In this document: positions 1 through 64,000 of the stretch, in pieces
Numbering within the stretch: position 1 is the first letter of the stretch
Layout: each line of letters starts with the position of its first letter
Assembly (NCBI RefSeq): GCF_001693255.1
Contig: NZ_CP016474.1
Location: 2,002,661 to 2,066,660, forward strand
Reading direction: 5' to 3'
DNA: 64,000 bases
Source of the DNA: Picosynechococcus sp. PCC 7003
GTDB lineage: Bacteria > Cyanobacteriota > Cyanobacteriia > Cyanobacteriales > MRBY01
Made by a program: the position numbers and the translations under genes
The notes under the pieces: model-generated
Seen by the model: the letters and a program-made list of their open reading frames with translations, nothing else
Database searches by the model: none
Told to the model about the DNA's origin: nothing

Positions 1-360
1 GAAGCCCAACCCCAGGCCGATAATGCCCGTAAACGTTGGATTGCCTACGGCCTCGTCCCCCAGGGAATTTTGACCCTTGATGATGGGGCAACCCAGGCCC
101 TCCTGAAAAATGGCAGATCTCTTCTGGCGGCGGGCATCGTTGCCGTTGAAGGCGAATTTACCATTAATGACCCCGTAGAATTGAGAACCCAAACAGGTCA
201 GGCGATCGCCAGGGGATTAGTGAACTACAGCCACCAAGATATTGAAAAAATTCAAGGGCAACATTCGACCCAAATTCGGCAAATTCTCGGCTATGGCGGG
301 GCCGATACCGTAATCCACCGGGATAACTTAGCACTGCTGATCGCCGCTGAAGGGATATGA
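1..360 (+). CDS. proB: Glutamate 5-kinase, C-terminal part (PUA domain)
   Basis: The reading frame is open from the first base and ends in TGA; the N-terminal kinase domain lies outside the window. What remains matches the end of ProB and its PUA domain: RKRWIAYGL, a TLDDGA turn, SLLAAGIVAVEGEF, then GLVNYS and a terminal ILGY...VIHRDNLALL. ProB phosphorylates glutamate in the first step of proline synthesis in the cytoplasm; in this family the PUA domain modulates catalysis and feedback by proline. It is followed after 58 bases by an unrelated-looking plastid-lipid protein gene in the same direction. Identification rests on family recall of the C-terminal pattern. Confidence 0.9.
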   Translation, partial: EAQPQADNARKRWIAYGLVPQGILTLDDGATQALLKNGRSLLAAGIVAVEGEFTINDPVELRTQTGQAIARGLVNYSHQDIEKIQGQHSTQIRQILGYGGADTVIHRDNLALLIAAEGI

Positions 361-418
361 GAAAATAATCTATGGCCTAAATTCCCTTAGACCTGCGCTG
401 ACCACTGTTCACCTTTCC

Positions 419-1009
419 ATGAATCTAAAAACGAACCTCCTCGAAACCATCGCCGGAAAAAATCGTGGTCTGATCGCCACTGAAGTAGACCGCGCCAATA
501 TTCTCACCATCGTCGATCGCCTCGAAGACCAAAATCCAACCCCCAAGCCCCTAGAAGCGACAACGTTACTCGAAGGGGATTGGCGACTGATTTATACCAC
601 CAGTAGAGGCATTCTGGGGATCAATCGCTTTCCCCTCGTACAGCTCGGGCAGGTTTACCAATGTGTGCGGCCACTCCAGCAAAAAATCTACAATATCGCC
701 GAACTGGAGGGGATTCCTTTCCTTGAAGGCTTAGTGCTTGTGGAAGCCTCTTTCACCCCCGTCTCTGATCAGCGGGTAAATGTTTTCTTTAATCGCTATG
801 TGATTGGCTCCCAGCGTCTCATGAACTACCGTTTTCCCAAAGGACTGGTTGAGCAAATGCTGGCCGGAAAAAAATTTTTTCCCGTTGATGTGGGGATTAA
901 CAGCAAAAATAACAATGGTTGGCTTGATATTACCTATCTCGATGAAGACCTACGCATCGGCCGGGGCAATGAGGGCAGCGTGTTTGTCCTGAGTCGTGAA
1001 AAGTACTGA
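419..1009 (+). CDS. PAP/fibrillin family protein
   Basis: A 196-residue protein of the plastid-lipid-associated (PAP/fibrillin) family, which binds lipids or quinones at thylakoids and plastoglobules. The pattern includes an N-terminal helix (LLETIAGKNRGL), a LEGDWRLIYTTSRGILG block near residues 51-68 and a C-terminal strand ending YLDEDLRIGRGNEGSVFVL, all typical of the lipocalin-like fold. There is no signal peptide. The exact role is not known from sequence. It may follow proB in the same transcript. The stop codon lies 22 bases from the 3' end of the oppositely oriented SRP RNA. Confidence 0.85.
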   Translation: MNLKTNLLETIAGKNRGLIATEVDRANILTIVDRLEDQNPTPKPLEATTLLEGDWRLIYTTSRGILGINRFPLVQLGQVYQCVRPLQQKIYNIAELEGIPFLEGLVLVEASFTPVSDQRVNVFFNRYVIGSQRLMNYRFPKGLVEQMLAGKKFFPVDVGINSKNNNGWLDITYLDEDLRIGRGNEGSVFVLSREKY

Positions 1010-1030
1010 TGACGCCCCAAAAAACCAAAA

Positions 1031-1124
1031 GACCCGGAGCCTACGCCTACCACGAGCATCCCGTATTGCTGCTACCTTCCGGTCCTGACAAGGTTTGGGC
1101 GTCGAGATCGCATAGATCCGAGTC
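1031..1124 (-). ncRNA. ffs: Signal recognition particle RNA (4.5S-like)
   Basis: Read on the minus strand, this stretch contains the SRP RNA core: GTCAGGACCGGAAGGTAGCAGC-type sequence around positions 1070-1092, close to the GTCAGGTCCGGAAGGAAGCAGC core of other bacteria. The ends pair: minus-strand GACTCGGA at 1117-1124 is complementary (one G-U) to TCCGGGTC at 1031-1038, closing the rod. Beyond the 3' end the minus strand runs into TTTTGG and a T6 run, consistent with termination. The RNA pairs with Ffh to target nascent membrane proteins. Ends are estimated from the closing helix and could be off by several bases. Confidence 0.9.
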
Positions 1125-1161
1125 GTTTAGAAATATAACACAGAAGTCTTCCCCTTGGGAA

Positions 1162-1629
1162 TTAGTACCTAGTGTGACGCTTAGACAGATTCGAGGCTCT
1201 AGGAAGGGTCTGGGAGCGAGAAAAATCTTCCCTCGCAGGATCGGGTTTACTGCCAATCATCAAAATTAAACTCAGACCCCCCAAAACCATCGCCACCAGC
1301 GCTGTCGTCGTGATCATCCAGCGATTGGGTTGATAATTTCCCTGCTCAATTTGTCGAAAATGTTGGTGATAGTTCCACAAAGCTAAGGCAATGATCACAA
1401 TACCGGCGATCGCAAAGGCCCGACCCAATGTTTCGGAGGAGGCAAGGTTTGGAAAGGGCAAATTACCTTGGGGAACGAGGGTTTCTTCAATTTGACGCAC
1501 AAAAAAACCAAAACGGGCGATCGCAAAGCCAAAGCCAATCAAGGCGATCGAGGTACGCAACCAAGCCAGAAAAGTGCGTTCGTTGGCCTGGTGTTCCCGT
1601 TGTCGATCAATTTTTGGGGGTTGGGGCAT
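1162..1629 (-). CDS. DUF202 (YidH-like) inner membrane protein
   Basis: A 155-residue protein starting at ATG 1629. The N-terminal part has the DUF202 signature NERTFLAWLRTSIALIGFGF, followed by two more hydrophobic segments (about residues 75-93 and 105-127), giving three predicted membrane helices. The C-terminal tail is polar. Members such as E. coli YidH have no established function. The gene is convergent with the upstream PAP/fibrillin gene, with the SRP RNA between them, and diverges from the tRNA-Met promoter. Confidence 0.85.
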   Translation of the reverse strand: MPQPPKIDRQREHQANERTFLAWLRTSIALIGFGFAIARFGFFVRQIEETLVPQGNLPFPNLASSETLGRAFAIAGIVIIALALWNYHQHFRQIEQGNYQPNRWMITTTALVAMVLGGLSLILMIGSKPDPAREDFSRSQTLPRASNLSKRHTRY

Positions 1630-1716
1630 AGCGATTTCAGCAGTTTCCCGTATTGTAGGGGGATTGGTCAGATTCCATCGTAATTCGACTTTCTGTAGTT
1701 ATTTTCAGAAAAAATC

Positions 1717-1745
1717 TTGACAATCGCAATTATGCTAGTTATTAT
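1717..1745 (+). promoter_or_regulatory. Sigma-70-type promoter of tRNA-Met
   Basis: A perfect -35 box TTGACA at 1717-1722, a 17-base spacer and a -10 box TATTAT at 1740-1745 lie 13 bases ahead of the tRNA. Spacing and distance fit direct transcription of the tRNA with a start near 1752. Confidence 0.75.
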
Positions 1746-1758
1746 TGTTTACGGTTTT

Positions 1759-1832
1759 GGCTCGGTAGCTCAGTTGGTTAGAGCAGGGGACTCATAAGCC
1801 CAAGGTCGGCAGTTCAAATCTGCCTCGAGCCA
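1759..1832 (+). tRNA. tRNA-Met (anticodon CAT), elongator type
   Basis: A 74-base cloverleaf without encoded CCA. Acceptor GGCTCGG pairs with TCGAGCC, D arm GCTC/GAGC, anticodon loop CTCATAA (CAT), T arm GGCAG/CTGCC. It resembles elongator tRNA-Met (E. coli form GGCTACGTAGCTCAGTTGG...) more than initiator or tRNA-Ile(CAT). The anticodon stem shows three G-C pairs flanked by G27-A43 and A31-G39 mismatches. The 3' half, from the anticodon loop on, is the left copy of the direct repeat of the integrated element, so the tRNA has been kept intact by the insertion. Confidence 0.93.
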
Positions 1833-1835
1833 TAT
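1791..1835 (+). repeat. attL: 45-bp direct repeat in tRNA-Met
   Basis: The 45 bases from the anticodon loop (CTCATAAGCCC...) to three bases past the tRNA recur exactly at 18299-18343. The base before and the base after differ between copies, so 45 bp is the full exact match. A tRNA 3' half repeated about 16.5 kb away, with an integrase gene 126 bases from it, is the standard mark of tyrosine-recombinase integration. Confidence 0.93.
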
Positions 1836-1960
1836 TTACAGTGTAGGCCAAATTTTCATTGCGCTATCGGTAGCGTAGGAGATTTTTGCTTACTTTTTCA
1901 TGGTGGCCTGGGATGCCTATCCCCTCGTAAGGCTTGGGTCAAATATGGGCCAGAAAAGCC

Positions 1961-3043
1961 ATGAATATTGAAGCGATAAACCGGGATTTAGACGCCCTAA
2001 GAATTGGTGTGTCTGTAGAAATTCGAGGGAAACGGGTCTATCTGCGGGCCACACTTCCCCCTAAACCTGGGATGGGTCGGACAGCTCCCCATCGGCAACG
2101 GATTGCCCTTGGGGTTTATGCCAATGAGGAAGGTTTGCAGCGGGCTAAGGCCGAGGCGATTAAACTAGGTGGCCTGATTGCTTGTGGGGAATTTGACTGG
2201 GCCGCGTATGGCAAAAATGACATACAGATTTGTTCGGAATGGATCGCCGCGTTTGAGCAAGATTATTTCGCAAAGCGGGCCGATACGCCCCAAGCTCGAA
2301 CGACCTACCGCAGCAGCTATCAGCAAATTTTTAATAAACTCCCCCAGAGGCGCAAGCTCACCAGAACGGCGATCCTTGATGTGGTGAAGGGGCTAAAACC
2401 AGACAGCCGGCAAAGATTGCGGGCCTGTCTTGCCTTGGGGAAGTTGGCGGAATTTGCGGGGATTGCGGTAGACCTGGACGGATATCGGGGACGATATTGC
2501 CATAAATTTCTTACGCCGCGCACATTGCCCAGTGACAAGGCGATCGCCAATGGATTTAGAAAAATCCCTAACCCGTCCTGGCGTTGGGCCTATGGCTTGA
2601 TGGCGGCCTATGGTTTGCGACCCCATGAGGTATTTTTTGCGGATTTGAGCGATCCACCATTGCTGTACCTGCGGGAAGGGAAAACCGGGCCGCGCCATGT
2701 TTCGCCCCTGTATCCCGAATGGGTAGAGCTGTGGGGTTTGTTGGAGGGAACCGCGCCGCCATGGTCGGGGAGTAAGGACTATTCAGCGTTGGGAGCAAGG
2801 GTAACGCGGCAATTTTCCCGTTATTCTGTCGCCTTTACGCCCTACGTTTTGCGCCATTGTTACGCTCGACGGTCTAAGCAGTTTGGGATTAAACCAATTG
2901 ATGCCGCCAAATTAATGGGGCATAGCCTCGATGTCCACTTCAAGACTTATCATCATTGGTACGAGAAGGAGGAAGTTTTAACACTTACGCAACAAATCGC
3001 TGATAATCCCGACCGTCCCCGCGCCCCTGGAGAAAGCTCATGA
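1961..3043 (+). CDS. int: Tyrosine recombinase / integrase
   Basis: A 360-residue phage-type integrase. ATG 1961 (MNIEAINRDL) is preferred to an in-frame TTG at 1934. The N-terminal part (about 1-65) looks like an arm-binding domain. The middle, about 85-165, resembles a core-binding SAM-like helical domain. The catalytic part shows Arg in YGLRPHEV, His-x-x-Arg in LRHCYARR, then GHSLDVHFKTYHHW with the second His and the nucleophilic Tyr. It sits 126 bases from attL and reads inward, so it most likely integrates and excises this element. It overlaps the next gene by four bases (ATGA). No excisionase is obvious nearby. Confidence 0.92.
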   Translation: MNIEAINRDLDALRIGVSVEIRGKRVYLRATLPPKPGMGRTAPHRQRIALGVYANEEGLQRAKAEAIKLGGLIACGEFDWAAYGKNDIQICSEWIAAFEQDYFAKRADTPQARTTYRSSYQQIFNKLPQRRKLTRTAILDVVKGLKPDSRQRLRACLALGKLAEFAGIAVDLDGYRGRYCHKFLTPRTLPSDKAIANGFRKIPNPSWRWAYGLMAAYGLRPHEVFFADLSDPPLLYLREGKTGPRHVSPLYPEWVELWGLLEGTAPPWSGSKDYSALGARVTRQFSRYSVAFTPYVLRHCYARRSKQFGIKPIDAAKLMGHSLDVHFKTYHHWYEKEEVLTLTQQIADNPDRPRAPGESS

Positions 3044-3531
3044 TTGATACTTTGCTTAAAACCCTGAAACTATTCGGGGTATTTTGTCTTGGTTCTGTTG
3101 GCTTTGCTTTTATTGCTAATGGAGTCACCAGCGCCAGCCTTAGATATAGCGATGAATGGCTAGCAGTCTTATTTTTAATGCTGCTTGCGTTTGGTTTAGA
3201 GGTCTGGATTTACAAGAAGTTTTATAAAAAATGGCGGATCGTTTTTTTGAACTACATGATCAGTCATTTTGCCGCATTCTTTGCCGGGATCCCTTGGTTG
3301 TTCTTAATGGGGGCCGGATCCTATGACATGGCCTGGATCGTATTCCTGGGGATATGGCTCCCCATTGCGTACTTTTCTCTTGACCAGCTCGACTATTTCA
3401 AGCGGCTTGAGCTAAAAGTTAAGGAGCAACAGGCCCAGATAGATGGGTTTACGGATCAGAAAATCCAAATTCAGAAGCAGATCGAGACCATGAAAACGCG
3501 CCTAGATAACCAACGGCGCTATGGCAAATAA
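3040..3531 (+). CDS. Membrane protein with C-terminal coiled coil, unknown
   Basis: A 163-residue protein, translationally coupled to the integrase by an ATGA overlap. Hydrophobic segments near residues 8-30, 40-57, 68-88 and 95-118 predict about four membrane helices. The last 40 residues (YFKRLELKVKEQQAQIDGF...) are charged with heptad spacing and probably form a coiled coil. I recognise no family. Membrane proteins at this position in mobile elements sometimes block superinfection, but nothing in the sequence shows that here. Confidence 0.75.
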   Translation: MIDTLLKTLKLFGVFCLGSVGFAFIANGVTSASLRYSDEWLAVLFLMLLAFGLEVWIYKKFYKKWRIVFLNYMISHFAAFFAGIPWLFLMGAGSYDMAWIVFLGIWLPIAYFSLDQLDYFKRLELKVKEQQAQIDGFTDQKIQIQKQIETMKTRLDNQRRYGK

Positions 3532-3534
3532 AAA

Positions 3535-3553
3535 GCGGCCCTGATTGGGTCGC
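3535..3553 (+). terminator. GC-rich hairpin after the integrase operon
   Basis: GCGGCCC (3535-3541) pairs with GGGTCGC (3547-3553), with one G-T pair, across a five-base loop, right after the stop of the membrane protein gene. There is no T run, so intrinsic termination is uncertain. Confidence 0.4.
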
Positions 3554-3577
3554 CTTGTGTGAGATACATGGTCATGG

Positions 3578-3838
3578 CTAGAGGGCGTTTAATCGCTTAA
3601 CCTCGGCCATGACTGCTTTTTTTGTTTCGGCCATTTTTGCGGCGATCGCCTCCTCTAACATTTCAGGGCTTAGGGTTTGGGAGTCAAGCCGTCGGGCAAT
3701 ATCAAGAAGCTGATCCGCGAACTCGTCTGGGACGCGGATCGCCTTTGTGGGGGTATGTTTCCATCGGGGGCGAAACCGTTCGGGGATTTGCTCCACTGGC
3801 TTATTTTTTAGGACTTGCAAATACTCTTCTTTTTTCAT
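3578..3838 (-). CDS. Ribbon-helix-helix (CopG-like) DNA-binding protein
   Basis: An 86-residue protein starting at ATG 3838 behind an AAGGA ribosome site. Residues 32-53 (KAIRVPDEFADQLLDIARRLD) have the strand-helix pattern of RHH repressors or ParG-like partition proteins; the C-terminal third is a charged helix. Two copies of TGTACACTAAT, 23 bp apart, lie just upstream and the same pair precedes the parB-like gene. A plausible role is therefore autoregulation plus control of parB, or centromere binding next to the 47-bp array. The family call is from the short N-terminal pattern only. Confidence 0.65.
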   Translation of the reverse strand: MKKEEYLQVLKNKPVEQIPERFRPRWKHTPTKAIRVPDEFADQLLDIARRLDSQTLSPEMLEEAIAAKMAETKKAVMAEVKRLNAL

Positions 3839-3858
3839 GGTTAATCCTTAACTCTATT

Positions 3859-3892
3859 ATTAGTGTACACTTTTAGGCTTTATTAGTGTACA
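3859..3892 (-). promoter_or_regulatory. Paired TGTACACTAAT operator boxes before the RHH gene
   Basis: On the minus strand TGTACACTAAT occurs at 3882-3892 and again at 3859-3869, a direct repeat with 23-bp period (about two helical turns). The proximal box ends 21 bases before the ATG. The same arrangement and spacing recur at 5735-5768. Confidence 0.6.
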
Positions 3893-3917
3893 AGGATAAT
3901 CGGGGATTGCCTTCCCC

Positions 3918-4281
3918 CATGAATAATCACTTCCCCTATGGCGATATCGGCCCATGAATAGGCCCATGAATAATCACTTCCCCTATGGCGATATCGGCCC
4001 ATGAATAGGCCCATGAATAATCACTTCCCCTATGGCGATATCGGCCCATGAATAGGCCCATGAATAATCACTTCCCCTATGGCGATATCGGCCCATGAAT
4101 AGGCCCATGAATAATCACTTCCCCTATGGCGATATCGGCCCCCACAATGGGCCATGAATATTCCCTAGGCTATGGCGATATCGGCCCATGAATAGGCCCA
4201 TGAATAATCACTTCCCCTATGGCGATATCGGCCCCCACAATGGGCCATGAATATTCCCTAGGCTATGGCGATATCGGCCCA
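3918..4281. repeat. 47-bp-period tandem array with CGATATCG core (eight units)
   Basis: Eight copies of TATGGCGATATCGGCCC start at 3937, 3984, 4031, 4078, 4125, 4171, 4218 and 4264, so the spacing is 47, 47, 47, 47, 46, 47 and 46. The core CGATATCG is palindromic. Between cores lie two spacer types: A, with doubled GGCCCATGAATA followed by ATCACTTCCCC, and B, with CCCACAATGGGCCATGAATATTCCC. The first four periods are exact. The array occupies the whole gap between the RHH gene and the parB-like gene and has no coding capacity. Regular phased binding sites next to a ParB-like and an RHH gene suggest a centromere or replication iteron. Confidence 0.9.
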
Positions 4282-4303
4282 ACAATAGGGCCGATAAACC
4301 GCG

Positions 4304-5707
4304 CTAAATGGCAAGACTTAATAAGTTATCTGCATTAAGTTCGGACAATACCCAATCATAGATATCTTGTTTAACTTGCGTCCCATTATCGCCATTGTGT
4401 AACGCGATCGCCGCATCATTTAATTTTTTGCACAAACTACCAGACTGATTTTTCAATTGATTAAAAATATCTATGGCGGCCCTAGCTTTATCGGCAATGT
4501 TTGAACTTGTTAGGGTATCAATCGCATTGTTACCGCGTTGTAAATCGTTGGCGTTGGCGGTTTTACTGACAAAAGAGAATAGGCGTTTGTCGCGTTTTAG
4601 GCGTTTTAGAATGTAGGCGTCTATCTCAGCTTTATAGATAGCTAAATTTTGCGTAACGCTATTTTCCCCAAAAAGATTAAGCTCAAACGATTGGGCCGAT
4701 ACGCTCGATTTGACGATATCGGCAAGCTGATCTAGCACTTCATTGGTAAGTTTACGCTTATCCTTGCGGATCAGCTCATAAAATGCAGACTGCATCGATT
4801 TATCTAAACGGCCCATAGCGATCGCCTCATTATCGGATAAACGGCCCTCTAAAACCATATTGAAAAAAGCAGACTCTAAATTAGCGATCGCTATTCCTTT
4901 ATCTGCTAGGGCGTCGGTGATCTTAACCCCTAAGTCTGCTAAGTCATCTTTAGATAGGGATAAATCACGGATCAGGGTAGCAACATCCAAGGGCGATCCT
5001 TTCCCCTCGGAGATATTGGCGATCGCCCCAATCATTCTTGCCTGAACATGGTCACTTGCATTGATAAACCTAACGGCGATCCGATCCACGCCTAAACGGA
5101 TCGCTAAATCTAATCTGTTATGACCATTGACCACATACACTTGATTATTTTGCGGATCCCGCCACACAAGCAATAAACCGGATAAATCGTGATTCCATTG
5201 GCTAACGCCCTTAAGCGATCCGCTAGATCCGGTTTTAGCATTGTGGATTAGCTTAAATTGGAAACGCTTAGGATCCGCAAGGATAGAGCGTGGATCAAGT
5301 TCTGCTAAACCTAAATTTTGCGTAACGCTATTTTGTGGGGCCGGATCAGCTTTAGGGGCCGGATCAGGATCGCCCAACATATCGGCCATAAGGCGATCCG
5401 CTACCTGAGCGCCATAAATTTCTCTTACTTCTTCTAGATCCTTAATTTGTCGCAAGGTGAGCTGCTTTTTTTGCGTAACGCTATTTTGTGGGGACGGATC
5501 AGCTTTAGGGGCCGGATCAGGGCCATTTAGTAAAGACTGACAATAGGCGATCGCCTTTCCATGTAGTTGTACTGGTAAGCGTAGGGGCCGCGTTTCCAAC
5601 CCGTGCCATTTACTTGAAAAGTTAGGATTCCCGCGCTTAGGCGATCGCCTAACCTTAATCCCTAGATCCAATTGCAACGGGTTAAATAAGTGAATTTGTA
5701 CTGACAT
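4304..5707 (-). CDS. ParB-like nuclease-domain protein
   Basis: A 467-residue protein; ATG 5707 (MSVQIHLF) is chosen because the operator boxes lie just upstream. Residues about 140-240 contain a ParB/sulfiredoxin-type N-terminal domain with VVNGHNRLDLAIRLGVDRIAV, matching the GHxR-like motif of ParB. A helical region follows. Before it are two linkers rich in PDPAPKADP, each ending QNSVTQ, and a third NSVTQ occurs later; their DNA is a repeated GCGTAACGC box. No ParA partner is present. It could act in partition, as a transcription regulator, or in replication with the adjacent 47-bp array. It is a separate transcription unit from xre. Confidence 0.7.
   Translation of the reverse strand: MSVQIHLFNPLQLDLGIKVRRSPKRGNPNFSSKWHGLETRPLRLPVQLHGKAIAYCQSLLNGPDPAPKADPSPQNSVTQKKQLTLRQIKDLEEVREIYGAQVADRLMADMLGDPDPAPKADPAPQNSVTQNLGLAELDPRSILADPKRFQFKLIHNAKTGSSGSLKGVSQWNHDLSGLLLVWRDPQNNQVYVVNGHNRLDLAIRLGVDRIAVRFINASDHVQARMIGAIANISEGKGSPLDVATLIRDLSLSKDDLADLGVKITDALADKGIAIANLESAFFNMVLEGRLSDNEAIAMGRLDKSMQSAFYELIRKDKRKLTNEVLDQLADIVKSSVSAQSFELNLFGENSVTQNLAIYKAEIDAYILKRLKRDKRLFSFVSKTANANDLQRGNNAIDTLTSSNIADKARAAIDIFNQLKNQSGSLCKKLNDAAIALHNGDNGTQVKQDIYDWVLSELNADNLLSLAI
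4647..4665 (-). repeat. GCGTWACGC repeat, copy 1 (inside parB-like gene)
   Basis: TTTTGCGTAACGCTATTTT. The near-palindrome GCGTAACGC with identical flanks recurs at 5316-5334 and 5469-5487 within the gene and, inverted, at 5777-5793 upstream of it. Confidence 0.7.
5316..5334 (-). repeat. GCGTWACGC repeat, copy 2 (inside parB-like gene)
   Basis: Identical 19-base sequence to copy 1, again translated as NSVTQ. The downstream GGGGCCGGATCAG linker DNA is itself duplicated near copy 3. Confidence 0.7.
5469..5487 (-). repeat. GCGTWACGC repeat, copy 3 (inside parB-like gene)
   Basis: Identical to copies 1 and 2 and in the same reading frame. Confidence 0.7.
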
Positions 5708-5734
5708 AGGCCTATCCCATAAAACGCTATATAT

Positions 5735-5768
5735 ATAAGTGTACACTGATTAGCGCGATTAGTGTACA
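5735..5768 (-). promoter_or_regulatory. Paired TGTACACT operator boxes before the parB-like gene
   Basis: Minus-strand TGTACACTAAT at 5758-5768 and TGTACACTTAT at 5735-5745, again exactly 23 bp apart. An AT-rich TATATATA stretch that could be a -10 region follows at about 5728-5736. The match in both sequence and spacing with 3859-3892 indicates a shared regulator. Confidence 0.6.
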
Positions 5769-5776
5769 GGGATAGA

Positions 5777-5793
5777 AAAATAGCGTTACGCAA
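5777..5793 (+). repeat. GCGTWACGC repeat, copy 4 (non-coding, inverted)
   Basis: AAAATAGCGTTACGCAA, the reverse complement of the box repeated three times in the parB-like gene. It lies between the xre terminator and the parB operator boxes. A copy outside coding DNA argues that the repeat is a DNA site and not only a peptide repeat. Confidence 0.65.
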
Positions 5794-5803
5794 TAAACCC
5801 AAT

Positions 5804-5828
5804 AAAAAAAGCGATCGCCCCTGATCGC
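5804..5828 (-). terminator. Intrinsic terminator of xre built on a HIP1 site
   Basis: On the minus strand GCGATC (5823-5828) pairs with GATCGC (5811-5816) across a six-base loop and is followed by seven T (5804-5810). It lies 30 bases after the xre stop and separates xre from parB. Confidence 0.75.
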
Positions 5829-5857
5829 CCTCACCAAACAAACGCTCGTGATTAGAC

Positions 5858-6091
5858 CTACTGGGAAAGATCGTCCGGTAGGTCTCTCAATTTTAAATCT
5901 ACTTTTTCCAGCATCATATCGAGGGCCTTGATTTGCGGAATAGACAAGTGAGGCTCGCTCTTCCCACGCTCCCAATCGGAGACTGTTGCATAGCGAACAT
6001 TTAAAGCCTTAGCAAAGGCTCTTTGGCTAAGACCCAATAGCTCCCTAAGTTTCTTCAAAGTTAATTTATTGCATTCCTGAACTTCCATCAT
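5858..6091 (-). CDS. Xre-family helix-turn-helix regulator
   Basis: A 77-residue protein. Residues about 9-62 form an HTH_XRE domain: LKKLRELLGLSQRAFAKALNV, then ATVSDWERGKSEPHLSIPQI, with the usual LSQ...FA and VSxWERG positions. It is close in size to phage Cro/CI-type or antitoxin-like repressors. The inverted repeat TACGG-AAA-CCGTA, 15 bases upstream of its start, is a likely operator. It diverges from the gene at 6339, so it is placed to control the switch between the regulatory block and the replication block of the element. Confidence 0.85.
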   Translation of the reverse strand: MMEVQECNKLTLKKLRELLGLSQRAFAKALNVRYATVSDWERGKSEPHLSIPQIKALDMMLEKVDLKLRDLPDDLSQ

Positions 6092-6105
6092 TATACTAAA
6101 AATGT

Positions 6106-6118
6106 TACGGAAACCGTA
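6106..6118. promoter_or_regulatory. Inverted repeat, candidate Xre operator
   Basis: TACGG-AAA-CCGTA, a perfect 5-bp inverted repeat with a 3-bp centre, is positioned just upstream of the xre start in the divergent intergenic region. Confidence 0.5.
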
Positions 6119-6142
6119 GCAACCTAATCACCAATGAAAAGG

Positions 6143-6171
6143 GTAGGAATGGACGGCCATCCATTTCCTAC
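6143..6171. other. Long hairpin in the xre/replication-gene divergent region
   Basis: GTAGGAATGGA (6143-6153) pairs with TCCATTTCCTAC (6160-6171) with one bulged base and a six-base loop. No T run follows, so it is not a simple terminator. It could be part of a leader RNA, a small RNA or a protein-binding site. The rest of 6172-6338 holds no gene I can support, only short palindromes such as ATACGTAT. Confidence 0.45.
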
Positions 6172-6338
6172 CTCCTTGAAATATACGTATTTCACTCCAT
6201 TCTAGGAGTCCCAAGGTCAAGCAGTGAGCGGGTTGTATCCACACTAGAAAGTTCACTTACTCCATATTTAGAGCCAAGCCAAAACCAACAGCTACCGAGA
6301 CTCTACCTATGGCGTAATACAAACGCTCAAGAATAAAA

Positions 6339-6704
6339 ATGAATAATTTACGCTCTGAGGCGTTGCAGGTGTTATTAGCACTTCTGCAACGTGACTCAAA
6401 GACTCAATCTGTCGGGAACCTCGATCAAAAGATTGAATTAGCGATCCATGCCGCCAAGACGTTTCACAAGCGTATTGCCCCCCATCAGACTGATGGGGTG
6501 GTTTTCCCAAAGAGTCAGCCTATCCAAAAATACGGGGAGTTTACTCCTAGCGGTTACTCGGTCTATTTCCTTACCAGTGATGGATCGAGTTTTTTAGTGG
6601 CTGAATATTCCTCTATCTCTGAAGCGGTCGGAGTGGCGATCGCCCTTAATGCCTACCTAAAAAGCAAGGGCTGTAAGGACAACAATTCGGGGATTGAACT
6701 ATGA
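6339..6704 (+). CDS. Hypothetical protein of the element
   Basis: A 121-residue soluble protein with no family I recognise. The N-terminal 50 residues are helical (LRSEALQVLLALLQRD...), the C-terminal half is predicted alpha/beta (GYSVYFLTSDGSSFLVAEYSSISEAVGVAIALNAYL). It is the first gene rightward from the xre divergent region and overlaps the next start by four bases, so it is probably the head of an early operon ending at the terminator at 6911-6947. Confidence 0.65.
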   Translation: MNNLRSEALQVLLALLQRDSKTQSVGNLDQKIELAIHAAKTFHKRIAPHQTDGVVFPKSQPIQKYGEFTPSGYSVYFLTSDGSSFLVAEYSSISEAVGVAIALNAYLKSKGCKDNNSGIEL

Positions 6705-6898
6705 GAAATTTCTTTTTTATTCTGTCTGATTGGGCTGATTTAATGGCCGCCGATCCACATGGGCCGCTTGGAATTTGCCGTAAAGCTTTCTGGCTGAGAT
6801 TAGCCCCAAATGGCCCAGGTAATAGCCCTTGGCGGCATTGCTCACTATACAAAGATCCAAGATTCGGGATTATTGGCCGCGACGATATTCCGTTCTAA
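6701..6898 (+). CDS. Small hypothetical protein of the element
   Basis: A 65-residue protein rich in Trp, Phe and Pro, coupled to the preceding gene by an ATGA overlap and followed at once by a strong terminator. These two features are the reason for calling it; no domain is recognised. Confidence 0.5.
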   Translation: MRNFFFILSDWADLMAADPHGPLGICRKAFWLRLAPNGPGNSPWRHCSLYKDPRFGIIGRDDIPF

Positions 6899-6910
6899 AG
6901 AAAGAGAAAA

Positions 6911-6947
6911 GCTATCCCCCTAGTTTCCGGTGAGGATAGCTTTTTTT
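6911..6947 (+). terminator. Intrinsic terminator
   Basis: GCTATCC (6911-6917) pairs with GGATAGC (6934-6940), extended by flanking A-T pairs, followed by seven T at 6941-6947. It ends the two-gene unit 6339-6898 and isolates the helicase gene. Confidence 0.85.
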
Positions 6948-6973
6948 GCTGCAAGAATAGAGGAGAAATAAAA

Positions 6974-9544
6974 ATGATTGATACTGACAACAATATTTTA
7001 ACCGAAGAACTAGAAAAAAGCGCAATTTCTGAACAGTTTCAGAGATATTTTCAGCAGCTTTCTCCCTCAGCTTGTTGGGAGTTTTTACTTTATGGTTTAG
7101 GTGATGATGAGCGCCGCAATGATGGCCGATTGAGAGATAAATGGTTAAGGAATTATGCCCATTTAGAGGATGGGGGCTGGTGGTGTTCCGGGATTGATAT
7201 TCTTACCTTTAAACCCTCTTTATGGGGTTGTCTTAAGCCAAATTCCCCCAGAAAAATCGATGGCAAACCAATCAAATATGAACATCCCCCAAAGACGCCC
7301 ACCGAAGCTTTTTTCTTAGGGGATGAGGACTACTGGCGCGGCGTGATTGCCGACAAAAAAACGCCCATCATCATCACCGAGGGAGCCAAAAAAGCGGCGT
7401 CCCTATTGTCTGCTGGGTATTGCGCTATCGGTTTACCGGGGATTTTTTCTGGCTACCGCACCCCGAAGAATGCCCAGGGCCAGAAAATTGGGGACTCTTA
7501 TTTAATTCCCCAACTAAAGGCGATCGCCCAAAAGAACCGGGAAATTGTTTTCTGTTTCGACAACGACCTAAAGCCCAAGACGATCCGCAACGTTCGGATC
7601 GCCGTTGGCCGGACAGCAAAGCTATTCAGGGCCGAGGGCTGCAAGGTCAAGGTGATGTGTTGGACTTGGGACTTTCCCGATCTAAAGGGGGTTGATGATG
7701 TGCATTTTGTCCATGGGCCGGAAGCAGTAAAGCATCTATTCGACCAAAGGCAATCGGTCACAGCTTGGAAGCGCCAGGAAAGGCCCGATCCAAAACCTGC
7801 CCCAAAACCTGAACCCAGCGACCCCGACCAAAGACCCATCGAAGCAATGACCACGACCCCACTAAAAACATCACGCCCCGAAACCCGTCGCATTTATGGG
7901 GGAACCAAAAACCTCAACTATGCCGAGCTTTTTGAATTTATCCAAGACGAAATGGCTCACCGGTTAAGCTTCGACACCATGCGAAAAGAAATGCTCCTCG
8001 ATGGGCAGTTATTTCGTGTCGCTGATGAGCTGCGAGCGTGGTTTTTTGATGAGTATGGCGAAACCGCCAGCGAAAACGACATCTATAAAGCGATGGTCTA
8101 TTTCGCCAAAAAGAACAGCTTCGATCCAATCGTTGAAGACTTGCGCCGTTGCCACCGGGAAGCCGAGCGCGTCCCGATCCACAATTTAGCGGCCCGCTAT
8201 TTCGGTCAAGACCCCGACAAGTTCACCGAGGAAGCCGACAAGCGCAAAGCCTGGATGTATAACCGCTGCGTAGAAATGTGGCTAATTTCCGCCGTAGCGC
8301 GGCAACTGGAAACCGAGGGGAAGGAAGCAGACAGCACGTATCTGGGCTGCCAAGCCGATTACACCCTAGTCCTGCAAGGGGGCCAGGGGCGAGGAAAATC
8401 CACTTGGTTTAAAACCCTCAGCAAAATTTACTTCAATGACTCGATCAGTGAGATCCAATCGACCAACTCATTAATGGCGCTCCATGGTAACTGGATCATT
8501 GAATTGGCAGAAATCGACGGCATTACCTCGAAGAAAGACGCGGCCAGCCTCAAGCACTACCTAACCGTCAGACAGGATGAATTTCGCGCCCCCTACGAAC
8601 GGAAAACCCAGAAGCACAACCGCCGATCCGTGTTTTGCGGAACGGTGAACCCATCGAGATTCTTAATGGATGACGAAAACCGCCGCTTCTGGACAGTGCC
8701 GATCACCGGGGATATTGACAACGCCCGCCTAGCTCAAGAAAGGGATGGGATATGGGCCGCCGCCATGGATGCTTATTTAGCTGGGGCGCGGTGGCATCCT
8801 GACGAAACAGAAAAAGCAATCCTTAAGGCGATCGCCCTCGACTTCACCGAACAAGACCCCTGGCTAGAGGACGTGGAAGCGTGGTTAAGCTGGCACAGCT
8901 ACGCCAATACCAAAGAAATCCTGGAGGAAGTTTTCAAGCTCGAACCCAAAGAACAGGGACAACGGGAGCTGCGCCGATTGAATAAAATCCTCAACCAGCT
9001 CGGCTACACCGAAGAACGGCGGATCCGCAAGGAAGGGCGTCATCTACGCATCAAAGTTAACCCCGAAAAGGAAACAGCCCCCTGGGAAAATATATCCTCT
9101 AAAAATAACGGTAATTACGGTACTTATGGCACAACCCAGACAGAGCAAGGGTTAGAGATGTACCGTAATTCGTACCGCAATTCTGAAGTTATGGCACAGT
9201 TAACCGAAAATGTGCCGCAAGTTGATCCAGAATCGACAAATGTACCGCAATTAGATCGCAATTACGGTACAGCCGAAACCCCCACCCCGCAAGCATCCCA
9301 GCCGATTTGTACCGTAATACCGCAAAAAAACGAGAAATTTGAAACGATTCCAGAGAAGTATAAAAAAGCAGGATTTATCTATCGGCCTGGGGAGTATGTT
9401 CGGCACAAAGTTAATGGGGAAGTGGTCAAAATCTTGAAATTCCCGCCCATTGGCTCGGAATTTGCCGCCAAGGTTTATCTCTGCTTGAGCGATTCCGCCG
9501 GAGAAACCAAGATCGAACAACGCCACCTAGCCCCATTGGAATGA
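6974..9544 (+). CDS. DUF3854/TOPRIM plus VapE-type primase-helicase
   Basis: An 856-residue replication protein with a GAGGAGA ribosome site. Residues about 110-205 form a DUF3854/TOPRIM-like domain (IIITEGAKKAASLLSAG, then FCFDND). A Pro/Lys linker follows at about 262-285. The second half is a virulence-associated-E type P-loop ATPase: Walker A GGQGRGKST near residue 470, Walker B WIIELAEIDG near 510, and ENRRFWTVPI near 570. Residues about 712-785 are low-complexity (YGT, YRNS, VPQ) and their DNA carries origin-like repeats. The C-terminal 60 residues resemble a small beta domain. Such proteins start replication of phage satellites and plasmids. It probably replicates the element after excision. 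Confidence 0.8.
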   Translation: MIDTDNNILTEELEKSAISEQFQRYFQQLSPSACWEFLLYGLGDDERRNDGRLRDKWLRNYAHLEDGGWWCSGIDILTFKPSLWGCLKPNSPRKIDGKPIKYEHPPKTPTEAFFLGDEDYWRGVIADKKTPIIITEGAKKAASLLSAGYCAIGLPGIFSGYRTPKNAQGQKIGDSYLIPQLKAIAQKNREIVFCFDNDLKPKTIRNVRIAVGRTAKLFRAEGCKVKVMCWTWDFPDLKGVDDVHFVHGPEAVKHLFDQRQSVTAWKRQERPDPKPAPKPEPSDPDQRPIEAMTTTPLKTSRPETRRIYGGTKNLNYAELFEFIQDEMAHRLSFDTMRKEMLLDGQLFRVADELRAWFFDEYGETASENDIYKAMVYFAKKNSFDPIVEDLRRCHREAERVPIHNLAARYFGQDPDKFTEEADKRKAWMYNRCVEMWLISAVARQLETEGKEADSTYLGCQADYTLVLQGGQGRGKSTWFKTLSKIYFNDSISEIQSTNSLMALHGNWIIELAEIDGITSKKDAASLKHYLTVRQDEFRAPYERKTQKHNRRSVFCGTVNPSRFLMDDENRRFWTVPITGDIDNARLAQERDGIWAAAMDAYLAGARWHPDETEKAILKAIALDFTEQDPWLEDVEAWLSWHSYANTKEILEEVFKLEPKEQGQRELRRLNKILNQLGYTEERRIRKEGRHLRIKVNPEKETAPWENISSKNNGNYGTYGTTQTEQGLEMYRNSYRNSEVMAQLTENVPQVDPESTNVPQLDRNYGTAETPTPQASQPICTVIPQKNEKFETIPEKYKKAGFIYRPGEYVRHKVNGEVVKILKFPPIGSEFAAKVYLCLSDSAGETKIEQRHLAPLE
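9107..9325. repeat. Iteron-like GTACCGYAAT cluster inside the helicase gene
   Basis: Copies of GTACCG(T/C)AATT occur at 9113-9123 (reverse), 9160-9170, 9172-9182, 9212-9223 (GTGCCGCAAGTT), 9242-9252, 9260-9270 (reverse), 9309-9319 and a partial at 9319-9325, with an extra GTAATTAC palindrome at 9111-9118. They lie in a part of the gene coding for a non-conserved-looking linker. Mixed orientation and density suggest a replication origin recognised by the encoded protein. Confidence 0.65.
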
Positions 9545-9547
9545 CCC

Positions 9548-9796
9548 CTATTTGCGCCGCCAGAACTCCCCAGCAACGGGAACGCCCATCAAAACGCAGC
9601 TCACATAAAGCAAGGGCTTTAGCCGTTGTTCGGGGATAGCTGGATAAAAAAGGATCGCTTTTCCCCAAAAGTAAAACCCCACTATCCCGGTCACCAAGGG
9701 CAAAAACAACAGGGCGTAATAAGCCCAATCCGCCGCCTGTAGGCCATCTTTCGCCATGGCAATTTTGAAAAGTTTGTCTTTGTCCGGCTCAGGCAC
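9548..9796 (-). CDS. Small membrane protein, possible holin
   Basis: An 82-residue protein starting at GTG 9796, two bases after the endolysin stop. Two hydrophobic segments (about 24-44 and 60-76) with a short charged tail GEFWRRK fit a two-helix holin-like topology. It is the last gene of the eight-gene minus-strand operon and ends four bases from the convergent helicase gene. The holin role is inferred from size, topology and the neighbouring endolysin only. Confidence 0.6.
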   Translation of the reverse strand: MPEPDKDKLFKIAMAKDGLQAADWAYYALLFLPLVTGIVGFYFWGKAILFYPAIPEQRLKPLLYVSCVLMGVPVAGEFWRRK

Positions 9797-9798
9797 GG

Positions 9799-10503
9799 CT
9801 AAACCTCACTGCTGGGCTTAAAAGTCCGCTCCCAGGTAATTGGGCCGATCACCCCGTCCACCTCAAGACCCCATTTTTCCTGTAATTCGATACAGGTTTT
9901 TTCGCTTTCCGCCCCGTAAACCCCATCAATCTCGATTTTGTAACCCCAATGATTTACCTGCTGTTGCCAAGCTCGAACGTCGCCCCCTTCCATGTAGGGG
10001 CGCCTCAGCCGGATCAACCGATGATAGGCATCCTTCCCCGTGCGGGCTTGAATATCCATGGGCCGATAGAATCCCCGACATTGAGGAACCCGCCTCGACC
10101 GACGCTGAACCATGCCCCCATTGGCATTGCTAGCCGCTGAGGTGTTGCCCTCAATCGAGCTGAACCCCGACCCATTCACTGTTTCAACGATCCCAATATG
10201 TACCGCCAACCGATTCCCAAAATGGAACAGCGCCAAATCTCCGGCCCGTGGGGTTTTGTGCCATTGTCCGACTCGCCGCGCATACCCTTCGATGTAGGGG
10301 CAATAGGCCGCGCCTGAGGGCGCGCCCGTCTGAATTTTGGGCAAAGGAAATCCAGCCTTATCAAATACCCATGAGGTGAACATGGCGCACCAAGGCTGCC
10401 CATCCATCCCGTACCAGCGCCCATATTTCGTTCGGTTTGACCCTGGGGGCGATTCTTTATAGCCGATTTCCGCCCGGGCCGCGCTTAAAATTTTCTCAAT
10501 CAC
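9799..10503 (-). CDS. Endolysin: CHAP amidase/peptidase plus peptidoglycan-binding domain
   Basis: A 234-residue protein starting at GTG 10503 after GAGGG. The N-terminal 145 residues are a CHAP domain: QPWCAMFTSWVFDKAG carries the catalytic Cys, AGDLALFHF follows, and AVHIGIVE carries the His. Residues about 165-228 are a PG_binding_1 domain (GGDVRAWQQQVNHWG ... DGVYGAES ... VDGVIGPITW). There is no signal peptide, as in holin-dependent phage endolysins. It would cut cell-wall peptide bonds to release progeny. Its presence is the strongest sign that the element makes a lytic particle and is not just a plasmid-like island. Confidence 0.88.
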   Translation of the reverse strand: MIEKILSAARAEIGYKESPPGSNRTKYGRWYGMDGQPWCAMFTSWVFDKAGFPLPKIQTGAPSGAAYCPYIEGYARRVGQWHKTPRAGDLALFHFGNRLAVHIGIVETVNGSGFSSIEGNTSAASNANGGMVQRRSRRVPQCRGFYRPMDIQARTGKDAYHRLIRLRRPYMEGGDVRAWQQQVNHWGYKIEIDGVYGAESEKTCIELQEKWGLEVDGVIGPITWERTFKPSSEV

Positions 10504-10789
10504 GATGACCCTCTAAATTTTCAATCTGAATGCGGATCGTCCCTGCCAAATAACTCAATTTGCGCTCTAAGCTATCCAGCCGGGTATCAGTCAATGCCGC
10601 CAAATCATCAAATTTGCGCCACATTGTTTCAAGCTGAGATTCTACTTTCTCTAATTCAGCCGTTATCTGTTGCGGCGATTTTGCTACGGTCTGCCACTTC
10701 TCCCAAAAGGTGAGCAAGGTTTTAAGGGCGGCCCAAAAAGAAGCAATTAAAATCGTCAAACTAACCAAAATCTGAGTAATTTCGTTCAC
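10496..10789 (-). CDS. Membrane-anchored coiled-coil protein, holin/spanin-like
   Basis: A 97-residue protein. An N-terminal hydrophobic helix (about 4-26, ILVSLTILIASFWAALKTLL) is followed by an amphipathic coiled coil (ELEKVESQLETMWRKFDDL...LDSLERKLSYLAG). It overlaps the endolysin start by eight bases and the preceding stop by four. It could be a holin or an inner-membrane spanin partner. No family is recognised with certainty. Confidence 0.65.
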   Translation of the reverse strand: MNEITQILVSLTILIASFWAALKTLLTFWEKWQTVAKSPQQITAELEKVESQLETMWRKFDDLAALTDTRLDSLERKLSYLAGTIRIQIENLEGHRD

Positions 10790-11001
10790 GGTTGAAGCGT
10801 TGTAATTTCCAATTCGTAGGGCAGATTGATCGAGTCTTCGATCACGGTTTTGATTTCCGCTAACGTCACCTGTTGCCCCGTCCCCACTAATCGCGCCTCT
10901 AGTGCGCTAATTTCCGCCTCAATTTTGGCGTGGAGCGACTCAATCAACCGACCCTCAAGGGCTGCGATGTCTTCTTTCGTGGCAATCTGGGGGCAAGTCA
11001 T
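10786..11001 (-). CDS. Small coiled-coil protein sharing its N-terminus with the 614-residue protein
   Basis: A 71-residue protein beginning MTCPQIATKEDIAALEGRL. The same start (MSCPNLATKSDISALEGRI) heads the large coiled-coil protein at 14890 on the other strand, with about 14 of 19 positions alike. The rest is helical and ends in a Pro-containing tail. Its stop overlaps the next gene, and its ATG overlaps the previous TAA by one base. It may carry a docking segment common to both proteins. Confidence 0.7.
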   Translation of the reverse strand: MTCPQIATKEDIAALEGRLIESLHAKIEAEISALEARLVGTGQQVTLAEIKTVIEDSINLPYELEITTLQP

Positions 11002-11462
11002 TAACGCCGCCTCAAAATTCTAAAAAGTTGGGTTACTGGTTGCTGTTCTTGGGTTTCCGGGACAGGATAAACCACCTCGGAGTCTGTTTTTTCCCAAATC
11101 TCGACCATGTACCCTTGGGGGTTTAGATCGTAGTAGCGCCAGCGGGATGCCAGTTTTATCTGTATCTGTCTTTGGGGGAGTGGCTGGGCGATCATGTCTG
11201 GGGGATAGGGGAGCTGAAAGGTTTCTGGCTCATCCTTGGGCCACAGCTTCACCCAGCGACGATCAAAAAGATATTCAGCCCCGGTAAAAAATGAATTTCG
11301 CACATGGATCGGCGGATACCAAGTGCGATCGCCCATCCCAAAAAATTTAATTCTGAAAGTGCTGTGGGGAGTCTTTGCGAACAGCGGGAGAAACTGCCAA
11401 TCAAATGACGGGACAATTGTCCCCATGCTCTCCCACTGCCCGAACTGGTCAAAAATCGCCAT
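11001..11462 (-). CDS. Hypothetical protein, aromatic-rich, of the element
   Basis: A 153-residue soluble protein with many Trp, Tyr, Phe and Pro residues and no predicted membrane helix; the pattern suggests a beta-rich particle component. No family is recognised. It lies in the tightly packed minus-strand operon and its TAATG joins it to the following gene. Confidence 0.65.
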   Translation of the reverse strand: MAIFDQFGQWESMGTIVPSFDWQFLPLFAKTPHSTFRIKFFGMGDRTWYPPIHVRNSFFTGAEYLFDRRWVKLWPKDEPETFQLPYPPDMIAQPLPQRQIQIKLASRWRYYDLNPQGYMVEIWEKTDSEVVYPVPETQEQQPVTQLFRILRRR

Positions 11463-11471
11463 TCTAATGCC

Positions 11472-11684
11472 CTAGCTTTCTTCATCGCTTAAGTACAAGT
11501 CGCCCTGTTCATAAAGCACTTCAAGAAATTCCTGCTGATTGACCGGATTCCAGACGCCCGTTTCCAGGTCTTGGATCAGCCCCGTGTCTCCATGAGGATC
11601 ATGGGTGCGCCAATTGGGGGGCGGGGGCATATTGTCCATTACAAAATCAAACTCAGGATCGCCAGGGGTTAGGATTAAGCTCAT
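11472..11684 (-). CDS. Small acidic hypothetical protein of the element
   Basis: A 70-residue acidic protein (PGDPEFDFVMDNMPPPPNW..., ending DLYLSDEES). No domain is recognised. It is two bases from the gene before it and nine from the gene after it; the operon context supports it. Confidence 0.6.
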   Translation of the reverse strand: MSLILTPGDPEFDFVMDNMPPPPNWRTHDPHGDTGLIQDLETGVWNPVNQQEFLEVLYEQGDLYLSDEES

Positions 11685-11686
11685 TT

Positions 11687-12325
11687 TTAACCAGAAATTG
11701 TCAACGCTAACAGGGCCGCTTTGCTCGTTTGGGCTAGCTCAGTCACCGCCCAGCCAGCATCCGCCGCCGCTTGGTCTAATTGCCCATTACTCACCTTGGA
11801 ATCATCCACAAAGGATCGATAAGTCCCCTGACTGGTAATCGTCCGGATCGCCTGGGCTGGTTTCGGGAAGTCGGCCCCAAATACTAGATCCAACTCTGAC
11901 CCGTCGGCATCGTTAACCCCTAATTCAGTCAATGCGACCTCACCGCCTGCGTTTTTAGGTCTGCGCCAAGCGTAGTTAACGCCGTTGATGGTGACGTAAA
12001 GCACCCGTGAAAACCCGCCAGGGCCAATTAAAGCTAGTTTTGGCTTGGTGACGGTGTAGCCATTTAACTTTAAGTCTCCAATTTTGTCACTGGAGCAAAA
12101 CGATCCCTCATACCCCGTCGAGAAACGCTTAGACGCTCTTGCGGGCTTAGGTCGATTGGGAGATAGAACCGCATTCGCGATATTAAATTGATCGGTTATA
12201 TCGGTTTGGCCAAATTCAGTTTTTAAGGAGTCCTTCAGCTTGCTCCGAAAAACGTACTTTAACGTTGTAGTTCCAACTTTTACGCTTACATAGCGCCAAG
12301 TCCCAGGCCCAAATTTTCTAGGCAT
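11687..12325 (-). CDS. Hypothetical protein of the element, possible particle protein
   Basis: A 212-residue protein; ATG 12325 (MPRKFGPGTWRYV) is chosen over 12340 because GAGG lies nine bases upstream. It is predicted mostly beta (VKVGTTTLKYVFRSKL, VLYVTINGVNYAWRRP). No membrane segment and no family are recognised. It is the second gene of the minus-strand operon, after the Ala-rich protein at 12369. Confidence 0.65.
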   Translation of the reverse strand: MPRKFGPGTWRYVSVKVGTTTLKYVFRSKLKDSLKTEFGQTDITDQFNIANAVLSPNRPKPARASKRFSTGYEGSFCSSDKIGDLKLNGYTVTKPKLALIGPGGFSRVLYVTINGVNYAWRRPKNAGGEVALTELGVNDADGSELDLVFGADFPKPAQAIRTITSQGTYRSFVDDSKVSNGQLDQAAADAGWAVTELAQTSKAALLALTISG

Positions 12326-12368
12326 AACAAAAAACCTCAAAAATAATTTACAAAAATCCCAGAAAAAC

Positions 12369-13145
12369 CTAGGCGGTCACGACGTTGACATCAAAGGTTT
12401 GAGCCGCTTGATCAAGGGCAACCTGCACAGTCCAAGACGTAGTGAATTGAAGCGCCGCAATCTTAGGCAGATCCGCCGCCGTTAATCCTGTGGTCGGGTC
12501 AGTCTCAGCAGTCGCCGCAGCCGGAAGCGTGAAAGTAGTCCCAGCCGCCTGGGAAATGGAAGTTACACCAGAGGCCACACTAGCAGACCGCACGGGAACA
12601 ATTGCCGGGAAAGCTCGAATCATCGCCGCAACAAAATCACGGTTATCAACTCCGGTAATCGCCGCCGGGTCAGACCCCCCATATTCGACCAAGTCTGCAT
12701 AGGGAATTACAACGCCTTCCCCCGTGATCGCGTCTTCTTCTGCTACCTCGGCAGCATTGGCGAAAAGGTCATCAAGAGCAAATCCGCCGACGCCAGAATT
12801 AGCCCCAGAAGCAGGTAAGGGAATTTGACCCACCGTTTCGGTTTCCAGGTCTGCGACGTACTGACAAGCAAAGGAGAAAGTCAAGTTGTCGAGAATGTCG
12901 GAAACAGAAGCCTTTGCCCGCGTGGAAGTCATGCCCACAATGTCGGCACTATTGGCGGAAAGATAGTCATGAATCGCGTTGGCGATCGCCAGGGCCGCTT
13001 TACTTTCCTTGGTGGCCTGGGACTGAGCATCGGCAAATTCACCAGCAACCACCCCAGGCAGATCCGCAATGGGGAGAAACAAGCCAGCAGGGACGCCATT
13101 CCCACCGCCAGCGGATACGCTCGATTCAAAAAACGTAAGAGCCAT
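12369..13145 (-). CDS. Ala/Thr/Ser-rich hypothetical, candidate main particle protein
   Basis: A 258-residue protein; ATG 13145 (MALTFFESSVSAGGGNG) is preferred to 13187 because the first 14 residues of the longer form look non-native. It is rich in Ala, Thr, Ser and Val, acidic, without membrane helices, and has only one Cys. Its position as first gene of the late-type operon, medium size and composition fit an abundant structural protein. No capsid family could be recognised, so this is inference. Confidence 0.65.
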   Translation of the reverse strand: MALTFFESSVSAGGGNGVPAGLFLPIADLPGVVAGEFADAQSQATKESKAALAIANAIHDYLSANSADIVGMTSTRAKASVSDILDNLTFSFACQYVADLETETVGQIPLPASGANSGVGGFALDDLFANAAEVAEEDAITGEGVVIPYADLVEYGGSDPAAITGVDNRDFVAAMIRAFPAIVPVRSASVASGVTSISQAAGTTFTLPAAATAETDPTTGLTAADLPKIAALQFTTSWTVQVALDQAAQTFDVNVVTA

Positions 13146-13291
13146 AGAAAAACCTAGATAAAAATCTGATATTCCAATTTCTAGCACGGCAGAATCGCAA
13201 ATTTAGCCCCAGAAAAATAGGTGTGCTTTTAGTGGCTTAGCCAAAACTAGCACAGGTGCTTTTTTGTTAGAATTAGAAGAAAAGATCGGGG
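13146..13291. promoter_or_regulatory. Divergent promoter region of the two late-type operons
   Basis: 146 bases between the starts of the leftward and rightward operons. It contains CTAGCAC twice (13181-13187 and 13247-13253) and GTGCTTTT at about 13223 and 13256. I could not assign -35/-10 boxes with confidence. The arrangement implies coordinated control of both operons. Confidence 0.5.
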
Positions 13292-13504
13292 ATGGAAATA
13301 GTTCTTTACCAGAAATTATCAACGCGATCGCGTCGTTCAATTTTGCGGACAAAAAAGCGATATGGTCGGCCCAAACCCTACAAGCCAAGGGGTCAGCTTT
13401 TACAGCGATTGGCAAAGGAAACAGGCTGGACGATAGATCAGGTTCATGAACAATTATTAAGAGAAAGGGCTGTGCTTTTGAAGCTTAAGGGGATAGAAAA
13501 ATAA
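13292..13504 (+). CDS. Small basic protein, possible DNA-binding regulator
   Basis: A 70-residue, strongly basic protein. The first half is rich in Arg and Lys (LSTRSRRSILRTKKRYGRPKPYKP), the second half is helical (LLQRLAKETGWTIDQVHEQLLRER) and could be a short helix-turn-helix. Its TAA overlaps the next ATG by one base (TAATG), which supports translation. It is the first gene of the plus-strand operon, so a late activator or nucleic-acid-binding particle protein are both possible. Confidence 0.6.
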   Translation: MEIVLYQKLSTRSRRSILRTKKRYGRPKPYKPRGQLLQRLAKETGWTIDQVHEQLLRERAVLLKLKGIEK

Positions 13505-14502
13505 TGGCGACTTGTGATTGTAGCGGCGCAAGTCGCGCCTATATCATCGTTAACCCGAACAGCGTCAACCGTCGGGAAATCTTAAGCCTAAATCCCCCCA
13601 TCTGCCACGACTTAAAAACCAAGGGGCTGCTAATCAATGGGTCTCCCTGGACTGCCCCAAAAGAAATTCAATCCTGGGATCCAAATCAACCTCAAAATGT
13701 TTTGAGATACAAGAAACACACTGGGGCATGGGTAGAACTTCCTTTCCTGTCTTATTCAATTGTTAATAGGACGGGATATTCGGAGGAGGTCTGCCGTTTT
13801 ACTGTTCCCCTTAATTCCCCGGCTTATCAAACGTTTTATCCTAGAGCAGGAATGCCTTATACCTTGTGGGCGGAAGGGCGAGGGGTGTTCTCCGCTGATG
13901 GTTCGCAGTGTGACGCGGTTTACGCTTCAACAAATAACTGGCAGTCTCGGTTTATCGTGAGTGAAATCGGGCTAAATGTTAACGGGGCTAGGAGATTCTT
14001 TCAGGGGGGCATTGAGCCAGCCCCTTCTGTGTATGGCAGGGGACAAAACTATTTTAGCTCTCCTGTTTCTGTCCGATTTGATGATGTTGCTTACGAGGAT
14101 AACTCTGGGTCTCTTATTCTTGCTGTATTCATTGAAGGAAACCACACGCGATTAAGGGTACAAAAACTAGATGAGACTTTTGTAGAGTTTGCTGATTTTG
14201 TGGAATATTCCGTTGTCACTGGGGACTGCCTTCTTACTATCACCTACACAGACGGATCGACCCAAGAATTAACTTATCCAGAATGTCCCACGGTGGAGCC
14301 GCTGCAATGCTTAGAAGTCTCCGACCAAGGGGGCGTGTTAACCGATATTTGCCCCTACAACGGAGAGCAAATAGCCTTTCAATGTGATGAGCGCAAATGC
14401 CCGCCGGAGACGTGCTGTGAACTGGAATGCGGGGGCGGTCAAGTGTGCTGTTATGGGCCGGACAGTGGGGCGGCGATTGATTCTTTTATTCGGAGGACTT
14501 AA
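13504..14502 (+). CDS. Cysteine-rich hypothetical protein of the element
   Basis: A 332-residue protein starting MATCDCSG. Residues about 80-235 look beta-rich. The last about 95 residues hold eleven Cys, including PPETCCELECGGGQVCCYG, unusual for a cytoplasmic cyanobacterial protein. No signal peptide is present. The Cys could bind metal or form disulfides in a particle exposed outside the cell. No family is recognised. Confidence 0.7.
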   Translation: MATCDCSGASRAYIIVNPNSVNRREILSLNPPICHDLKTKGLLINGSPWTAPKEIQSWDPNQPQNVLRYKKHTGAWVELPFLSYSIVNRTGYSEEVCRFTVPLNSPAYQTFYPRAGMPYTLWAEGRGVFSADGSQCDAVYASTNNWQSRFIVSEIGLNVNGARRFFQGGIEPAPSVYGRGQNYFSSPVSVRFDDVAYEDNSGSLILAVFIEGNHTRLRVQKLDETFVEFADFVEYSVVTGDCLLTITYTDGSTQELTYPECPTVEPLQCLEVSDQGGVLTDICPYNGEQIAFQCDERKCPPETCCELECGGGQVCCYGPDSGAAIDSFIRRT

Positions 14503-14508
14503 CTAAAA

Positions 14509-14880
14509 ATGGCGCTTACTTTACAGGACTTTGGGGGACAATTTTCCCCGTCTACAATTACTTTTAATATTGCCGAGCTAAATGCCAAGTTAGAGGCTGC
14601 TGGATTGCCAAAATGGGACGAACCAAGGGACGCAATCGAGCCGCTTTTATGGGTTTTGCTGCGGCTTTTTTATTCGACGCAAATCGATTTTTCTCAAAGA
14701 ATCCAAGGGGTGACTTATTCGCCTGAAGCTCTTGCAAATCAATCCCGAACATTACAAGTTAGTAGGACAAATTTTTCTACTTCTACGTTGTCACCAAGTG
14801 CCATATCTGCCAGGGAATTTTATTCTTTGCAATTTAATTTTGTTGGGGCGAATGACTTAACTGACCCTGATTTACTTTAA
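14509..14880 (+). CDS. Hypothetical protein of the element
   Basis: A 123-residue protein. The first 75 residues (MALTLQDFGGQFSPSTITF ... AIEPLLWVLLRLFYSTQIDFSQRI) include a hydrophobic helix; the rest is Ser/Thr-rich. No family is recognised. It lies six bases after the Cys-rich gene and nine before the long coiled-coil gene. Confidence 0.65.
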   Translation: MALTLQDFGGQFSPSTITFNIAELNAKLEAAGLPKWDEPRDAIEPLLWVLLRLFYSTQIDFSQRIQGVTYSPEALANQSRTLQVSRTNFSTSTLSPSAISAREFYSLQFNFVGANDLTDPDLL

Positions 14881-14889
14881 GGGGGCGTT

Positions 14890-16734
14890 ATGAGTTGTCC
14901 AAATCTGGCGACAAAATCAGATATATCTGCCCTTGAAGGGAGAATTTTAGAGGCTCTTTCGGGGCTGGCAACTAAAGACGATATATCCCGGATCGAATCG
15001 GCCATTGAAAGTTTTAATTCGACTATTAATAGCAAGTTTGATTCAATTAATGATCGCCTGGGGGGAATTGAAAGTATTTTGGCGGATCACTCTGCGGCCC
15101 TGGCAAGAATCGAGGCGGCCCTAGATGGGGTTAGTGGCACGGTGCAAGGATTTTGGGGCGCATTGGCCGATATTTTTGAATCCTTGGTGAGCTTAATTCG
15201 TGATCCGATTGTCTCTGCATTGGAAGCCCAGAGAGCCTTAATCGATGGCCTGTTTGATTCGCTAGAAGCCTTTATCGTTGGTCTGTTTGATGGCGTAAAA
15301 GCGGCAATAACGGGAGCGTTTGACGCACTATCAACCCTGATTAGGGAATTTTTTGGAGGAGTACAGGCCACCCTGGGCGGTATTGATGGGAATTTAGATA
15401 ATGTGCTTTCTATGCTGGGGGATTTGTCCTGGGATGTCCGGCGGGCCTTAACGGAGCTGAACCAGATAGATTCTGCCCTATCAACGATCCAATCTGGGAT
15501 TAATGACCTGGGCGCTGGACAAGATTCCCTAAATGCTCGGATTGTGGAGATTCGGGACGGATTAGGGGTTATTGATGGTCGCCTTGCAAATTTGGCGGAT
15601 GTGGTGGCCGCAATCAACAATCGCACCAGTGACATTTACAGCAGACAAGGGGAATTGCTTAATCGGGTTGGGGACGTGCTGGGGGCGATCGCCAGCGTAA
15701 ACAGCGCATTAGATGCCCTTGAGTCTGAAGTCAGGGAGATTTATGGATCCATTAATGCTCTACAGGGAGAAGTAAACGCAATTCCTGGGGAAGTTTGGGG
15801 TTATGCCTTGTGCAGTAGCTCTATTTCAGCCGGGGCGCTTCTATGTCGCATTTATGGCGGATCGGACGGATCGGACGGAGACAATGGATCCGACTCTTCA
15901 GACAGTGAGGACGATTTAAATAAATTAGATACCAGGGAACTGTTGGAGGCGATCGCCAAAGTGACAGGCGTTCCAGATTTCCCCGGAAAGCTGCCCAAAA
16001 CGTTGCTGGGGGATGACGACCTCAAGGGAGAAACGGAAGTAAAAAGCATCCCCCAGTTTATCCTGTGGCTAACAAAACAGCTTGATGCCTTAGTGGGAGA
16101 GTTCCCATTAGAAATTGAAGTGAAATCGAGCGAACCAGACCCTAAAACCCCCGGAGGATATATTGAAGTAAAAGAAACAGTAAAACTCCGAAATATTGCG
16201 GAAACCATGGGCGAGCTTTATACCCAAGGCTTTTATTTGACCACTATGCAACACGCCCAAACTAACGCGCTTGTTAGGACAGGGAATGAATTAATGTCCC
16301 TAAAAGTTGCGGTATTGGTGGCCCAAGATTTGATTATGGCGGCCAATGAATTTCTAGGCTTTAGGATGAAGAGAAAAGAGCGAAAAACTAATTTTTCCTT
16401 TACTCCCAAAACCAGCGATAAAGAGAAATTTACCCTAGTTGATTTCCTCGAAAATTATGAGGGGAAATATCAGGGGTGGGACTTTGACGATCAAGAAATC
16501 CTGATCGAGTATCTGCCCCAATTGCTCTATGGGGTGAGTCTGGTTAAGGCCGCCACATTGCGCGGTCAGGATGACATCGACCAACTACAAGATCAAGTGG
16601 AAGAAGTGCTAAAGGATGGCGATACGGCCTGGGATCGGTTCCGCGATTTGGTCAATAACCCTGACTCTGAATACAACTTAGGGGAAGGCGTCAAATTCAG
16701 AATCGAGGATCGCAACGTGGAGGATGAGAAATAA
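14890..16734 (+). CDS. Long coiled-coil protein of the element
   Basis: A 614-residue protein after GGGGG. Residues 1-75 repeat ATKSDIS/ATKDDIS helices. Residues about 76-300 are a long amphipathic region, with hydrophobic heptads and glycine-containing turns (ALEAQRALIDGLFDSLEAFIVGLFDGVKAAITGAF). An Asp/Ser/Gly linker lies at about 320-345, and a folded acidic C-terminal domain follows. It resembles tape-measure, fibre or pilot proteins in build but no family is recognised. Its N-terminus is shared with the 71-residue protein at 10786. TAATG couples it to the next gene. Confidence 0.75.
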   Translation: MSCPNLATKSDISALEGRILEALSGLATKDDISRIESAIESFNSTINSKFDSINDRLGGIESILADHSAALARIEAALDGVSGTVQGFWGALADIFESLVSLIRDPIVSALEAQRALIDGLFDSLEAFIVGLFDGVKAAITGAFDALSTLIREFFGGVQATLGGIDGNLDNVLSMLGDLSWDVRRALTELNQIDSALSTIQSGINDLGAGQDSLNARIVEIRDGLGVIDGRLANLADVVAAINNRTSDIYSRQGELLNRVGDVLGAIASVNSALDALESEVREIYGSINALQGEVNAIPGEVWGYALCSSSISAGALLCRIYGGSDGSDGDNGSDSSDSEDDLNKLDTRELLEAIAKVTGVPDFPGKLPKTLLGDDDLKGETEVKSIPQFILWLTKQLDALVGEFPLEIEVKSSEPDPKTPGGYIEVKETVKLRNIAETMGELYTQGFYLTTMQHAQTNALVRTGNELMSLKVAVLVAQDLIMAANEFLGFRMKRKERKTNFSFTPKTSDKEKFTLVDFLENYEGKYQGWDFDDQEILIEYLPQLLYGVSLVKAATLRGQDDIDQLQDQVEEVLKDGDTAWDRFRDLVNNPDSEYNLGEGVKFRIEDRNVEDEK

Positions 16735-18239
16735 TGGCTTTTACGCTGGATTTGGGGGAGCTAGTCAGTCGCCAAGTTAGGGAAGAAGTCGCCCCAGATG
16801 GTCGGGTGATTGAGGATGTTTTAGATTTTTTCCAGAGTGATTCCGGTGGCTTTCTGTCGGGGATTGGCCGCTTAATCGGGAATGTGGCTGGGGCGTTGTG
16901 GTGGGCGATCGCCCCGGTGATCAGAATTTCCGCCACATTGATTTTTCAAACCGCTGTTAGCGCCTTTTATTCCCTGAAAAATTTTAATTGGGCCGCCACA
17001 GATGACCAATTAAAAGCCCAATTAAGATCAAGAAATTTAGCCCTTGCTGACGCCTGGGGCGGGGCCGCTGGGCAATTGTTCGGGACGATTAGCGTCGGGG
17101 CGTTGGGAGCATTGGGGGCGATGTATATCCCGACCATCGGCGGGCGAGGGTTGGCCCTTAGCACCGTCGTTAAATTGGTGGAGGAACGGGGCGATGAAGT
17201 TTTTGATGAGATAGCCGACGCCCTGAACATTTCCACCAGGATATTGGGCCAAGGGGTAGCGGTGAATTTGTATATTTATGGCCGCCGCATCCTTAAAAAT
17301 CTTTTCCCGGCCCTGCGGGGATGGGGGGAGGAAGAAGGGACGCGCTGGAGTATTGGGGAAGCGTTCGAGGAGACTATAGACTCAATCCCTTTCGATGCAC
17401 TAAGGGAATTTTTAGAATCGTTTTTTGACGAGTTCGAGGAAAGCTTTATCGCTGGGGGATTTGTGATCGCTGGCCATTGGGATAATCTCATGGCCCAAAC
17501 CCAGGAAAACCGCCTAGAAATACTAGGGGAGGATCGGGCCGGAACAATTGCGCTCAGAAACGAGGGCGACGAGGAAGATTTGCCGATCCTGCGATATGTG
17601 CAGCTCCCCTCTAATTTGGCAATTTCCGGGTTACAGCATCAAATGAACAATTACCGCCAGATCGCATTGCGAAATATCGGGGAATTTGGGGGCGACGCTG
17701 ACGACGGCGGCAAAGTGGGCGAACCCTACATGCGAACCGCAAAAATCATCCTACGGGGCGATAAAGATAAGCCGCCATTTGTTACGCCCTTGGGAGAAGT
17801 CAGCAGCCGCCACACCATTACCCTAAAAGCACTCAAGCCGGATCTCCGGTGGCGAGATTTTAAGCGCGTTTTTCGTTTCCTAGAGTGGGGGCCGTGGCGC
17901 ATTGAGGCGACCCTAGAAAGTCGGGTCACTTTCGCCATTTACGCCGCAAACAAGGATTATGGAGTGCAAAAAATGAGGGAAATCATCAGCGAACTGATCA
18001 GCGAGGAAGCGATCCGCATTGCCAGCACAATTGAAGAAGTAGATCCGAGGGTGGCCAAGCTGAGTAAAACGATATTCCCAGAGGAGGCGATCGTCACCCT
18101 CAAGAAAGAATCAACCCTAGGGCAAATTGTCGATTTATCGGGGCAACGGTATCTACAGGAGCAAATTAGGTTTGATTTGTGGCGGGATGATGAGCCATTT
18201 GGCACGCCGGAATTTGTGACCAACTACCAAACCATCTAA
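16734..18239 (+). CDS. Hydrophobic 501-residue protein of the element
   Basis: The last gene of the plus-strand operon. Residues about 38-75 (GFLSGIGRLIGNVAGALWW ... ISATLIFQTAVSAFY) and about 108-130 (GGAAGQLFGTISVGALGALG) are hydrophobic and may insert in membranes; residues 190-250 are amphipathic. The C-terminal half is soluble alpha/beta. A pore-forming or genome-delivery protein of a particle is one possibility; there is no recognised domain. A long hairpin follows the stop. Confidence 0.7.
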   Translation: MAFTLDLGELVSRQVREEVAPDGRVIEDVLDFFQSDSGGFLSGIGRLIGNVAGALWWAIAPVIRISATLIFQTAVSAFYSLKNFNWAATDDQLKAQLRSRNLALADAWGGAAGQLFGTISVGALGALGAMYIPTIGGRGLALSTVVKLVEERGDEVFDEIADALNISTRILGQGVAVNLYIYGRRILKNLFPALRGWGEEEGTRWSIGEAFEETIDSIPFDALREFLESFFDEFEESFIAGGFVIAGHWDNLMAQTQENRLEILGEDRAGTIALRNEGDEEDLPILRYVQLPSNLAISGLQHQMNNYRQIALRNIGEFGGDADDGGKVGEPYMRTAKIILRGDKDKPPFVTPLGEVSSRHTITLKALKPDLRWRDFKRVFRFLEWGPWRIEATLESRVTFAIYAANKDYGVQKMREIISELISEEAIRIASTIEEVDPRVAKLSKTIFPEEAIVTLKKESTLGQIVDLSGQRYLQEQIRFDLWRDDEPFGTPEFVTNYQTI

Positions 18240-18245
18240 AACGAA

Positions 18246-18275
18246 AAGGCGTGTAACCTAGTGATTACGCGCCTT
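18246..18275. terminator. 11-bp hairpin ending the element's plus-strand operon
   Basis: AAGGCGTGTAA (18246-18256) pairs with TTACGCGCCTT (18265-18275), eleven pairs with one G-T, loop of eight. The T-rich side is on the minus strand (CCTTTTCGTTTT), so it may work in either direction. It lies six bases after the stop codon and 23 before attR. Confidence 0.55.
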
Positions 18276-18298
18276 ATGTGAGTGATAGGTGCGGGCTG

Positions 18299-18343
18299 CT
18301 CATAAGCCCAAGGTCGGCAGTTCAAATCTGCCTCGAGCCATAT
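18299..18343 (+). repeat. attR: right copy of the 45-bp repeat
   Basis: Exact copy of 1791-1835. Just upstream, GGGCT (18293-18297) and AGCCC (18305-18309) form an inverted repeat around GCTCATA, probably the recombinase core. It is a tRNA fragment, not a functional tRNA. From 18344 to 18461 I see only AT-rich spacer. Confidence 0.92.
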
Positions 18344-18461
18344 AAAAAAATAAAATATTTATCAATAAATTGCCTTTCCATTCAAATAAAGATGGAAGGT
18401 CATTTTTTATCGGTTAAGATGAACAATGGTAATCAGAATAGTTTGAGAGAAAAATAAAGCT

Positions 18462-19340
18462 GTGACGAAGCCAGTGATTTTATTTTCACAACATGGTATG
18501 GGTGAAGGTAATCAAAAAATGCAAATCCTGGCCCAGAGAGTGGCTTCTGTGAATACCCACATTGTTGCTCCCAATCTGAATTTTTTGACCACTTTTCTTA
18601 GTCTCGATCCGCTGATCAAAAAAGTCGAAACCTCAGCCGCTGAAACCCTAGAAAAATTTCCCAATTTACCCTTTAGGGTGATTGGATTTTCCCTCGGTGG
18701 GGTATTGTGGGTTGAAGTTTTATCTCGCAATCCTACTTGGCTAAAACGCTTAGAAGCTTTTGTTTTACTGGGTTCACCCATTCGGGGAGCATCGCTTGCT
18801 AGAACTGTGGATCCATTTGGTTGGGGCATCGGCATCGCCCAGGAGTTAGGCCGTAATCGTCAATATCTAGCAGAAAAAATTACTAAAGAAATACCAACTC
18901 TGGTAATTGCTGGCAGTGTAAATAATGGTGGGGATGGGGTGATTCCCGTCGAATCAACGAAGCTCAATTACACTCATTTTTACAAACGAAATAATGTTCG
19001 CCATCAAGATTTAGCCATTGATCCAATTGTCAGTGAAAGGATTAAAGCTTTCTTCCGAAATCCCAGTTTGGCAATGGCAGAAAATTCCCGACTGACTCGC
19101 TTAATTGAACATTTTCAGCACGTGGAGGGGATAACCCCAGCTGATGAGCGAGATTTTCCAAAGGCAACTATTCAACACATTTTTACAGATGGCATTACTC
19201 TACGGGAATGGATTAATCCGGTGGGTGTGAGACACATTTTTATTGCAGATGCGACAGGCCACTGCCGATTTTCTGGCTTTACGGGCTGGGTTCATGGTAA
19301 AGCTCTACAAAGGGCGATCGCCATTGCCCGAACCCTTTAA
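18462..19340 (+). CDS. Alpha/beta hydrolase, lipase-like
   Basis: A 292-residue protein from GTG 18462, behind GAGAGA. The core has the alpha/beta hydrolase nucleophile elbow GFSLGG (near residue 75), an upstream HGMGEGN oxyanion-type loop and LLGSPIRGASLART after it. The third residue of the triad is probably the His in NNVRHQDLAIDP near residue 187. The C-terminal 90 residues are an extra domain of unknown role. Substrate is not evident. It is the first host gene after attR. Confidence 0.75.
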   Translation: MTKPVILFSQHGMGEGNQKMQILAQRVASVNTHIVAPNLNFLTTFLSLDPLIKKVETSAAETLEKFPNLPFRVIGFSLGGVLWVEVLSRNPTWLKRLEAFVLLGSPIRGASLARTVDPFGWGIGIAQELGRNRQYLAEKITKEIPTLVIAGSVNNGGDGVIPVESTKLNYTHFYKRNNVRHQDLAIDPIVSERIKAFFRNPSLAMAENSRLTRLIEHFQHVEGITPADERDFPKATIQHIFTDGITLREWINPVGVRHIFIADATGHCRFSGFTGWVHGKALQRAIAIARTL

Positions 19341-19354
19341 TGTTTGGGCTGATT

Positions 19355-20896
19355 TCAATCAGCAATCATCTGCAAGATTTGCAAATGTTGACCCAGGGGA
19401 CTGAGGGTATTGGCAGCGATCATCCCGGAACCCGCCACCGCCGGAATGCCAATCCCAGGAAAAGTTGAATCCCCACAGCAAAACAACTGAGCGATAGGCG
19501 TTGTACAGCCCGGAAACTGTTCTTTGCCCGCTTTCAGTTCGGGGCCATAGGTGCCGCGATCGCGTCTGAGAAAACGGCTATGGGTTAGAGGGGTACCAAC
19601 GAGGGTTAATTCTGTGCGTTGACGAATATCGGGAATCACTTTTTCCAGGGCCTGCCATAGAACCTGGGAGCGTTCTTCTTTCAAAGCCGCATATTCCGGG
19701 GAACGACGGTCTAGGTTTGCCCAGGGGGCATAATCTTCGGTAGCGGGCAAATAAACGTGAATACTGTGTTTTCCGGGGGGGGCTAGGCTCGGATCAAGGA
19801 GCGAAGGAATCGATACAGCGACTACATTTTGAGGCGCATCAACCCCTTTTTCCCAGTCATTAACAATTAAATAATGACACTCCAAATCTTCGGGTAAATT
19901 GCTGCCATCAATGCCTAAATGAAGGTGCATAAAACTGCGACAAGGCTGCATTTTATTCGCCCGTTTCTGCAATTTTTGGGGAATATTTTGCGGGTCAATT
20001 AACTTGAGGGTATCCCAAATAGAAGCGTTGGACACCACAGCACGCCGGGCTTGAATGATTTCACCATTGCGGAGTTGAACCCCCGTGGCCTTGCCATTTT
20101 CAGTGAGGATTTTTTCCACATGGCTATTCAGGCGCAGCTTGCCCCCAAATTTTTCGAGGCCCCGCACCAGAGCCGCCACAATCGCCCCGCTGCCTCCCTG
20201 GGGATAATCCAGCAAAACTTGGGGACGATACCAGTCGGCGAACATAAAGGCCATTTCTGCGCAAATTGTGCCGTTGGCGGGCAACCCAGACAGCATAAAG
20301 CAGAGCAAATCCAACCAATTACGGATAAAGGGATCGGTAATCATGCGGTTCATTACTCGACTAAAGGGAGCGTTCAGTTGAGGGGTGTAGGGGAGATAGG
20401 GGAGGAGGGTTTTGGCATATTTACCGACGGTACGGACAACGCCCAGATCGTTCCGGAAAGCCGCTAGGGGCAGTTTGGTGGCAGCTTCACCGAGGGGACG
20501 CATGGTTTCTTGGAGTTTGCGCCATTGGAGAATGGCATCAGCCTTGCCGATCTGGGTCAACATTTCACAAAAGCCATCGGCCCCCACCGCAGCCCGGAAA
20601 TAACCTTCGGGCAAATGGACGCCCCAGGCATCGTAGGTGAGCCATTGGCAATCTTCTTCGAGGAGATCGAGGACTTGCCGCAGGGGATTAGGGGAAGGGC
20701 TGTAGGACAGGCCAGAATACAGAGATGGCCCAGAGTCGAAATGGTAGCCCTGCCGGGTAAAACTGTGGGCCGCGCCACCGGCGATCGCATGGCTTTCTAA
20801 AACCAAAACATCATAACCATAGCGAGCGAGTAAACCCGCACAACAAAGGCCGCCGATGCCGCTACCAATGACGATTACCTCTGGATTTGCACTCAT
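19355..20896 (-). CDS. FAD-dependent carotenoid isomerase/desaturase-like oxidoreductase
   Basis: A 513-residue flavoprotein of the CrtISO/phytoene-desaturase family. The start MSANPEVIVIGSGIGGLCC gives the GxGxxG dinucleotide fold; ATG 20896 gives better ribosome-site spacing than 20905. The C-terminal FAD motif FCCGDSTFPGIGIPAVAGSG is typical. Homologues isomerise or saturate/desaturate carotenoid or prenyl chains at membranes; which one this is cannot be settled here (it may be the CrtISO paralogue and not CrtH itself). It is convergent with the hydrolase and next to a DUF1493 gene in the same direction. Confidence 0.75.
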   Translation of the reverse strand: MSANPEVIVIGSGIGGLCCAGLLARYGYDVLVLESHAIAGGAAHSFTRQGYHFDSGPSLYSGLSYSPSPNPLRQVLDLLEEDCQWLTYDAWGVHLPEGYFRAAVGADGFCEMLTQIGKADAILQWRKLQETMRPLGEAATKLPLAAFRNDLGVVRTVGKYAKTLLPYLPYTPQLNAPFSRVMNRMITDPFIRNWLDLLCFMLSGLPANGTICAEMAFMFADWYRPQVLLDYPQGGSGAIVAALVRGLEKFGGKLRLNSHVEKILTENGKATGVQLRNGEIIQARRAVVSNASIWDTLKLIDPQNIPQKLQKRANKMQPCRSFMHLHLGIDGSNLPEDLECHYLIVNDWEKGVDAPQNVVAVSIPSLLDPSLAPPGKHSIHVYLPATEDYAPWANLDRRSPEYAALKEERSQVLWQALEKVIPDIRQRTELTLVGTPLTHSRFLRRDRGTYGPELKAGKEQFPGCTTPIAQLFCCGDSTFPGIGIPAVAGSGMIAANTLSPLGQHLQILQMIAD

Positions 20897-20941
20897 CTTT
20901 AACATTGCCCCTAATACTGCTTCGACGTATGGTAAACGCCT

Positions 20942-21379
20942 TTAGGTGAATTTTTCGATGAGAAGCGGCGCAAACCGATTCAGGATGTAGAAAAAGACGA
21001 GGAACAGAATAATTTTATTGACCACCATGTCCCAACGTTTTTTCGGGAGGGTGTGGTCGGGATAGGTGAGTTTCCAGCGGCGCTTGGTGGCCGCTTTTAG
21101 CAAAATCTCTGGGGTAATGGGAATGCGTTCAACCCGCTCGTAGGGGGGCTTGATTAAAAAGCCACCGAGGTTAAGGCCCGCTTCGCCGTGGTGAAAATAC
21201 CAAAGATAACCATCGAGATCGACTTTAAATTTCTGGGCAAATTTTTCCATAAAAGTGGCACAGTCATCGGCCTGGATATCAAAGGTGCCGAAAAGATCCG
21301 TTGTTGCGCCCAGGCGATCGCCTTCTGCCTTGGGAATTTCTGCTTGGATGAACTGGTAAATATCATCGAGGGTGGGCAT
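20942..21379 (-). CDS. DUF1493-like protein with C-terminal membrane anchor
   Basis: A 145-residue protein. Residues 1-90 resemble DUF1493 (LGATTDLFGTFDIQADDCATFMEKFAQKFKV), a domain with acyl-carrier-like features. A hydrophobic segment at about 120-140 (IILFLVFFYILNRFAPLLI) anchors it. Function is unknown. It lies 10 bases after the epimerase gene and 45 before the carotenoid-type flavoprotein, so the three are probably co-transcribed. Confidence 0.7.
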   Translation of the reverse strand: MPTLDDIYQFIQAEIPKAEGDRLGATTDLFGTFDIQADDCATFMEKFAQKFKVDLDGYLWYFHHGEAGLNLGGFLIKPPYERVERIPITPEILLKAATKRRWKLTYPDHTLPKKRWDMVVNKIILFLVFFYILNRFAPLLIEKFT

Positions 21380-21389
21380 GGGGTTTCCT

Positions 21390-22322
21390 CTACTGTTGGC
21401 TTAGGATCTGGTCATCAAGGCTGAAGTCAATAGCGGCCTTATCTCGTTCGTTGGCAAGATAGTCATTCTGGAAAGAATCTTTTAAGCCACCCACCAGATC
21501 ATATTTCGGTTGCCAATCCAGATCGTTCAGGGCTTTGTTAATCTCCGCCATGAAGTGCTGCGCCCGAATCGGGAACGCCTTCCGTTTGCCGAGGTCGAAT
21601 TTTTTCGGGTCATAGTAAACCAGATCCACAGCGTCGGGATCTTTACCTGCTGCTACCGCACAGGCTTTGGCGAGTCCGGTGAAAGTAACAAAGCGATCGC
21701 CGGAAACATTGTAAATTTGCCCAATCGCTTTCGGATTGCCCAGCATCGCTGCCATGGCCGTTGCCAGATCATAAACATGGCCAAACTGGGTGATCAACTG
21801 CCCATCCCCAGGGATCGGGATCGGGCGATCGCGGACGATGCGGTCAAAGAACCAGGCTTCCAGGTCGTTGTAATTTTTCGCGCCGTAGATGTAGGTGGGA
21901 CGGATCGACGTCCAAGGCAGGTCACTCTGGGCCAGATAGGCTTCGGTTTCGTGTTTACCCTTGTGGCGACTGTTGGGATCGACGGGATCAGCTTCCCGGT
22001 GGGGCGGTTGGTCGGTGGGGAGATAGACGCCAGCGGAACTGACATAGACAAAATGCTTGACCTTTCCGGCAAAAATTTCGGCGAGGGGCTGGGTGTGGGC
22101 CAATTCCCGGCCATTGTTATCAAAAACCGCGTCAAAGGTTTCTCCAGCAAGCTTTTCTTTCAGTTGGGCGGGATCCTGGCGATCGCCAATAATTTGCCCC
22201 ACTCCTGTCGGCGCTGGATGATTACCTCGGTTAAACAGCACCACCTCATGGCCTGCCGCCAAAAGCACTTGGGTGAGATAAACCCCAATAAACCGGGTGC
22301 CACCAATGATTAAAATGCGCAT
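21390..22322 (-). CDS. NAD-dependent epimerase/dehydratase, CSP41-like
   Basis: A 310-residue atypical short-chain reductase. ATG 22322 (MRILIIGGTRFIGVYL) is chosen since the Rossmann GGTRFIG motif should start the protein. FVYVSSAGVYLPTD with its Ser/Tyr region and TSIRPTYIYG follow. The sequence resembles the chloroplast RNA-binding CSP41 proteins, which have lost enzyme function in plants, so the role may be RNA-related. Dinucleotide binding is seen; the substrate is not known. Confidence 0.75.
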   Translation of the reverse strand: MRILIIGGTRFIGVYLTQVLLAAGHEVVLFNRGNHPAPTGVGQIIGDRQDPAQLKEKLAGETFDAVFDNNGRELAHTQPLAEIFAGKVKHFVYVSSAGVYLPTDQPPHREADPVDPNSRHKGKHETEAYLAQSDLPWTSIRPTYIYGAKNYNDLEAWFFDRIVRDRPIPIPGDGQLITQFGHVYDLATAMAAMLGNPKAIGQIYNVSGDRFVTFTGLAKACAVAAGKDPDAVDLVYYDPKKFDLGKRKAFPIRAQHFMAEINKALNDLDWQPKYDLVGGLKDSFQNDYLANERDKAAIDFSLDDQILSQQ

Positions 22323-22532
22323 AATTTTTTCCCAAACAGCGATCGCCTTAAGCATTCAGTGTATCGGATGGGGTTCCAGAACTGGAGCGGCGTATTTAAA
22401 AAACTCGTCCACAGGGGCTGGCTCTTCCTGCCTCTATTTTTCGCAACAAACTGTTACATTAGAGGGACGTTTTTAAAGTAAATACTTTTTCAAGAATTCT
22501 GACCCGTTGCAGTAAATTCTCCGGCACGAACC

Positions 22533-22712
22533 ATGTCTGAATCTCAAACCTCCCTTGACCAGGCCCCAGAAGCCACCGAACCCAAGCCCAGCTATGTCAA
22601 GCTCGCCATGCGGAATATGGTGCGCAAGGGGGGCAAATCCCTCTGGCATTTTTTCCTCACGACCGCTGGCCTGTTGGGGTTTTTCGTCACCATGGCCTAT
22701 CTCACCCGCTAG
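22533..22712 (+). CDS. DUF3285 small membrane protein
   Basis: A 59-residue protein: MSESQTSLDQAPEATEPKPS..., then YVKLAMRNMVRKGGKSLWHF and one membrane helix (FLTTAGLLGFFVTMAYLTR). This short cyanobacterial family (DUF3285) has no known function and commonly precedes ybeY. Its TAG abuts the ATG of ybeY. Confidence 0.75.
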   Translation: MSESQTSLDQAPEATEPKPSYVKLAMRNMVRKGGKSLWHFFLTTAGLLGFFVTMAYLTR

Positions 22713-23210
22713 ATGGGGATGCAGCCTGTGCTTGAGTGTGAAATTTTTGTCGAAAATACGTCTGGTTTAGAACTGCCAGAATTGGCGATCGCCCCTTGGG
22801 AAAGCTACCTCCAGCAGTGGCTCCCGGAATTCACCACGGATTTACCCCAGGCAGATGGGTACGAGTTAACCCTCCGCTTTACCAATGACGCAGAAATTCA
22901 CCACCTTAATCACCAATATCGCCACAAAGACCAACCCACCGACGTCCTCTCCTTTGCGGCCCTAGAGGATGACTTTGCCAGTTCTTTACCCCCTGGGGAA
23001 CCCCTCTACCTGGGGGACATCATTGTTTCGGTAGAAACAGCCCAACGCCAGGCCCAGGAACGACAGCACAGCATCCAGACTGAACTGGGTTGGCTGGTGA
23101 GCCATGGTTTATTGCACTTGCTGGGGTGGGATCATCCCGATGAAGTACGGTTGATTGAAATGCTCGATCGTCAAGCTGTACTCTTGCGAAACGTTCAACT
23201 TATTTCATAA
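22713..23210 (+). CDS. ybeY: Endoribonuclease YbeY
   Basis: A 165-residue metal-dependent RNase involved in 16S rRNA 3' processing and ribosome quality control. The zinc-binding signature HGLLHLLGWDHPDE (His-x3-His-x5-His) lies near residues 132-145, with the family motif LNHQYRHKDQPTDVLSF before it. It starts right after the DUF3285 stop and is followed by dgkA after 24 bases, in the order typical of cyanobacteria. Confidence 0.93.
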   Translation: MGMQPVLECEIFVENTSGLELPELAIAPWESYLQQWLPEFTTDLPQADGYELTLRFTNDAEIHHLNHQYRHKDQPTDVLSFAALEDDFASSLPPGEPLYLGDIIVSVETAQRQAQERQHSIQTELGWLVSHGLLHLLGWDHPDEVRLIEMLDRQAVLLRNVQLIS

Positions 23211-23234
23211 TGGGGTGATCCTACGAGGGAGAAG

Positions 23235-23756
23235 ATGACACAACAAAAAAAAATCCTCTCACCCTCCAACCGTGAACGGCGATCGCTAGCCTGGAAAGTG
23301 GCCCCTGACCTCTTCGCTAGTTTCCGTTACGCTTGGCAGGGCATTGTGTATGCGACTCGCACCCAACGAAATTTTCGGATTCACTTGGCGATCGCCGTTT
23401 TCGTTTGGATAATGTGTTGGCTTTTGTCCCTCAACTATCTAGAAACAGCGATCCTGACGGCCATGGTCGCCCTGGTACTTGTCCTAGAGTTGCTTAATAC
23501 AGCCCTTGAATCGGTGGTGGATCTCACGGTACAGCAGAGTTACCACGAGCTGGCGAAAATCGCTAAAGACTGTGCGGCGGCGGCAGTACTCATCGGGGCG
23601 ATCGCCTCTGTCGCCATTGCCGGACTAATTGCCTGGCCCCACTTCCAAGCGCTCCTGGAGCCTGCTATCTTTACCCCTGTAAAATCCTATTTTTTACCGC
23701 AAAAAATTTCCCTGTTTCCCGACCCCAACCCTGCACAAATCCCCATCACTATCTAA
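23235..23756 (+). CDS. dgkA: Diacylglycerol kinase family membrane protein
   Basis: A 173-residue DgkA-type kinase with three membrane helices. The signature LELLNTALESVVDL (Glu-x2-Asn-Thr-Ala-x-Glu) is at about residues 85-98. It has an N-terminal cytoplasmic extension and a C-terminal tail longer than the E. coli enzyme. It phosphorylates diacylglycerol or undecaprenol; cyanobacterial/Gram-positive members often prefer undecaprenol. Six bases separate it from trpG. Confidence 0.88.
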   Translation: MTQQKKILSPSNRERRSLAWKVAPDLFASFRYAWQGIVYATRTQRNFRIHLAIAVFVWIMCWLLSLNYLETAILTAMVALVLVLELLNTALESVVDLTVQQSYHELAKIAKDCAAAAVLIGAIASVAIAGLIAWPHFQALLEPAIFTPVKSYFLPQKISLFPDPNPAQIPITI

Positions 23757-23762
23757 AGGAGT

Positions 23763-24386
23763 GTGACCCCTTTGATCATCGTCATCGACAACTATGACAG
23801 TTTTACCTACAACCTTGTTCAGTACCTCGGCGAATTAGGCAAAGAGCTGCCCGTGGCCCAGGACATTGAGGTGTATCGGAACGACAAAATCACCCTCGCC
23901 GAAATTCGCGCCAAGCAACCCGCTGGTATCGTCATTTCTCCGGGGCCGGGCCGTCCAGAAGATGCAGGCATTTCCTTGGCGGTGATCAAAGAATTAGGCC
24001 AGGAACTTCCCATCCTTGGGGTTTGTCTGGGACACCAAAGCATCGGCCAGGTGTTTGGGGGCAAAATCATCGGGGCCGCGACCCTGATGCATGGCAAAAT
24101 CTCCGCGATTCACCATGCCAACAAAGGGGTATTTGCTGGCTTAGACAATCCATTCCCCGCTACCCGCTACCATAGCTTGGTGATCGATAAAAATAACTAT
24201 CCTGATTGTTTAGAGGTCACCGCTTGGGTGGATGACGGTACGATTATGGGCGTACAACATCGGGACTATCCCCATATCCAAGGGGTACAATTCCATCCCG
24301 AGAGTATCTTGACCACGGCAGGTAAACAGCTTTTGCGGAATTTCCTCGTGACTCTGTCGCCTGTACCGATGCTTGTAACGAATTAG
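23763..24386 (+). CDS. trpG: Anthranilate/aminodeoxychorismate synthase glutaminase subunit
   Basis: A 207-residue class I glutamine amidotransferase from GTG 23763 behind AAAGGA. DNYDSFTYNLVQYLG at the start, PGPGRPEDAG, the catalytic Cys in GVCLGHQSIGQVFGG and the His/Glu pair in VQFHPESI are all present. It supplies ammonia to TrpE and, in many cyanobacteria, also to PabB, for tryptophan or folate synthesis. The partner subunit is not in the window. Confidence 0.92.
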   Translation: MTPLIIVIDNYDSFTYNLVQYLGELGKELPVAQDIEVYRNDKITLAEIRAKQPAGIVISPGPGRPEDAGISLAVIKELGQELPILGVCLGHQSIGQVFGGKIIGAATLMHGKISAIHHANKGVFAGLDNPFPATRYHSLVIDKNNYPDCLEVTAWVDDGTIMGVQHRDYPHIQGVQFHPESILTTAGKQLLRNFLVTLSPVPMLVTN

Positions 24387-24408
24387 TGAGGGGTTCCCCG
24401 ACATAACC

Positions 24409-25233
24409 ATGAAACGTAGACAGTTTATTCAGACCGCAGGAATTAGTGCTTTTGGGGCGATCGCCGGCTTTTCTCTGCTGCAAAAAAATCCCGTCCAAGC
24501 CCAAACCGGCAACCTTGATATTGAATGGCTGGGTCACACCTGTTTTTCCGTCAGTGGTGCGGGGACTAAAGTTCTCATTAATCCCTTCCGGGCCCTCAGT
24601 TGTACCGCCGGTTATCGAGACACATTTCCCCAGGCGGACATTGTCCTGTTGAGTAGCCAACTGTTCGACGAAGGCTACACCGATGGTTTACCCGGAGACC
24701 CCAGGATTCTGTTCCAAGCCGGGCAATATCCAGTCAATAACATCACCTTTGACGGCATTAGCCTCGCCCATGCCAACATTGACCGCTATCGGGGCTGGCG
24801 TTTTCCGCCGAACGTTGCCTGGAGCTGGCGTCAGGGAGGCATTAGCATCCTGCACCTCGGCGGTGCTGGGGAAGAAGTTGATATCGATGATTTTATTTTG
24901 ACCGGGGGCAGCCCAGATATCCTGATGATCCCCGTTGGGGGCACCGACGCCGACCCACGCAATATTCCCCCCAAGGGTTATACTCCGGCCCAAGCGCTCC
25001 AGGCCCTAGAGTTACTGCGTCCCAAAATTATTATCCCAACCCACTACAAAACTACGGCTGGAGACGACACCTGTGGGCTTCAGTCCATTGAATCTTTTTT
25101 AAACTTGGTAGACCGTAACGAAATTAAGGTGACCACGGTGGCTTCAAACCGCTTCCAGGTCAATCGTGCTGCCCTTTCCCAAGCCAATGCGGAGATTAAA
25201 GTTTTAAGCGATCGCCCCCTGTTGAGAGCCTAG
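24409..25233 (+). CDS. Tat-exported MBL-fold metallohydrolase
   Basis: A 274-residue protein with a twin-arginine signal peptide (MKRRQFIQTAGISAFGAIAG..., cleavage after about AQA). The mature part is a metallo-beta-lactamase fold of the UlaG-like type: IEWLGHTCFSV, ADIVLLSSQLFDEG, ISILHLGGAGEEV, and IIIPTHYKTT with the last His. The first metal motif is degenerate (SSQLF where HxHxDH is usual), so enzyme activity is uncertain. It probably acts in the periplasm or thylakoid lumen. A terminator follows. Confidence 0.8.
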   Translation: MKRRQFIQTAGISAFGAIAGFSLLQKNPVQAQTGNLDIEWLGHTCFSVSGAGTKVLINPFRALSCTAGYRDTFPQADIVLLSSQLFDEGYTDGLPGDPRILFQAGQYPVNNITFDGISLAHANIDRYRGWRFPPNVAWSWRQGGISILHLGGAGEEVDIDDFILTGGSPDILMIPVGGTDADPRNIPPKGYTPAQALQALELLRPKIIIPTHYKTTAGDDTCGLQSIESFLNLVDRNEIKVTTVASNRFQVNRAALSQANAEIKVLSDRPLLRA

Positions 25234-25263
25234 ACTGATCATCTTTATCCTTTGAGTAAACGA

Positions 25264-25288
25264 CCTCCAGAATCCTTGGGGGTTTTTT
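25264..25288 (+). terminator. Intrinsic terminator after the MBL-fold gene
   Basis: CCTCC (25264-25268) pairs with GGGGG (25278-25282) across AGAATCCTT, followed by six T at 25283-25288. Confidence 0.75.
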
Positions 25289-25401
25289 GATCGCGATTGT
25301 AAAACCTAGAAAATATTTGCCGTTTATTGACCCCACACCTGGGTATAAAGGGCAATCAAGCCTATTATTTTGGACATTAGATTTGCCTTAAATTCTCGCT
25401 T

Positions 25402-25719
25402 ATGCAATATTTTTTTCTCACCGAAGGGTGGCATATTGGCCGCGTTTGGGAGCCCGGTGGCCCCTGGGATATGCTCTCTTGGCGTCGTCCCCCCAAGATT
25501 CAACGAACCAACATCGCCATGGAAAACCAAGGGGAACGACTCTGGCTCTACCAAGTAGATGACCCGATCCTGATGCTGGAAGTGACGCCCGATCCCACTC
25601 GGGTCAAAACCGAGAACATCGGTCAAGTGATGATCAAACGCCTGATCAGTCCTGAAGAGGCGATCGCCCAATTAAACCAAGCCAACACCCTCTACAAAGA
25701 CCCAACTCCAGGCCATTAG
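25402..25719 (+). CDS. Conserved cyanobacterial hypothetical protein
   Basis: A 105-residue soluble protein (MQYFFLTEGWHIGRVWEPGG ... RLWLYQVDDPILMLEVTPDP). It resembles a small family seen across cyanobacteria without known function. No ribosome site is clear at ATG 25402. It precedes the long psbB leader and may be a separate unit. Confidence 0.65.
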   Translation: MQYFFLTEGWHIGRVWEPGGPWDMLSWRRPPKIQRTNIAMENQGERLWLYQVDDPILMLEVTPDPTRVKTENIGQVMIKRLISPEEAIAQLNQANTLYKDPTPGH

Positions 25720-26088
25720 CGCCATTACATTTCCTGCAATACGCTTGCCAAGCCCTCTAACAATAGTTACACTTCTTTAAACAATCTTCCCCCTAAACCC
25801 AGCACAAAACCTTTGTATCGTAGTTTAGAGAGAAGAAAAAAACGCTTAAGTCCTTGGGACAACTAGCAATAACAAAACAACTTTCTTGAGGATGCTTTGT
25901 AAACTTTTGTAAATTTTTCCGAGGAAGCTTTTATTAAAGTCTACGAAGACATTGCCGTCAAAAAGCCGTTTCAACTCAAAATCTTTCTATAGATTTGAAG
26001 TTGTTTTTCTCGGTTCAGACCAATCCTCGTTAATAATGAGAAAATATTTGGTCATAGTAGACACGATTGTTTAGGAGGAGAGTAGTCA
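25720..26088 (+). promoter_or_regulatory. Upstream region and leader of psbB
   Basis: 369 bases without a gene. It is AT-rich, with TTTGTAAACTTTTGTAAATTTTT near 25905 and a strong ribosome site GGAGGAGAG at 26072-26080 before the ATG. I cannot place -35/-10 boxes confidently. A long leader is usual for photosystem genes, so post-transcriptional control is possible. Confidence 0.5.
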
Positions 26089-27612
26089 ATGGGACTACCT
26101 TGGTACCGCGTACATACAGTCGTCCTTAACGACCCAGGTCGTCTGATTTCTGTACACCTCATGCACACTGCGCTTGTCGCAGGTTGGGCTGGCTCAATGG
26201 CCCTCTATGAGCTAGCAATTTTCGATCCCAGTGATCCCGTCCTCAATCCCATGTGGCGGCAGGGCATGTTCGTACTGCCGTTCATGGCACGGCTGGGCGT
26301 CACCGGCTCCTGGAATGGCTGGGATATCACTGGTGCCGTGGGCACTAACCCCGGTTTTTGGTCCTTTGAAGGCGTCGCCGCAGCACATATTGTTCTGTCT
26401 GGTCTTTTGTTCCTGGCTGCCGTATGGCACTGGGTTTATTGGGATCTTGATCTTTTTGTTGACTCCCGTACCGGTAAGCCAGCCCTGGACTTACCGAAAA
26501 TGTTTGGGATTCACCTGTTCTTATCTGGTCTTCTCTGCTTCGGTTTTGGAGCTTTCCACCTCAGCGGCGTCTGGGGGCCTGGCATGTGGGTTTCTGACCC
26601 CTATGGCATAACGGGCCACGTCCAAGCCGTTGCTCCCGATTGGGGCCCCAGTGGGTTTAACCCCTTTAGCCCTGGCGGTGTTGTGGCACACCACATTGCT
26701 GCTGGTATCGTTGGGATTATTGCTGGCCTCTTCCACCTCAGTGTGCGTCCCCCTGAGCGTCTTTATAAGGCACTCCGGATGGGTAACATTGAGACGGTTT
26801 TATCCAGTAGTATTGCAGCGGTCTTCTTTGCGGCATTCGTTGTCGCTGGCACCATGTGGTACGGCAACGCTACCACCCCCATCGAACTCTTTGGCCCGAC
26901 CCGTTATCAATGGGACCAAGGCTATTTCCAAAACGAAATTCAGCGCCGTGTAGATGCTGAAATTGCGTCAGGGGCAACGCCTGCGGAAGCTTGGAATACA
27001 ATTCCTGAAAAACTCGCTTTCTATGACTATGTCGGTAACAGTCCTGCAAAAGGTGGTTTGTTCCGCACAGGGCCGATGGATCAAGGTGATGGGATTGCTC
27101 AGTCTTGGGCTGGTCACCCTGTCTTCAAAGATGCAGAAGGCCGTGAACTTTTTGTGCGCCGGATGCCCAACTTCTTTGAAACCTTCCCCGTTGTTATGAC
27201 TGATGCGGATGGCGTCCTCCGGGCTGATATTCCGTTCCGTCGTTCTGAGTCCAAGTTCTCCGTTGAACAGGCTGGGGTTACGGTTTCTTTCTTGGGTGGT
27301 GAACTCAGTGGTCAAACCTTCACTGATGCTGCCACTGTAAGAAAATATGCTCGTCGCGCCCAGTTGGGTGAACCCTTTGAGTTTGATACTGAAACCCTTG
27401 GTTCTGACGGTGTATTCCGGACTAGCCCCCGTGGTTGGTTTACCTTCGGTCACGCTGTATTTGCGTTGCTGTTCTTCTTCGGTCATATCTGGCATGGGTC
27501 GCGTACTCTGTACCGTGATGTATTTGCTGGGGTTGACCCTGAACTCGCTGAAGAGCAAGTGGAATGGGGCTTCTTCCAGAAGGTTGGTGACAAGAGTACC
27601 CGTGCTAGCTAA
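26089..27612 (+). CDS. psbB: Photosystem II CP47 chlorophyll-binding protein
   Basis: A 507-residue protein, full length for CP47. It starts [19 protein letters not shown] and has six membrane helices with chlorophyll-ligating His (for example [53 protein letters not shown]), the large lumenal loop between helices five and six, and the end [21 protein letters not shown]. It is the inner antenna of photosystem II in thylakoids. A strong terminator follows 58 bases after the stop and no psbT lies behind it, so it appears monocistronic. Confidence 0.98.
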
Positions 27613-27670
27613 TTAAGCATCGGTACCCATTGCATCGATCGGAAAATTTTTTCCAATAGTTTATTTTGAG

Positions 27671-27701
27671 GAGGTTAGGTATTAAGCCTAGCCTCTTTTT
27701 T
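27671..27701 (+). terminator. Intrinsic terminator of psbB
   Basis: GAGGTTAGG (27671-27679) pairs with CCTAGCCTC (27687-27695), nine pairs with one G-T, seven-base loop, then six T. Confidence 0.9.
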
Positions 27702-27817
27702 CTTACAAAAATCAGTTGGATTTGAAGGATGTGGTGGCGGTTTTCTACACTGGTTGCCAAAGAGGAAGATTCTGCAAAATTGAGGTATTCCTTGAATCAA
27801 TTGAAGAAAATATCATT

Positions 27818-28126
27818 ATGTCGCTTTCTCCCAAGGCTCTCTATGATTGGTACCGCAACACCCTACGCAATCCCAAATATCGATGGTGGATTATTTTAGG
27901 CACTTTGGCATATTTGATCAGTCCCATTGATATCTCACCGGATTTCTTTCCCATTGCTGGTCAGATTGATGATGTGATGCTGGCGACCTTGTTGATTGCG
28001 GAATTGTCCCAAATGGCCTTGGCCTTTTTCCAAGCTCGTCAAGAAAATTCCCAAGGAAAAACGACAGCCCAGGGAGAAACGGCGGCAACGGTGGATATTC
28101 CTTCGGTTTCGGTAGACGAATCCTAG
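27818..28126 (+). CDS. DUF1232 (YkvA-like) membrane protein
   Basis: A 102-residue protein; ATG 27818 (MSLSPKALYDWYRNTL) is chosen over an upstream TTG. The DUF1232 signature LAYLISPIDISPDFFPIAGQIDD spans about residues 30-52 with a hydrophobic segment on each side. Function is unknown. The C-terminal tail is polar and low in complexity. It overlaps the convergent kinase gene by four bases. Confidence 0.8.
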   Translation: MSLSPKALYDWYRNTLRNPKYRWWIILGTLAYLISPIDISPDFFPIAGQIDDVMLATLLIAELSQMALAFFQARQENSQGKTTAQGETAATVDIPSVSVDES

Positions 28127-28827
28127 ATCAAAGCTTGTACGAGTAAAAAGGCGATCGCCGCGCTGCCGACGGGCACTAAAAAGTTATCAATGCCGAACTG
28201 GGCAATGCTTTCGAGCAAGGTGGCACTAAGGGAAACGATGAGGGCGATCGCCAACTTTTGCCAGAGCATTAGATCAAAGCTGAGAAACAACAAACCACAA
28301 ATCAAGAGACCAACCCCAAACATTGTGGCGGTGCCTTCGATGCTTTTTTTGTTGCCGAGAATTTCGTAGGGATGTTGACCCAATTGACTACCGACTACGG
28401 CGGCCAGACCATCGCCCCAGGCCATCACCAAAATGCCGAGCACCGCAAACACAGGTTGCTGAATTGACCAAAACCACCAGATCAATACCCCCATACTGAG
28501 GGCATAGAAAAAAGTGCCGAGGCTTTGGCGACCGACGCTATTCACGCTGGGCAAAATGGGTAGGAAGTAGGAAACTAAAGCGATTAAGCCTGCGATAAAG
28601 GCGGCGGCAATGCCAATTTCCATCGGAATGTCAAACCACCAAGCCAGGAGAATGACATTACCACTGCCGATATGAACGATCTTGCGGGTCAGTTCTGGGG
28701 TGAGGTGATTTTTGCGGCTCAGACCTTCGGCGATCGCCAACAGCGCCCCCAAATAAGTGATGACCGTTCCGAGGGGCATCCGGAGGGCTGGGGAAATAAT
28801 TTCTGCAAAGAGATGATTGACATCCAT
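28123..28827 (-). CDS. Phytol/polyprenol kinase-family membrane protein
   Basis: A 234-residue protein with about six or seven membrane helices, of the dolichol/phytol kinase and CDP-diglyceride synthase-like family. RKIVHIGSGNVILLAWW near residue 48, VMAWGDGLAAVVGS near 133 and GNKKSIEGTATMFGVG near 158 are its conserved blocks. VTE5-type homologues phosphorylate phytol from chlorophyll breakdown for tocopherol or fatty-acid phytyl esters. It lies 43 bases downstream of ileS in the same direction. Confidence 0.8.
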   Translation of the reverse strand: MDVNHLFAEIISPALRMPLGTVITYLGALLAIAEGLSRKNHLTPELTRKIVHIGSGNVILLAWWFDIPMEIGIAAAFIAGLIALVSYFLPILPSVNSVGRQSLGTFFYALSMGVLIWWFWSIQQPVFAVLGILVMAWGDGLAAVVGSQLGQHPYEILGNKKSIEGTATMFGVGLLICGLLFLSFDLMLWQKLAIALIVSLSATLLESIAQFGIDNFLVPVGSAAIAFLLVQALI

Positions 28828-28870
28828 AAAAAGCTAAGGGCGAGATTTGCTCTCACCCCTAAAGCGCAAC

Positions 28871-31762
28871 TTAGAATTGACCGGCTAAGGCTGCATTACA
28901 GCGTTCACAAATGGTGGGATCGTCCGTAAATGTTCCTACTTGCGTCGAATAATTCCAACAGCGATCGCATTTGTGACCGTCCGCTTTGACCACGGCGATT
29001 TGGAGCTGACCAGCGGCTAACTCCAGGGTGTCTTGGTACTGCTGATCATCGAGGGCTGCCGTCACAAATTCCACCTGGGAAACAAGGAGCAGATAACGCA
29101 GTTCATCCACCCGTGGAGACTCACTCAAACTATCGGCGGGATTCAAGGCGGCAAGCCAGTCTGTTAAAGCCCCATCCCCATCACGCATGAGAATTTTTGC
29201 TTCAAGGGATGCACCAATTAACTTTTCGGTGCGGGCTTTTTCGAGAACAAGGTTCACGCCATTGCGGATTTTGCGCAGTTCTTCCCAATGTTGGAACAAA
29301 GCGGCATCGGCGGCCCACTGGGGATCGAGTTGATACCAGCCGGCACTAAATACCGATTGATGCTCCGTTTCATAGGGTAAATTCTGCCAAATATCCTCCG
29401 CCATGTGACACAATACCGGGGCGATCGCCTTGGCGAGGGTTTCGAGGATAATCGCCATGACCGTTTGGCAACTGCGGCGACGGGGAGCATTGACATCAGA
29501 AATGTAGAGGCGATCCTTGGCAATATCGAGATAGAAATTCGACAGATCCACCACACAGAAATTCTGTACTTTTTGGAAGAATTTAAAGAATTGGAATTCC
29601 TCAAAAGCTTCTGTAACTTCTGTAAAAACATTGTGGGTTTGGTGCAGAATATACTGGTCTAATTCCGGTAAATCACTGTACGCTACGGCATCTTTCGCCG
29701 GATCAAAATCATGGATATTCCCTAATAAGAAACGGGCTGTATTACGGATTTTGCGATAAACATCCGCCAACTGCTTCAGGATCGTTTGCCCAATGGGCAC
29801 ATCCGAGGAGTAATCCACCGAAGAAACCCACAACCGCAGGACATCCGCGCCATAGGGCGGTTCGTTTTTCTGATTCTTGCCACCGTTGATAATGATATTG
29901 GGATCAACAACATTTCCTAGGGATTTACTCATTTTGTAGCCCTTTTCATCGAGCACAAAACCGTGGGTCAATACCGTTTTATAGGGGGCAACTCCATTCA
30001 CGGCCACACTGGTTAAGAGACTGGATTGGAACCAACCCCGGTGCTGGTCAGAGCCTTCTAAATACAGATCCACAGGGTAATTTAAACCGTCTCGCTGTTT
30101 GGCCACGGCCGCCCAAGAAGAACCCGAATCAAACCACACATCCATGGTATCTGTCCCCTTGCGGTAGGTGCGGCCATTGTCGCGATATTCTTTCGGTAAA
30201 AGCTCCTCGACCGAACGTTTCCACCAAGCATCAGAACCCTCTTTGGCGATGATTTCTTTGACGTGGTTAATGGTGGTTTCATTTAACAAAGCTTCCCCGG
30301 TTGCTTCGTCATAAAAAACAGGAATGGGGACACCCCAATTGCGTTGCCGGGAAATACACCAATCACTGCGATCGCCAACCATGGCCGTAATTCGATTTTC
30401 TCCCTGGGCCGGAATCCACCGCACCCCCTTAATCGCTTTGAGGGCTTCATCCCGGAACCCTTCCACGGAGGCGAACCACTGTTCTGTGGCCCGGAAAATC
30501 GTCGGTTTTTTGGTACGCCAATCGTAGGGATATTTGTGTTGGTAGACTTCTTGTTTTAAAAGAGCGCGTTTTTCCGTTAAAGCCGCGATGATTGCGTTGT
30601 TTGCTCCATCGAGAACATTTAATCCTGCAAATTCGCCTGCTTCTTCGGTGAGGGTACCTTCCGCATCTACCGGGGAAAGGATTGGCAAACCATATTTTTG
30701 GCCCGTGATGTAGTCTTCCTGACCATGGCCTGGCGCAGTGTGAACGAGGCCCGTCCCAGACTCCGTTGTGATGTAATCGCCACCAGCCACCACCGGACTT
30801 TGGCGATCGTAGAGGGGATGCTGATAGGTGCAATGTTCAAGGATTTCCCCTTTAAAGCTGGTTTTAACTGTTAAGGCAGCGTCAAAGGTTTTCGTTAAAC
30901 TTTCTGCGAGATCCTTGGCGACGATGAGATATTTCTGAGCGCACAGGTTGCCGTCGGTTTCCACGACGGCGTATTCCAGGGCCGGGTTGATCGCCACAGC
31001 TAAGTTACCGGGCAATGTCCAGGGAGTGGTTGTCCAGATTGCCACGCCTAAACTGTCAGCAAACTCGCCCAAAACAGCTTTGGCTTCAGGGCTTAGATCT
31101 GTGATCGGAAAAGAGACATAGATACTTTGGGAGGTATGGCCTTCGGGGTATTCGAGTTCTGCTTCGGCCAGGGCCGTTTGGGAACTCGGACTCCAATGGA
31201 CAGGCTTCAGACCGCGATAGATATAGCCTTTGAGGGCCATGTCGCCAAATACGCCAATTTGAGCCGCTTCGTATTCTGGGGTGAGGGTGAGATAAGGGTT
31301 TTCCCAATCGCCCCAAACGCCATACCGTTGAAATCCTGCTGCTTGGGCTTTTTGGGTTTTGAGGGCAAAGTCACGGGCTTTGTAGCGCAGTTTAAGGGGC
31401 GTGAGATTTTGCCGGGCATCGGCACTGAGATTTTGCAGTACCTTTAATTCGATGGGTAAACCGTGACAATCCCAACCGGGGACATAGTGGGTTTTGTAGC
31501 CTTGTAAGAGCTTGTACTTATTGATGATGTCCTTCAGTACTTTGTTTAGGGCGTGACCCATGTGGAGGTCGCCGTTGGCATAGGGGGGGCCATCATGCAG
31601 CGTAAAGAAGTCTTTGGGGTTATTCTGCGCTAGGTCTTCGTAAATGCGGTTTTCTTGCCAGAATTTTTGGATTTCTGGTTCTTTTTGGGGAGCATTCGCC
31701 CGCATATTAAAGGTGGTTTTCGGCAAATTAACGGTATCTTTGTAGCTCTTTGCGTCTGTCAC
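28871..31762 (-). CDS. ileS: Isoleucyl-tRNA synthetase
   Basis: A 963-residue class I synthetase, normal length for the bacterial type. HIGH-like motif PYANGDLHMGHALNK at about residues 60-74, the editing (CP1) domain with TTTPWTLPGN and TAPGHGQEDY, KMSKS in GYKMSKSLGNVVDP near 610, and a C-terminal zinc ribbon CDRCWNYS ... CERCNAAL. It charges tRNA-Ile. Not overlapped by other genes. Confidence 0.97.
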   Translation of the reverse strand: MTDAKSYKDTVNLPKTTFNMRANAPQKEPEIQKFWQENRIYEDLAQNNPKDFFTLHDGPPYANGDLHMGHALNKVLKDIINKYKLLQGYKTHYVPGWDCHGLPIELKVLQNLSADARQNLTPLKLRYKARDFALKTQKAQAAGFQRYGVWGDWENPYLTLTPEYEAAQIGVFGDMALKGYIYRGLKPVHWSPSSQTALAEAELEYPEGHTSQSIYVSFPITDLSPEAKAVLGEFADSLGVAIWTTTPWTLPGNLAVAINPALEYAVVETDGNLCAQKYLIVAKDLAESLTKTFDAALTVKTSFKGEILEHCTYQHPLYDRQSPVVAGGDYITTESGTGLVHTAPGHGQEDYITGQKYGLPILSPVDAEGTLTEEAGEFAGLNVLDGANNAIIAALTEKRALLKQEVYQHKYPYDWRTKKPTIFRATEQWFASVEGFRDEALKAIKGVRWIPAQGENRITAMVGDRSDWCISRQRNWGVPIPVFYDEATGEALLNETTINHVKEIIAKEGSDAWWKRSVEELLPKEYRDNGRTYRKGTDTMDVWFDSGSSWAAVAKQRDGLNYPVDLYLEGSDQHRGWFQSSLLTSVAVNGVAPYKTVLTHGFVLDEKGYKMSKSLGNVVDPNIIINGGKNQKNEPPYGADVLRLWVSSVDYSSDVPIGQTILKQLADVYRKIRNTARFLLGNIHDFDPAKDAVAYSDLPELDQYILHQTHNVFTEVTEAFEEFQFFKFFQKVQNFCVVDLSNFYLDIAKDRLYISDVNAPRRRSCQTVMAIILETLAKAIAPVLCHMAEDIWQNLPYETEHQSVFSAGWYQLDPQWAADAALFQHWEELRKIRNGVNLVLEKARTEKLIGASLEAKILMRDGDGALTDWLAALNPADSLSESPRVDELRYLLLVSQVEFVTAALDDQQYQDTLELAAGQLQIAVVKADGHKCDRCWNYSTQVGTFTDDPTICERCNAALAGQF

Positions 31763-31915
31763 GGTGGCTGTGGTGGCTGATGTTTACAAATGTTTGCTAT
31801 GGCTGATTTTAACTTGCCATGGCTTTTCCCGTGAATCTTGCGACGGAAAGGCGATCGCCCCCGCCCTAGGGTTTACCAATAAAATGGAAGGCGATCGGTA
31901 ACGGAGATCAAGGCG

Positions 31916-32536
31916 ATGCTGACGAAACAACGGGCGGATCGGGTACTGCTGAGTAATATCAGTTGGCAGCAGTTTGAAAATATCTTGCGGGATTTGGGGG
32001 AAACCCGTGCCAGTCGCGTGGCCTACTGTGATGGAACTTTAGAAATTATGACGCCCCTCCCTGAACATGAATTTTATAAAGAGGCGATTGGTGATGCGAT
32101 CAAAGATTGCGCTGACGAACTAGAAATTGATTACGAAAGTCTTGGCTCGACGACCTGGCGTAAACCAGCGGCAAAAGCAGGCTTAGAACCGGACAACTGT
32201 TTTTACTTTCAAAATGAGCCTTTAATTCGGGGCCAGTTGGACTATGACCTGAGTAAAGATCCGCCCCCCGATTTGGCTTTAGAAATTGAACTGACCAGCC
32301 GCTCCCTCGAACGATTTCCCATCTATGGGCGGTTGGGGGTGCCGGAAATTTGGAGCTATGAAGACGGCGAAATCACCATTTATTTACTTGACCGAGGAGA
32401 ATATCGTGTGTCTGAAATGAGTTTGGCCCTGCCGCAAATTTCCGTGACAAAAATGATGGCATTGATTGAGGAAAATCGTCCCCTAGGCCGCCGGGCAATT
32501 CGCCGCGCCATTCGGGAGTGGGCAAAAACCCTGTAG
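31916..32536 (+). CDS. Uma2 family (DUF820) endonuclease-like protein
   Basis: A 206-residue protein of the Uma2 family, abundant in cyanobacteria and with a PD-(D/E)XK fold. RVAYCDGTLEIMTPLPEHE, the Asp in EPDNCFYF, and DLALEIELTSRSLERFPIYGRLGVPEIWSY give the catalytic-type residues. Biological role is unclear; copies multiply and decay. A damaged copy of its 3' end lies at 33361-33460, before hemB. Confidence 0.85.
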   Translation: MLTKQRADRVLLSNISWQQFENILRDLGETRASRVAYCDGTLEIMTPLPEHEFYKEAIGDAIKDCADELEIDYESLGSTTWRKPAAKAGLEPDNCFYFQNEPLIRGQLDYDLSKDPPPDLALEIELTSRSLERFPIYGRLGVPEIWSYEDGEITIYLLDRGEYRVSEMSLALPQISVTKMMALIEENRPLGRRAIRRAIREWAKTL

Positions 32537-32650
32537 TATCTTGCAATGGTTGCGGATCATTGAGGACTGTTATGTTTTCACAACAGAAAAAAGATGATCT
32601 CCATACAAACCGGATAAAATTTCAACGTTCGCGCTCACAGATGCAGGGCG

Positions 32651-33052
32651 TTATGCATTCATTGGGGAACATATTTCAATTAATGTCCCTTCTATTGAGC
32701 GAACGTAAGCCACGGTTTGGCCCCATGGTTTTTCAACTGGTGCTGAAATCGAGTTTGCACCTGCTTTCACAGCTTGATTATAAACTGCATTTACGTTGTC
32801 ATTGACAAAAACGATTTCTTGGCCAACAGGATCTTTTTCTGGTGTGATTTTTTGATACTTACCGCCTAGATTAAGTTGTCCCATTTCTGGAGAAGCAAAC
32901 CCTAAAATTGCCCCTTCTGTTTCCATTTCTCCATATAGCACTATTCCGTTGTCTTCATGCTCCATTCGTATTTTTATTCCGAATGCCTCTTTATAAAATT
33001 GAAGAGTTTTTTTTACATCATCTACATAAATGATTACAAATCCTAATTTCAT
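32651..33052 (-). CDS. VOC-family (glyoxalase/dioxygenase-like) protein
   Basis: A 133-residue protein with a single vicinal-oxygen-chelate fold: FVIIYVDDVKKTLQFYKEAFG at the start, EIVFVNDNVNAVYNQAVKAGA and AYVRSIEGTLIEICSP at the end (Glu as metal ligand). It has a GGAG ribosome site. The gene and its surroundings are AT-rich with no HIP1 octamer, unlike the neighbours, and sit between a Uma2 gene and a decayed Uma2 copy, so it was probably acquired. The substrate is unknown. Confidence 0.8.
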   Translation of the reverse strand: MKLGFVIIYVDDVKKTLQFYKEAFGIKIRMEHEDNGIVLYGEMETEGAILGFASPEMGQLNLGGKYQKITPEKDPVGQEIVFVNDNVNAVYNQAVKAGANSISAPVEKPWGQTVAYVRSIEGTLIEICSPMNA

Positions 33053-33360
33053 CTTTGCTTCTCCTTGTGCTATGTATTATGCGGAAAACGTCCATCTAAA
33101 ATGCCTCATAGTAATTTCATTAAGAATAATTCCGTATAAAACCCCTATTGAGGATGTTATGCAGACGACATCCTTATAAGGTGGTTATCCAGGTATTGTA
33201 CAGACTTCGTTTCCATCATAAACAATAAGCTCTGCATAAGTTCCTGAATGTTTTTCGTGGAGTGATTAGCCTTAGCATAGTGACCCTGGCACTGGGCTTG
33301 ATCAGAGCAAAAAGACGATTTTCAATTTTAGGGTCATTCTTGAACATAGATTATTGAGAG

Positions 33361-33460
33361 GTTGGGCCATCCGCTGTGCTATTCGAGAGTGGACGCAAAC
33401 CCTTTAGGCCAAGCCAAAACTTGCTAATCATTGAGGACTGTTACGTTTCAGTAAAGGAAC
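33361..33460 (+). pseudogene. Remnant of a second Uma2 gene
   Basis: About 15 codons ending in TAG at about 33405 translate to WAIRCAIREWTQTL, matching the last residues RAIRRAIREWAKTL of the Uma2 gene at 31916. After 19 intervening bases in both copies comes ATCATTGAGGACTGTTA (32558 and 33431 areas). Nothing upstream of the remnant resembles the rest of the gene. The rest of 33053-33521 shows a GGATGT/ACATCC hairpin near 33155 and no gene. Confidence 0.7.
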
Positions 33461-33521
33461 AGGGGCGATCGCCTAAACTATTCAGAAGCAATTTTTCATC
33501 TGGATTTTATTTTTGCCAACT

Positions 33522-34505
33522 ATGTTCCCTTCTAGCCGCCCTCGTCGCCTTCGCCAAAGTGAGTCGCTTCGCCGCATGGTGCGGGAAAATACCTTTACGG
33601 CCAATGATTTGATTTATCCTCTCTTTGCAGTACCCGGAGAGGCGATCGCCAATGAAGTAAAGTCGATGCCCGGCGTGTACCAACTATCCATCGACAAAAT
33701 TGTCACCGAGGCCAAGGAAGTTTGGGAACTGGGTATTCCGGCGGTGATTTTGTTTGGCATTCCCCCCGAAAAAGATAACGATGCAACGGGGGCCTGGCAC
33801 GATTGCGGCATTGTCCAGAAGGCAACGACAGCGATCAAAGAAGCGATCCCGGAAATGACCGTGATTAATGACACTTGTCTCTGTGAATATACACCCCACG
33901 GCCACTGCGGCTATCTGCAAACGGGAGACTTGACCGGGCGAGTACTCAATGATCCGACCCTGGAACTGCTCAAAAAAACCGCTGTGTCCCAGGCGAAAGC
34001 TGGGGCGGATATTATTGCGCCTTCGGGAATGATGGATGGCTTTGTCGCCGCGATTCGTGAAGGTTTAGATGAAGCTGGATTCACCGATATCCCGATCATG
34101 GGCTATTCCGCAAAATATGCCTCGGCTTACTATGGCCCCTTCCGGGATGTGGCCGAATCTGCCCCCCAATTTGGCGATCGCCGCACCTACCAGATGGATC
34201 CGGGCAATGGCCGCGAAGCCCTCAAGGAAGTGGAATTGGACATTCTTGAAGGGGTGGATTTCGTCATGGTAAAACCAGCCCTTGCTTATATGGACATCAT
34301 TTGGCGAGTCAAGGAAATGACCAATCTCCCCGTCGCTGCTTATAACGTGTCTGGAGAATATTCCATGGTGAAAGCCGGGGCTTTAAACGGTTGGATTGAT
34401 GAGAAAAAAGTCGTTTTAGAAACCCTGACTAGCTTTAAGCGGGCGGGCGCAGATCTGATCCTCACCTACCACGCGAAAGACGCTGTGCGGTGGTTGGCAG
34501 AATAA
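33522..34505 (+). CDS. hemB: Delta-aminolevulinic acid dehydratase (porphobilinogen synthase)
   Basis: A 327-residue enzyme; ATG 33522 ([12 protein letters not shown]) is preferred to TTG 33513. It joins two 5-aminolevulinate molecules in haem and chlorophyll synthesis. Schiff-base lysines lie in [16 protein letters not shown] and [13 protein letters not shown]. The [14 protein letters not shown] block shows the metal-binding pattern with Cys and His. A terminator follows. Confidence 0.96.
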
Positions 34506-34555
34506 ACAGCATTGTGGCTTGGGGTATATTTCCCCCGAAAGAATAAATAATGAAT

Positions 34556-34588
34556 CATGGGGACACTTTCGAGTTGTCCTCATTTTTT
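34556..34588 (+). terminator. Intrinsic terminator of hemB
   Basis: GGGGACA pairs with TGTCCTC (one G-T) across CTTTCGAGT, followed by ATTTTTTTG. Confidence 0.75.
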
Positions 34589-34647
34589 TGATCAAAAAAA
34601 AGCCCCATACATTGTACGGAGCCAAATTTTTTAGGGAACATTAACAA

Positions 34648-35103
34648 CTATTCCACCTCGAAGCTACCGCCCCAAGGCCCATAGCTCGAAGTCGCAATGC
34701 CGTTGCGTTCTGTGCCGACAAAATCTGTTTGGGAGCCCAGCACTTTGATCGTCACACTGCCGCCGGTGCTTGGTTCTACGAGACCTGCGTGGGCGGCTGC
34801 CGTACAAATGGATGAGCCATCGCTGTAGATATCCGTCCCCCAAATTTTTTCCGTGGGTTGTCCCGCCGGACAAATCACACTTAAGGTCTGCCCTACCTGG
34901 TTCCGCAGACCCAGCATCCCTGGGGTTGTTTCCCAGTCAATGGCCCGGACTTTAGCCGTTTGGGTGCTCGGCTGGTGATGGCTGATCTGGGTACTGGGTT
35001 GGTGGTGGGCTACGGTTGGTGCAGGGTTATGGTGGGCATGGGTGGCAACGGGGGCGATCGCCAAGCCCAAAAACACACAACTGCCAAAGGTCAAATACTT
35101 CAT
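34648..35103 (-). CDS. Secreted LCCL-domain protein with His-rich linker
   Basis: A 151-residue protein from ATG 35103 with a signal peptide (MKYLTFGSCVFLGLAIAPVATHA). A linker contains two HHQPSTQ repeats plus AHHNP, then an LCCL domain: SVICPAG, WGTDIYSDGSSICTAAAHAGLV, GGSVTIKVLGSQTDFVGTERNGI, ending SSYGPWGGSFEV. The Cys pair probably forms a disulfide. It is likely periplasmic or surface-exposed. LCCL function in bacteria is not established; the His-rich linker could bind metal. Confidence 0.8.
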   Translation of the reverse strand: MKYLTFGSCVFLGLAIAPVATHAHHNPAPTVAHHQPSTQISHHQPSTQTAKVRAIDWETTPGMLGLRNQVGQTLSVICPAGQPTEKIWGTDIYSDGSSICTAAAHAGLVEPSTGGSVTIKVLGSQTDFVGTERNGIATSSYGPWGGSFEVE

Positions 35104-35179
35104 CGCAAACAATTACTCTAGAAAACACAGACAAAGATCAGGCTTTGCCGCTAAAAAACAGGACACTTTTCCTAAAAGT

Positions 35180-36352
35180 CTAAGTCCAAGCTTGATCCAC
35201 TGCCATATTTGCTTCAGGGTGAATGTAGGCGGGCTTTTCCTTGCGGGGCAACTGGCCGGACAGAACGAGGTGGGCCATGGTGTCACAAATCACGCGCGTC
35301 GCCATCAGGGATGTAATATCACTAATGTCATAGGGCGGCGAAACCTCGACGATCTCCAAACCGCAGACAGGCGCATTCCGGACGATTTTACCGAGGAGAG
35401 CCAGGGCTTCCCGGGGCAGTAGACCACCTGGTTCTGGCCAACCGGTACCAGGGACAAATCCCGCATCAATACAGTCAATGTCAAAACTGATGTACACGCA
35501 GTCCGTGCCATCTAGGGCGCGTTCCAGGGCAAACTCCGCCGCCGCATCGATGCCCATTTCTGTGATGTCTGTCACTGTAAGGATATTAGTGGCCCGTTCT
35601 CGACAAACCTTGACCCCTTGCCGTGGCACCTGCCAACCGCCAATCCCCAACTGCACCAAATTTTTGGCGGGAGCATTGGCCATGTTGGTGGCGTGGAACC
35701 AAGGACAAGTGTGCATCCGCTCGTCTAGGTCTGTTTCCTGGGTATCCACGTGGCGGTCAAAGTGAATAATGCCTACTTTTTTATCGCCTAAATGCCGACA
35801 AACCCCCCGCACCGTGGGAAAGCCGATGGAGTGATCGCCGCCGAGAATAATCGGGAAGGCACCGGAACTAAAGACGTGGGCAACCCCTTTGGAAATTTGA
35901 TCAAAGGATTTTTCATTATTGGCCGGAATCGTAAAGACATCCCCCACATCACAGAGGGTAATTTGCTCCCGCAGGTCAATGCCCATCTCAAAGTTGTAGG
36001 GGGTATAGAGAGCAGAGATTCGCCGAATCCCCTGGGGGCCAAAGCGGGTGCCGGGGCGATAGGTGGTGCCAGAATCGTGGGGGACGCCAAGGATGGCCAC
36101 GTCATATTCACCGACTTTACGGACATCTTCGAGATAAGGGGCCTTTAGGAAAGTATTGATCCCGGCATAGTGGGGCAGTTCCCCCCGGGAAAAGGTGGGA
36201 ATGCTGCGGTCTTTGATACTGGCGGCGGCTTCGAGGCCGTATTCCAGGCCCCGGTCTACTTCCTGTTGCCAACCGGTGAGGGGAAGATGGGATTCTTTTT
36301 CAAGGGCCGCTTGGGCTTCACTGGGGGGACGAAAATTCGGTTGTTCACTCAT
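35180..36352 (-). CDS. gdmH: Ni-dependent guanidine hydrolase (arginase/agmatinase fold)
   Basis: A 390-residue ureohydrolase, longer than typical agmatinase. Metal ligands lie in GGDHSIG, HFDRHVDTQ and SFDIDCIDAGF. The HFDRHVDTQE variant (Arg where agmatinases have Ala) and the length match the cyanobacterial guanidine hydrolase described as Sll1077/GdmH, which splits guanidine to urea and ammonium. It follows genes for a three-part ABC importer and HypA/HypB-like nickel chaperones, the arrangement known for that enzyme. Older annotation would call it speB. Confidence 0.8.
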   Translation of the reverse strand: MSEQPNFRPPSEAQAALEKESHLPLTGWQQEVDRGLEYGLEAAASIKDRSIPTFSRGELPHYAGINTFLKAPYLEDVRKVGEYDVAILGVPHDSGTTYRPGTRFGPQGIRRISALYTPYNFEMGIDLREQITLCDVGDVFTIPANNEKSFDQISKGVAHVFSSGAFPIILGGDHSIGFPTVRGVCRHLGDKKVGIIHFDRHVDTQETDLDERMHTCPWFHATNMANAPAKNLVQLGIGGWQVPRQGVKVCRERATNILTVTDITEMGIDAAAEFALERALDGTDCVYISFDIDCIDAGFVPGTGWPEPGGLLPREALALLGKIVRNAPVCGLEIVEVSPPYDISDITSLMATRVICDTMAHLVLSGQLPRKEKPAYIHPEANMAVDQAWT

Positions 36353-36449
36353 GGTGATCGGGCCTTTCTTGGGACGAATTTAGTTAACGATAGCAGTAAC
36401 GAGACAAATTCTTGGTTTTTGGGTCAATTACGCAAGATAGCTTTGCATT

Positions 36450-37226
36450 TTATGGGGTCTGTACTGCTTCTAGGGGAGTTTCACGCATTAGTTGCATCAC
36501 ATGGTATTTGTAATCAATAAATTCGGGTGATCGCTTAATTTCATAGCCATGGTGGTGGGAAAAATCCACTTTTAATTCTTCTTTGACACGCCCAGGGTGG
36601 GCCGCCATGACATAAATCCGCTGACCGAGGAAAATAGCTTCTTCGACATCGTGGGTAATCAAGAGAATGCTGGTCTCGGTTTGCTCCCAAATTTCTAGGA
36701 GAAATTGCTGCATATTTTCTTTGGTTAAAACATCCAGGGCACCAAAGGGTTCATCCATTAATAAGATTTTCGGTTGGGAGGCAAGGGCGCGGGCGATCGC
36801 CACCCGTTGTTTCATCCCCCCAGAAAGCTGTTTTGGTAATGCTTCTTGGAAAGGCCCTAAACCGACCACATTGAGATAGTAATAGGCTCGTTCGTAACGC
36901 TCTTTTTTCGGCACCCCCTGCAATTTCAAGCCAAAGGTGACATTATCCAAAACAGAGAGCCAAGGATAGAGGGTATAGCGTTGAAAAACCATCCCCCGGT
37001 CGGCCCCAGGCCCAATGATCTCCCGCTGGTCAACGGTGACTTTGCCGGTACTCTGGGTTTCGAGGCCCGCAATGATCCTCAAGAGGGTGGATTTTCCAGA
37101 ACCCGATGCGCCAACCACACAGACAAATTCGCCCCCTTCTACGTGGAGACTAATATTTTGGAGAGCGGTAATTTTTCCGTGGCGGGTTTGGAAAAATTTA
37201 TGGACTTGATCAACTTCTAAATGCAT
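36450..37226 (-). CDS. ABC transporter ATPase, guanidine-locus importer
   Basis: A 258-residue ATPase of the nitrate/sulfonate/taurine (NrtD/SsuB/TauB) type; ATG 37226 (MHLEVDQVHKFF) is chosen over 37301, which overlaps the permease. Walker A GASGSGKST, signature LSGGMKQR, Walker B ILLMDEPFGALD and the switch His in LLITHDVEEA are intact. With the permease and lipoprotein upstream it makes an importer, by context for guanidine. Confidence 0.85.
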   Translation of the reverse strand: MHLEVDQVHKFFQTRHGKITALQNISLHVEGGEFVCVVGASGSGKSTLLRIIAGLETQSTGKVTVDQREIIGPGADRGMVFQRYTLYPWLSVLDNVTFGLKLQGVPKKERYERAYYYLNVVGLGPFQEALPKQLSGGMKQRVAIARALASQPKILLMDEPFGALDVLTKENMQQFLLEIWEQTETSILLITHDVEEAIFLGQRIYVMAAHPGRVKEELKVDFSHHHGYEIKRSPEFIDYKYHVMQLMRETPLEAVQTP

Positions 37227-37233
37227 GATGTTT

Positions 37234-38064
37234 CTAGTCGAGCGACCAGCGGCAGAGGAATCTTTGGAGCCAAATAAAACAGAGATCAATGAGAAGGCCA
37301 ATTAAGCCAATCACAATTAAGCCAGCGAAAATTTGGTCGGTATTTAAAAATCTTTGGGCAACACTAATGCGCCTGCCTAACCCTTCTGTGGCAGCGACCA
37401 GCTCTGAGACGATGACCAGGTTCCAGGAGGCGGCAATATTCACCCGACCAGCGTCGATGATTTTGGGCAAAATGTAGGGAAAAATCACTTTAATGACGAT
37501 TTGGGGCCGATTCCCCCCCAGAGTGTAGGTGGCCTCAATCAATTCTTTGGGCACAAATTTTACGGCATCCATAATCATCAAGGTATTGAAGAAGAGGGTG
37601 CCGATAAAAATCAATAAAACCTTGGGAATTTCCCCCACGCCAAAATACAAAACCAATAAGGGAATAAAAGCTGGGGCAGGCATATAGCGGACAATGCCGA
37701 TGATCGGCTCACACAATGCACGAATACTGGCAAAGGCCCCCATCAAAATGCCCAAAGGGATGGAAATAATTACCGCGAGACTAAACCCGGTCAGCACCCG
37801 CAAAACACTGTAAATAATGTCTTTTTGCAGATCGCCGCTGGCCCATAAATTGGCGATCGCTTCCCAGACAGCCATGGGAGTGGGTAAAAAGAGCGGTTTA
37901 ACCCATCCCTGACTGGAGATAACCCCCCACAGAATCAGGGGCAAGAGAATCGAGGCAGACATCAACAGCCAACGTAACTTTTGGGGAATCCCAGAGGTAA
38001 TATCCCAAAATAAAGAAGGCTTGAGCATCCGAAAAGACGGTTTGATAACGGGCGCTTTAGTCAT
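37234..38064 (-). CDS. ABC transporter permease, guanidine-locus importer
   Basis: A 276-residue permease from ATG 38064 (an in-frame TTG lies at 38076). About six membrane helices and the binding-protein-dependent transport motif (EATYTLGGNRPQIVIKVIFPYILP) mark the SsuC/TauC/NrtB type. It lies seven bases before the ATPase gene and 67 after the lipoprotein. Confidence 0.85.
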   Translation of the reverse strand: MTKAPVIKPSFRMLKPSLFWDITSGIPQKLRWLLMSASILLPLILWGVISSQGWVKPLFLPTPMAVWEAIANLWASGDLQKDIIYSVLRVLTGFSLAVIISIPLGILMGAFASIRALCEPIIGIVRYMPAPAFIPLLVLYFGVGEIPKVLLIFIGTLFFNTLMIMDAVKFVPKELIEATYTLGGNRPQIVIKVIFPYILPKIIDAGRVNIAASWNLVIVSELVAATEGLGRRISVAQRFLNTDQIFAGLIVIGLIGLLIDLCFIWLQRFLCRWSLD

Positions 38065-38131
38065 GGCGATCGCCAAAATAATGGATTTTAAAAAATCCCC
38101 CCGGTATTAGGAGACCGAGGGTTTCAAAAAG

Positions 38132-39172
38132 CTACTGTTTGTCTGCGTAGGCTTTGACGAAAGAAGGATCAAATAAACCACTGAGATCCGCTGGCGCTGC
38201 AATCAAACCCGCATCCACCAGGAAAGTATTAATTTCCTGGGCGGCATAATTCAGGGAGATCATACTTTCTTCCGTAGACTCAAAAGCCGTTAGATTATCT
38301 TCAAGACTAAAGATCGTCGTTCCCGCATCGTATTCTTGATATTCTTCGACGGAAACGTTGGCCCGTGCCGCCATAATTTCCAGGGCTTCTTCTGGGTTTT
38401 CTTCGATGAAATCCAGCACCGCAAACCAGGTATCTACTAACCCTTGGACGGCTTCAGGATTGTTTTGAATTAACTCACGACTGACCACCAAATGATCAGG
38501 AATCGCCCCCGGAAAATCCGCCGAAGAAATGAGGGTTTTACTGCCTTCCCGTTCCAAGGCTTGGGTCGTAAAAGGCGCAAAGGCTCCCACTGCATCTACC
38601 TGACCCGCTACAAATGCAGCGGCGGCAGCCCCCGTCTCCAAGGGCTTAATAATCACATCATCGGGGCCAAGACCTGCTTCCTGGAGGGCCAGCAGTAACA
38701 AAAAGTGATCGACAGTGCCTTCTTCAATGGCGATGGTTTTTCCCTGCAAATCCTCGATGGTATTAATGCCTTCACTGACGATAATTTGGTCATTCCCCGT
38801 TGAATTATCATTCACCAAAACAATAACTTGTTCAGAACCCGCTGCCACTGAACTAATTGTGTCATTCAGGGTTTGGGTATTGGCGTCTAGCTGTCCCGCC
38901 GCAAAAGCATTAATTGAGTCTAAATAGCCATCAAACCAAGTCAGGTTTACATCAACACCATTCGCTTCAAATAGGCCTTTTTCTGCGGCAATTTGCCAAG
39001 GAAACCAGCCGGGCCACGCACTAAAACCAAGGGTAATTGTTTCTGTTTCCGCTGTTGGGGTTTCTGGTGCTTCACCCGTTGTTGTGGGGGGCGTACTTTG
39101 GCAACCGACGGTTAAGGCAAGACCCGCACAAAATAGTGCCGGTCGGATCAGAAGATTAGGCAGTTTTAGCAT
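38132..39172 (-). CDS. ABC transporter substrate-binding lipoprotein, guanidine locus
   Basis: A 346-residue lipoprotein. ATG 39172 is chosen because it gives a lipoprotein signal MLKLPNLLIRPALFCAGLALTVGCQS with lipobox TVGC. The mature part is of the NMT1/SsuA type: LGFSAWPGWFPWQIAAEKGLF, GQLDANTQT, GKTIAIEEGTVDHF, GAFAPFTTQA. It lies in the HypA/HypB-importer-hydrolase gene row, so guanidine is the likely cargo. Confidence 0.82.
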   Translation of the reverse strand: MLKLPNLLIRPALFCAGLALTVGCQSTPPTTTGEAPETPTAETETITLGFSAWPGWFPWQIAAEKGLFEANGVDVNLTWFDGYLDSINAFAAGQLDANTQTLNDTISSVAAGSEQVIVLVNDNSTGNDQIIVSEGINTIEDLQGKTIAIEEGTVDHFLLLLALQEAGLGPDDVIIKPLETGAAAAAFVAGQVDAVGAFAPFTTQALEREGSKTLISSADFPGAIPDHLVVSRELIQNNPEAVQGLVDTWFAVLDFIEENPEEALEIMAARANVSVEEYQEYDAGTTIFSLEDNLTAFESTEESMISLNYAAQEINTFLVDAGLIAAPADLSGLFDPSFVKAYADKQ

Positions 39173-39254
39173 AGGAAAATGACAAGAATAAACGCAAGGG
39201 ATCAATTCAAAGGCGATCGCACCTTGCCTGTTGTTTATCCTGTTTTCAGACAAA

Positions 39255-39950
39255 TTATGCTGTAACTTTCATTACATCTTCTCGATGACAACTTTTTTTG
39301 ACCCAATCGTACCAAGTTTCTAAACCTTCCCCAGTCTGGGCAGAAACGGGAATAATGCTCGCGTGGGGATTCATTTGTCGGACATTATCAATAATCCGTT
39401 GGACATCAATTTTTAGATAAGGAACCAGGTCAATTTTTGTAACCAATAAACAATCTGCTTCTTGGAACATAACGGGATATTTGAGGGGTTTATCTTCTCC
39501 TTCCGTCACACTAAGGAGGGCAATTTTGGCATGTTCGCCCACTTCAAATTCAGCAGGACAAACGAGATTGCCGACATTTTCCACAAGCAACAAATCAAAA
39601 TTATTGGGGTCATATTCCTGCTCGAGGCGATGGAGTCCCCCGGAAACCATCTTGGCATCCAAATGACAGGAGCGACCGGTATTGATGGGGATCACAGGCA
39701 CGCCGTACTGACGCAGTCGTTCTGCATCGAGTTCTGTGGTCATATCCCCTTCGATGACGGCCATTTTGAGGTCATCTTTCAAGGTAGCTAGGGTTTTTTC
39801 CAGCAAAACAGTTTTGCCAGCACCGGGACTACTCATCACGTTGAGACAAGTGAGACCCCAGGCGTCAAAATGTTCACGGTTGTGATCAGCGAGGTCTTGG
39901 TTGGCATGGAGGAGATTGACTCCCAGGGCAGCGTCAAAGGTCTGGTGCAT
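39255..39950 (-). CDS. hypB: HypB-like nickel-insertion GTPase
   Basis: A 231-residue SIMIBI GTPase. Walker A SSPGAGKT near residue 41, [45 protein letters not shown] (with the Cys near the metal site) and the NKxD-type LLVTKIDL. It delivers nickel together with HypA. No hydrogenase genes are near; the gene lies with the guanidine hydrolase, which needs such chaperones (Sll1079-like). It lacks an N-terminal His-rich stretch. Confidence 0.88.
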
Positions 39951-39962
39951 GGTGATTGATTC

Positions 39963-40328
39963 CTAGGAATGGAGGATTAAGGGGGCGTATTCAATGCGGT
40001 CGATTTTTAGCTCACGACCGGAGCGGATGTCATCCATAGGCTGGTGACAGTCTGGGCAAGAATATTGCAAACCGATGTTGGGGGCATATTCTTGTTGGCA
40101 AGTGTGGCAGTAGGCGATTAGGGGCGTTTCTTGGATTACCAGGGCAACCCCATCGAGAAACGTACCTTGGGTTTGGGCGGCAAAGGTGAATTCCAAGCTG
40201 ACGGGTTCAACGCAGGTAAACTGTCCCACGATGAGGTGGACTTTTTCGATCTTGACGGGTTCGGGATGGCTGTCCTGCCAATCTTTAATAGTCAAGATGA
40301 GGGCCTTGGTCATGTCCACTTCATGCAT
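39963..40328 (-). CDS. hypA: HypA-like nickel chaperone
   Basis: A 121-residue zinc/nickel protein. ATG 40328 is chosen over 40334 so that the protein begins MHEVDMTKAL, placing the nickel-binding His at position 2 as in all HypA. The zinc site is CHTCQQEYAP ... YSCPDCHQPM (CxxC pairs). It is the first gene of the guanidine locus. I looked for a guanidine-I (ykkC) riboswitch upstream and could not recognise one. Confidence 0.88.
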   Translation of the reverse strand: MHEVDMTKALILTIKDWQDSHPEPVKIEKVHLIVGQFTCVEPVSLEFTFAAQTQGTFLDGVALVIQETPLIAYCHTCQQEYAPNIGLQYSCPDCHQPMDDIRSGRELKIDRIEYAPLILHS

Positions 40329-40429
40329 CGCCACAGGTTCCGGATTGAGGGGCTACTTTCGTCCACGATACAACAGGAATTGGGACGGAAATGTTTAGTT
40401 TATTGTTGACTGGAAGCGTGTTGAAATGC

Positions 40430-40927
40430 TCATGTGGGGTTGTGCAGGATCGCTTTGATGTGGGCGATCGCCTCTGGGATATTTTCGACGACCGAAAATT
40501 GATCAGGGGCAAGTTCCGTAAAAAATGCTTGGGTTGCTGGGGTGGGCTGCCAGAGAATGACGGGTTTACGGTTTTTCAGGGCGAGGGCAATTTCTGAGAC
40601 GGTGCCCAAACCAAGGCCCACCGCCACCACCACATCCGCACTGAGAACATTGACGTTGTTGCGGCCATTCCCTAAATCCGTACAGATAGCAATGTCGATG
40701 CTGTCGGCTAAACCCTGGTGATTCTTTCCCGGCAAAATGCCCACCGTTAACCCCCCAGCTACTTTTGCTCCCTGACTAGCGGCGGCCATCACTCCAGCCG
40801 CCCGGCCCCCGGTGAGCAGCACCCACCCTGCTTCGGCGATCGCCTTTCCCAGGTCGTAAGCAGCCGTTAAATTTTCTGGAGTGGCTCCGGCTCCCGGCCC
40901 CATCACCCCAACGATCAGTTTGCGCAT
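40430..40927 (-). CDS. TIGR00725 / SLOG-fold protein
   Basis: A 165-residue Rossmann-like protein of the LOG/DprA/MoCo-carrier superfamily: VGVMGPGAGAT at the start, WVLLTGGRAAGVMAAASQGA, SADVVVAVGLGLGTVSEIALAL. Proteins of this fold bind nucleotides or cleave cytokinin-type nucleotides; the function of this subgroup is unknown. It starts two bases after the recR stop, so the pair is co-transcribed. Confidence 0.8.
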   Translation of the reverse strand: MRKLIVGVMGPGAGATPENLTAAYDLGKAIAEAGWVLLTGGRAAGVMAAASQGAKVAGGLTVGILPGKNHQGLADSIDIAICTDLGNGRNNVNVLSADVVVAVGLGLGTVSEIALALKNRKPVILWQPTPATQAFFTELAPDQFSVVENIPEAIAHIKAILHNPT

Positions 40928-40929
40928 CC

Positions 40930-41523
40930 CTAATCCAGTTCCCGCCTTCCTTCTAAGGCTCTGGCCAAAGTCACTTCATCGGCATATTCCAAATCGCCCC
41001 CCATGGGCAACCCAAAGGCAATGCGGGTGACTTTCGTAAAGGGTCGCAGCAATTGCGCCAGGTACAAAGTCGTCGTTTCCCCTTCCACGCTGGGGTTGAT
41101 CGCCAAAATCACTTCCTTCGTTTTTTCGGCGCTCACCCGTTGTACCAGGGCTTGGATGGTTAATTGTTCCGGGCCAATGCCATCCATCGGCGAAATTACG
41201 CCCCCCAACACATGGTATTTCCCTCGATATTCGCGGGTTTTTTCCAGGGCGATCACATCCCTTGAATCTGCCACCACGCAAATCACGTCTTGCGCCCGTT
41301 GAGGGTTCCGGCAAATATCACAGATGGACGTGGCCGAGAGATGAAAGCATTTTTGGCAAACGCCCACCTGTTTTTTCGCGTTCAATAGCGCCTGGGCAAA
41401 GGCTTCTACATCCTTTTCGGGGCGTTTGATGACGTATAGGGCAAGGCGTTGGGCGGTTTTCGGGCCGATGCCGGGTAAGCGCTGGAACTGTTCGATCAAG
41501 CGGGCGAGGGGGGGCGTATAAAT
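40930..41523 (-). CDS. recR: Recombination protein RecR, apparent AUU start
   Basis: A 197-residue RecR. Helix-hairpin-helix [15 protein letters not shown]4 zinc finger [22 protein letters not shown] block [14 protein letters not shown] and the end [18 protein letters not shown] are complete. The usual N-terminus [12 protein letters not shown] is present in frame, but the Met codon is ATT (41521-41523), with GGAGGA eight bases before it. The first standard start would be TTG 41499, which removes eight family-conserved residues. RecR works with RecFO to load RecA at gaps. Confidence 0.88.
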
Positions 41524-41588
41524 GGCGGGTTCCTCCAGGGACGGTAAAATTCTCCGAACCTTAATTCTAAAAGGCGATCGCCTCAGCC

Positions 41589-43319
41589 TTAATAGTGGGT
41601 GCCCGATTTTCGGTGGTGGATTGCGGTCATGCCGTTGTTTTGTAGCACTTGCCCCTTATCGGTGGTGGCATAGATGACCCAGTGATCGCCGCACTCCATC
41701 CGGTTGGCGACGGTACATTCGAGATAGGCCAGGGCATCGGTGAGGATCTGACAGCCATTGTCCGCCGTTTCCGTTGCCACCCCAGCAAAGCGATCTTCCC
41801 CAGGGGTAAAGGGTTTGAGGAAATGTTTCATCAACCCTAAATGGTTCCCTTCCTGGAGGACATTGATCACAAAATTCGTGCCCTTATGGAGGAGAGATTC
41901 GATCGCCCGCTCCTTGGCCACAGCGACGGTAAAGCCAGGGGGCGCAAAGGTCGCTTGGGAAACCCAAGAAGCCAACATCGCCCCAGAAAGGTTGTCCTGT
42001 TGGGTCGTGACAATACAGAGGGAGCCCACGAGTCGGCCTAGGGCCTGTTCCAAATTGTCTGATTGGGACGTGGAAGCGACGTTTTGTTTCGGTTGGCGTC
42101 GTTTCGCTGCTTTTTTAATCGCCTGGGCAAAATCTGTCCCGGTTTCTTCGCAGGTTTTCAGGGTGATTTCGGTGGGTTTAAATTTGACGCGGATCGGTTC
42201 AAAGCCCATCTGGTAGCCCGCATCTTTAAATTTGCCTTCGAGGAGATCGATTGCTTCACCACTCCAACCGAAGGAACCGAAGACTCCAGCAAGTTTATTC
42301 TTATCGGCATTGTTGAGGACGATTCCCAAAGCCGTCTGGATCTGGGTCGGAGCATGGCCGCCGAGGGTCGGGGAACCCATAATAAAACCACTGCACCGGG
42401 AAATAGCCCCCTTAATTTCCTCCGGGTCAGCATGTTCAGCGTTGAAGGTTTCGACCATCACACCCGCTTTGGAAATGCCGTGGGCGATCGCCTGGGCGAC
42501 AGTGGCAGTATTGCCGTAGGCGGAGGCATAGATTAGAGCAACAGACAGATCATTTTTTTGTTTTTCGACCCAAGCGCGATAGTTATTAAACAGTTCCTGA
42601 CGACTGTAGCGGATTAAGGGGCCGTGACCAGGAGCATAAATTTTGGCGGGAACTGCTTCGATTTTGCCTAGCCCAGCTAGGGTTTGGCGGATGGAACTAG
42701 CCATCACACAATCGAAATAGTAGCGGCGGTCTTCATCGTAAAATTGCCAGCCTTCGTCAAAAACTTGGTTACCACAAACGTGGGCGCCAAAAAATTTGTC
42801 CGTAAACAGAATTTCTTCTTGGGGATCGTAGGTGCAGAGGTGACCGGGAAAACGGGGAGTCGGCGTCGGGATAAATTCTAAACTGTGACCCTTGCCCAAA
42901 TCGAGGGTGTCGCCACTTTTAACGACCTGCACCTTGGGGGTTTCCTCCTTGAGTAAATCCTTGAGGGCGATCGCCGCTGGGTTAGAACAAACCAACGTGG
43001 CTTGGGGCGCAAGTTTGAGCAGTTCCTTGAGGGTAAAGCAGCGGTTGGGGTTGGTGTGGCCGAGGATAATGTAGTCTAGTTGACTCAGATCCGTGCGGTT
43101 TTGGATTTCTGCTAAAAACAGCTCAGAAAAAGATTCCCCAGGGGGATCGAGGAGGGCCGTTTTTTCCCCAGTAATTAGATAACTATTGGCCGTTGTCCCT
43201 TTTTGTAGGCCGTACTCAATCTCGAATTTGAGGCGATCCCAGGTGCGCGATCGCAGCAGCAAAACGTCATCACTCACCAAGTAGGGTTGGATATCTCTGG
43301 GGGGTGTTGCAACGGCCAT
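41589..43319 (-). CDS. flv1: Diflavin flavodiiron protein, Flv1-like
   Basis: A 576-residue class C flavodiiron protein; ATG 43319 ([15 protein letters not shown]) fits the family length. Order: beta-lactamase-like diiron domain ([36 protein letters not shown]), flavodoxin ([17 protein letters not shown]) at about 265-405, then a flavin reductase-like domain. The first ligand block reads HTNPNRC where the canonical form is HxExDH, as reported for Flv1/Flv2 rather than Flv3/Flv4. Flv1 with Flv3 reduces oxygen with electrons from photosystem I. The assignment to Flv1 is moderate. Confidence 0.8.
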
Positions 43320-43441
43320 AAAATTTTGGGGATCAAAATGTGCTTCAAATCCCAGTATCGCAAACTTCGGCGGGCGATCGCCATTCGGAGACAATGCGTA
43401 AAATTTATCGTCCCAATTGGCAAAATCAATCCCCCGATCCC

Positions 43442-44548
43442 TCAAGCTGCCGCGAGATAGGGGGCAATGGTGCGTTCAATCATCGTTAACAATTCCGCTT
43501 GGGTGGCACCATAGGCTAAATGGGCGGCGATCGCCAATCCCCCCGCGCCGACTCCTTCCTTGACGTAACCCTGTTCGTAGGCTTGCAATTGCGAATATTG
43601 GGACTCTTGAAAACTTAATTGCGTCGCCAATAGGGGCACATCGCCAATTAAATTGGCCAACCCCACCGTATCCCCCGTTGGATCTTCCGCGACCCAACGG
43701 GTTGTGCCCACCACCATATTTTCAGGTTGAAAATCAAGCTGATGGTCGTCACAAATCCTTTGGATTAAGGCATATACCGCTAACATCTGTGTTCCCCCTG
43801 CGAGTAAAACCCCCTGGGTTCGACTCAAGGCGATCGCCATGCCCGCGATAAATGGTTGCATCGGATCGCCCACTGCGGCCACCACAGTAAAAGGATCAGG
43901 ATTTGGGTTTAAATTTGCTTTTTCTAAACCGGTTTGCACGATTTGCCCCTTTAAATCGTGGTTACATTCGATATAACTACTATTCACTTTTTGATGGGCG
44001 TCGTAGCCTAAGCCCATTAACACCCCCAAAGCCGTTGTAGTGCCTGCCACCACACATTCTCCTAGCACAAACAGATGCCCAGAATATTGCGTTGCTAAGG
44101 TTTCGCCCCAGGTTAAACCTTGCTCGAAAAGTTTGTTCACCGTTGAAAGTTCGAGGGCTTTTCCCGTAGAAACACACCTTGCTTTTTGACCACCGAGATT
44201 AATACAATTCACCGCATTTTGGTCAGGTTTAAGCAATAATCCCGTATCAAATAGGGAGTAAGGAATTTGATAATGCTGCAAAATAGCACGGGATAAAATC
44301 GCCGGCGAAGCCCCGACAATTAATGGCGGCAAGGGATAAAGGGCTTGCTGCCGGAAACCATGACAAATACATTCTGCATCGGCGATCGCCGTATATTTAC
44401 GCGCCTCTGGGGTGGCTCCGGCAGCAGAAATATTAGGCATTAAAGCCGTATCTGTAAACCCCAATCCACAGGCAAAAACGACCGATTTTTGTTGATGGTT
44501 TGTGAGCCAAGTTTGGCCCTGTGTCTGTTGTGTATAAATGCGGATCAT
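43442..44548 (-). CDS. CobT-like nicotinate-nucleotide phosphoribosyltransferase family (TIGR00303)
   Basis: A 368-residue protein of the cyanobacterial TIGR00303 family related to CobT, which activates the lower ligand base of cobamides. Visible blocks: VVAGTTTALGVLMGLG, VAAVGDPMQPFIAGMAIAL, GVLLAGGTQMLAVYALIQ and EGVGAGGLAIAAHLAYGA. Cyanobacteria make pseudocobalamin, so a role in base attachment is plausible. It lies 122 bases upstream of the flavodiiron gene in the same direction. Confidence 0.78.
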   Translation of the reverse strand: MIRIYTQQTQGQTWLTNHQQKSVVFACGLGFTDTALMPNISAAGATPEARKYTAIADAECICHGFRQQALYPLPPLIVGASPAILSRAILQHYQIPYSLFDTGLLLKPDQNAVNCINLGGQKARCVSTGKALELSTVNKLFEQGLTWGETLATQYSGHLFVLGECVVAGTTTALGVLMGLGYDAHQKVNSSYIECNHDLKGQIVQTGLEKANLNPNPDPFTVVAAVGDPMQPFIAGMAIALSRTQGVLLAGGTQMLAVYALIQRICDDHQLDFQPENMVVGTTRWVAEDPTGDTVGLANLIGDVPLLATQLSFQESQYSQLQAYEQGYVKEGVGAGGLAIAAHLAYGATQAELLTMIERTIAPYLAAA

Positions 44549-44594
44549 CTTGCCTTTCGTTGCCCCCAGCCTAGCCAGAACTATATTTTCCCCT

Positions 44595-44630
44595 AAAAAA
44601 AATTAGGAGAATCAGCATGATCCCCCTAAT
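44595..44630 (-). terminator. Intrinsic terminator of rpsU
   Basis: On the minus strand ATTAGGGG (44623-44630) pairs with CTCCTAAT (44602-44609), then eight T. Confidence 0.85.
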
Positions 44631-44690
44631 CTTCTTACTTATTCGTGATATTTCCGAACATCAAGATTCAATAACCAAGACAGAAATTCT

Positions 44691-44867
44691 TTAGCGGAAA
44701 CGCTTCTTCCGACGGGCCACAGCCTTACGCTTGCGCTTCTCGATGGGCGTTTCAAAGTGACGACGACGTTTGATATCAGCAAAAATACCAGCTTTAGAAA
44801 CCTGGCGCTTAAAGCGACGTAATGCAGATTCGATATTTTCGTTTTGTCCGACAACCACTTGGGTCAT
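44691..44867 (-). CDS. rpsU: 30S ribosomal protein S21
   Basis: A 58-residue basic protein starting [21 protein letters not shown] at ATG 44867 behind AGGAGG. The [13 protein letters not shown] and [15 protein letters not shown] blocks are standard for S21. The ORF could extend to 44903 but the ribosome site and family start fix 44867. It is followed by its own terminator, so it is monocistronic. Confidence 0.95.
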
Positions 44868-45215
44868 AGGGTATCCTCCTTTGTTGGTGATGTTTGTTAT
44901 CAATTGAAATGGATGGAGACGGGTGAATGATTGTTTAGATCATTCCCTCGAAAAACGTTTGGCAAACTGCCAGATATACGATCTTAGGATCTTTTTGGGG
45001 GGAGTTGCAAGGCGAGCCCTGTTAGGAATACCAAAAAATAAGCCTCATTTACAGTGACTCGGAACAAGTAACACCGGATCAAAAAGCTGCCGTAAGCGTC
45101 GTTTTTTCGAGATTCATCAGCCAATCAAGCTGATTTTTCATTTAAAGTCCCGTACACCACCTCCAAAGGGGGTATTCAAAAGGCTTGTGAATCTTGATGG
45201 GAAAAAATATTTCAC
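44868..45215. other. Gene-free region upstream of rpsU
   Basis: 348 bases between rpsU and the DUF4010 gene, both on the minus strand. It holds the rpsU promoter/leader and a hairpin ATCAGC/GCTGAT at 45116-45134 followed by TTTT in the plus direction, plus CCACCTCC-AAA-GGGGGT near 45160. No gene or known RNA could be identified; a small RNA is possible. Confidence 0.4.
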
Positions 45216-46472
45216 TCAGACTGCTAACAATACCAAAAAACCGGCAATTAAACCACTGAACATAATGCTGCCGCACCAATAGGCAAGCTTGGGATTCCCA
45301 ATTGTCCGCGTAAAGCCGACTTTAACGAGGGTATTGGCCGTTACTGCGAGCCAGATGCCATACATCGCCACCTGATCGGAGAGATCGCTCTGGACGGCAT
45401 TGGCAAGGGATAAACTCACAGCATCCACATCGGCAAAGCCAGATAGGGCAGAGAGGAGATAAATGCCTTCTTCCCCAAATTTTTCCTGGGCCCACCGCAC
45501 TAACAGCGATAGAACCACGAGGAGGGCCGTGTATTGGAGCGCAGAACCGAGTTCGACGGGATTATTGACGCTCACTTCGGTGGGAGGTCTGTCCTGGGGA
45601 GTAGACTTCCAACGGGCGATCGCCACCGCCGCAATCACCGGGATCAAGCCCAAAATTAACAAAGGAGCCGCTAACTTATAGGCCAAGGTTTGGCTGACCA
45701 CAGCAATCACTAACAGCAGACGGGGGGCCATAATCCCGTTGGCGAGGACAATACCGGCGGCGAGGGAAATGGTTTCGCTGGGTTGTTGTTTGGCCATGCG
45801 GGAAAAGGAAACCGTCAAGGCCGTGGAGGAGGCGATCCCCCCAAAAAAGCCCGTTAACATCAGCCCGACCTGACTACCTAAAATGCGAATTGCAAAATAA
45901 CCGATGTAGGAAATGCCCGCAATCAGCAGTACCAGCCAACCGATCGCCCGTGGATTGAGGGCATCCCAAGGCCCCATGGCTTGGTTGGGCAGGAGGGGCA
46001 AAACGACCACCGCAATCAGCAGTAGTTGGAGAGTGGCGATGAGTTCCTGGCGCTGCAGCCAATTGAGGGTTTTCGTGAGTTCCGGTTTCGCTCCTAAAAT
46101 CCAGGCCACCACCACTGCCACGGCGATCGCCTCTTGGGTAAAGCCACTCAGGGCCAAGGCTCCCAAGCAAAAGGTAATCATTAAGGCCAATTCTGTCGTG
46201 CTGCCATAATCACCAGATTTTTTCGCTGTCAAAACGTAGGAGGTAGCCACCAAGCCCGCCAAACCGAGGAAAATGCCGACAAGAATTTCAAACCCCCAAC
46301 TTTGCGCCAGGAGAGCGGAAATCCCCCCCAGTAAGCCACAAATTGAAAAATTGCGGAGGCCGCTATCGCCGTAACCTTCATCGTCAGCCCGGTTGCGCCA
46401 GCCCCGTTCTAGGCCAATGATCACCCCCAAGGCTAAGGCGATCGCCAACTCGACAATCACATCTAAATCCAT
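45216..46472 (-). CDS. MgtC/SapB plus DUF4010 membrane protein
   Basis: A 418-residue integral membrane protein with about eleven or twelve helices. The N-terminal domain has the MgtC-like start LAIALALGVIIGLERGWRNR and GLRNFSICGLLGG; the second half is DUF4010 (GFFGGIASSTALTVSFSRMAK, LSGFADVDAVSLSLA). The function of this fused family is unknown; transport or stress roles have been guessed for MgtC relatives. Confidence 0.8.
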   Translation of the reverse strand: MDLDVIVELAIALALGVIIGLERGWRNRADDEGYGDSGLRNFSICGLLGGISALLAQSWGFEILVGIFLGLAGLVATSYVLTAKKSGDYGSTTELALMITFCLGALALSGFTQEAIAVAVVVAWILGAKPELTKTLNWLQRQELIATLQLLLIAVVVLPLLPNQAMGPWDALNPRAIGWLVLLIAGISYIGYFAIRILGSQVGLMLTGFFGGIASSTALTVSFSRMAKQQPSETISLAAGIVLANGIMAPRLLLVIAVVSQTLAYKLAAPLLILGLIPVIAAVAIARWKSTPQDRPPTEVSVNNPVELGSALQYTALLVVLSLLVRWAQEKFGEEGIYLLSALSGFADVDAVSLSLANAVQSDLSDQVAMYGIWLAVTANTLVKVGFTRTIGNPKLAYWCGSIMFSGLIAGFLVLLAV

Positions 46473-46606
46473 CGCATCCCTCCAATGTTCAACCTCAGCT
46501 TAACCACATTTAGGGGTCACAAAAATTTAAAAAACGCCAGAAACGGCCGCTAATTTCGGTTAGCATAGCTCGTAATCTTGCCGCAATTTCCAGCAAATTT
46601 CGGGGT

Positions 46607-47278
46607 ATGACAACGCCAGATTATTACAAAGTGCTCAACATTTCTCCGAAGGCCACCCAGCAGGAGATTAAAAACGCCTATCGTCGCCTCGCGAAGCAGT
46701 TCCACCCAGACACCTGCGATAAAAGTCAAACCGCCAACGGCGATCGCATTGTGGCCTTAAACCATGCTTATGAAATCTTGGGGGATGCCCACCAGCGTAA
46801 GCAATATGATCTCAGTCGAGATGCGGCAAACTATCGCGGAATCCGTTCGGCCCACGGGACAACGGTACGACCCCGCCAAACCACAGAGACGGATTTAGAT
46901 CTGTGGTTACAACGTATTTATCGACCCTTAAACCAGGCAATTTTACAGATTATCAATCCCCTGGAAACCCAAATTGATGAGTTGGCGGCCGACCCCTTTG
47001 ATGACGATTTGATGGCGACTTTTCAAACTTATTTAGAAGATTGCCAAGCCATTTTAGACCAGGCCCAAAAATTGTTTCAATCGTTGCCAAATCCAGCCAA
47101 TGTAGCCAGGGCAGCGCGGGATTTATATTATTGCTTAAATCATCTGGGTGACGGCTTAGAGCAATTGGAATGGTTTACCCTCAATTACAATGAAGAATAT
47201 CTCCACAGCGGCCAGGAAATGTTTCGTCGCGCGGATCAGTTTTCTTGGCAAGCCCAGGAGGCGATCGCCCAATTATAG
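46607..47278 (+). CDS. J-domain (DnaJ-like) co-chaperone
   Basis: A 223-residue protein with an N-terminal J domain (residues 3-66: YYKVLNISPKATQQEIKNAYRRLAKQFHPD, including HPD) and no G/F or zinc domain. The rest is helical. It should stimulate an Hsp70; the client is unknown. It precedes recJ by 108 bases in the same direction. Confidence 0.9.
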   Translation: MTTPDYYKVLNISPKATQQEIKNAYRRLAKQFHPDTCDKSQTANGDRIVALNHAYEILGDAHQRKQYDLSRDAANYRGIRSAHGTTVRPRQTTETDLDLWLQRIYRPLNQAILQIINPLETQIDELAADPFDDDLMATFQTYLEDCQAILDQAQKLFQSLPNPANVARAARDLYYCLNHLGDGLEQLEWFTLNYNEEYLHSGQEMFRRADQFSWQAQEAIAQL

Positions 47279-47386
47279 AAATCTCGATCTCGGTTGAGTT
47301 TAAAATCTATGTTTCTAAAATTTCTCAGTGGTTAATTAAGCGAAATTCACTCGCAAAAATATTAAAGTCAAAGGAAAAGTATCAAC

Positions 47387-49672
47387 GTGAATTGGCAGGT
47401 TTTAGCAACACCAGAAGTGCCGGACTCCTTTAGGCGGCGGGTCGAAATCCTGACAGATGGCAAAGGCGATCGCCATTTAGCCCAACTCTTGTGGCAACGG
47501 GGCTTTAATGATGAAAATACTTTGGCTGGCTTCCTCAACCCAGAGGCTTACGCGTCAACTTCTGCCTTTGCCTTTGGCCAAGAAATGAAACGGGCTGTGC
47601 ACCGATTAGTGCAGGCAAAGGAACGGGGCGAAAAAGTCGCAATTTGGGGTGACTTTGATGCTGATGGCGTCACAGCAACGAGTGTTTTATGGGAAGGATT
47701 AGGGCATTTTTTCCCCCAAGAAACCCAATTGATTTATTACATTCCCAATCGTTTAACGGAATCCCATGGTTTAAATAATCCAGGCATTGATCACCTTCAA
47801 ACTTGGGGTGCAAGTTTAATTATTACCTGCGACACAGGCAGCACAAACCTTACAGAAATTACCTACGCCAAAAGCCTTGGCCTAGATCTGATCATTACCG
47901 ATCATCACACCTTACCGGAAACCAGACCCGACGTTTTATCGATTATTAATCCCCGTTACTTTGCCGAAAATCATCCCCTATTTCATCTGTCTGGGGTTGC
48001 CGTGGCCTACAAATTAGTTGAAGCGTTATTTGAAACTCTACCGGATCCGGCAAGGCCGCCGGTTACTGATCTCTTAGACCTCGTGGCGATTGGTCTAATT
48101 GCGGATTTGGTGGCCCTCAAGGGAGATTGCCGCTATCTGGCCCAAGTGGGGATCCAAGCCCTCCAAAAACAAACGAATCCTAAAACTGTCGTCCATCCAG
48201 GCATTAAGGCGCTCCTCGAAAACTGTCGTAAAACCGGCGATCGCCCGACCGATATTTCCTTTGGCATTGGGCCACGGATTAATGCCGTTAGTCGCATTTA
48301 TGGTGATGCTAGTTTTTGTGTGGAACTGCTCACCAGTCGTGAACGGGGCCGCTGTGGCTACCTCGCTCAACAGACAGAACTCGCCAATGCCCGCCGTAAA
48401 GAGATTCAACAAAAGGTTGTCCAGCAGGCCAAGGCCCAAATCGAAACCCTAGATTTATCAACTACCAGCGTTTTAGTGCTCTGTGATGCCCAGTGGCAGG
48501 GGGGCGTACTGGGATTGGTGGCCAGCCAAATTGCCCAAACTTTTGGTCGCCCGACTATTCTTTTAACCTACGACCCGCAGCAGGATCTCTGGAAAGGGTC
48601 AGCCCGTTCGGCCCATGGCATCGATTTGTATGATTTGGTGCAAGCCCAAGGCCATCTACTGCATCGCTTCGGCGGGCATCCTTTCGCGGCGGGTTTGAGT
48701 ATACGGCCCGAAAATTTGGCGATGTTTAAGACGGCGATTAATCAGCAGGCCAGGCAACAGTGGGGCGGCCACGTTGAGACCCACCAGGGAGAAATCACCG
48801 TTGATCTTGTGGTGGCGATCGCCGACCTCGGTGAATCATTATTTCAATCCTTAGAATGCCTAGAACCCTTTGGAATGGGGAATCCAAAACCGAAATTATT
48901 GGTGAAAAACTGCGGCCTCACGGTCACTGGGTTTAAAAAATTGCGTGATAAATTCAACAACAAATTGAATTACTTCAAGACAAATTTTGAGCTTTGGGAT
49001 GACACAGATCAAATCAATGGAACTTGGTGGGGCGGCCATCCCGACGATTTGACCCAGGGCGCGGGACTGGATGTGGTGGTTGAGCTAGACCGCAAAGAGA
49101 ACCAAACTCAAGGGCAATATTTTGTGCGCCTTATGGCTGTGGCTCCGACCGCAAATATCGCCGCCGAACCAAGCTCACAAACATTGTTCGATTTTCGGGG
49201 TCAGTCCCTCCCTCAGGGGGATTTGGATCAGTATGTACTGCAACAGGATTGTCCGGTCACTTGGCAGGAGCTTTATCGGAATTATCAGCGGGCGATCGCC
49301 ATAGGAAAACCCCTTGCCCTCTACTATGTTTCACCGACTGCCGACACTCCGGAACAGCATTTTAAAATCCTGATTGGCATTGCGAAATATTTACTGACCC
49401 AGGATCAAAAAGTCTCCCTAGCTGACCTGAAAGCGAAACTCCATTGTGGCGATCGCCCCTTGGACTTTGGTCTAAAGGCTCTCAGTAATGTCGGCTTTGT
49501 GGCGGAGATCGAAGCAGGGCAAGTGCGTTTCCAGCAAGCGACCGTAACCCCTGATCCAGAAGCCTTTGCCCAATTTAAACAGGCGATCCTCGAAGAACAG
49601 TTTCAAAGGCAGTATTTTGCCCAGGCGCCCCTCGCTGTCATCCGGGCCACCCTCGAAAAAATCGCGGTCTAA
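47387..49672 (+). CDS. recJ: Single-stranded-DNA exonuclease RecJ
   Basis: A 761-residue DHH-family nuclease from GTG 47387 behind AAAGG. DHH motifs: IWGDFDADGVTATSVLW, ITCDTGSTN, ITDHHTLPE; the DHHA1 part has HRFGGHPFAAGLSI. The C-terminus extends about 180 residues beyond typical RecJ, as in other cyanobacteria. It degrades ssDNA 5'-3' in gap repair. Confidence 0.93.
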   Translation: MNWQVLATPEVPDSFRRRVEILTDGKGDRHLAQLLWQRGFNDENTLAGFLNPEAYASTSAFAFGQEMKRAVHRLVQAKERGEKVAIWGDFDADGVTATSVLWEGLGHFFPQETQLIYYIPNRLTESHGLNNPGIDHLQTWGASLIITCDTGSTNLTEITYAKSLGLDLIITDHHTLPETRPDVLSIINPRYFAENHPLFHLSGVAVAYKLVEALFETLPDPARPPVTDLLDLVAIGLIADLVALKGDCRYLAQVGIQALQKQTNPKTVVHPGIKALLENCRKTGDRPTDISFGIGPRINAVSRIYGDASFCVELLTSRERGRCGYLAQQTELANARRKEIQQKVVQQAKAQIETLDLSTTSVLVLCDAQWQGGVLGLVASQIAQTFGRPTILLTYDPQQDLWKGSARSAHGIDLYDLVQAQGHLLHRFGGHPFAAGLSIRPENLAMFKTAINQQARQQWGGHVETHQGEITVDLVVAIADLGESLFQSLECLEPFGMGNPKPKLLVKNCGLTVTGFKKLRDKFNNKLNYFKTNFELWDDTDQINGTWWGGHPDDLTQGAGLDVVVELDRKENQTQGQYFVRLMAVAPTANIAAEPSSQTLFDFRGQSLPQGDLDQYVLQQDCPVTWQELYRNYQRAIAIGKPLALYYVSPTADTPEQHFKILIGIAKYLLTQDQKVSLADLKAKLHCGDRPLDFGLKALSNVGFVAEIEAGQVRFQQATVTPDPEAFAQFKQAILEEQFQRQYFAQAPLAVIRATLEKIAV

Positions 49673-49682
49673 ATCGCACAGT

Positions 49683-50162
49683 TCACTCCGGCGTAGTCTG
49701 TAACTGTTGGTAAAAAGTTTGGGCCTGGTCAAAATTTGGGGCGATCGCCAGGGCTTGATTCACCTGGGACAATGCCTGGGTTGAGTCCCCTTGGCGACTA
49801 TAGATAATGCCCAGGTTGTAATGGGCGAGGGCATGGATACTTGCCGGTTCCTCTGGGTGATCCGGCAATGTCAACACTGTCTGTAACAACGCTTCCGCGT
49901 CATTCAACTGGCCCATGCCGATGTAGATCAAGCTCAAATTGATGTAGGGATCAACAAAATTCGGATCAGTGGCGATCGCCCTTTGGTAGGCGGCGATCGC
50001 TTGGTTAAAATCAGCCATGCCGTGGAACTCGACCCCCAACTGATAAGCCGCTTTCCCCTCGGCAGTTGGGGAAAATTCTAAACCCTGAGCTAGGGGCGAA
50101 ACCACCTCTGAAACCACGGGTAATTGGGGCTCTGGAACCATTGCAAACACAATATTCAACAT
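49683..50162 (-). CDS. Tetratricopeptide-repeat protein
   Basis: A 159-residue protein with about three TPR units: AAYQLGVEFHGMADFNQAIAAYQRAIATDP, VDPYINLSLIYIGMGQLNDAEALL, HALAHYNLGIIYSRQGDSTQALSQVNQ. It has a short N-terminal hydrophobic start but no clear signal peptide. Partner unknown. It is convergent with recJ, ten bases apart. Confidence 0.85.
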   Translation of the reverse strand: MLNIVFAMVPEPQLPVVSEVVSPLAQGLEFSPTAEGKAAYQLGVEFHGMADFNQAIAAYQRAIATDPNFVDPYINLSLIYIGMGQLNDAEALLQTVLTLPDHPEEPASIHALAHYNLGIIYSRQGDSTQALSQVNQALAIAPNFDQAQTFYQQLQTTPE

Positions 50163-50340
50163 AAATTTTTCGACGACCCATTAGATATCGGTAACTATGG
50201 CCACTCCTCTAGCTTAACGACGGAGCACCCACGGGACGAATCCTAAAGAAACTTTACAAAAGCAGTTTTTGGCAGGGCAGGCTTGGCAAATATGAAAGAA
50301 AAATGAGATAATTTTGCCATGGTCTTTTCATAATTGTTTC

Positions 50341-51318
50341 ATGATTCGGATAAGTTTCCCGCGTCAAACCCTTAGTCTAGTGGGGATTGTCTGCGGCATT
50401 TGGTTAGTGGGTTGTACCCAACAAGCGGCTCCGCCAGTCAATAATGACGCTTCGACAGATAGTGAAGTGACAATTAATAATGCAGACGGGCGCAAAAAAG
50501 TCTTAACCACATTCACCGTAATCGCCGACATCGCCCAAAATGTGGCAGGCGACAAATTAATTGTTGAATCCATCACTAAAATTGGGGCAGAGATCCACGG
50601 CTACGAACCCACCCCCAGTGATCTCGTGCGGGCCCAAGATGCGGATTTATTGCTCTATAACGGCATGAATTTAGAACGGTGGTTTGAGCAATTTTTAGGC
50701 AATCTCAACGATGTCCCCGCTGTGATTGTGACCGAAGGCATTGAACCGATTCCCATCGCTGAAGGCCCCTACACCGACAAGCCCAACCCCCACGCTTGGA
50801 TGTCGCCAAAAAATGCCTTGATTTATGTCGAAAATATCCGTAAGGCATTTGTGGCACTCGATCCAGAAAATGCAGAAACCTACAATGCCAATGCTGCCGC
50901 CTACAGTGCCGAACTAGAGGCGATCGCCGCCGAATTCGAAGCCGATCTGAATCTCGTTCCCGAAGCACAACGAACTTTGGTCAGTTGTGAAGGCGCATTT
51001 TCTTACCTGGCCCAGGATTATGGCCTCGAAGAAATCTACATTTGGCCCATCAACGCCGAACAACAATTTACCCCTAAGCAAGTCCAGAGCGTTATTGCCC
51101 AAGTTGAGGCCAACGACGTCCCCACCATCTTTTGTGAAAGTACCGTCAACGACGAAGGGCAAAAAGAAGTGGCAAAAGCGACGGGAGCCCGTTTTGGCGG
51201 GAATCTCTATGTCGATTCCCTCTCAACCCCCGATGGCCCAGTGCCGACATTTTTAGATCTCCTCGAATATGACGTGCGGACGATCACCAATGGCCTTCTT
51301 GCGGGAACGGCCCAGTAA
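50341..51318 (+). CDS. mntC: Manganese ABC transporter, substrate-binding lipoprotein
   Basis: A 325-residue cluster A-I metal-binding protein; ATG 50341 is chosen over TTG 50314. Lipoprotein signal with lipobox VGC. Metal ligands fit MntC: His in AEIHGYEPTP, His in NPHAWMSP, Glu in SCEGAFSYLA and Asp in VDSLSTPDGP. It binds Mn(II) in the periplasm for photosystem II. It is followed after 54 bases by mntA and mntB, the order of Synechocystis mntCAB. Confidence 0.93.
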   Translation: MIRISFPRQTLSLVGIVCGIWLVGCTQQAAPPVNNDASTDSEVTINNADGRKKVLTTFTVIADIAQNVAGDKLIVESITKIGAEIHGYEPTPSDLVRAQDADLLLYNGMNLERWFEQFLGNLNDVPAVIVTEGIEPIPIAEGPYTDKPNPHAWMSPKNALIYVENIRKAFVALDPENAETYNANAAAYSAELEAIAAEFEADLNLVPEAQRTLVSCEGAFSYLAQDYGLEEIYIWPINAEQQFTPKQVQSVIAQVEANDVPTIFCESTVNDEGQKEVAKATGARFGGNLYVDSLSTPDGPVPTFLDLLEYDVRTITNGLLAGTAQ

Positions 51319-51372
51319 CAGCCAACCCACCAAAATCAAACTTTCCCAAACCCACTACCCCGGTAAAATGCG

Positions 51373-52170
51373 ATGACTTACCCAATCCCAGAAATCGCCG
51401 TTGAGAATATCAGCGTCACCTACAGCAACACTCGCCTCGCCCTGTACAACACCAGTTGTCACGTCAAGCCAGGCACCATTACTGCCTTGGTTGGCCCCAA
51501 TGGCTGTGGCAAATCAACCCTGTTTAAATCGATCATGGGTTTTTTGAAACCGACCCAGGGGCATGTCACGATTGCCGGCCAGTCAGTGCAGCAGGCCCAG
51601 AAAAAACAACTGATGGCCTATGTACCCCAAGCCGATGAAGTGGATTGGAACTTTCCCGTGAGCGTGTTTGATGTGGTGATGATGGGTCGCTATGGCTACA
51701 TGAATCTGCTGCGGATTCCTAGTCAAAAAGATCGCCGTTTAGTGATGGAAAGTCTAGAGCGGGTAAATTTGGTGGAATTTCGTCACCGTCAAATTGGGGA
51801 ACTCTCCGGTGGTCAAAAGAAACGTGCTTTCCTCGCGCGGGCCTTGGCCCAGGAAGGCAAAATTATTTTGCTCGATGAACCCTTTACGGGAGTTGATATC
51901 AAAACAGAAAAAAGCATTATCGATCTCCTGGTGCAATTGCGGGATGAGGGGCACACGATTTTAATCTCGACCCATGACCTTGCTTCGATCTCAACGTTTT
52001 GCGATCGCACAATCTTACTGAATCGCACCGTCCTCGCCGAAGGGTATACCGCCGATACCTTCACAGAAGAAAACCTCGTGATGACTTTTGGGGGCCTACC
52101 TGTCGCCAGTCTCGAGAAATTATCCTCCCATTACCAACAGCAGCCCAACAGTTTAGAAGTAGATAAATGA
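51373..52170 (+). CDS. mntA: Manganese ABC transporter, ATPase
   Basis: A 265-residue ATPase. Walker [11 protein letters not shown]-loop [10 protein letters not shown] (typical of Mn/Zn importers), signature LSGGQKKR, Walker [12 protein letters not shown] and ISTHDLASI. It overlaps mntB by four bases (ATGA). Confidence 0.93.
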
Positions 52171-53030
52171 GCTTAGTGAATTGGATTATTGAACCCCTAC
52201 AGTATGGATTTCTCGTCAAGGCCATTTGGGTGAGCGCTTTTGTCGGCCTTGTCTGTGCGGTATTGTCCTGCTATATCACCCTTAAGGGTTGGTCGCTCAT
52301 GGGTGATGCCGTTTCCCATGCTGTGGTTCCAGGGGTCGTGGTGGCCTATGCCCTCAATATTCCCTTCGCCATTGGGGCCTTTATCTTCGGCTTTGGTGCG
52401 ACCGTGGCCATTGGTTATGTGAAATCAAAAACGAGGCTTAAAGAAGATGCTGTCATTGGGGTGATTTTCACAGGGTTCTTTGCCTTTGGCCTTGTCTTAA
52501 TTACGAAAATCCCCAGCAATATTGATCTTTTTCACATTTTGTTTGGCAACGTCCTGGGGATTTCTAACAGTGATATTGTGCAAACGTTGATCGCTGGCAC
52601 AATGACCTTAGTGGTTATCCTCATTCAACGGAAAGATCTCTTACTCTTTTGCTTTGATCCCAATCATGCCAAGGCCATCGGTCTGAATACTCAACTGATG
52701 TATTACACGCTTCTATCTGTGCTGGCGTTGACCATTGTGACGGCTCTGCAAACGGCAGGCATTATTTTAGTGATTGCGATGCTCGTCACCCCTGGCTCCA
52801 TTGCTTATCTACTGACAGACCGCTTCGATCATATGCTGTGGATCTCTGCGGCGAGTAGCATTTTTTCCTGCGTCTTCGGCACCTATTTGAGTTATCACTT
52901 TGATGTCTCTACGGGGGGTGCCATCGTCGTTTTACTCACTACTGTGTTTGTGTTGGCGATGTTTTTTGCGCCGAAATACGGCATTTTGAGTCAGGGCAAG
53001 TCCTCGATCCCCCTGGAATCTTCTTCGTAA
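52167..53030 (+). CDS. mntB: Manganese ABC transporter, permease
   Basis: A 287-residue permease with eight or nine helices of the ABC-3 family: [25 protein letters not shown] near residue 40 is the family signature, with [21 protein letters not shown] later. It forms the membrane channel of the Mn importer with mntA and mntC. Confidence 0.93.
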
Positions 53031-53196
53031 CAGGAAGAAATTATCGTCGATTGACTGGTATTAGATGGGCGATCGCCAGCTTGATCTAGTTGCCATTTAG
53101 ATTTGATATTCAAAAAATTAAATATATTAATGCAAAAAATGCATTATGCGGCAATTGCATCATTTAGGATAGAAAAAATATCTAGGTGCAATTACT

Positions 53197-53295
53197 ATGG
53201 CAACATTTTTGCCCAAATCTCCCCAGGCGATCGCCCCCATCATCGAACAGCTAGACCGTGGGCAAATCGAATTGCCTTCTCACCTGCGTAAATAA
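53197..53295 (+). CDS. Small hypothetical ORF (32 residues)
   Basis: ATG 53197 to TAA 53295 encodes MATFLPKSPQAIAPIIEQLD and on to SHLRK. No clear ribosome site. Upstream, 53130-53165, are palindromic AT-rich words (ATGCATTATGCGGCAATTGCAT). It could be a short peptide gene or a remnant. The rest of 53031-53306 holds nothing I can name. Confidence 0.35.
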   Translation: MATFLPKSPQAIAPIIEQLDRGQIELPSHLRK

Positions 53296-53306
53296 AGGCT
53301 CATTGT

Positions 53307-53948
53307 TCACAGTTGCTCATCATCACTCATTAGCTCTGAGCCAGAACTGCCCGTTAAAAACATAATATTGGCCCCTTTTAGTTTGCGGCGTAGATAAGTA
53401 TAGGGATTACCATAATTCCCTTCCCAGGGATTCACCCAAACCTCCGCTTCAATTAGGGGAAAAATCCGCACAACTGTGCGCGTTAACTCGTAGATATTGT
53501 CGAATTTAAAATCTGGAAAGAGAATTTTTTCCCCTTTGCCCAAGAAACGAAGGGTGTCATATTGGGTAACGTGGAGTGCTTTGAGTTGGGGGATTTTGAG
53601 AGCGTAAACTTTTGGTTGGGGCAAAAATTGAAACCAAGGACGACCCCGTTTAAAAAGTTGCACTAAATAGGCTTCTAAATAAATAATTTGGTTCGCATCG
53701 GCATCTACTTTGAGATAGCGAGCGTAGGGCATCAGATACAAGGGAAAAAAGATGAAAGTATAAATAAATAAACCCACGAGATAAACGGCGTAGCGATAGC
53801 CCAAAAAATCAGAAATGGGCCATAAAATAATCGCGAGGGTTGGCACGAAAGCGAGAATAATCGCTGTGTTTTTATCAATGCCTTGTTTGAGCACGAGGTC
53901 AGAAGGACTAATGCTCTGGATTCTATAGACTCTTTTGTATAGGCCCAT
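53307..53948 (-). CDS. Hypothetical membrane protein
   Basis: A 213-residue protein with two adjacent membrane helices (about residues 28-48 and 53-74) and a cytoplasmic C-terminal domain of about 135 residues (predicted beta-rich, PH-like). No family is recognised with confidence. It stands alone between mntB and aroE. Confidence 0.7.
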   Translation of the reverse strand: MGLYKRVYRIQSISPSDLVLKQGIDKNTAIILAFVPTLAIILWPISDFLGYRYAVYLVGLFIYTFIFFPLYLMPYARYLKVDADANQIIYLEAYLVQLFKRGRPWFQFLPQPKVYALKIPQLKALHVTQYDTLRFLGKGEKILFPDFKFDNIYELTRTVVRIFPLIEAEVWVNPWEGNYGNPYTYLRRKLKGANIMFLTGSSGSELMSDDEQL

Positions 53949-54081
53949 GGGGATTCATCTTTTATTAACGCCTGGCGAGGAAGAGTGAGAGAGTTGGCCC
54001 TGGGTCCTGGGCTAGCCAAAGGAGATACTTTTATCATACGCAGTTTTTATGCAGGAACTGATAGATCGTCCGGCCCTGATT

Positions 54082-54945
54082 TTACCGGGCAAGATGATTA
54101 AGTAACGCTTGACGCATGGTACCCACAGGTACCGGTTGACCAAGCCATTTTTCTAAGGCGATCGCCCCCTGTTGGACGAGCATCTCACTCCCGTCGATAA
54201 TTTCCGCTCCCTGGGCCTGGGCTTGTTGGAGAAAGCGGGTGGGAGAAGGGGTATAAATCAGGTCATAGGCGATCGCCCCTGGGGGAAGAGTAGCCATCAG
54301 TTCCTCATTCACCGGAGAAGCATCCACTTTAGGAGCCATGCCGATGGGGGTAGCGTTAATGAGCAGTTGGGCCTGGGGAATCAGCCGTTGGCGATCGCCC
54401 CAGAGATGGGTTTGAACTTTGCCCACGAGGGGGGTATTCTGCCAACTTTCGCTAAATTGGGCTAATTTTTCAGGATCACGACCCAACACATGGATCTGCG
54501 GACAACCCAATTGATGACAACCGACCACCACTGCCCGGGCTGCGCCGCCATTGCCGAGAATTACCGGGGTCACCTTTGACCAGTCCCGTTCTAATGTTTT
54601 TAAAGGAGCCACAAAGCCCGCCACATCGGTATTCGTCCCCTGCCAACCGGTTGCCGTGCGCCAAACGGTATTCACTGCCCCCACCAATTCAGCCTCCGGG
54701 GCAATCGCCTCTAGGTGCGCCATAATCGCCTGTTTGTGGGGAATGGTAATGCTAAATCCTTGGAGATCAATCGCCCAAAAGCCATCAAGGGCCGTTTTCA
54801 GACCCGCGCCCGTTACCGGAAACACCAGGTAAACATAGTCCACTCCCAGTTCGGCGATCGCCGCGTTATGCATGATCGGCGAAAAGGAATGTTTAACCGG
54901 ATCACCAATCACACCGAGGAGTTTTGTTGTGCCAAGAATTTTCAT
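54082..54945 (-). CDS. aroE: Shikimate dehydrogenase
   Basis: A 287-residue enzyme reducing dehydroshikimate with NADPH in aromatic amino-acid synthesis. VIGDPVKHSFSPIMHNAAI at the start binds substrate, the catalytic Lys is in SITIPHKQAIM, GNGGAARAVVVG is the cofactor loop, and INATPIGMAP and YDLIYTPSPTRFL complete the family pattern. Confidence 0.95.
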   Translation of the reverse strand: MKILGTTKLLGVIGDPVKHSFSPIMHNAAIAELGVDYVYLVFPVTGAGLKTALDGFWAIDLQGFSITIPHKQAIMAHLEAIAPEAELVGAVNTVWRTATGWQGTNTDVAGFVAPLKTLERDWSKVTPVILGNGGAARAVVVGCHQLGCPQIHVLGRDPEKLAQFSESWQNTPLVGKVQTHLWGDRQRLIPQAQLLINATPIGMAPKVDASPVNEELMATLPPGAIAYDLIYTPSPTRFLQQAQAQGAEIIDGSEMLVQQGAIALEKWLGQPVPVGTMRQALLNHLAR

Positions 54946-55016
54946 AATTCACCTTAATTTTAAAAAGATCAAACTTGCATTAAAGATCGTTCTGAAAAGT
55001 ATTTAAAATTCCTGAT

Positions 55017-55808
55017 TTATCCAGAAATTTTTGTTAAATCTAAATGGTAATGGTAAAGGGCAACGGGCTTATTTGGGGCCTGAAAAAAGTCTGGATCACT
55101 GGGAGATAAATAAATCGCTGTGACTTGATTGGCCGTAATGCGATCGGGAACAAGCTGTTGATAGCCCGTCGTCGTTTCAACCTGATTAAGATAAATTTTC
55201 TCGCTACTTTGAAATTGCTGTTGGGTGAGTTCACTACTGAAAAACTGGTCGGGTTTGGGTTGATCCTGGGCACGACCCGTGACGGTGGAAATCAGACGGC
55301 GATCGCCTTTTAAAATCGTTAACTGACGATTAGGATTTTGGGGATCGACTTCTACTTTTTGTACAGTTTTTTCACCTAGATAAGCCTGGGCGATTTCAGC
55401 ACCATTAAAGGCGCGATCCGCCACAATTGCCGTCGCTGAGGCCTGCTTCGGTAAAGATAAAGGTTTTACCGGAAAGTTCGTCCGGGGCTGGAACTTCACT
55501 CGAAACACAAAAGGCTGACCGATCAATTGTTCGTTCGCAGCAAATCCAGGCGTGACCAAATCCGGCGCAAGGGGAGCCACTTGATCAATCAGGGTACTCG
55601 TCACCTGCCAAGTCCCCGCAAACCAATCCGGATAAATCAGGTCTTCTCCGGCCTGTACAGGATTTAGGGTTGGTAAAGCTTGCCACTGGGGGTAACGCTC
55701 AAGGCGATCGCCTAGGGATTCGGCCCAGACCGGACTCAATCCCAGAAACCAGATCAACAAACCCAGAACAAGCACTTTTCCCCCAATCTTGACCATTACC
55801 CTAGACAT
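55017..55808 (-). CDS. DUF6816 family protein with signal peptide
   Basis: A 263-residue protein; the start at 55808 overlaps the ychF end by eight bases, and ATG 55796 is an alternative. Signal peptide up to about VWA-ES, then a DUF6816 domain (YPDWFAGTWQVTSTL; FAANEQLIGQPFVFRVKF) shared with chloroplast lumen proteins. Probably thylakoid-lumenal or periplasmic; function unknown. Confidence 0.75.
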   Translation of the reverse strand: MSRVMVKIGGKVLVLGLLIWFLGLSPVWAESLGDRLERYPQWQALPTLNPVQAGEDLIYPDWFAGTWQVTSTLIDQVAPLAPDLVTPGFAANEQLIGQPFVFRVKFQPRTNFPVKPLSLPKQASATAIVADRAFNGAEIAQAYLGEKTVQKVEVDPQNPNRQLTILKGDRRLISTVTGRAQDQPKPDQFFSSELTQQQFQSSEKIYLNQVETTTGYQQLVPDRITANQVTAIYLSPSDPDFFQAPNKPVALYHYHLDLTKISG

Positions 55809-56895
55809 TAAAGCGGAACAACATCACATCCCCTTCCTGGACTAGGTATTCTTTTCCTTCTGAACGCACTAAGCCCTTTTCTTTGGCGGCAGTCATCGAA
55901 CCACAGTCCACTAAGTCTTGGTAAGCAACCGTTTCGGCCCGGATAAAACCCCGTTCAAAGTCCGTGTGGATCACCCCGGCGGCTTGGGGGGCTTTCATCC
56001 CCACATGGATTGTCCAGGCGCGGGTTTCTTCAGGGCCAGTGGTCAGGTAGGTGCGCAGACCCAAGAGTTTGTAGGTGGCCCGGATCAAAGATTGCAAACC
56101 CCCTTCTTCTACGCCGAGGGATTCCAAGAAATCTTTCTTTTCGGCGGCATCTAATTCCACCAGTTCCGCTTCCACCTGGGCCGAAACCACAACCACCTGG
56201 GCATTTTCCCGCTGGGCGACTCCGCGTACTTGCTCTACCCAAGCATTACCATCAGCGAGATCTTCCTCGGAAACGTTGGTTGCGTAGATCACAGGCTTAC
56301 GGGTCAACAAACCGAGGGCCTTGATTGCCAGTTCTTCCTCTTCATCCAACTCCACTTCCCGGGCGGGACGAGCATCTTCGAGGACGGGCAAAATCTTTTC
56401 TAACACTGCCACTTCTAAGAGGGCTTCCTTGGCGCGACCCTTGGCTTGTTTACGGGCGCGGTCGAGGCGTTTTTCTACCTGGGCCAGATCTGCCAAAATT
56501 AGCTCTAGATTGATGACATCAATATCGCGGGTCGGGTCAACGGAACCGGACACATGGATAATGTCATCGTCGTCAAAACAGCGCACCACATGGACGATGG
56601 CATCTACTTCACGAATATTAGCGAGGAACTGGTTGCCTAAACCTTCCCCTTGACTTGCCCCTTTCACCAGGCCGGCGATGTCCACAAATTCCATGCGGGT
56701 GGGGACAATTTTGGCGGATTTGGAAATGTCGGCCAGGACGTCTAGGCGCGCATCAGGAACCGCCACCACCCCCACATTTGGTTCGATGGTACAGAAAGGA
56801 AAGTTTGCCGCGTCTGCTTTGGCATTTTCGCAGAGGGCATTAAAAAGGGTGGATTTTCCAACGTTGGGCAGTCCGACAATTCCGGCTCGTAGCAT
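55801..56895 (-). CDS. ychF: Redox-regulated ATPase YchF
   Basis: A 364-residue Obg-family P-loop protein. G1 GLPNVGKSTLFNAL, NFPFCTIEPNVGVV, DIAGLVKGASQGEGLGN, the non-GTPase variant of G4 (ATNVSEED), and a TGS domain ending RSEGKEYLVQEGDVMLFRFN. It prefers ATP and binds ribosomes in stress. Common immediate neighbour downstream is DUF6816. Confidence 0.95.
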   Translation of the reverse strand: MLRAGIVGLPNVGKSTLFNALCENAKADAANFPFCTIEPNVGVVAVPDARLDVLADISKSAKIVPTRMEFVDIAGLVKGASQGEGLGNQFLANIREVDAIVHVVRCFDDDDIIHVSGSVDPTRDIDVINLELILADLAQVEKRLDRARKQAKGRAKEALLEVAVLEKILPVLEDARPAREVELDEEEELAIKALGLLTRKPVIYATNVSEEDLADGNAWVEQVRGVAQRENAQVVVVSAQVEAELVELDAAEKKDFLESLGVEEGGLQSLIRATYKLLGLRTYLTTGPEETRAWTIHVGMKAPQAAGVIHTDFERGFIRAETVAYQDLVDCGSMTAAKEKGLVRSEGKEYLVQEGDVMLFRFNV

Positions 56896-56933
56896 GGGGC
56901 TTTTTCTACAGATTTTTGTATTTTGCTAGGTGG

Positions 56934-58772
56934 TCATTGTATCCCGAATCGCCAGAGTTTAATGGTTTTATCGGCGGCGGCAGTGGCAATAACTTGACTG
57001 TCTGGGGCAATGGCGATCGCCTTAATTTCGGCAGTATGGGCGGCCAGTTGCACAAAGGGTTGCTCCTGACCCAGTTGCCAGAGGGAAAGGTTTCCTTGGC
57101 GATCGCCTGCTGCAAAAAAACGCTGGTTTGGGGCGATCGCCAATGTCGTGAACGGAATGACAGGACGGAGGATTTTAGGCGCATTACCGGAAGAAAGGGG
57201 CCAAATTCTGAGGGCTTGATCCGTGGCAGTGCTGATTAAAAATTGACCATCAGCGCTCACCTGAAAATCGAGAATGTCTCCCTGATGTTCTGGAAGCGTT
57301 TCCATAAGTTGATCCTTTTCATAGGCACTTAAACGATTTCCTTGGGCAAGCCACAGTTGAGTTTTTGCCTGGGATGCCCGGATGAGATGGGCGTCCGGTG
57401 TGGTGAAAGTGTAGAGAATATTTTGCTCCGTTAAATCCCAGACAACGATTTCCTGATCAGCCCCTAAAGCTGCCAATTGCCCTGTTTTTTCCCAGAAGAC
57501 CAATCCTAAAATCCAGGTGGATTTTTCCTGGAGGCAAGCGGTTTGGGTACCCTGGTGCCAATCCCAGAGGCGAATGCTGTAATCCCAACTGCTAGAAATT
57601 AGGCGATCGCCCCAAAATGCTAATCCAGAAATAATCCCCTGGTGGCCCCGCAGACAGCGGGCTTCCCGACGGCACCCTAGCTCCCAGAGGCGAATGGTTT
57701 GGTCAGCGGCGGCACTAGCAAGAAACTGACCATCCGGGGCAAACTGTAGGGTGGTGATATAGGCGTGGTGGCCCGTAAAAGTGCGAAAACAATGCCACTG
57801 GGGCGTGGGCTGAGGTTCAATCAGAGAAATAATTTGAGGCGGTTCGGGCGCAACTAACGGTACCGGTTGTGGCGTTACTGATCTGGCGGTTGGGAAAAGT
57901 TGATCGAGGATCGCCTGGGCTGATTTGGGGCGATCGCCAACGGCTTCAGTGAGCATTTGATCGAGTAAATGGCCTAAATCCTGGCTAACGGGCATCGTCA
58001 GATAATCCCGCCAGACCCACCGATTTTCGCGCACACTGTAAAGATCAAAGGGATGCATCACAGTGAGCAGTTCCAGGCAGATCACCCCCAGGCTGTAAAG
58101 ATCGCTAGCCGAATAACTTTGGCCCCGCAGTTGCTCTGGGGCGGTATAAATCCCTGAACCGATCAGGGTGCCGGGTTCGGCGCTGGCCATTTTCGAAGTC
58201 ACCTTTGCCGCCGTAAAATCCACAATCGCCCAATGGTTTCCGGGGGTGAACAGCAAATTATCCGGATTTAGATCCCGATGAATTAGCCCGTGGTCATGGA
58301 TTATTTGTACCAAAGGCAAAACTGCTTGGAGAAACTCCCGTAATTTCGCCTCAGAAAAATGCCCCGTAAGGTCGAGCCGTTGCCGTAAACTTTCCCCAGC
58401 GATCTTCTCAAACACAAGGGTCGGCGGAATGGTCACTTGGTGCCAATGTTCCGGCAAGAAGACCCCTAATACCGTCGGAAATTCCGGGCGATCGCCTAGG
58501 GTTTTTAAACGTGCTGCATTGTCCTGGAACGTCGCCATAAACTGCTGGGCATTCACACTCTGGGTGAGAAAAATCTGCTTCAGAATGCAATAACTCTCAG
58601 GGAAAGTGCCCCGGTCAATACCTAAGAGAGTACGCCCCTTTGTTCCCTGGTGTAGCACTTGTTGCGCCACGTAGCGATCGCCTAACATCAGCGGTTGACC
58701 ACAGGCCGTGCAAAATCTTCCCTGGTCAGGGTTGCGGGGTTGGGAACAGGTGGGATTTAGACAAAGGATCAT
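56934..58772 (-). CDS. Ser/Thr protein kinase with WD40 repeats
   Basis: A 612-residue protein from ATG 58772 (MILCLNPTCSQPRNPDQG). It starts with a four-Cys zinc ribbon (CLNPTC ... CTACG), then a kinase domain at about 35-280: catalytic loop IHRDLNPDNLLF, but DFT where DFG is usual, and APEQLRG. The second half has about six or seven WD40 repeats (TIRLWELG, SIRLWDWH, LSLWQLG, TIKLWRFG). It probably senses or scaffolds; substrate unknown. Two in-frame starts lie between 58772 and 58790. Confidence 0.88.
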   Translation of the reverse strand: MILCLNPTCSQPRNPDQGRFCTACGQPLMLGDRYVAQQVLHQGTKGRTLLGIDRGTFPESYCILKQIFLTQSVNAQQFMATFQDNAARLKTLGDRPEFPTVLGVFLPEHWHQVTIPPTLVFEKIAGESLRQRLDLTGHFSEAKLREFLQAVLPLVQIIHDHGLIHRDLNPDNLLFTPGNHWAIVDFTAAKVTSKMASAEPGTLIGSGIYTAPEQLRGQSYSASDLYSLGVICLELLTVMHPFDLYSVRENRWVWRDYLTMPVSQDLGHLLDQMLTEAVGDRPKSAQAILDQLFPTARSVTPQPVPLVAPEPPQIISLIEPQPTPQWHCFRTFTGHHAYITTLQFAPDGQFLASAAADQTIRLWELGCRREARCLRGHQGIISGLAFWGDRLISSSWDYSIRLWDWHQGTQTACLQEKSTWILGLVFWEKTGQLAALGADQEIVVWDLTEQNILYTFTTPDAHLIRASQAKTQLWLAQGNRLSAYEKDQLMETLPEHQGDILDFQVSADGQFLISTATDQALRIWPLSSGNAPKILRPVIPFTTLAIAPNQRFFAAGDRQGNLSLWQLGQEQPFVQLAAHTAEIKAIAIAPDSQVIATAAADKTIKLWRFGIQ

Positions 58773-58877
58773 CAACAATGGCGATCGCACAGAAACCTTT
58801 CCATTGTGGCAGGAAGCTATCCTTTCGTTGAAAATTTCCCGGTAAACTAGCGGGGATAGTTGCCTGTCATTGTCAAA

Positions 58878-59705
58878 GTGAAAACCGATTCCCTATTCTT
58901 CCAGTTATTCCAGAAAATGCCCCAGTTATTTTTCGAGATTTTAGGGGAGCCTGCTGCCTGGGGTGATAACTATGAATTCCACTCCGTAGAAATCAAACAA
59001 GCCGCCTATCGCATTGACGGTATATTTACGCCTAAGCCCCACACCGCAGCAAAAACGGTGATTTTTGTTGAATTTCAATTCCAAAAAGATGAATTTCTCT
59101 ACGAAAGACTGTTTAGCGAAATTATGCTTTATCTCGCCCAAAACCCTACAGCAGAAGATTGGCGGGCGATCGCCGTTTATCCTCGACGAAGCATTGAACA
59201 GGAAAATAAATATCGTCACCGCACCCTTTTGCAATCCGAGCAATTTCAGACAGTTTACCTAGAGGACTTTTTGGGACAGTCCAGTGAACGACTTGGCATC
59301 CAACTCATGCAGTTAATCGTTGCCAAAGAAAAAGATACTCAGCCCTATTTAGATGGTTTGATACAGCAGTTGCAGGGCAAGACAGATCCAAAAACCCAGG
59401 CAATAATAGAAATGGTTAGCACAATCATGGTTTATAAATTTCCGCAATTGAGCCGAAGTGAGATAGAAGCAATGTTTACCGTCAGCGATTTAAAGCAAAC
59501 CAAAGTTTACCAAGAGGCATTAACACAGGGAGAAAAAACACTCATCATTCGACAATTAAGCCGTAAACTCGGTCGGATTCCCCCGGAACAGCTCTCTGTG
59601 ATTCAACATCTTCCATTGATTACCCTCGAAGCCCTCGGAGAAGCTTTGCTGGATTTTCGTTCTCCAGCAGATCTAAAGGCTTGGCTAAAATCCCTGGATG
59701 AGTGA
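58878..59705 (+). CDS. Rpn-family nuclease/transposase-like protein (DUF2887)
   Basis: A 275-residue protein from GTG 58878 (MKTDSLFFQLFQKMP), the usual family start, not TTG 58860. The N-terminal PD-(D/E)XK core has Asp in RIDGIFTP and VIFVEFQFQKDEFLYERLF. The C-terminal 60 residues resemble DUF4351 (LIIRQLSRKLGRIPPEQ...). These proteins promote recombination in E. coli (Rpn) and are scattered and multicopy in cyanobacteria. No terminal repeats are seen. Confidence 0.8.
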   Translation: MKTDSLFFQLFQKMPQLFFEILGEPAAWGDNYEFHSVEIKQAAYRIDGIFTPKPHTAAKTVIFVEFQFQKDEFLYERLFSEIMLYLAQNPTAEDWRAIAVYPRRSIEQENKYRHRTLLQSEQFQTVYLEDFLGQSSERLGIQLMQLIVAKEKDTQPYLDGLIQQLQGKTDPKTQAIIEMVSTIMVYKFPQLSRSEIEAMFTVSDLKQTKVYQEALTQGEKTLIIRQLSRKLGRIPPEQLSVIQHLPLITLEALGEALLDFRSPADLKAWLKSLDE

Positions 59706-59709
59706 TTGA

Positions 59710-60555
59710 TTACAAAGCGTCGAGAAAATTGGCGATCGCCTGATTAAAGGCTTCCGGCTCGACCATGTGGGCCCAATGGTTGCCGGGGACTCTCTGCCAC
59801 TGGAGATTGGTTAAATAGTGGCGGTAGGGCTTGAGCTGGAATTCAAGGCGATTTAAACCCCCTTCCGGTTGCACAAACAGGCTCGGCATGGTTAGAGGTT
59901 CTGTCAGGCCGTTGACCCGCAGAATATCGAGCAAAATTTCATCACAGGCGCGCTTCACAAATTTGCTTGTCCAGGTGCCATCGGGATTTTCCAGAAAGCT
60001 TTCCCGACAGATTGCCTGTTGCCACTCGTTCCAACCCCGATATTGTTTGAGCTTTTTAGCGATCGCCTCGGCCTGGTGATAACTCTCGAACTGACCTAGG
60101 AGTTTTAAAAAGGGCAGCACCCGGTAGCCAATGGGGAAGGTGTAGCGCCACCAGAGGGGCAGTTGTCCCATAAAAAAAGGGTCAGCAAGAATCAAACTTT
60201 TTACCTTGTCAGGGTTTTGGGTCGCCCATACAGCTGCGATTTTTGCCCCCCAACTGTGACCGAGGAGATGAACCTTTGACCAGCCGAAATGGTTACAAAT
60301 CCCGTCCAGATCGGCACTGTAGTCGGCGAAAGTGTAGCCCGTTTCCGGTTTGCCACTGTCCCCATGACCCCGGAGATCCAAGGCAACCACATGGTATTTT
60401 TTCCCCAGACTTTCCCCCAGGCTGGCCCACACCAACCCATGATCGGCGAGGCCATGGAGCAGCACGACCGGTTCACCGCCCGGATGCCATTCGTAATAGC
60501 TCAGAGGGAGGCCGTTAATCTCGATTGTGTGTCGTGTTGGGGGAGTAAAAGTCAT
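59710..60555 (-). CDS. Alpha/beta hydrolase
   Basis: A 281-residue hydrolase; ATG 60555 (MTFTPPTRHTIEINGL) is chosen over 60618. HGLADHGLVWASLG, then GHGDSGKP, nucleophile elbow LLGHSWGAKIAA (Ser), and the His in PGNHWAHMVEP near the end. Substrate is not evident. It is followed upstream by a small membrane protein gene. Confidence 0.85.
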   Translation of the reverse strand: MTFTPPTRHTIEINGLPLSYYEWHPGGEPVVLLHGLADHGLVWASLGESLGKKYHVVALDLRGHGDSGKPETGYTFADYSADLDGICNHFGWSKVHLLGHSWGAKIAAVWATQNPDKVKSLILADPFFMGQLPLWWRYTFPIGYRVLPFLKLLGQFESYHQAEAIAKKLKQYRGWNEWQQAICRESFLENPDGTWTSKFVKRACDEILLDILRVNGLTEPLTMPSLFVQPEGGLNRLEFQLKPYRHYLTNLQWQRVPGNHWAHMVEPEAFNQAIANFLDAL

Positions 60556-60571
60556 GGTTGAGAGAAAAAAT

Positions 60572-60811
60572 CTAAGATTCTGTTTTGTCGTCGCTGTTGT
60601 TGCGGGGAAAGCCACCAATTAGGCCACTTTCGATCATCAGGCCCAGGCCAGCATTAACGACAATTAAGCTCACAGTACCCCACCAAAACCAAGGTTCACC
60701 ATTGATGCGCCGAGTAATCGATTCCCCCAGGAGGCAGAGGCCAAAGGGAAACATCAAAACGCCGATTTGAGCGGTAATGTACCAAGTCAGTTTGTTTTTT
60801 CTGAGATTCAT
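60572..60811 (-). CDS. Small two-helix membrane protein
   Basis: A 79-residue protein with hydrophobic segments at about 10-30 and 42-62 and a polar tail ending DDKTES. No family is recognised with confidence. It lies 16 bases before the hydrolase gene and is probably co-transcribed. Confidence 0.65.
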   Translation of the reverse strand: MNLRKNKLTWYITAQIGVLMFPFGLCLLGESITRRINGEPWFWWGTVSLIVVNAGLGLMIESGLIGGFPRNNSDDKTES

Positions 60812-60962
60812 GGGTGATCGCCTTTGCTACGGTAAATTTTGCTCCAAAAATTATAAAGAGTTGTGGCCGTTCTCGCAGGGGACTTGCTCCCGATAGCGGC
60901 CATTCTGCACTAGGCTTTGGGAAACTATATACTGTTGATTTGTCTGCCATCCCCTCAAACCT

Positions 60963-61562
60963 ATGACTGCTGCAACGTTACCCCGGATTAAGTTTCTCCA
61001 GGAACCGACCCGCCCGGAATGGATCGAACTCGCCCTCGATAATCTGGACACTATCCTACTGGATCACTCCCACTGTGAACGGAAAGCGGCGGGGGTAGCC
61101 TTGAATATGATGTTTCGCTATCCGTCGGCGGTGGAATTGGTCAAAGCTCTAACGGCGATCGCCAAGGAAGAATTAGAGCATTTCGAGCTGGTGAACCAGT
61201 GGCTAGAACGGAAAAATATTCCCCTGGCTCCCTTAAATGCGCCCCCCTATGGCGGTCAGTTGCGCAAATTGATCCGGCCCCAGGAACCGGAACGGCTGTT
61301 GGATTCTTTGTTAATTTCAGCGCTCATTGAAGCCCGCTCCCACGAACGCTTAGGACTGTTGGGGGAACATTGCCCGGAACCGGATTTGGCGAAATTTTAT
61401 CGGGGGTTGATGGCTTCAGAAGCACGGCATTATGGGGCTTACTGGCTATTGGCAACGACTTATTACGATCAAGATTTGGTGAATCAGCGACTGGCAGAAT
61501 TGGCGATCGCCGAAAGTGAAATTCTTGCCACTCTCCACCCGGAACCCCGGATCCATAGCTAG
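60963..61562 (+). CDS. miaE: tRNA-(ms2io6A)-hydroxylase MiaE
   Basis: A 199-residue ferritin-like diiron hydroxylase. The metal ligands fit HSHCERKAAGVALN (Glu-x-x-His region), EELEHFELVNQW and SEARHYGAYW. It hydroxylates the isopentenyl group of A37 in tRNA. Confidence 0.9.
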   Translation: MTAATLPRIKFLQEPTRPEWIELALDNLDTILLDHSHCERKAAGVALNMMFRYPSAVELVKALTAIAKEELEHFELVNQWLERKNIPLAPLNAPPYGGQLRKLIRPQEPERLLDSLLISALIEARSHERLGLLGEHCPEPDLAKFYRGLMASEARHYGAYWLLATTYYDQDLVNQRLAELAIAESEILATLHPEPRIHS

Positions 61563-61601
61563 AATCAACGGCAACGGCATTTACTAAGGGAATTGTGCAG
61601 G

Positions 61602-61808
61602 ATGGATCGGGATACCAGGTTTATTTTGTTAGTTTTAGGCTTACCCATTACGGGACTGCTGTACTGCGGTCTGATCATTGCTCTGATGGTCACTCAACCC
61701 TTTGTGCGGGCAAATTCCCTCTGGTTCGGCTTTTTATTTTTCTTGATCCCCTTTACCATTGCTGCTGTAACCTGGATCCGCGCTTCGGCGAAGGCCTACC
61801 GTAATTAA
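61602..61808 (+). CDS. Small membrane protein
   Basis: A 68-residue protein from ATG 61602 (MDRDTRFILLVLGLPITGLL) with two hydrophobic helices and a basic end. No function known. It lies between miaE and manC, 13 bases before the latter. Confidence 0.65.
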   Translation: MDRDTRFILLVLGLPITGLLYCGLIIALMVTQPFVRANSLWFGFLFFLIPFTIAAVTWIRASAKAYRN

Positions 61809-61821
61809 GCACTCCCAACCT

Positions 61822-62850
61822 ATGACTTTTATTCCCGTAATTTTGGCTGGTGGTAAGGGCGAACGCTTTTGGCCCCTCAGTCGTCAAGACCGCCCAAAAC
61901 AGTTCCTCAGCCTTGATGGGTCTGGGATCAGTTTGCTCCAGGCGACGGCAAATCGTTTAGTTTCCCAGGAAAATTGGCCAGACCTCTGGGTCATCACGGC
62001 GGCACAAGTTGCGGATCTGGTGCGGGAACAACTGCCCCAACTGCCCCAACGCAATATTTTGGTGGAACCGGAACGGCGGGATACGGCAGCGGCGATCGCC
62101 TGGACTTGTTTAGAACTGGCGAAATATTACCCCGCAGATACGGTGGTGGCTTTTTTCCCCGCAGACCATTGGATTGGCGACCCAGACAAATTCCGGGCAA
62201 CCCTCGACTATGCCGCGAATTTTGTCAAAGATAAATTGGCGATCGCCACCATCGGCATCAAACCAGACTATCCCGCCACGGGCTACGGCTACATCGAACA
62301 GGGGGAAGCAGTCGAAACGGGCATTTTTAAGGTGAATCAATTCTACGAAAAACCTGGTACGGCGGTGGCAAAATCTTTCCTCGAAACGGGTAAATTTAGC
62401 TGGAACAGTGGGATTTTCCTTTTTTCGATCCGCACGGCGCTCCAAGAACTCGCTAACTACGCCCCTGAAATCCTCGAACCTTTGCAAAATCAGGGAATCG
62501 ACGCCTACAACACGCTGCCAAAAATCAGCATTGACTACGCCCTCATGGAAAAAACAGAACACGCCTATGTGTTGCCTGCCGAGTTCGGTTGGGATGATCT
62601 GGGAGATTGGCGATCGCTCGAAAGATTACTCCCACCCGATGCAGTGACCAATGTTTGTGTCGGCACGCACCATGCCTTCGAGACGGAACGGGCGATTGTG
62701 TACAGTGACAATCCCGGTGAAACGGTGGTGACCCTCGGTGTTTCCGATGTGGTGGTGGTGCGCCAGGGGGATGTGACCTTGATTGTGGATAAACATCGCA
62801 CCCAAGATATTAAAAAAATTCTCGGCTATCTCCCGAAAAATCTTCTGTAA
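61822..62850 (+). CDS. manC: Mannose-1-phosphate guanylyltransferase
   Basis: A 342-residue GDP-mannose pyrophosphorylase. LAGGKGERFWPLSRQDRPKQ is the nucleotide-binding signature, then ERRDTAAAIAW, FFPADHWIGD and WNSGIFLF with FGWDDLGDW. It lacks the C-terminal isomerase cupin of two-domain forms. It supplies GDP-mannose for glycans. TAATG couples it to the next gene. Confidence 0.9.
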   Translation: MTFIPVILAGGKGERFWPLSRQDRPKQFLSLDGSGISLLQATANRLVSQENWPDLWVITAAQVADLVREQLPQLPQRNILVEPERRDTAAAIAWTCLELAKYYPADTVVAFFPADHWIGDPDKFRATLDYAANFVKDKLAIATIGIKPDYPATGYGYIEQGEAVETGIFKVNQFYEKPGTAVAKSFLETGKFSWNSGIFLFSIRTALQELANYAPEILEPLQNQGIDAYNTLPKISIDYALMEKTEHAYVLPAEFGWDDLGDWRSLERLLPPDAVTNVCVGTHHAFETERAIVYSDNPGETVVTLGVSDVVVVRQGDVTLIVDKHRTQDIKKILGYLPKNLL

Positions 62851-63551
62851 TGGCTGCAGTTTGGCACTATATTCCGCCCATCGAAGCGTCTGGGAAAACC
62901 CAAATGGCGATCGATGCTTGGCTTCTCGATCAGCATCTCCAGGGTAAAATCCCTTCTGTACTACGGTTTTACACTTGGAAGCCCGTCGCAATTTCCCTCG
63001 GCTACCATCAGCGAAAATATCCTGATTTTTGGGACAATTTGACCTACAAAGGCGAAAAAGTGGATCTGGTGCGGCGTCCAAGCGGGGGGCGAGCGGTACT
63101 CCACCAAGGAGATCTGACCTACGCAATTATTACGTCTGGGTTGAAGGGGAGTCGCCAGGAAAATTATGAAACTCTCTGCCAATTTCTTATTGCTGGGTTT
63201 GGGGAACTGGGGATTCCTTTAAGTTATGGCCACCAGCAACGCAATTATGGGCATTTTGATAGCTGTTTTCGTACCCATACCAAGGCGGATCTGGTGACAG
63301 AAACGGGTTATAAACTGATTGGTTCCGCACAATTACGTCGCCAAGGGGCAATTTTGCAACATGGATCCATCCGCCTTACTCCTGATCTGGGTTTGTATGA
63401 GAAAGTTTTTAGCGAGGCTCTACAACCCATGCCAAACCTTGAACAGCATTCTTCCAGCCAAATAATTTCTACGCTTTCCCAAGCGCTGCAAAATTGTTTT
63501 GATCTTGTTTTTGTAGAGACAGTTGTGAGATCTGGTAGGGATCTACCATAG
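62850..63551 (+). CDS. Lipoate-protein ligase A family protein
   Basis: A 233-residue biotin/lipoate A/B ligase-like protein: AIDAWLLDQHLQGKIPSVLRFYTWKP, VDLVRRPSGGRAVLHQGDLTYA (RRxxGGGxVxH region), HTKADLVTETGYKLIGSAQLRRQGAILQHGSI with the Lys of the GxKxxGxA motif. It attaches or transfers lipoyl or octanoyl groups (LplA or LipM type). It overlaps manC by one base. Confidence 0.85.
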   Translation: MAAVWHYIPPIEASGKTQMAIDAWLLDQHLQGKIPSVLRFYTWKPVAISLGYHQRKYPDFWDNLTYKGEKVDLVRRPSGGRAVLHQGDLTYAIITSGLKGSRQENYETLCQFLIAGFGELGIPLSYGHQQRNYGHFDSCFRTHTKADLVTETGYKLIGSAQLRRQGAILQHGSIRLTPDLGLYEKVFSEALQPMPNLEQHSSSQIISTLSQALQNCFDLVFVETVVRSGRDLP

Positions 63552-63565
63552 CTTGTAAAAATCCG

Positions 63566-64000
63566 TTATTCACATTTGAGCAAAGCATCCAAATCCGCTG
63601 CGACAATTTTTTCTAAATTGCGGGTAATTTTCTCAATCTCCCAATCCCACCACGCTACTGATAGTAAGGTTTTAATCACTTCATCGGGAAAGCGTTGACG
63701 AATACATTTGGCTGGGTTACCGCCCACAATGGTATAGGGAGGAACATCATTGACCACAACTGATTTGGCGGCAATAATCGCACCATCTCCCACATGAACG
63801 CCGGGCATAATGACGGCTTCATAGCCAATCCAGACATCATTGCCGACGACTGTATCGCCTTTATAGGGAAAGTCACTGGGTTGCAGAGCGAGCTTATCCC
63901 AACCATCACCAAAAATCTGAAATGGATAGGTCGAAAAACCATCTACTTTATGGTTTCCCCCGTTCATGATGAACTTGACTCCCCTGGCTAAGGCGCAGAA
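63566..64000 (-). CDS. Vat/xenobiotic acyltransferase-like hexapeptide acyltransferase, 5' part missing
   Basis: The frame stays open through the right edge (ALARGVKFIMNGGNHKVDG), so the start lies outside. The visible 144 residues carry left-handed beta-helix repeats (VVGNDVWIGYEAVIMPGVHVGDGAIIAAKSVV) and the catalytic-type His in MNGGNH, as in Vat and related CatB-like acyltransferases, then IVGGNPAKCIRQRF. Substrate may be a drug or an endogenous sugar. Identification is secure to superfamily only. Confidence 0.85.
   Translation of the reverse strand, partial: FCALARGVKFIMNGGNHKVDGFSTYPFQIFGDGWDKLALQPSDFPYKGDTVVGNDVWIGYEAVIMPGVHVGDGAIIAAKSVVVNDVPPYTIVGGNPAKCIRQRFPDEVIKTLLSVAWWDWEIEKITRNLEKIVAADLDALLKCE

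Follow-up and report, generated by a model that had tools for sequence, protein, structure and literature searches.

The window analyzed here (the whole stretch of 64,000 nucleotides from Picosynechococcus sp. PCC 7003) carries recR on its minus strand (Table 1). The encoded protein matches TIGR00615, the recR equivalog profile, over its full length (E = 1.9e-82; 275.5 bits relative to a curated cut-off of 162.55; profile positions 3–196 of 196), and its frame ends with the stop at 40930. The start region reads, from 5' to 3', CCCTGGAGGAACCCGCC-ATT-TAT-ACG-CCC-CCC-CTC-GCC-CGC-TTG, and the seven codons that follow the ATT encode YTPPLAR. The recR frame is free of stops for 44 codons upstream of this ATT (codon 0 hereafter), with an in-frame stop 45 codons before it, and from that stop to codon +15 the single ATG, GTG or TTG is the TTG at codon +8. 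Position 3 of TIGR00615 aligns with the tyrosine just after the ATT, which indicates that the N-terminus of RecR is intact from ATT onward; read in this way, the protein is one residue shorter than the profile, whose position 1 would fall on the GCC codon before the ATT. A preliminary description of this DNA had proposed that recR starts at AUU, with an intact and in-frame family N-terminus and no ATG, GTG or TTG at that place, and our analysis supports each of these points.

Table 1. Features of the recR start region, in positions of the window
Feature	Position	Strand	Observation
Proposed ATT start codon of recR	41521..41523	-	ATT in 6/6 genomes of the genus; coding-type conservation from the next codon
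SD motif GGAGG, 8 nt before ATT	41532..41536	-	Complementary to 16S 3' CCTCC
recR coding sequence read from ATT, 197 aa + stop	40930..41523	-	TIGR00615, E = 1.9e-82
TTG, first canonical codon of the frame	41497..41499	-	Not conserved within the genus
65-nt stretch between ATT and the stop of the preceding ORF on this strand	41524..41588	-	No fold signal; no Rfam match

The Shine-Dalgarno (SD) motif was also part of the preliminary description, which set GGAGGA eight bases upstream of the ATT: the motif is present, but the spacer is 7 nt for GGAGGA and 8 nt for GGAGG. A pattern of the 16S 3'-end that contains CCTCCTTT has two occurrences in the genome. In a 464-kb sample of the same genome, GGAG at a spacing of 6–11 preceded the first ATG in only 19 cases among 264 long ORFs (the first ATG of each long ORF is not always the true start), which suggests that the SD motif at the recR ATT is uncommon for this genome. 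The same-strand ORF upstream of the 65-nt gap (41589–43445) is presumably flavoprotein-like. Coupling to the upstream gene offers no general explanation of the recR start, since a same-strand ORF of at least 150 codons ends within 100 nt in only 24 of 116 loci. A structured leader element was also rejected: the 105 nt from 41484 to 41588 are less stable than shuffled sequences (z = +1.61), and the search of Rfam with positions 41300–41800 (501 bases) returned no match. The palindrome gcgatcgc, which we take to be HIP1, occurs in the recR leader of the window (41574–41581) and in the leaders of L002–L005.

The same start was found across the genus. All six genomes (the window and five others) present ATT preceded by an SD motif (GGAG), and none presents ATG. 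The leaders of these genes differ, and the in-frame stop before the ATT lies 2 codons away in L004, 7 in L003, 8 in L002, 14 in L005 and 104 in L006. L006 is the only locus of the genus with canonical codons upstream of the ATT, the nearest of them 24 codons away. Because the ATT is shared by six independent assemblies, and in one of them (L004) a stop closes the frame only two codons before it, a sequencing error at this codon is untenable.

We then compared recR starts more broadly. We searched relatives, the wider phylum and named contigs and read 254 recR loci, which were partly picked by similarity to the window protein. Removing 17 start-region duplicates left 237 loci: 182 cyanobacterial loci outside the picocyanobacteria, 28 picocyanobacterial loci and 27 loci belonging to other classes of this phylum. 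Twelve of the duplicates were among the 147 whole-genome loci of Cyanobacteriia, which left 135. The search of relatives gave no recR match in 4 of 60 genomes and the wider phylum search none in 10 of 386; of the matches listed for the other 376 genomes of the phylum search, a hand-chosen part was read. Starts were assigned in order of priority: first any canonical codon from −4 to 0, then ACG from −2 to 0, then NTN at codon 0 and last CTG at −2. Under this rule L260 is classed as canonical for a TTG at −2 that immediately follows GGGAGG, although GTT at codon 0 is likelier, and L171 (GGC) falls outside all classes and is counted among the odd-start loci.

The non-canonical start proved to be wider than the preliminary description had envisaged: a canonical start near the N-terminus is absent from 105 of the 135 distinct whole-genome loci of Cyanobacteriia. 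By genus, 71 of 88 are wholly non-canonical, 3 are mixed and 14 are canonical; by family, 26 of 40 are wholly non-canonical, 7 are mixed and 7 are canonical. Among the 182 loci outside the picocyanobacteria, we found ATT at codon 0 in 55, ACG in 65, GTT in 20, ATA in 3, ATC in 2, GTC in 2 and an unclassified codon in 1; the remaining 34 had a canonical codon no more than four codons away (23 ATG, 8 TTG and 3 GTG). In 22 of the 28 picocyanobacterial loci, codon −2 is CTG; in the other 6, all of genus g85, it is TTG. The loci concerned are L155–L169, L223, L226, L227, L229–L236, L243 and L244, a range that includes the TTG-bearing g85 loci. In the other classes of the phylum, a canonical start was found in 26 of 27 loci. 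As controls, recR has ATG in place in 12 of 12 loci from a different class of the phylum (all of one family), and ruvA of relatives has ATG in 28 and TTG in 2 of 30 loci (from 40 genomes). These results suggest that an odd codon (AUU, GUU, ACG or CUG) is the apparent start of recR in most of the sampled photosynthetic cyanobacteria. Two kinds of unusual locus were also seen: the picocyanobacterial genomes G372 and G399 (L243 and L244) carry an in-frame insertion in recR near profile position 132, and the recR match of L049 (Trichodesmium) is 812 nt long instead of 591.

Where translation begins can be read from codon conservation. Across 137 loci (the ATT and GTT classes and the loci with ACG at −1), the amino acids of codons +1 to +7 are nearly fixed and their synonymous codons vary. 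Upstream of the start, there is little codon conservation except for the SD motif, and in the ATT class in-frame stops occur up to codon −2. That codon 0 is invariant in each start class follows from how the classes are defined, but the choice among synonymous codons does not: isoleucine at codon 0 is encoded by ATT in 55 cases, ATA in 3 and ATC in 2, whereas the isoleucine of the LIE motif in the odd-start genes is encoded by ATT in 77, ATC in 66 and ATA in 4 (P = 2.4e-8, uncorrected for kinship). Such a bias at the level of bases is more readily expected of a start codon than of a residue inside the protein. The contrast is weaker for valine (GTT 20 and GTC 2 at codon 0, relative to GTT 63 and GTA or GTC 32 elsewhere; P = 0.02).

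These patterns bear on the reading that recR of the window starts at TTG 41499, the first ATG, GTG or TTG of its frame, and that translation leaves out the conserved stretch before this codon. The first canonical codon is likewise found at +8 in 19 of the 148 odd-start loci. Within the genus, however, TTG at this codon is found only in L001 and L002 and is replaced by CTG or CTC in L003–L006, and 37 of the 148 odd-start loci contain no canonical codon at all from codon 0 to +29. With amino acids so nearly fixed over the seven codons upstream of the TTG, we regard this start as highly improbable. In 30 of the 148 loci, a canonical codon does exist further upstream in frame, a point against starts at the odd codon. 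Initiation elsewhere would place the start at the GCC codon, with which the profile's first residue would align, or in another frame followed by a frameshift. Yet the codon before the ATT is any of 12 different codons among the 55 ATT loci, in-frame stops are found as near as two codons upstream, and in the window no frame holds an ATG, GTG or TTG between GGAGG and ATT. Taken together with sequencing error, these possibilities are barely credible. It is thus very likely, judging from the sequences compared, that recR starts at AUU (41523–41521) by SD-anchored initiation.

At the codon before the ATT, ACC, GCC, ACT or GCT stands in 37 of the 55 ATT-class loci; these are perhaps decayed ATG or ACG codons, or perhaps a preferred start context.

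The ACG class behaves differently in the position of its start. In these 65 loci, the ACG is found at codon −2 in 1 (L027), at −1 in 62 and at 0 in 2, and GGAG sits 7–8 nt before the ACG in 63 of them. The ACG therefore moves with the SD motif, keeping a near-constant spacing while its codon position shifts, and ACG is probably the start codon of this class. When ACG is at −1, the codon that follows is GTT in 59 of 62 loci (GCT, CTG and AAC once each), which is more constant than expected of a free second codon, so that the GTT might take part in initiation. GGAG at a spacing of 11 is also found before ATGs of the genome of the window, as GTT would require, but since it is the ACG that moves with the SD motif we considered GTT the less likely start.

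We further analyzed the relationship between the start codon and the SD motif, counting any motif of at least 4 nt located 3–13 nt before the start. Outside the picocyanobacteria, an SD motif was found in 136 of the 148 odd-start loci and in 4 of the 34 canonical loci (P = 2e-20; Fisher test, uncorrected); the 12 odd-start loci without a 4-nt motif include L171. The combination of a canonical start with GGAG at 4–12 nt was found in a single locus of 182 (L146). The canonical members of the mixed families f2, f13, f14, f15 and f32 lack an SD motif, and the mixed family f8, with ATG and AGGA, is a counterexample. None of the 22 picocyanobacterial CTG loci has an SD motif. We also built a quick RecR tree from 134 full-length proteins (20 with canonical starts), on which the state changed between canonical and odd at least 8 times and the kind of codon at least 21 times. 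The tree offered four supported independent pairs, in which SD and canonical start changed in opposite ways 2.7 times on average, in the same way 0.1 times and without a difference 1.2 times (P = 0.25); with so few pairs, support for the trade-off after correction for phylogeny is weak. These results suggest that a strong SD may offset the weak start of recR.

The preliminary description had hinted at autoregulation through IF3, by which near-cognate start codons are expected to be discriminated. In this reading, recR would be regulated by the level of IF3 or by start-codon stringency, in the manner of E. coli infC. Medium-dependent initiation at the AUA of ccpN has been reported (PMC13009471), which would be compatible with such control. 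The hint found no support in our data. At the aligned start of infC, GTG (usually as CCTGTG) was found in 27 of the 29 readable loci out of 30 (L173–L202, with the infC of the genome of the window as L188; the count omits L181). In four of these 27, an ATG also lies two codons upstream; in L202 this ATG stands alone. The infC of these cyanobacteria therefore provides no analogy for recR. In addition, the recR start differs by lineage among AUU, GUU, ACG, CUG and AUG, a variety that speaks against a single dedicated AUU/IF3 switch; several lineages have instead a recR ATG without an SD motif, and the recR leader in the window shows neither a stable fold nor an Rfam element. We consider control of recR through IF3 unlikely. 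A second, more distant infC-like gene was found above the family cut-off in G008, G020, G029, G031, G033 and G039 (E from 5e-40 to 9e-61).

Several known systems resemble the recR start in part. The pcnB gene of E. coli starts with AUU and, like recR, encodes no initiation factor, and arXiv 2008.10758 reportedly concerns genes that prefer non-AUG starts. In S. aureus, PMC13009471 describes cvfC1 (AUU), ccpN (AUA) and infC (AUA) as genes whose non-canonical starts are accompanied by extended SD motifs. Reporters of cvfC1, ccpN and citZ (AUA) are reported to yield about 10% of the output of AUG in poor medium, with up to 30% for ccpN in rich medium (PMC13009471). The infC genes of E. coli (AUU) and S. 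aureus (AUA; PMC13009471) are, like recR, housekeeping genes with a non-canonical start; their product, however, itself discriminates start codons, whereas RecR is a recombination mediator and its codon varies by lineage. A further likeness is to cvfC1 and ccpN, which combine a conserved near-cognate start with a strong SD: replacing the start by AUG raised reporter output, and the start of ccpN is reported to be common to S. aureus and B. subtilis (PMC13009471). Those starts were shown by Ribo-Ret and reporters, whereas the start of recR is proposed from sequence; the recR pattern extends to most sampled genera of a class and includes GUU, ACG and CUG variants. Across prokaryotes, weak starts (GUG and UUG) are reported to be paired with stronger SD motifs (Belinky et al. 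2017, PMC5622118). This compensation resembles the weak start and SD motif of recR but covers AUG, GUG and UUG, and in most sampled genera recR lies outside that set. The reconstruction in the same study reports a single switch from AUG to AUU among 61,358 ancestral AUG starts (PMC5622118), which shows how unusual recR is. Our literature search, with thin coverage of subscription literature and arXiv, returned no title on recR start codons in cyanobacteria.

Together, these observations point to the following mechanism. GGAGG on the recR mRNA would position the 30S subunit, and the initiator tRNA, presumably carrying fMet, would pair imperfectly with the near-cognate AUU, so that RecR would be made at a modest rate compensated by the SD. 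The pairing of a weak start (AUU, GUU or ACG) with a strong SD is shared by most sampled recR genes of photosynthetic cyanobacteria outside the picocyanobacteria, and most sampled picocyanobacteria have CUG without an SD. 

Why this arrangement persists is a separate matter, for which we considered two accounts with the same start site and mechanism. On the first, selection keeps the initiation rate of recR low, a suggestion that we advance tentatively, at somewhat less than even confidence. The second is neutral: a strong SD made AUG dispensable, AUG drifted away and the SD then became essential, with no selection for low output. We regard this neutral account as possible, if rather doubtful. 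It agrees with the lineage-dependent codon identity, with its many changes on the RecR tree, and with the threonine or alanine codon before the start in 39 of 55 ATT and 11 of 20 GTT loci, as if left by a decayed ATG or ACG. Overproduction of RecR in E. coli has been reported without the toxic effect of RecF (PMC10287930); such harmless excess agrees with neutrality and weakens dosage as a motive for low output, and we set aside RecR toxicity as that motive. Against the neutral account, AUG is one substitution away from ATT and ACG, and GTG one from GTT, and yet a canonical start with a strong SD is almost absent, which favors selection. Our tentative proposal of selection is that photosynthetic cyanobacteria would have retained a weak recR start through much of their history, with the codon turning over (AUU, GUU, ACG, CUG), the combination of AUG and a strong SD avoided, and selection acting on a set low rate.

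These results may affect annotation, since gene callers commonly assume ATG, GTG or TTG, and annotated cyanobacterial RecR proteins may therefore be truncated or extended. If selection for a set low initiation rate is indeed at work, GUU and ACG, hardly considered as such so far, would be genuine and evolutionarily stable bacterial start codons. The recR case also loosens the habit of tying an AUU start to IF3 autoregulation, and its orthologues constitute a natural series for testing the trade-off between start codon and SD. Cyanobacteria are often polyploid and exposed to light, and our findings raise the question of why a recombination mediator would be weakly translated in these organisms.
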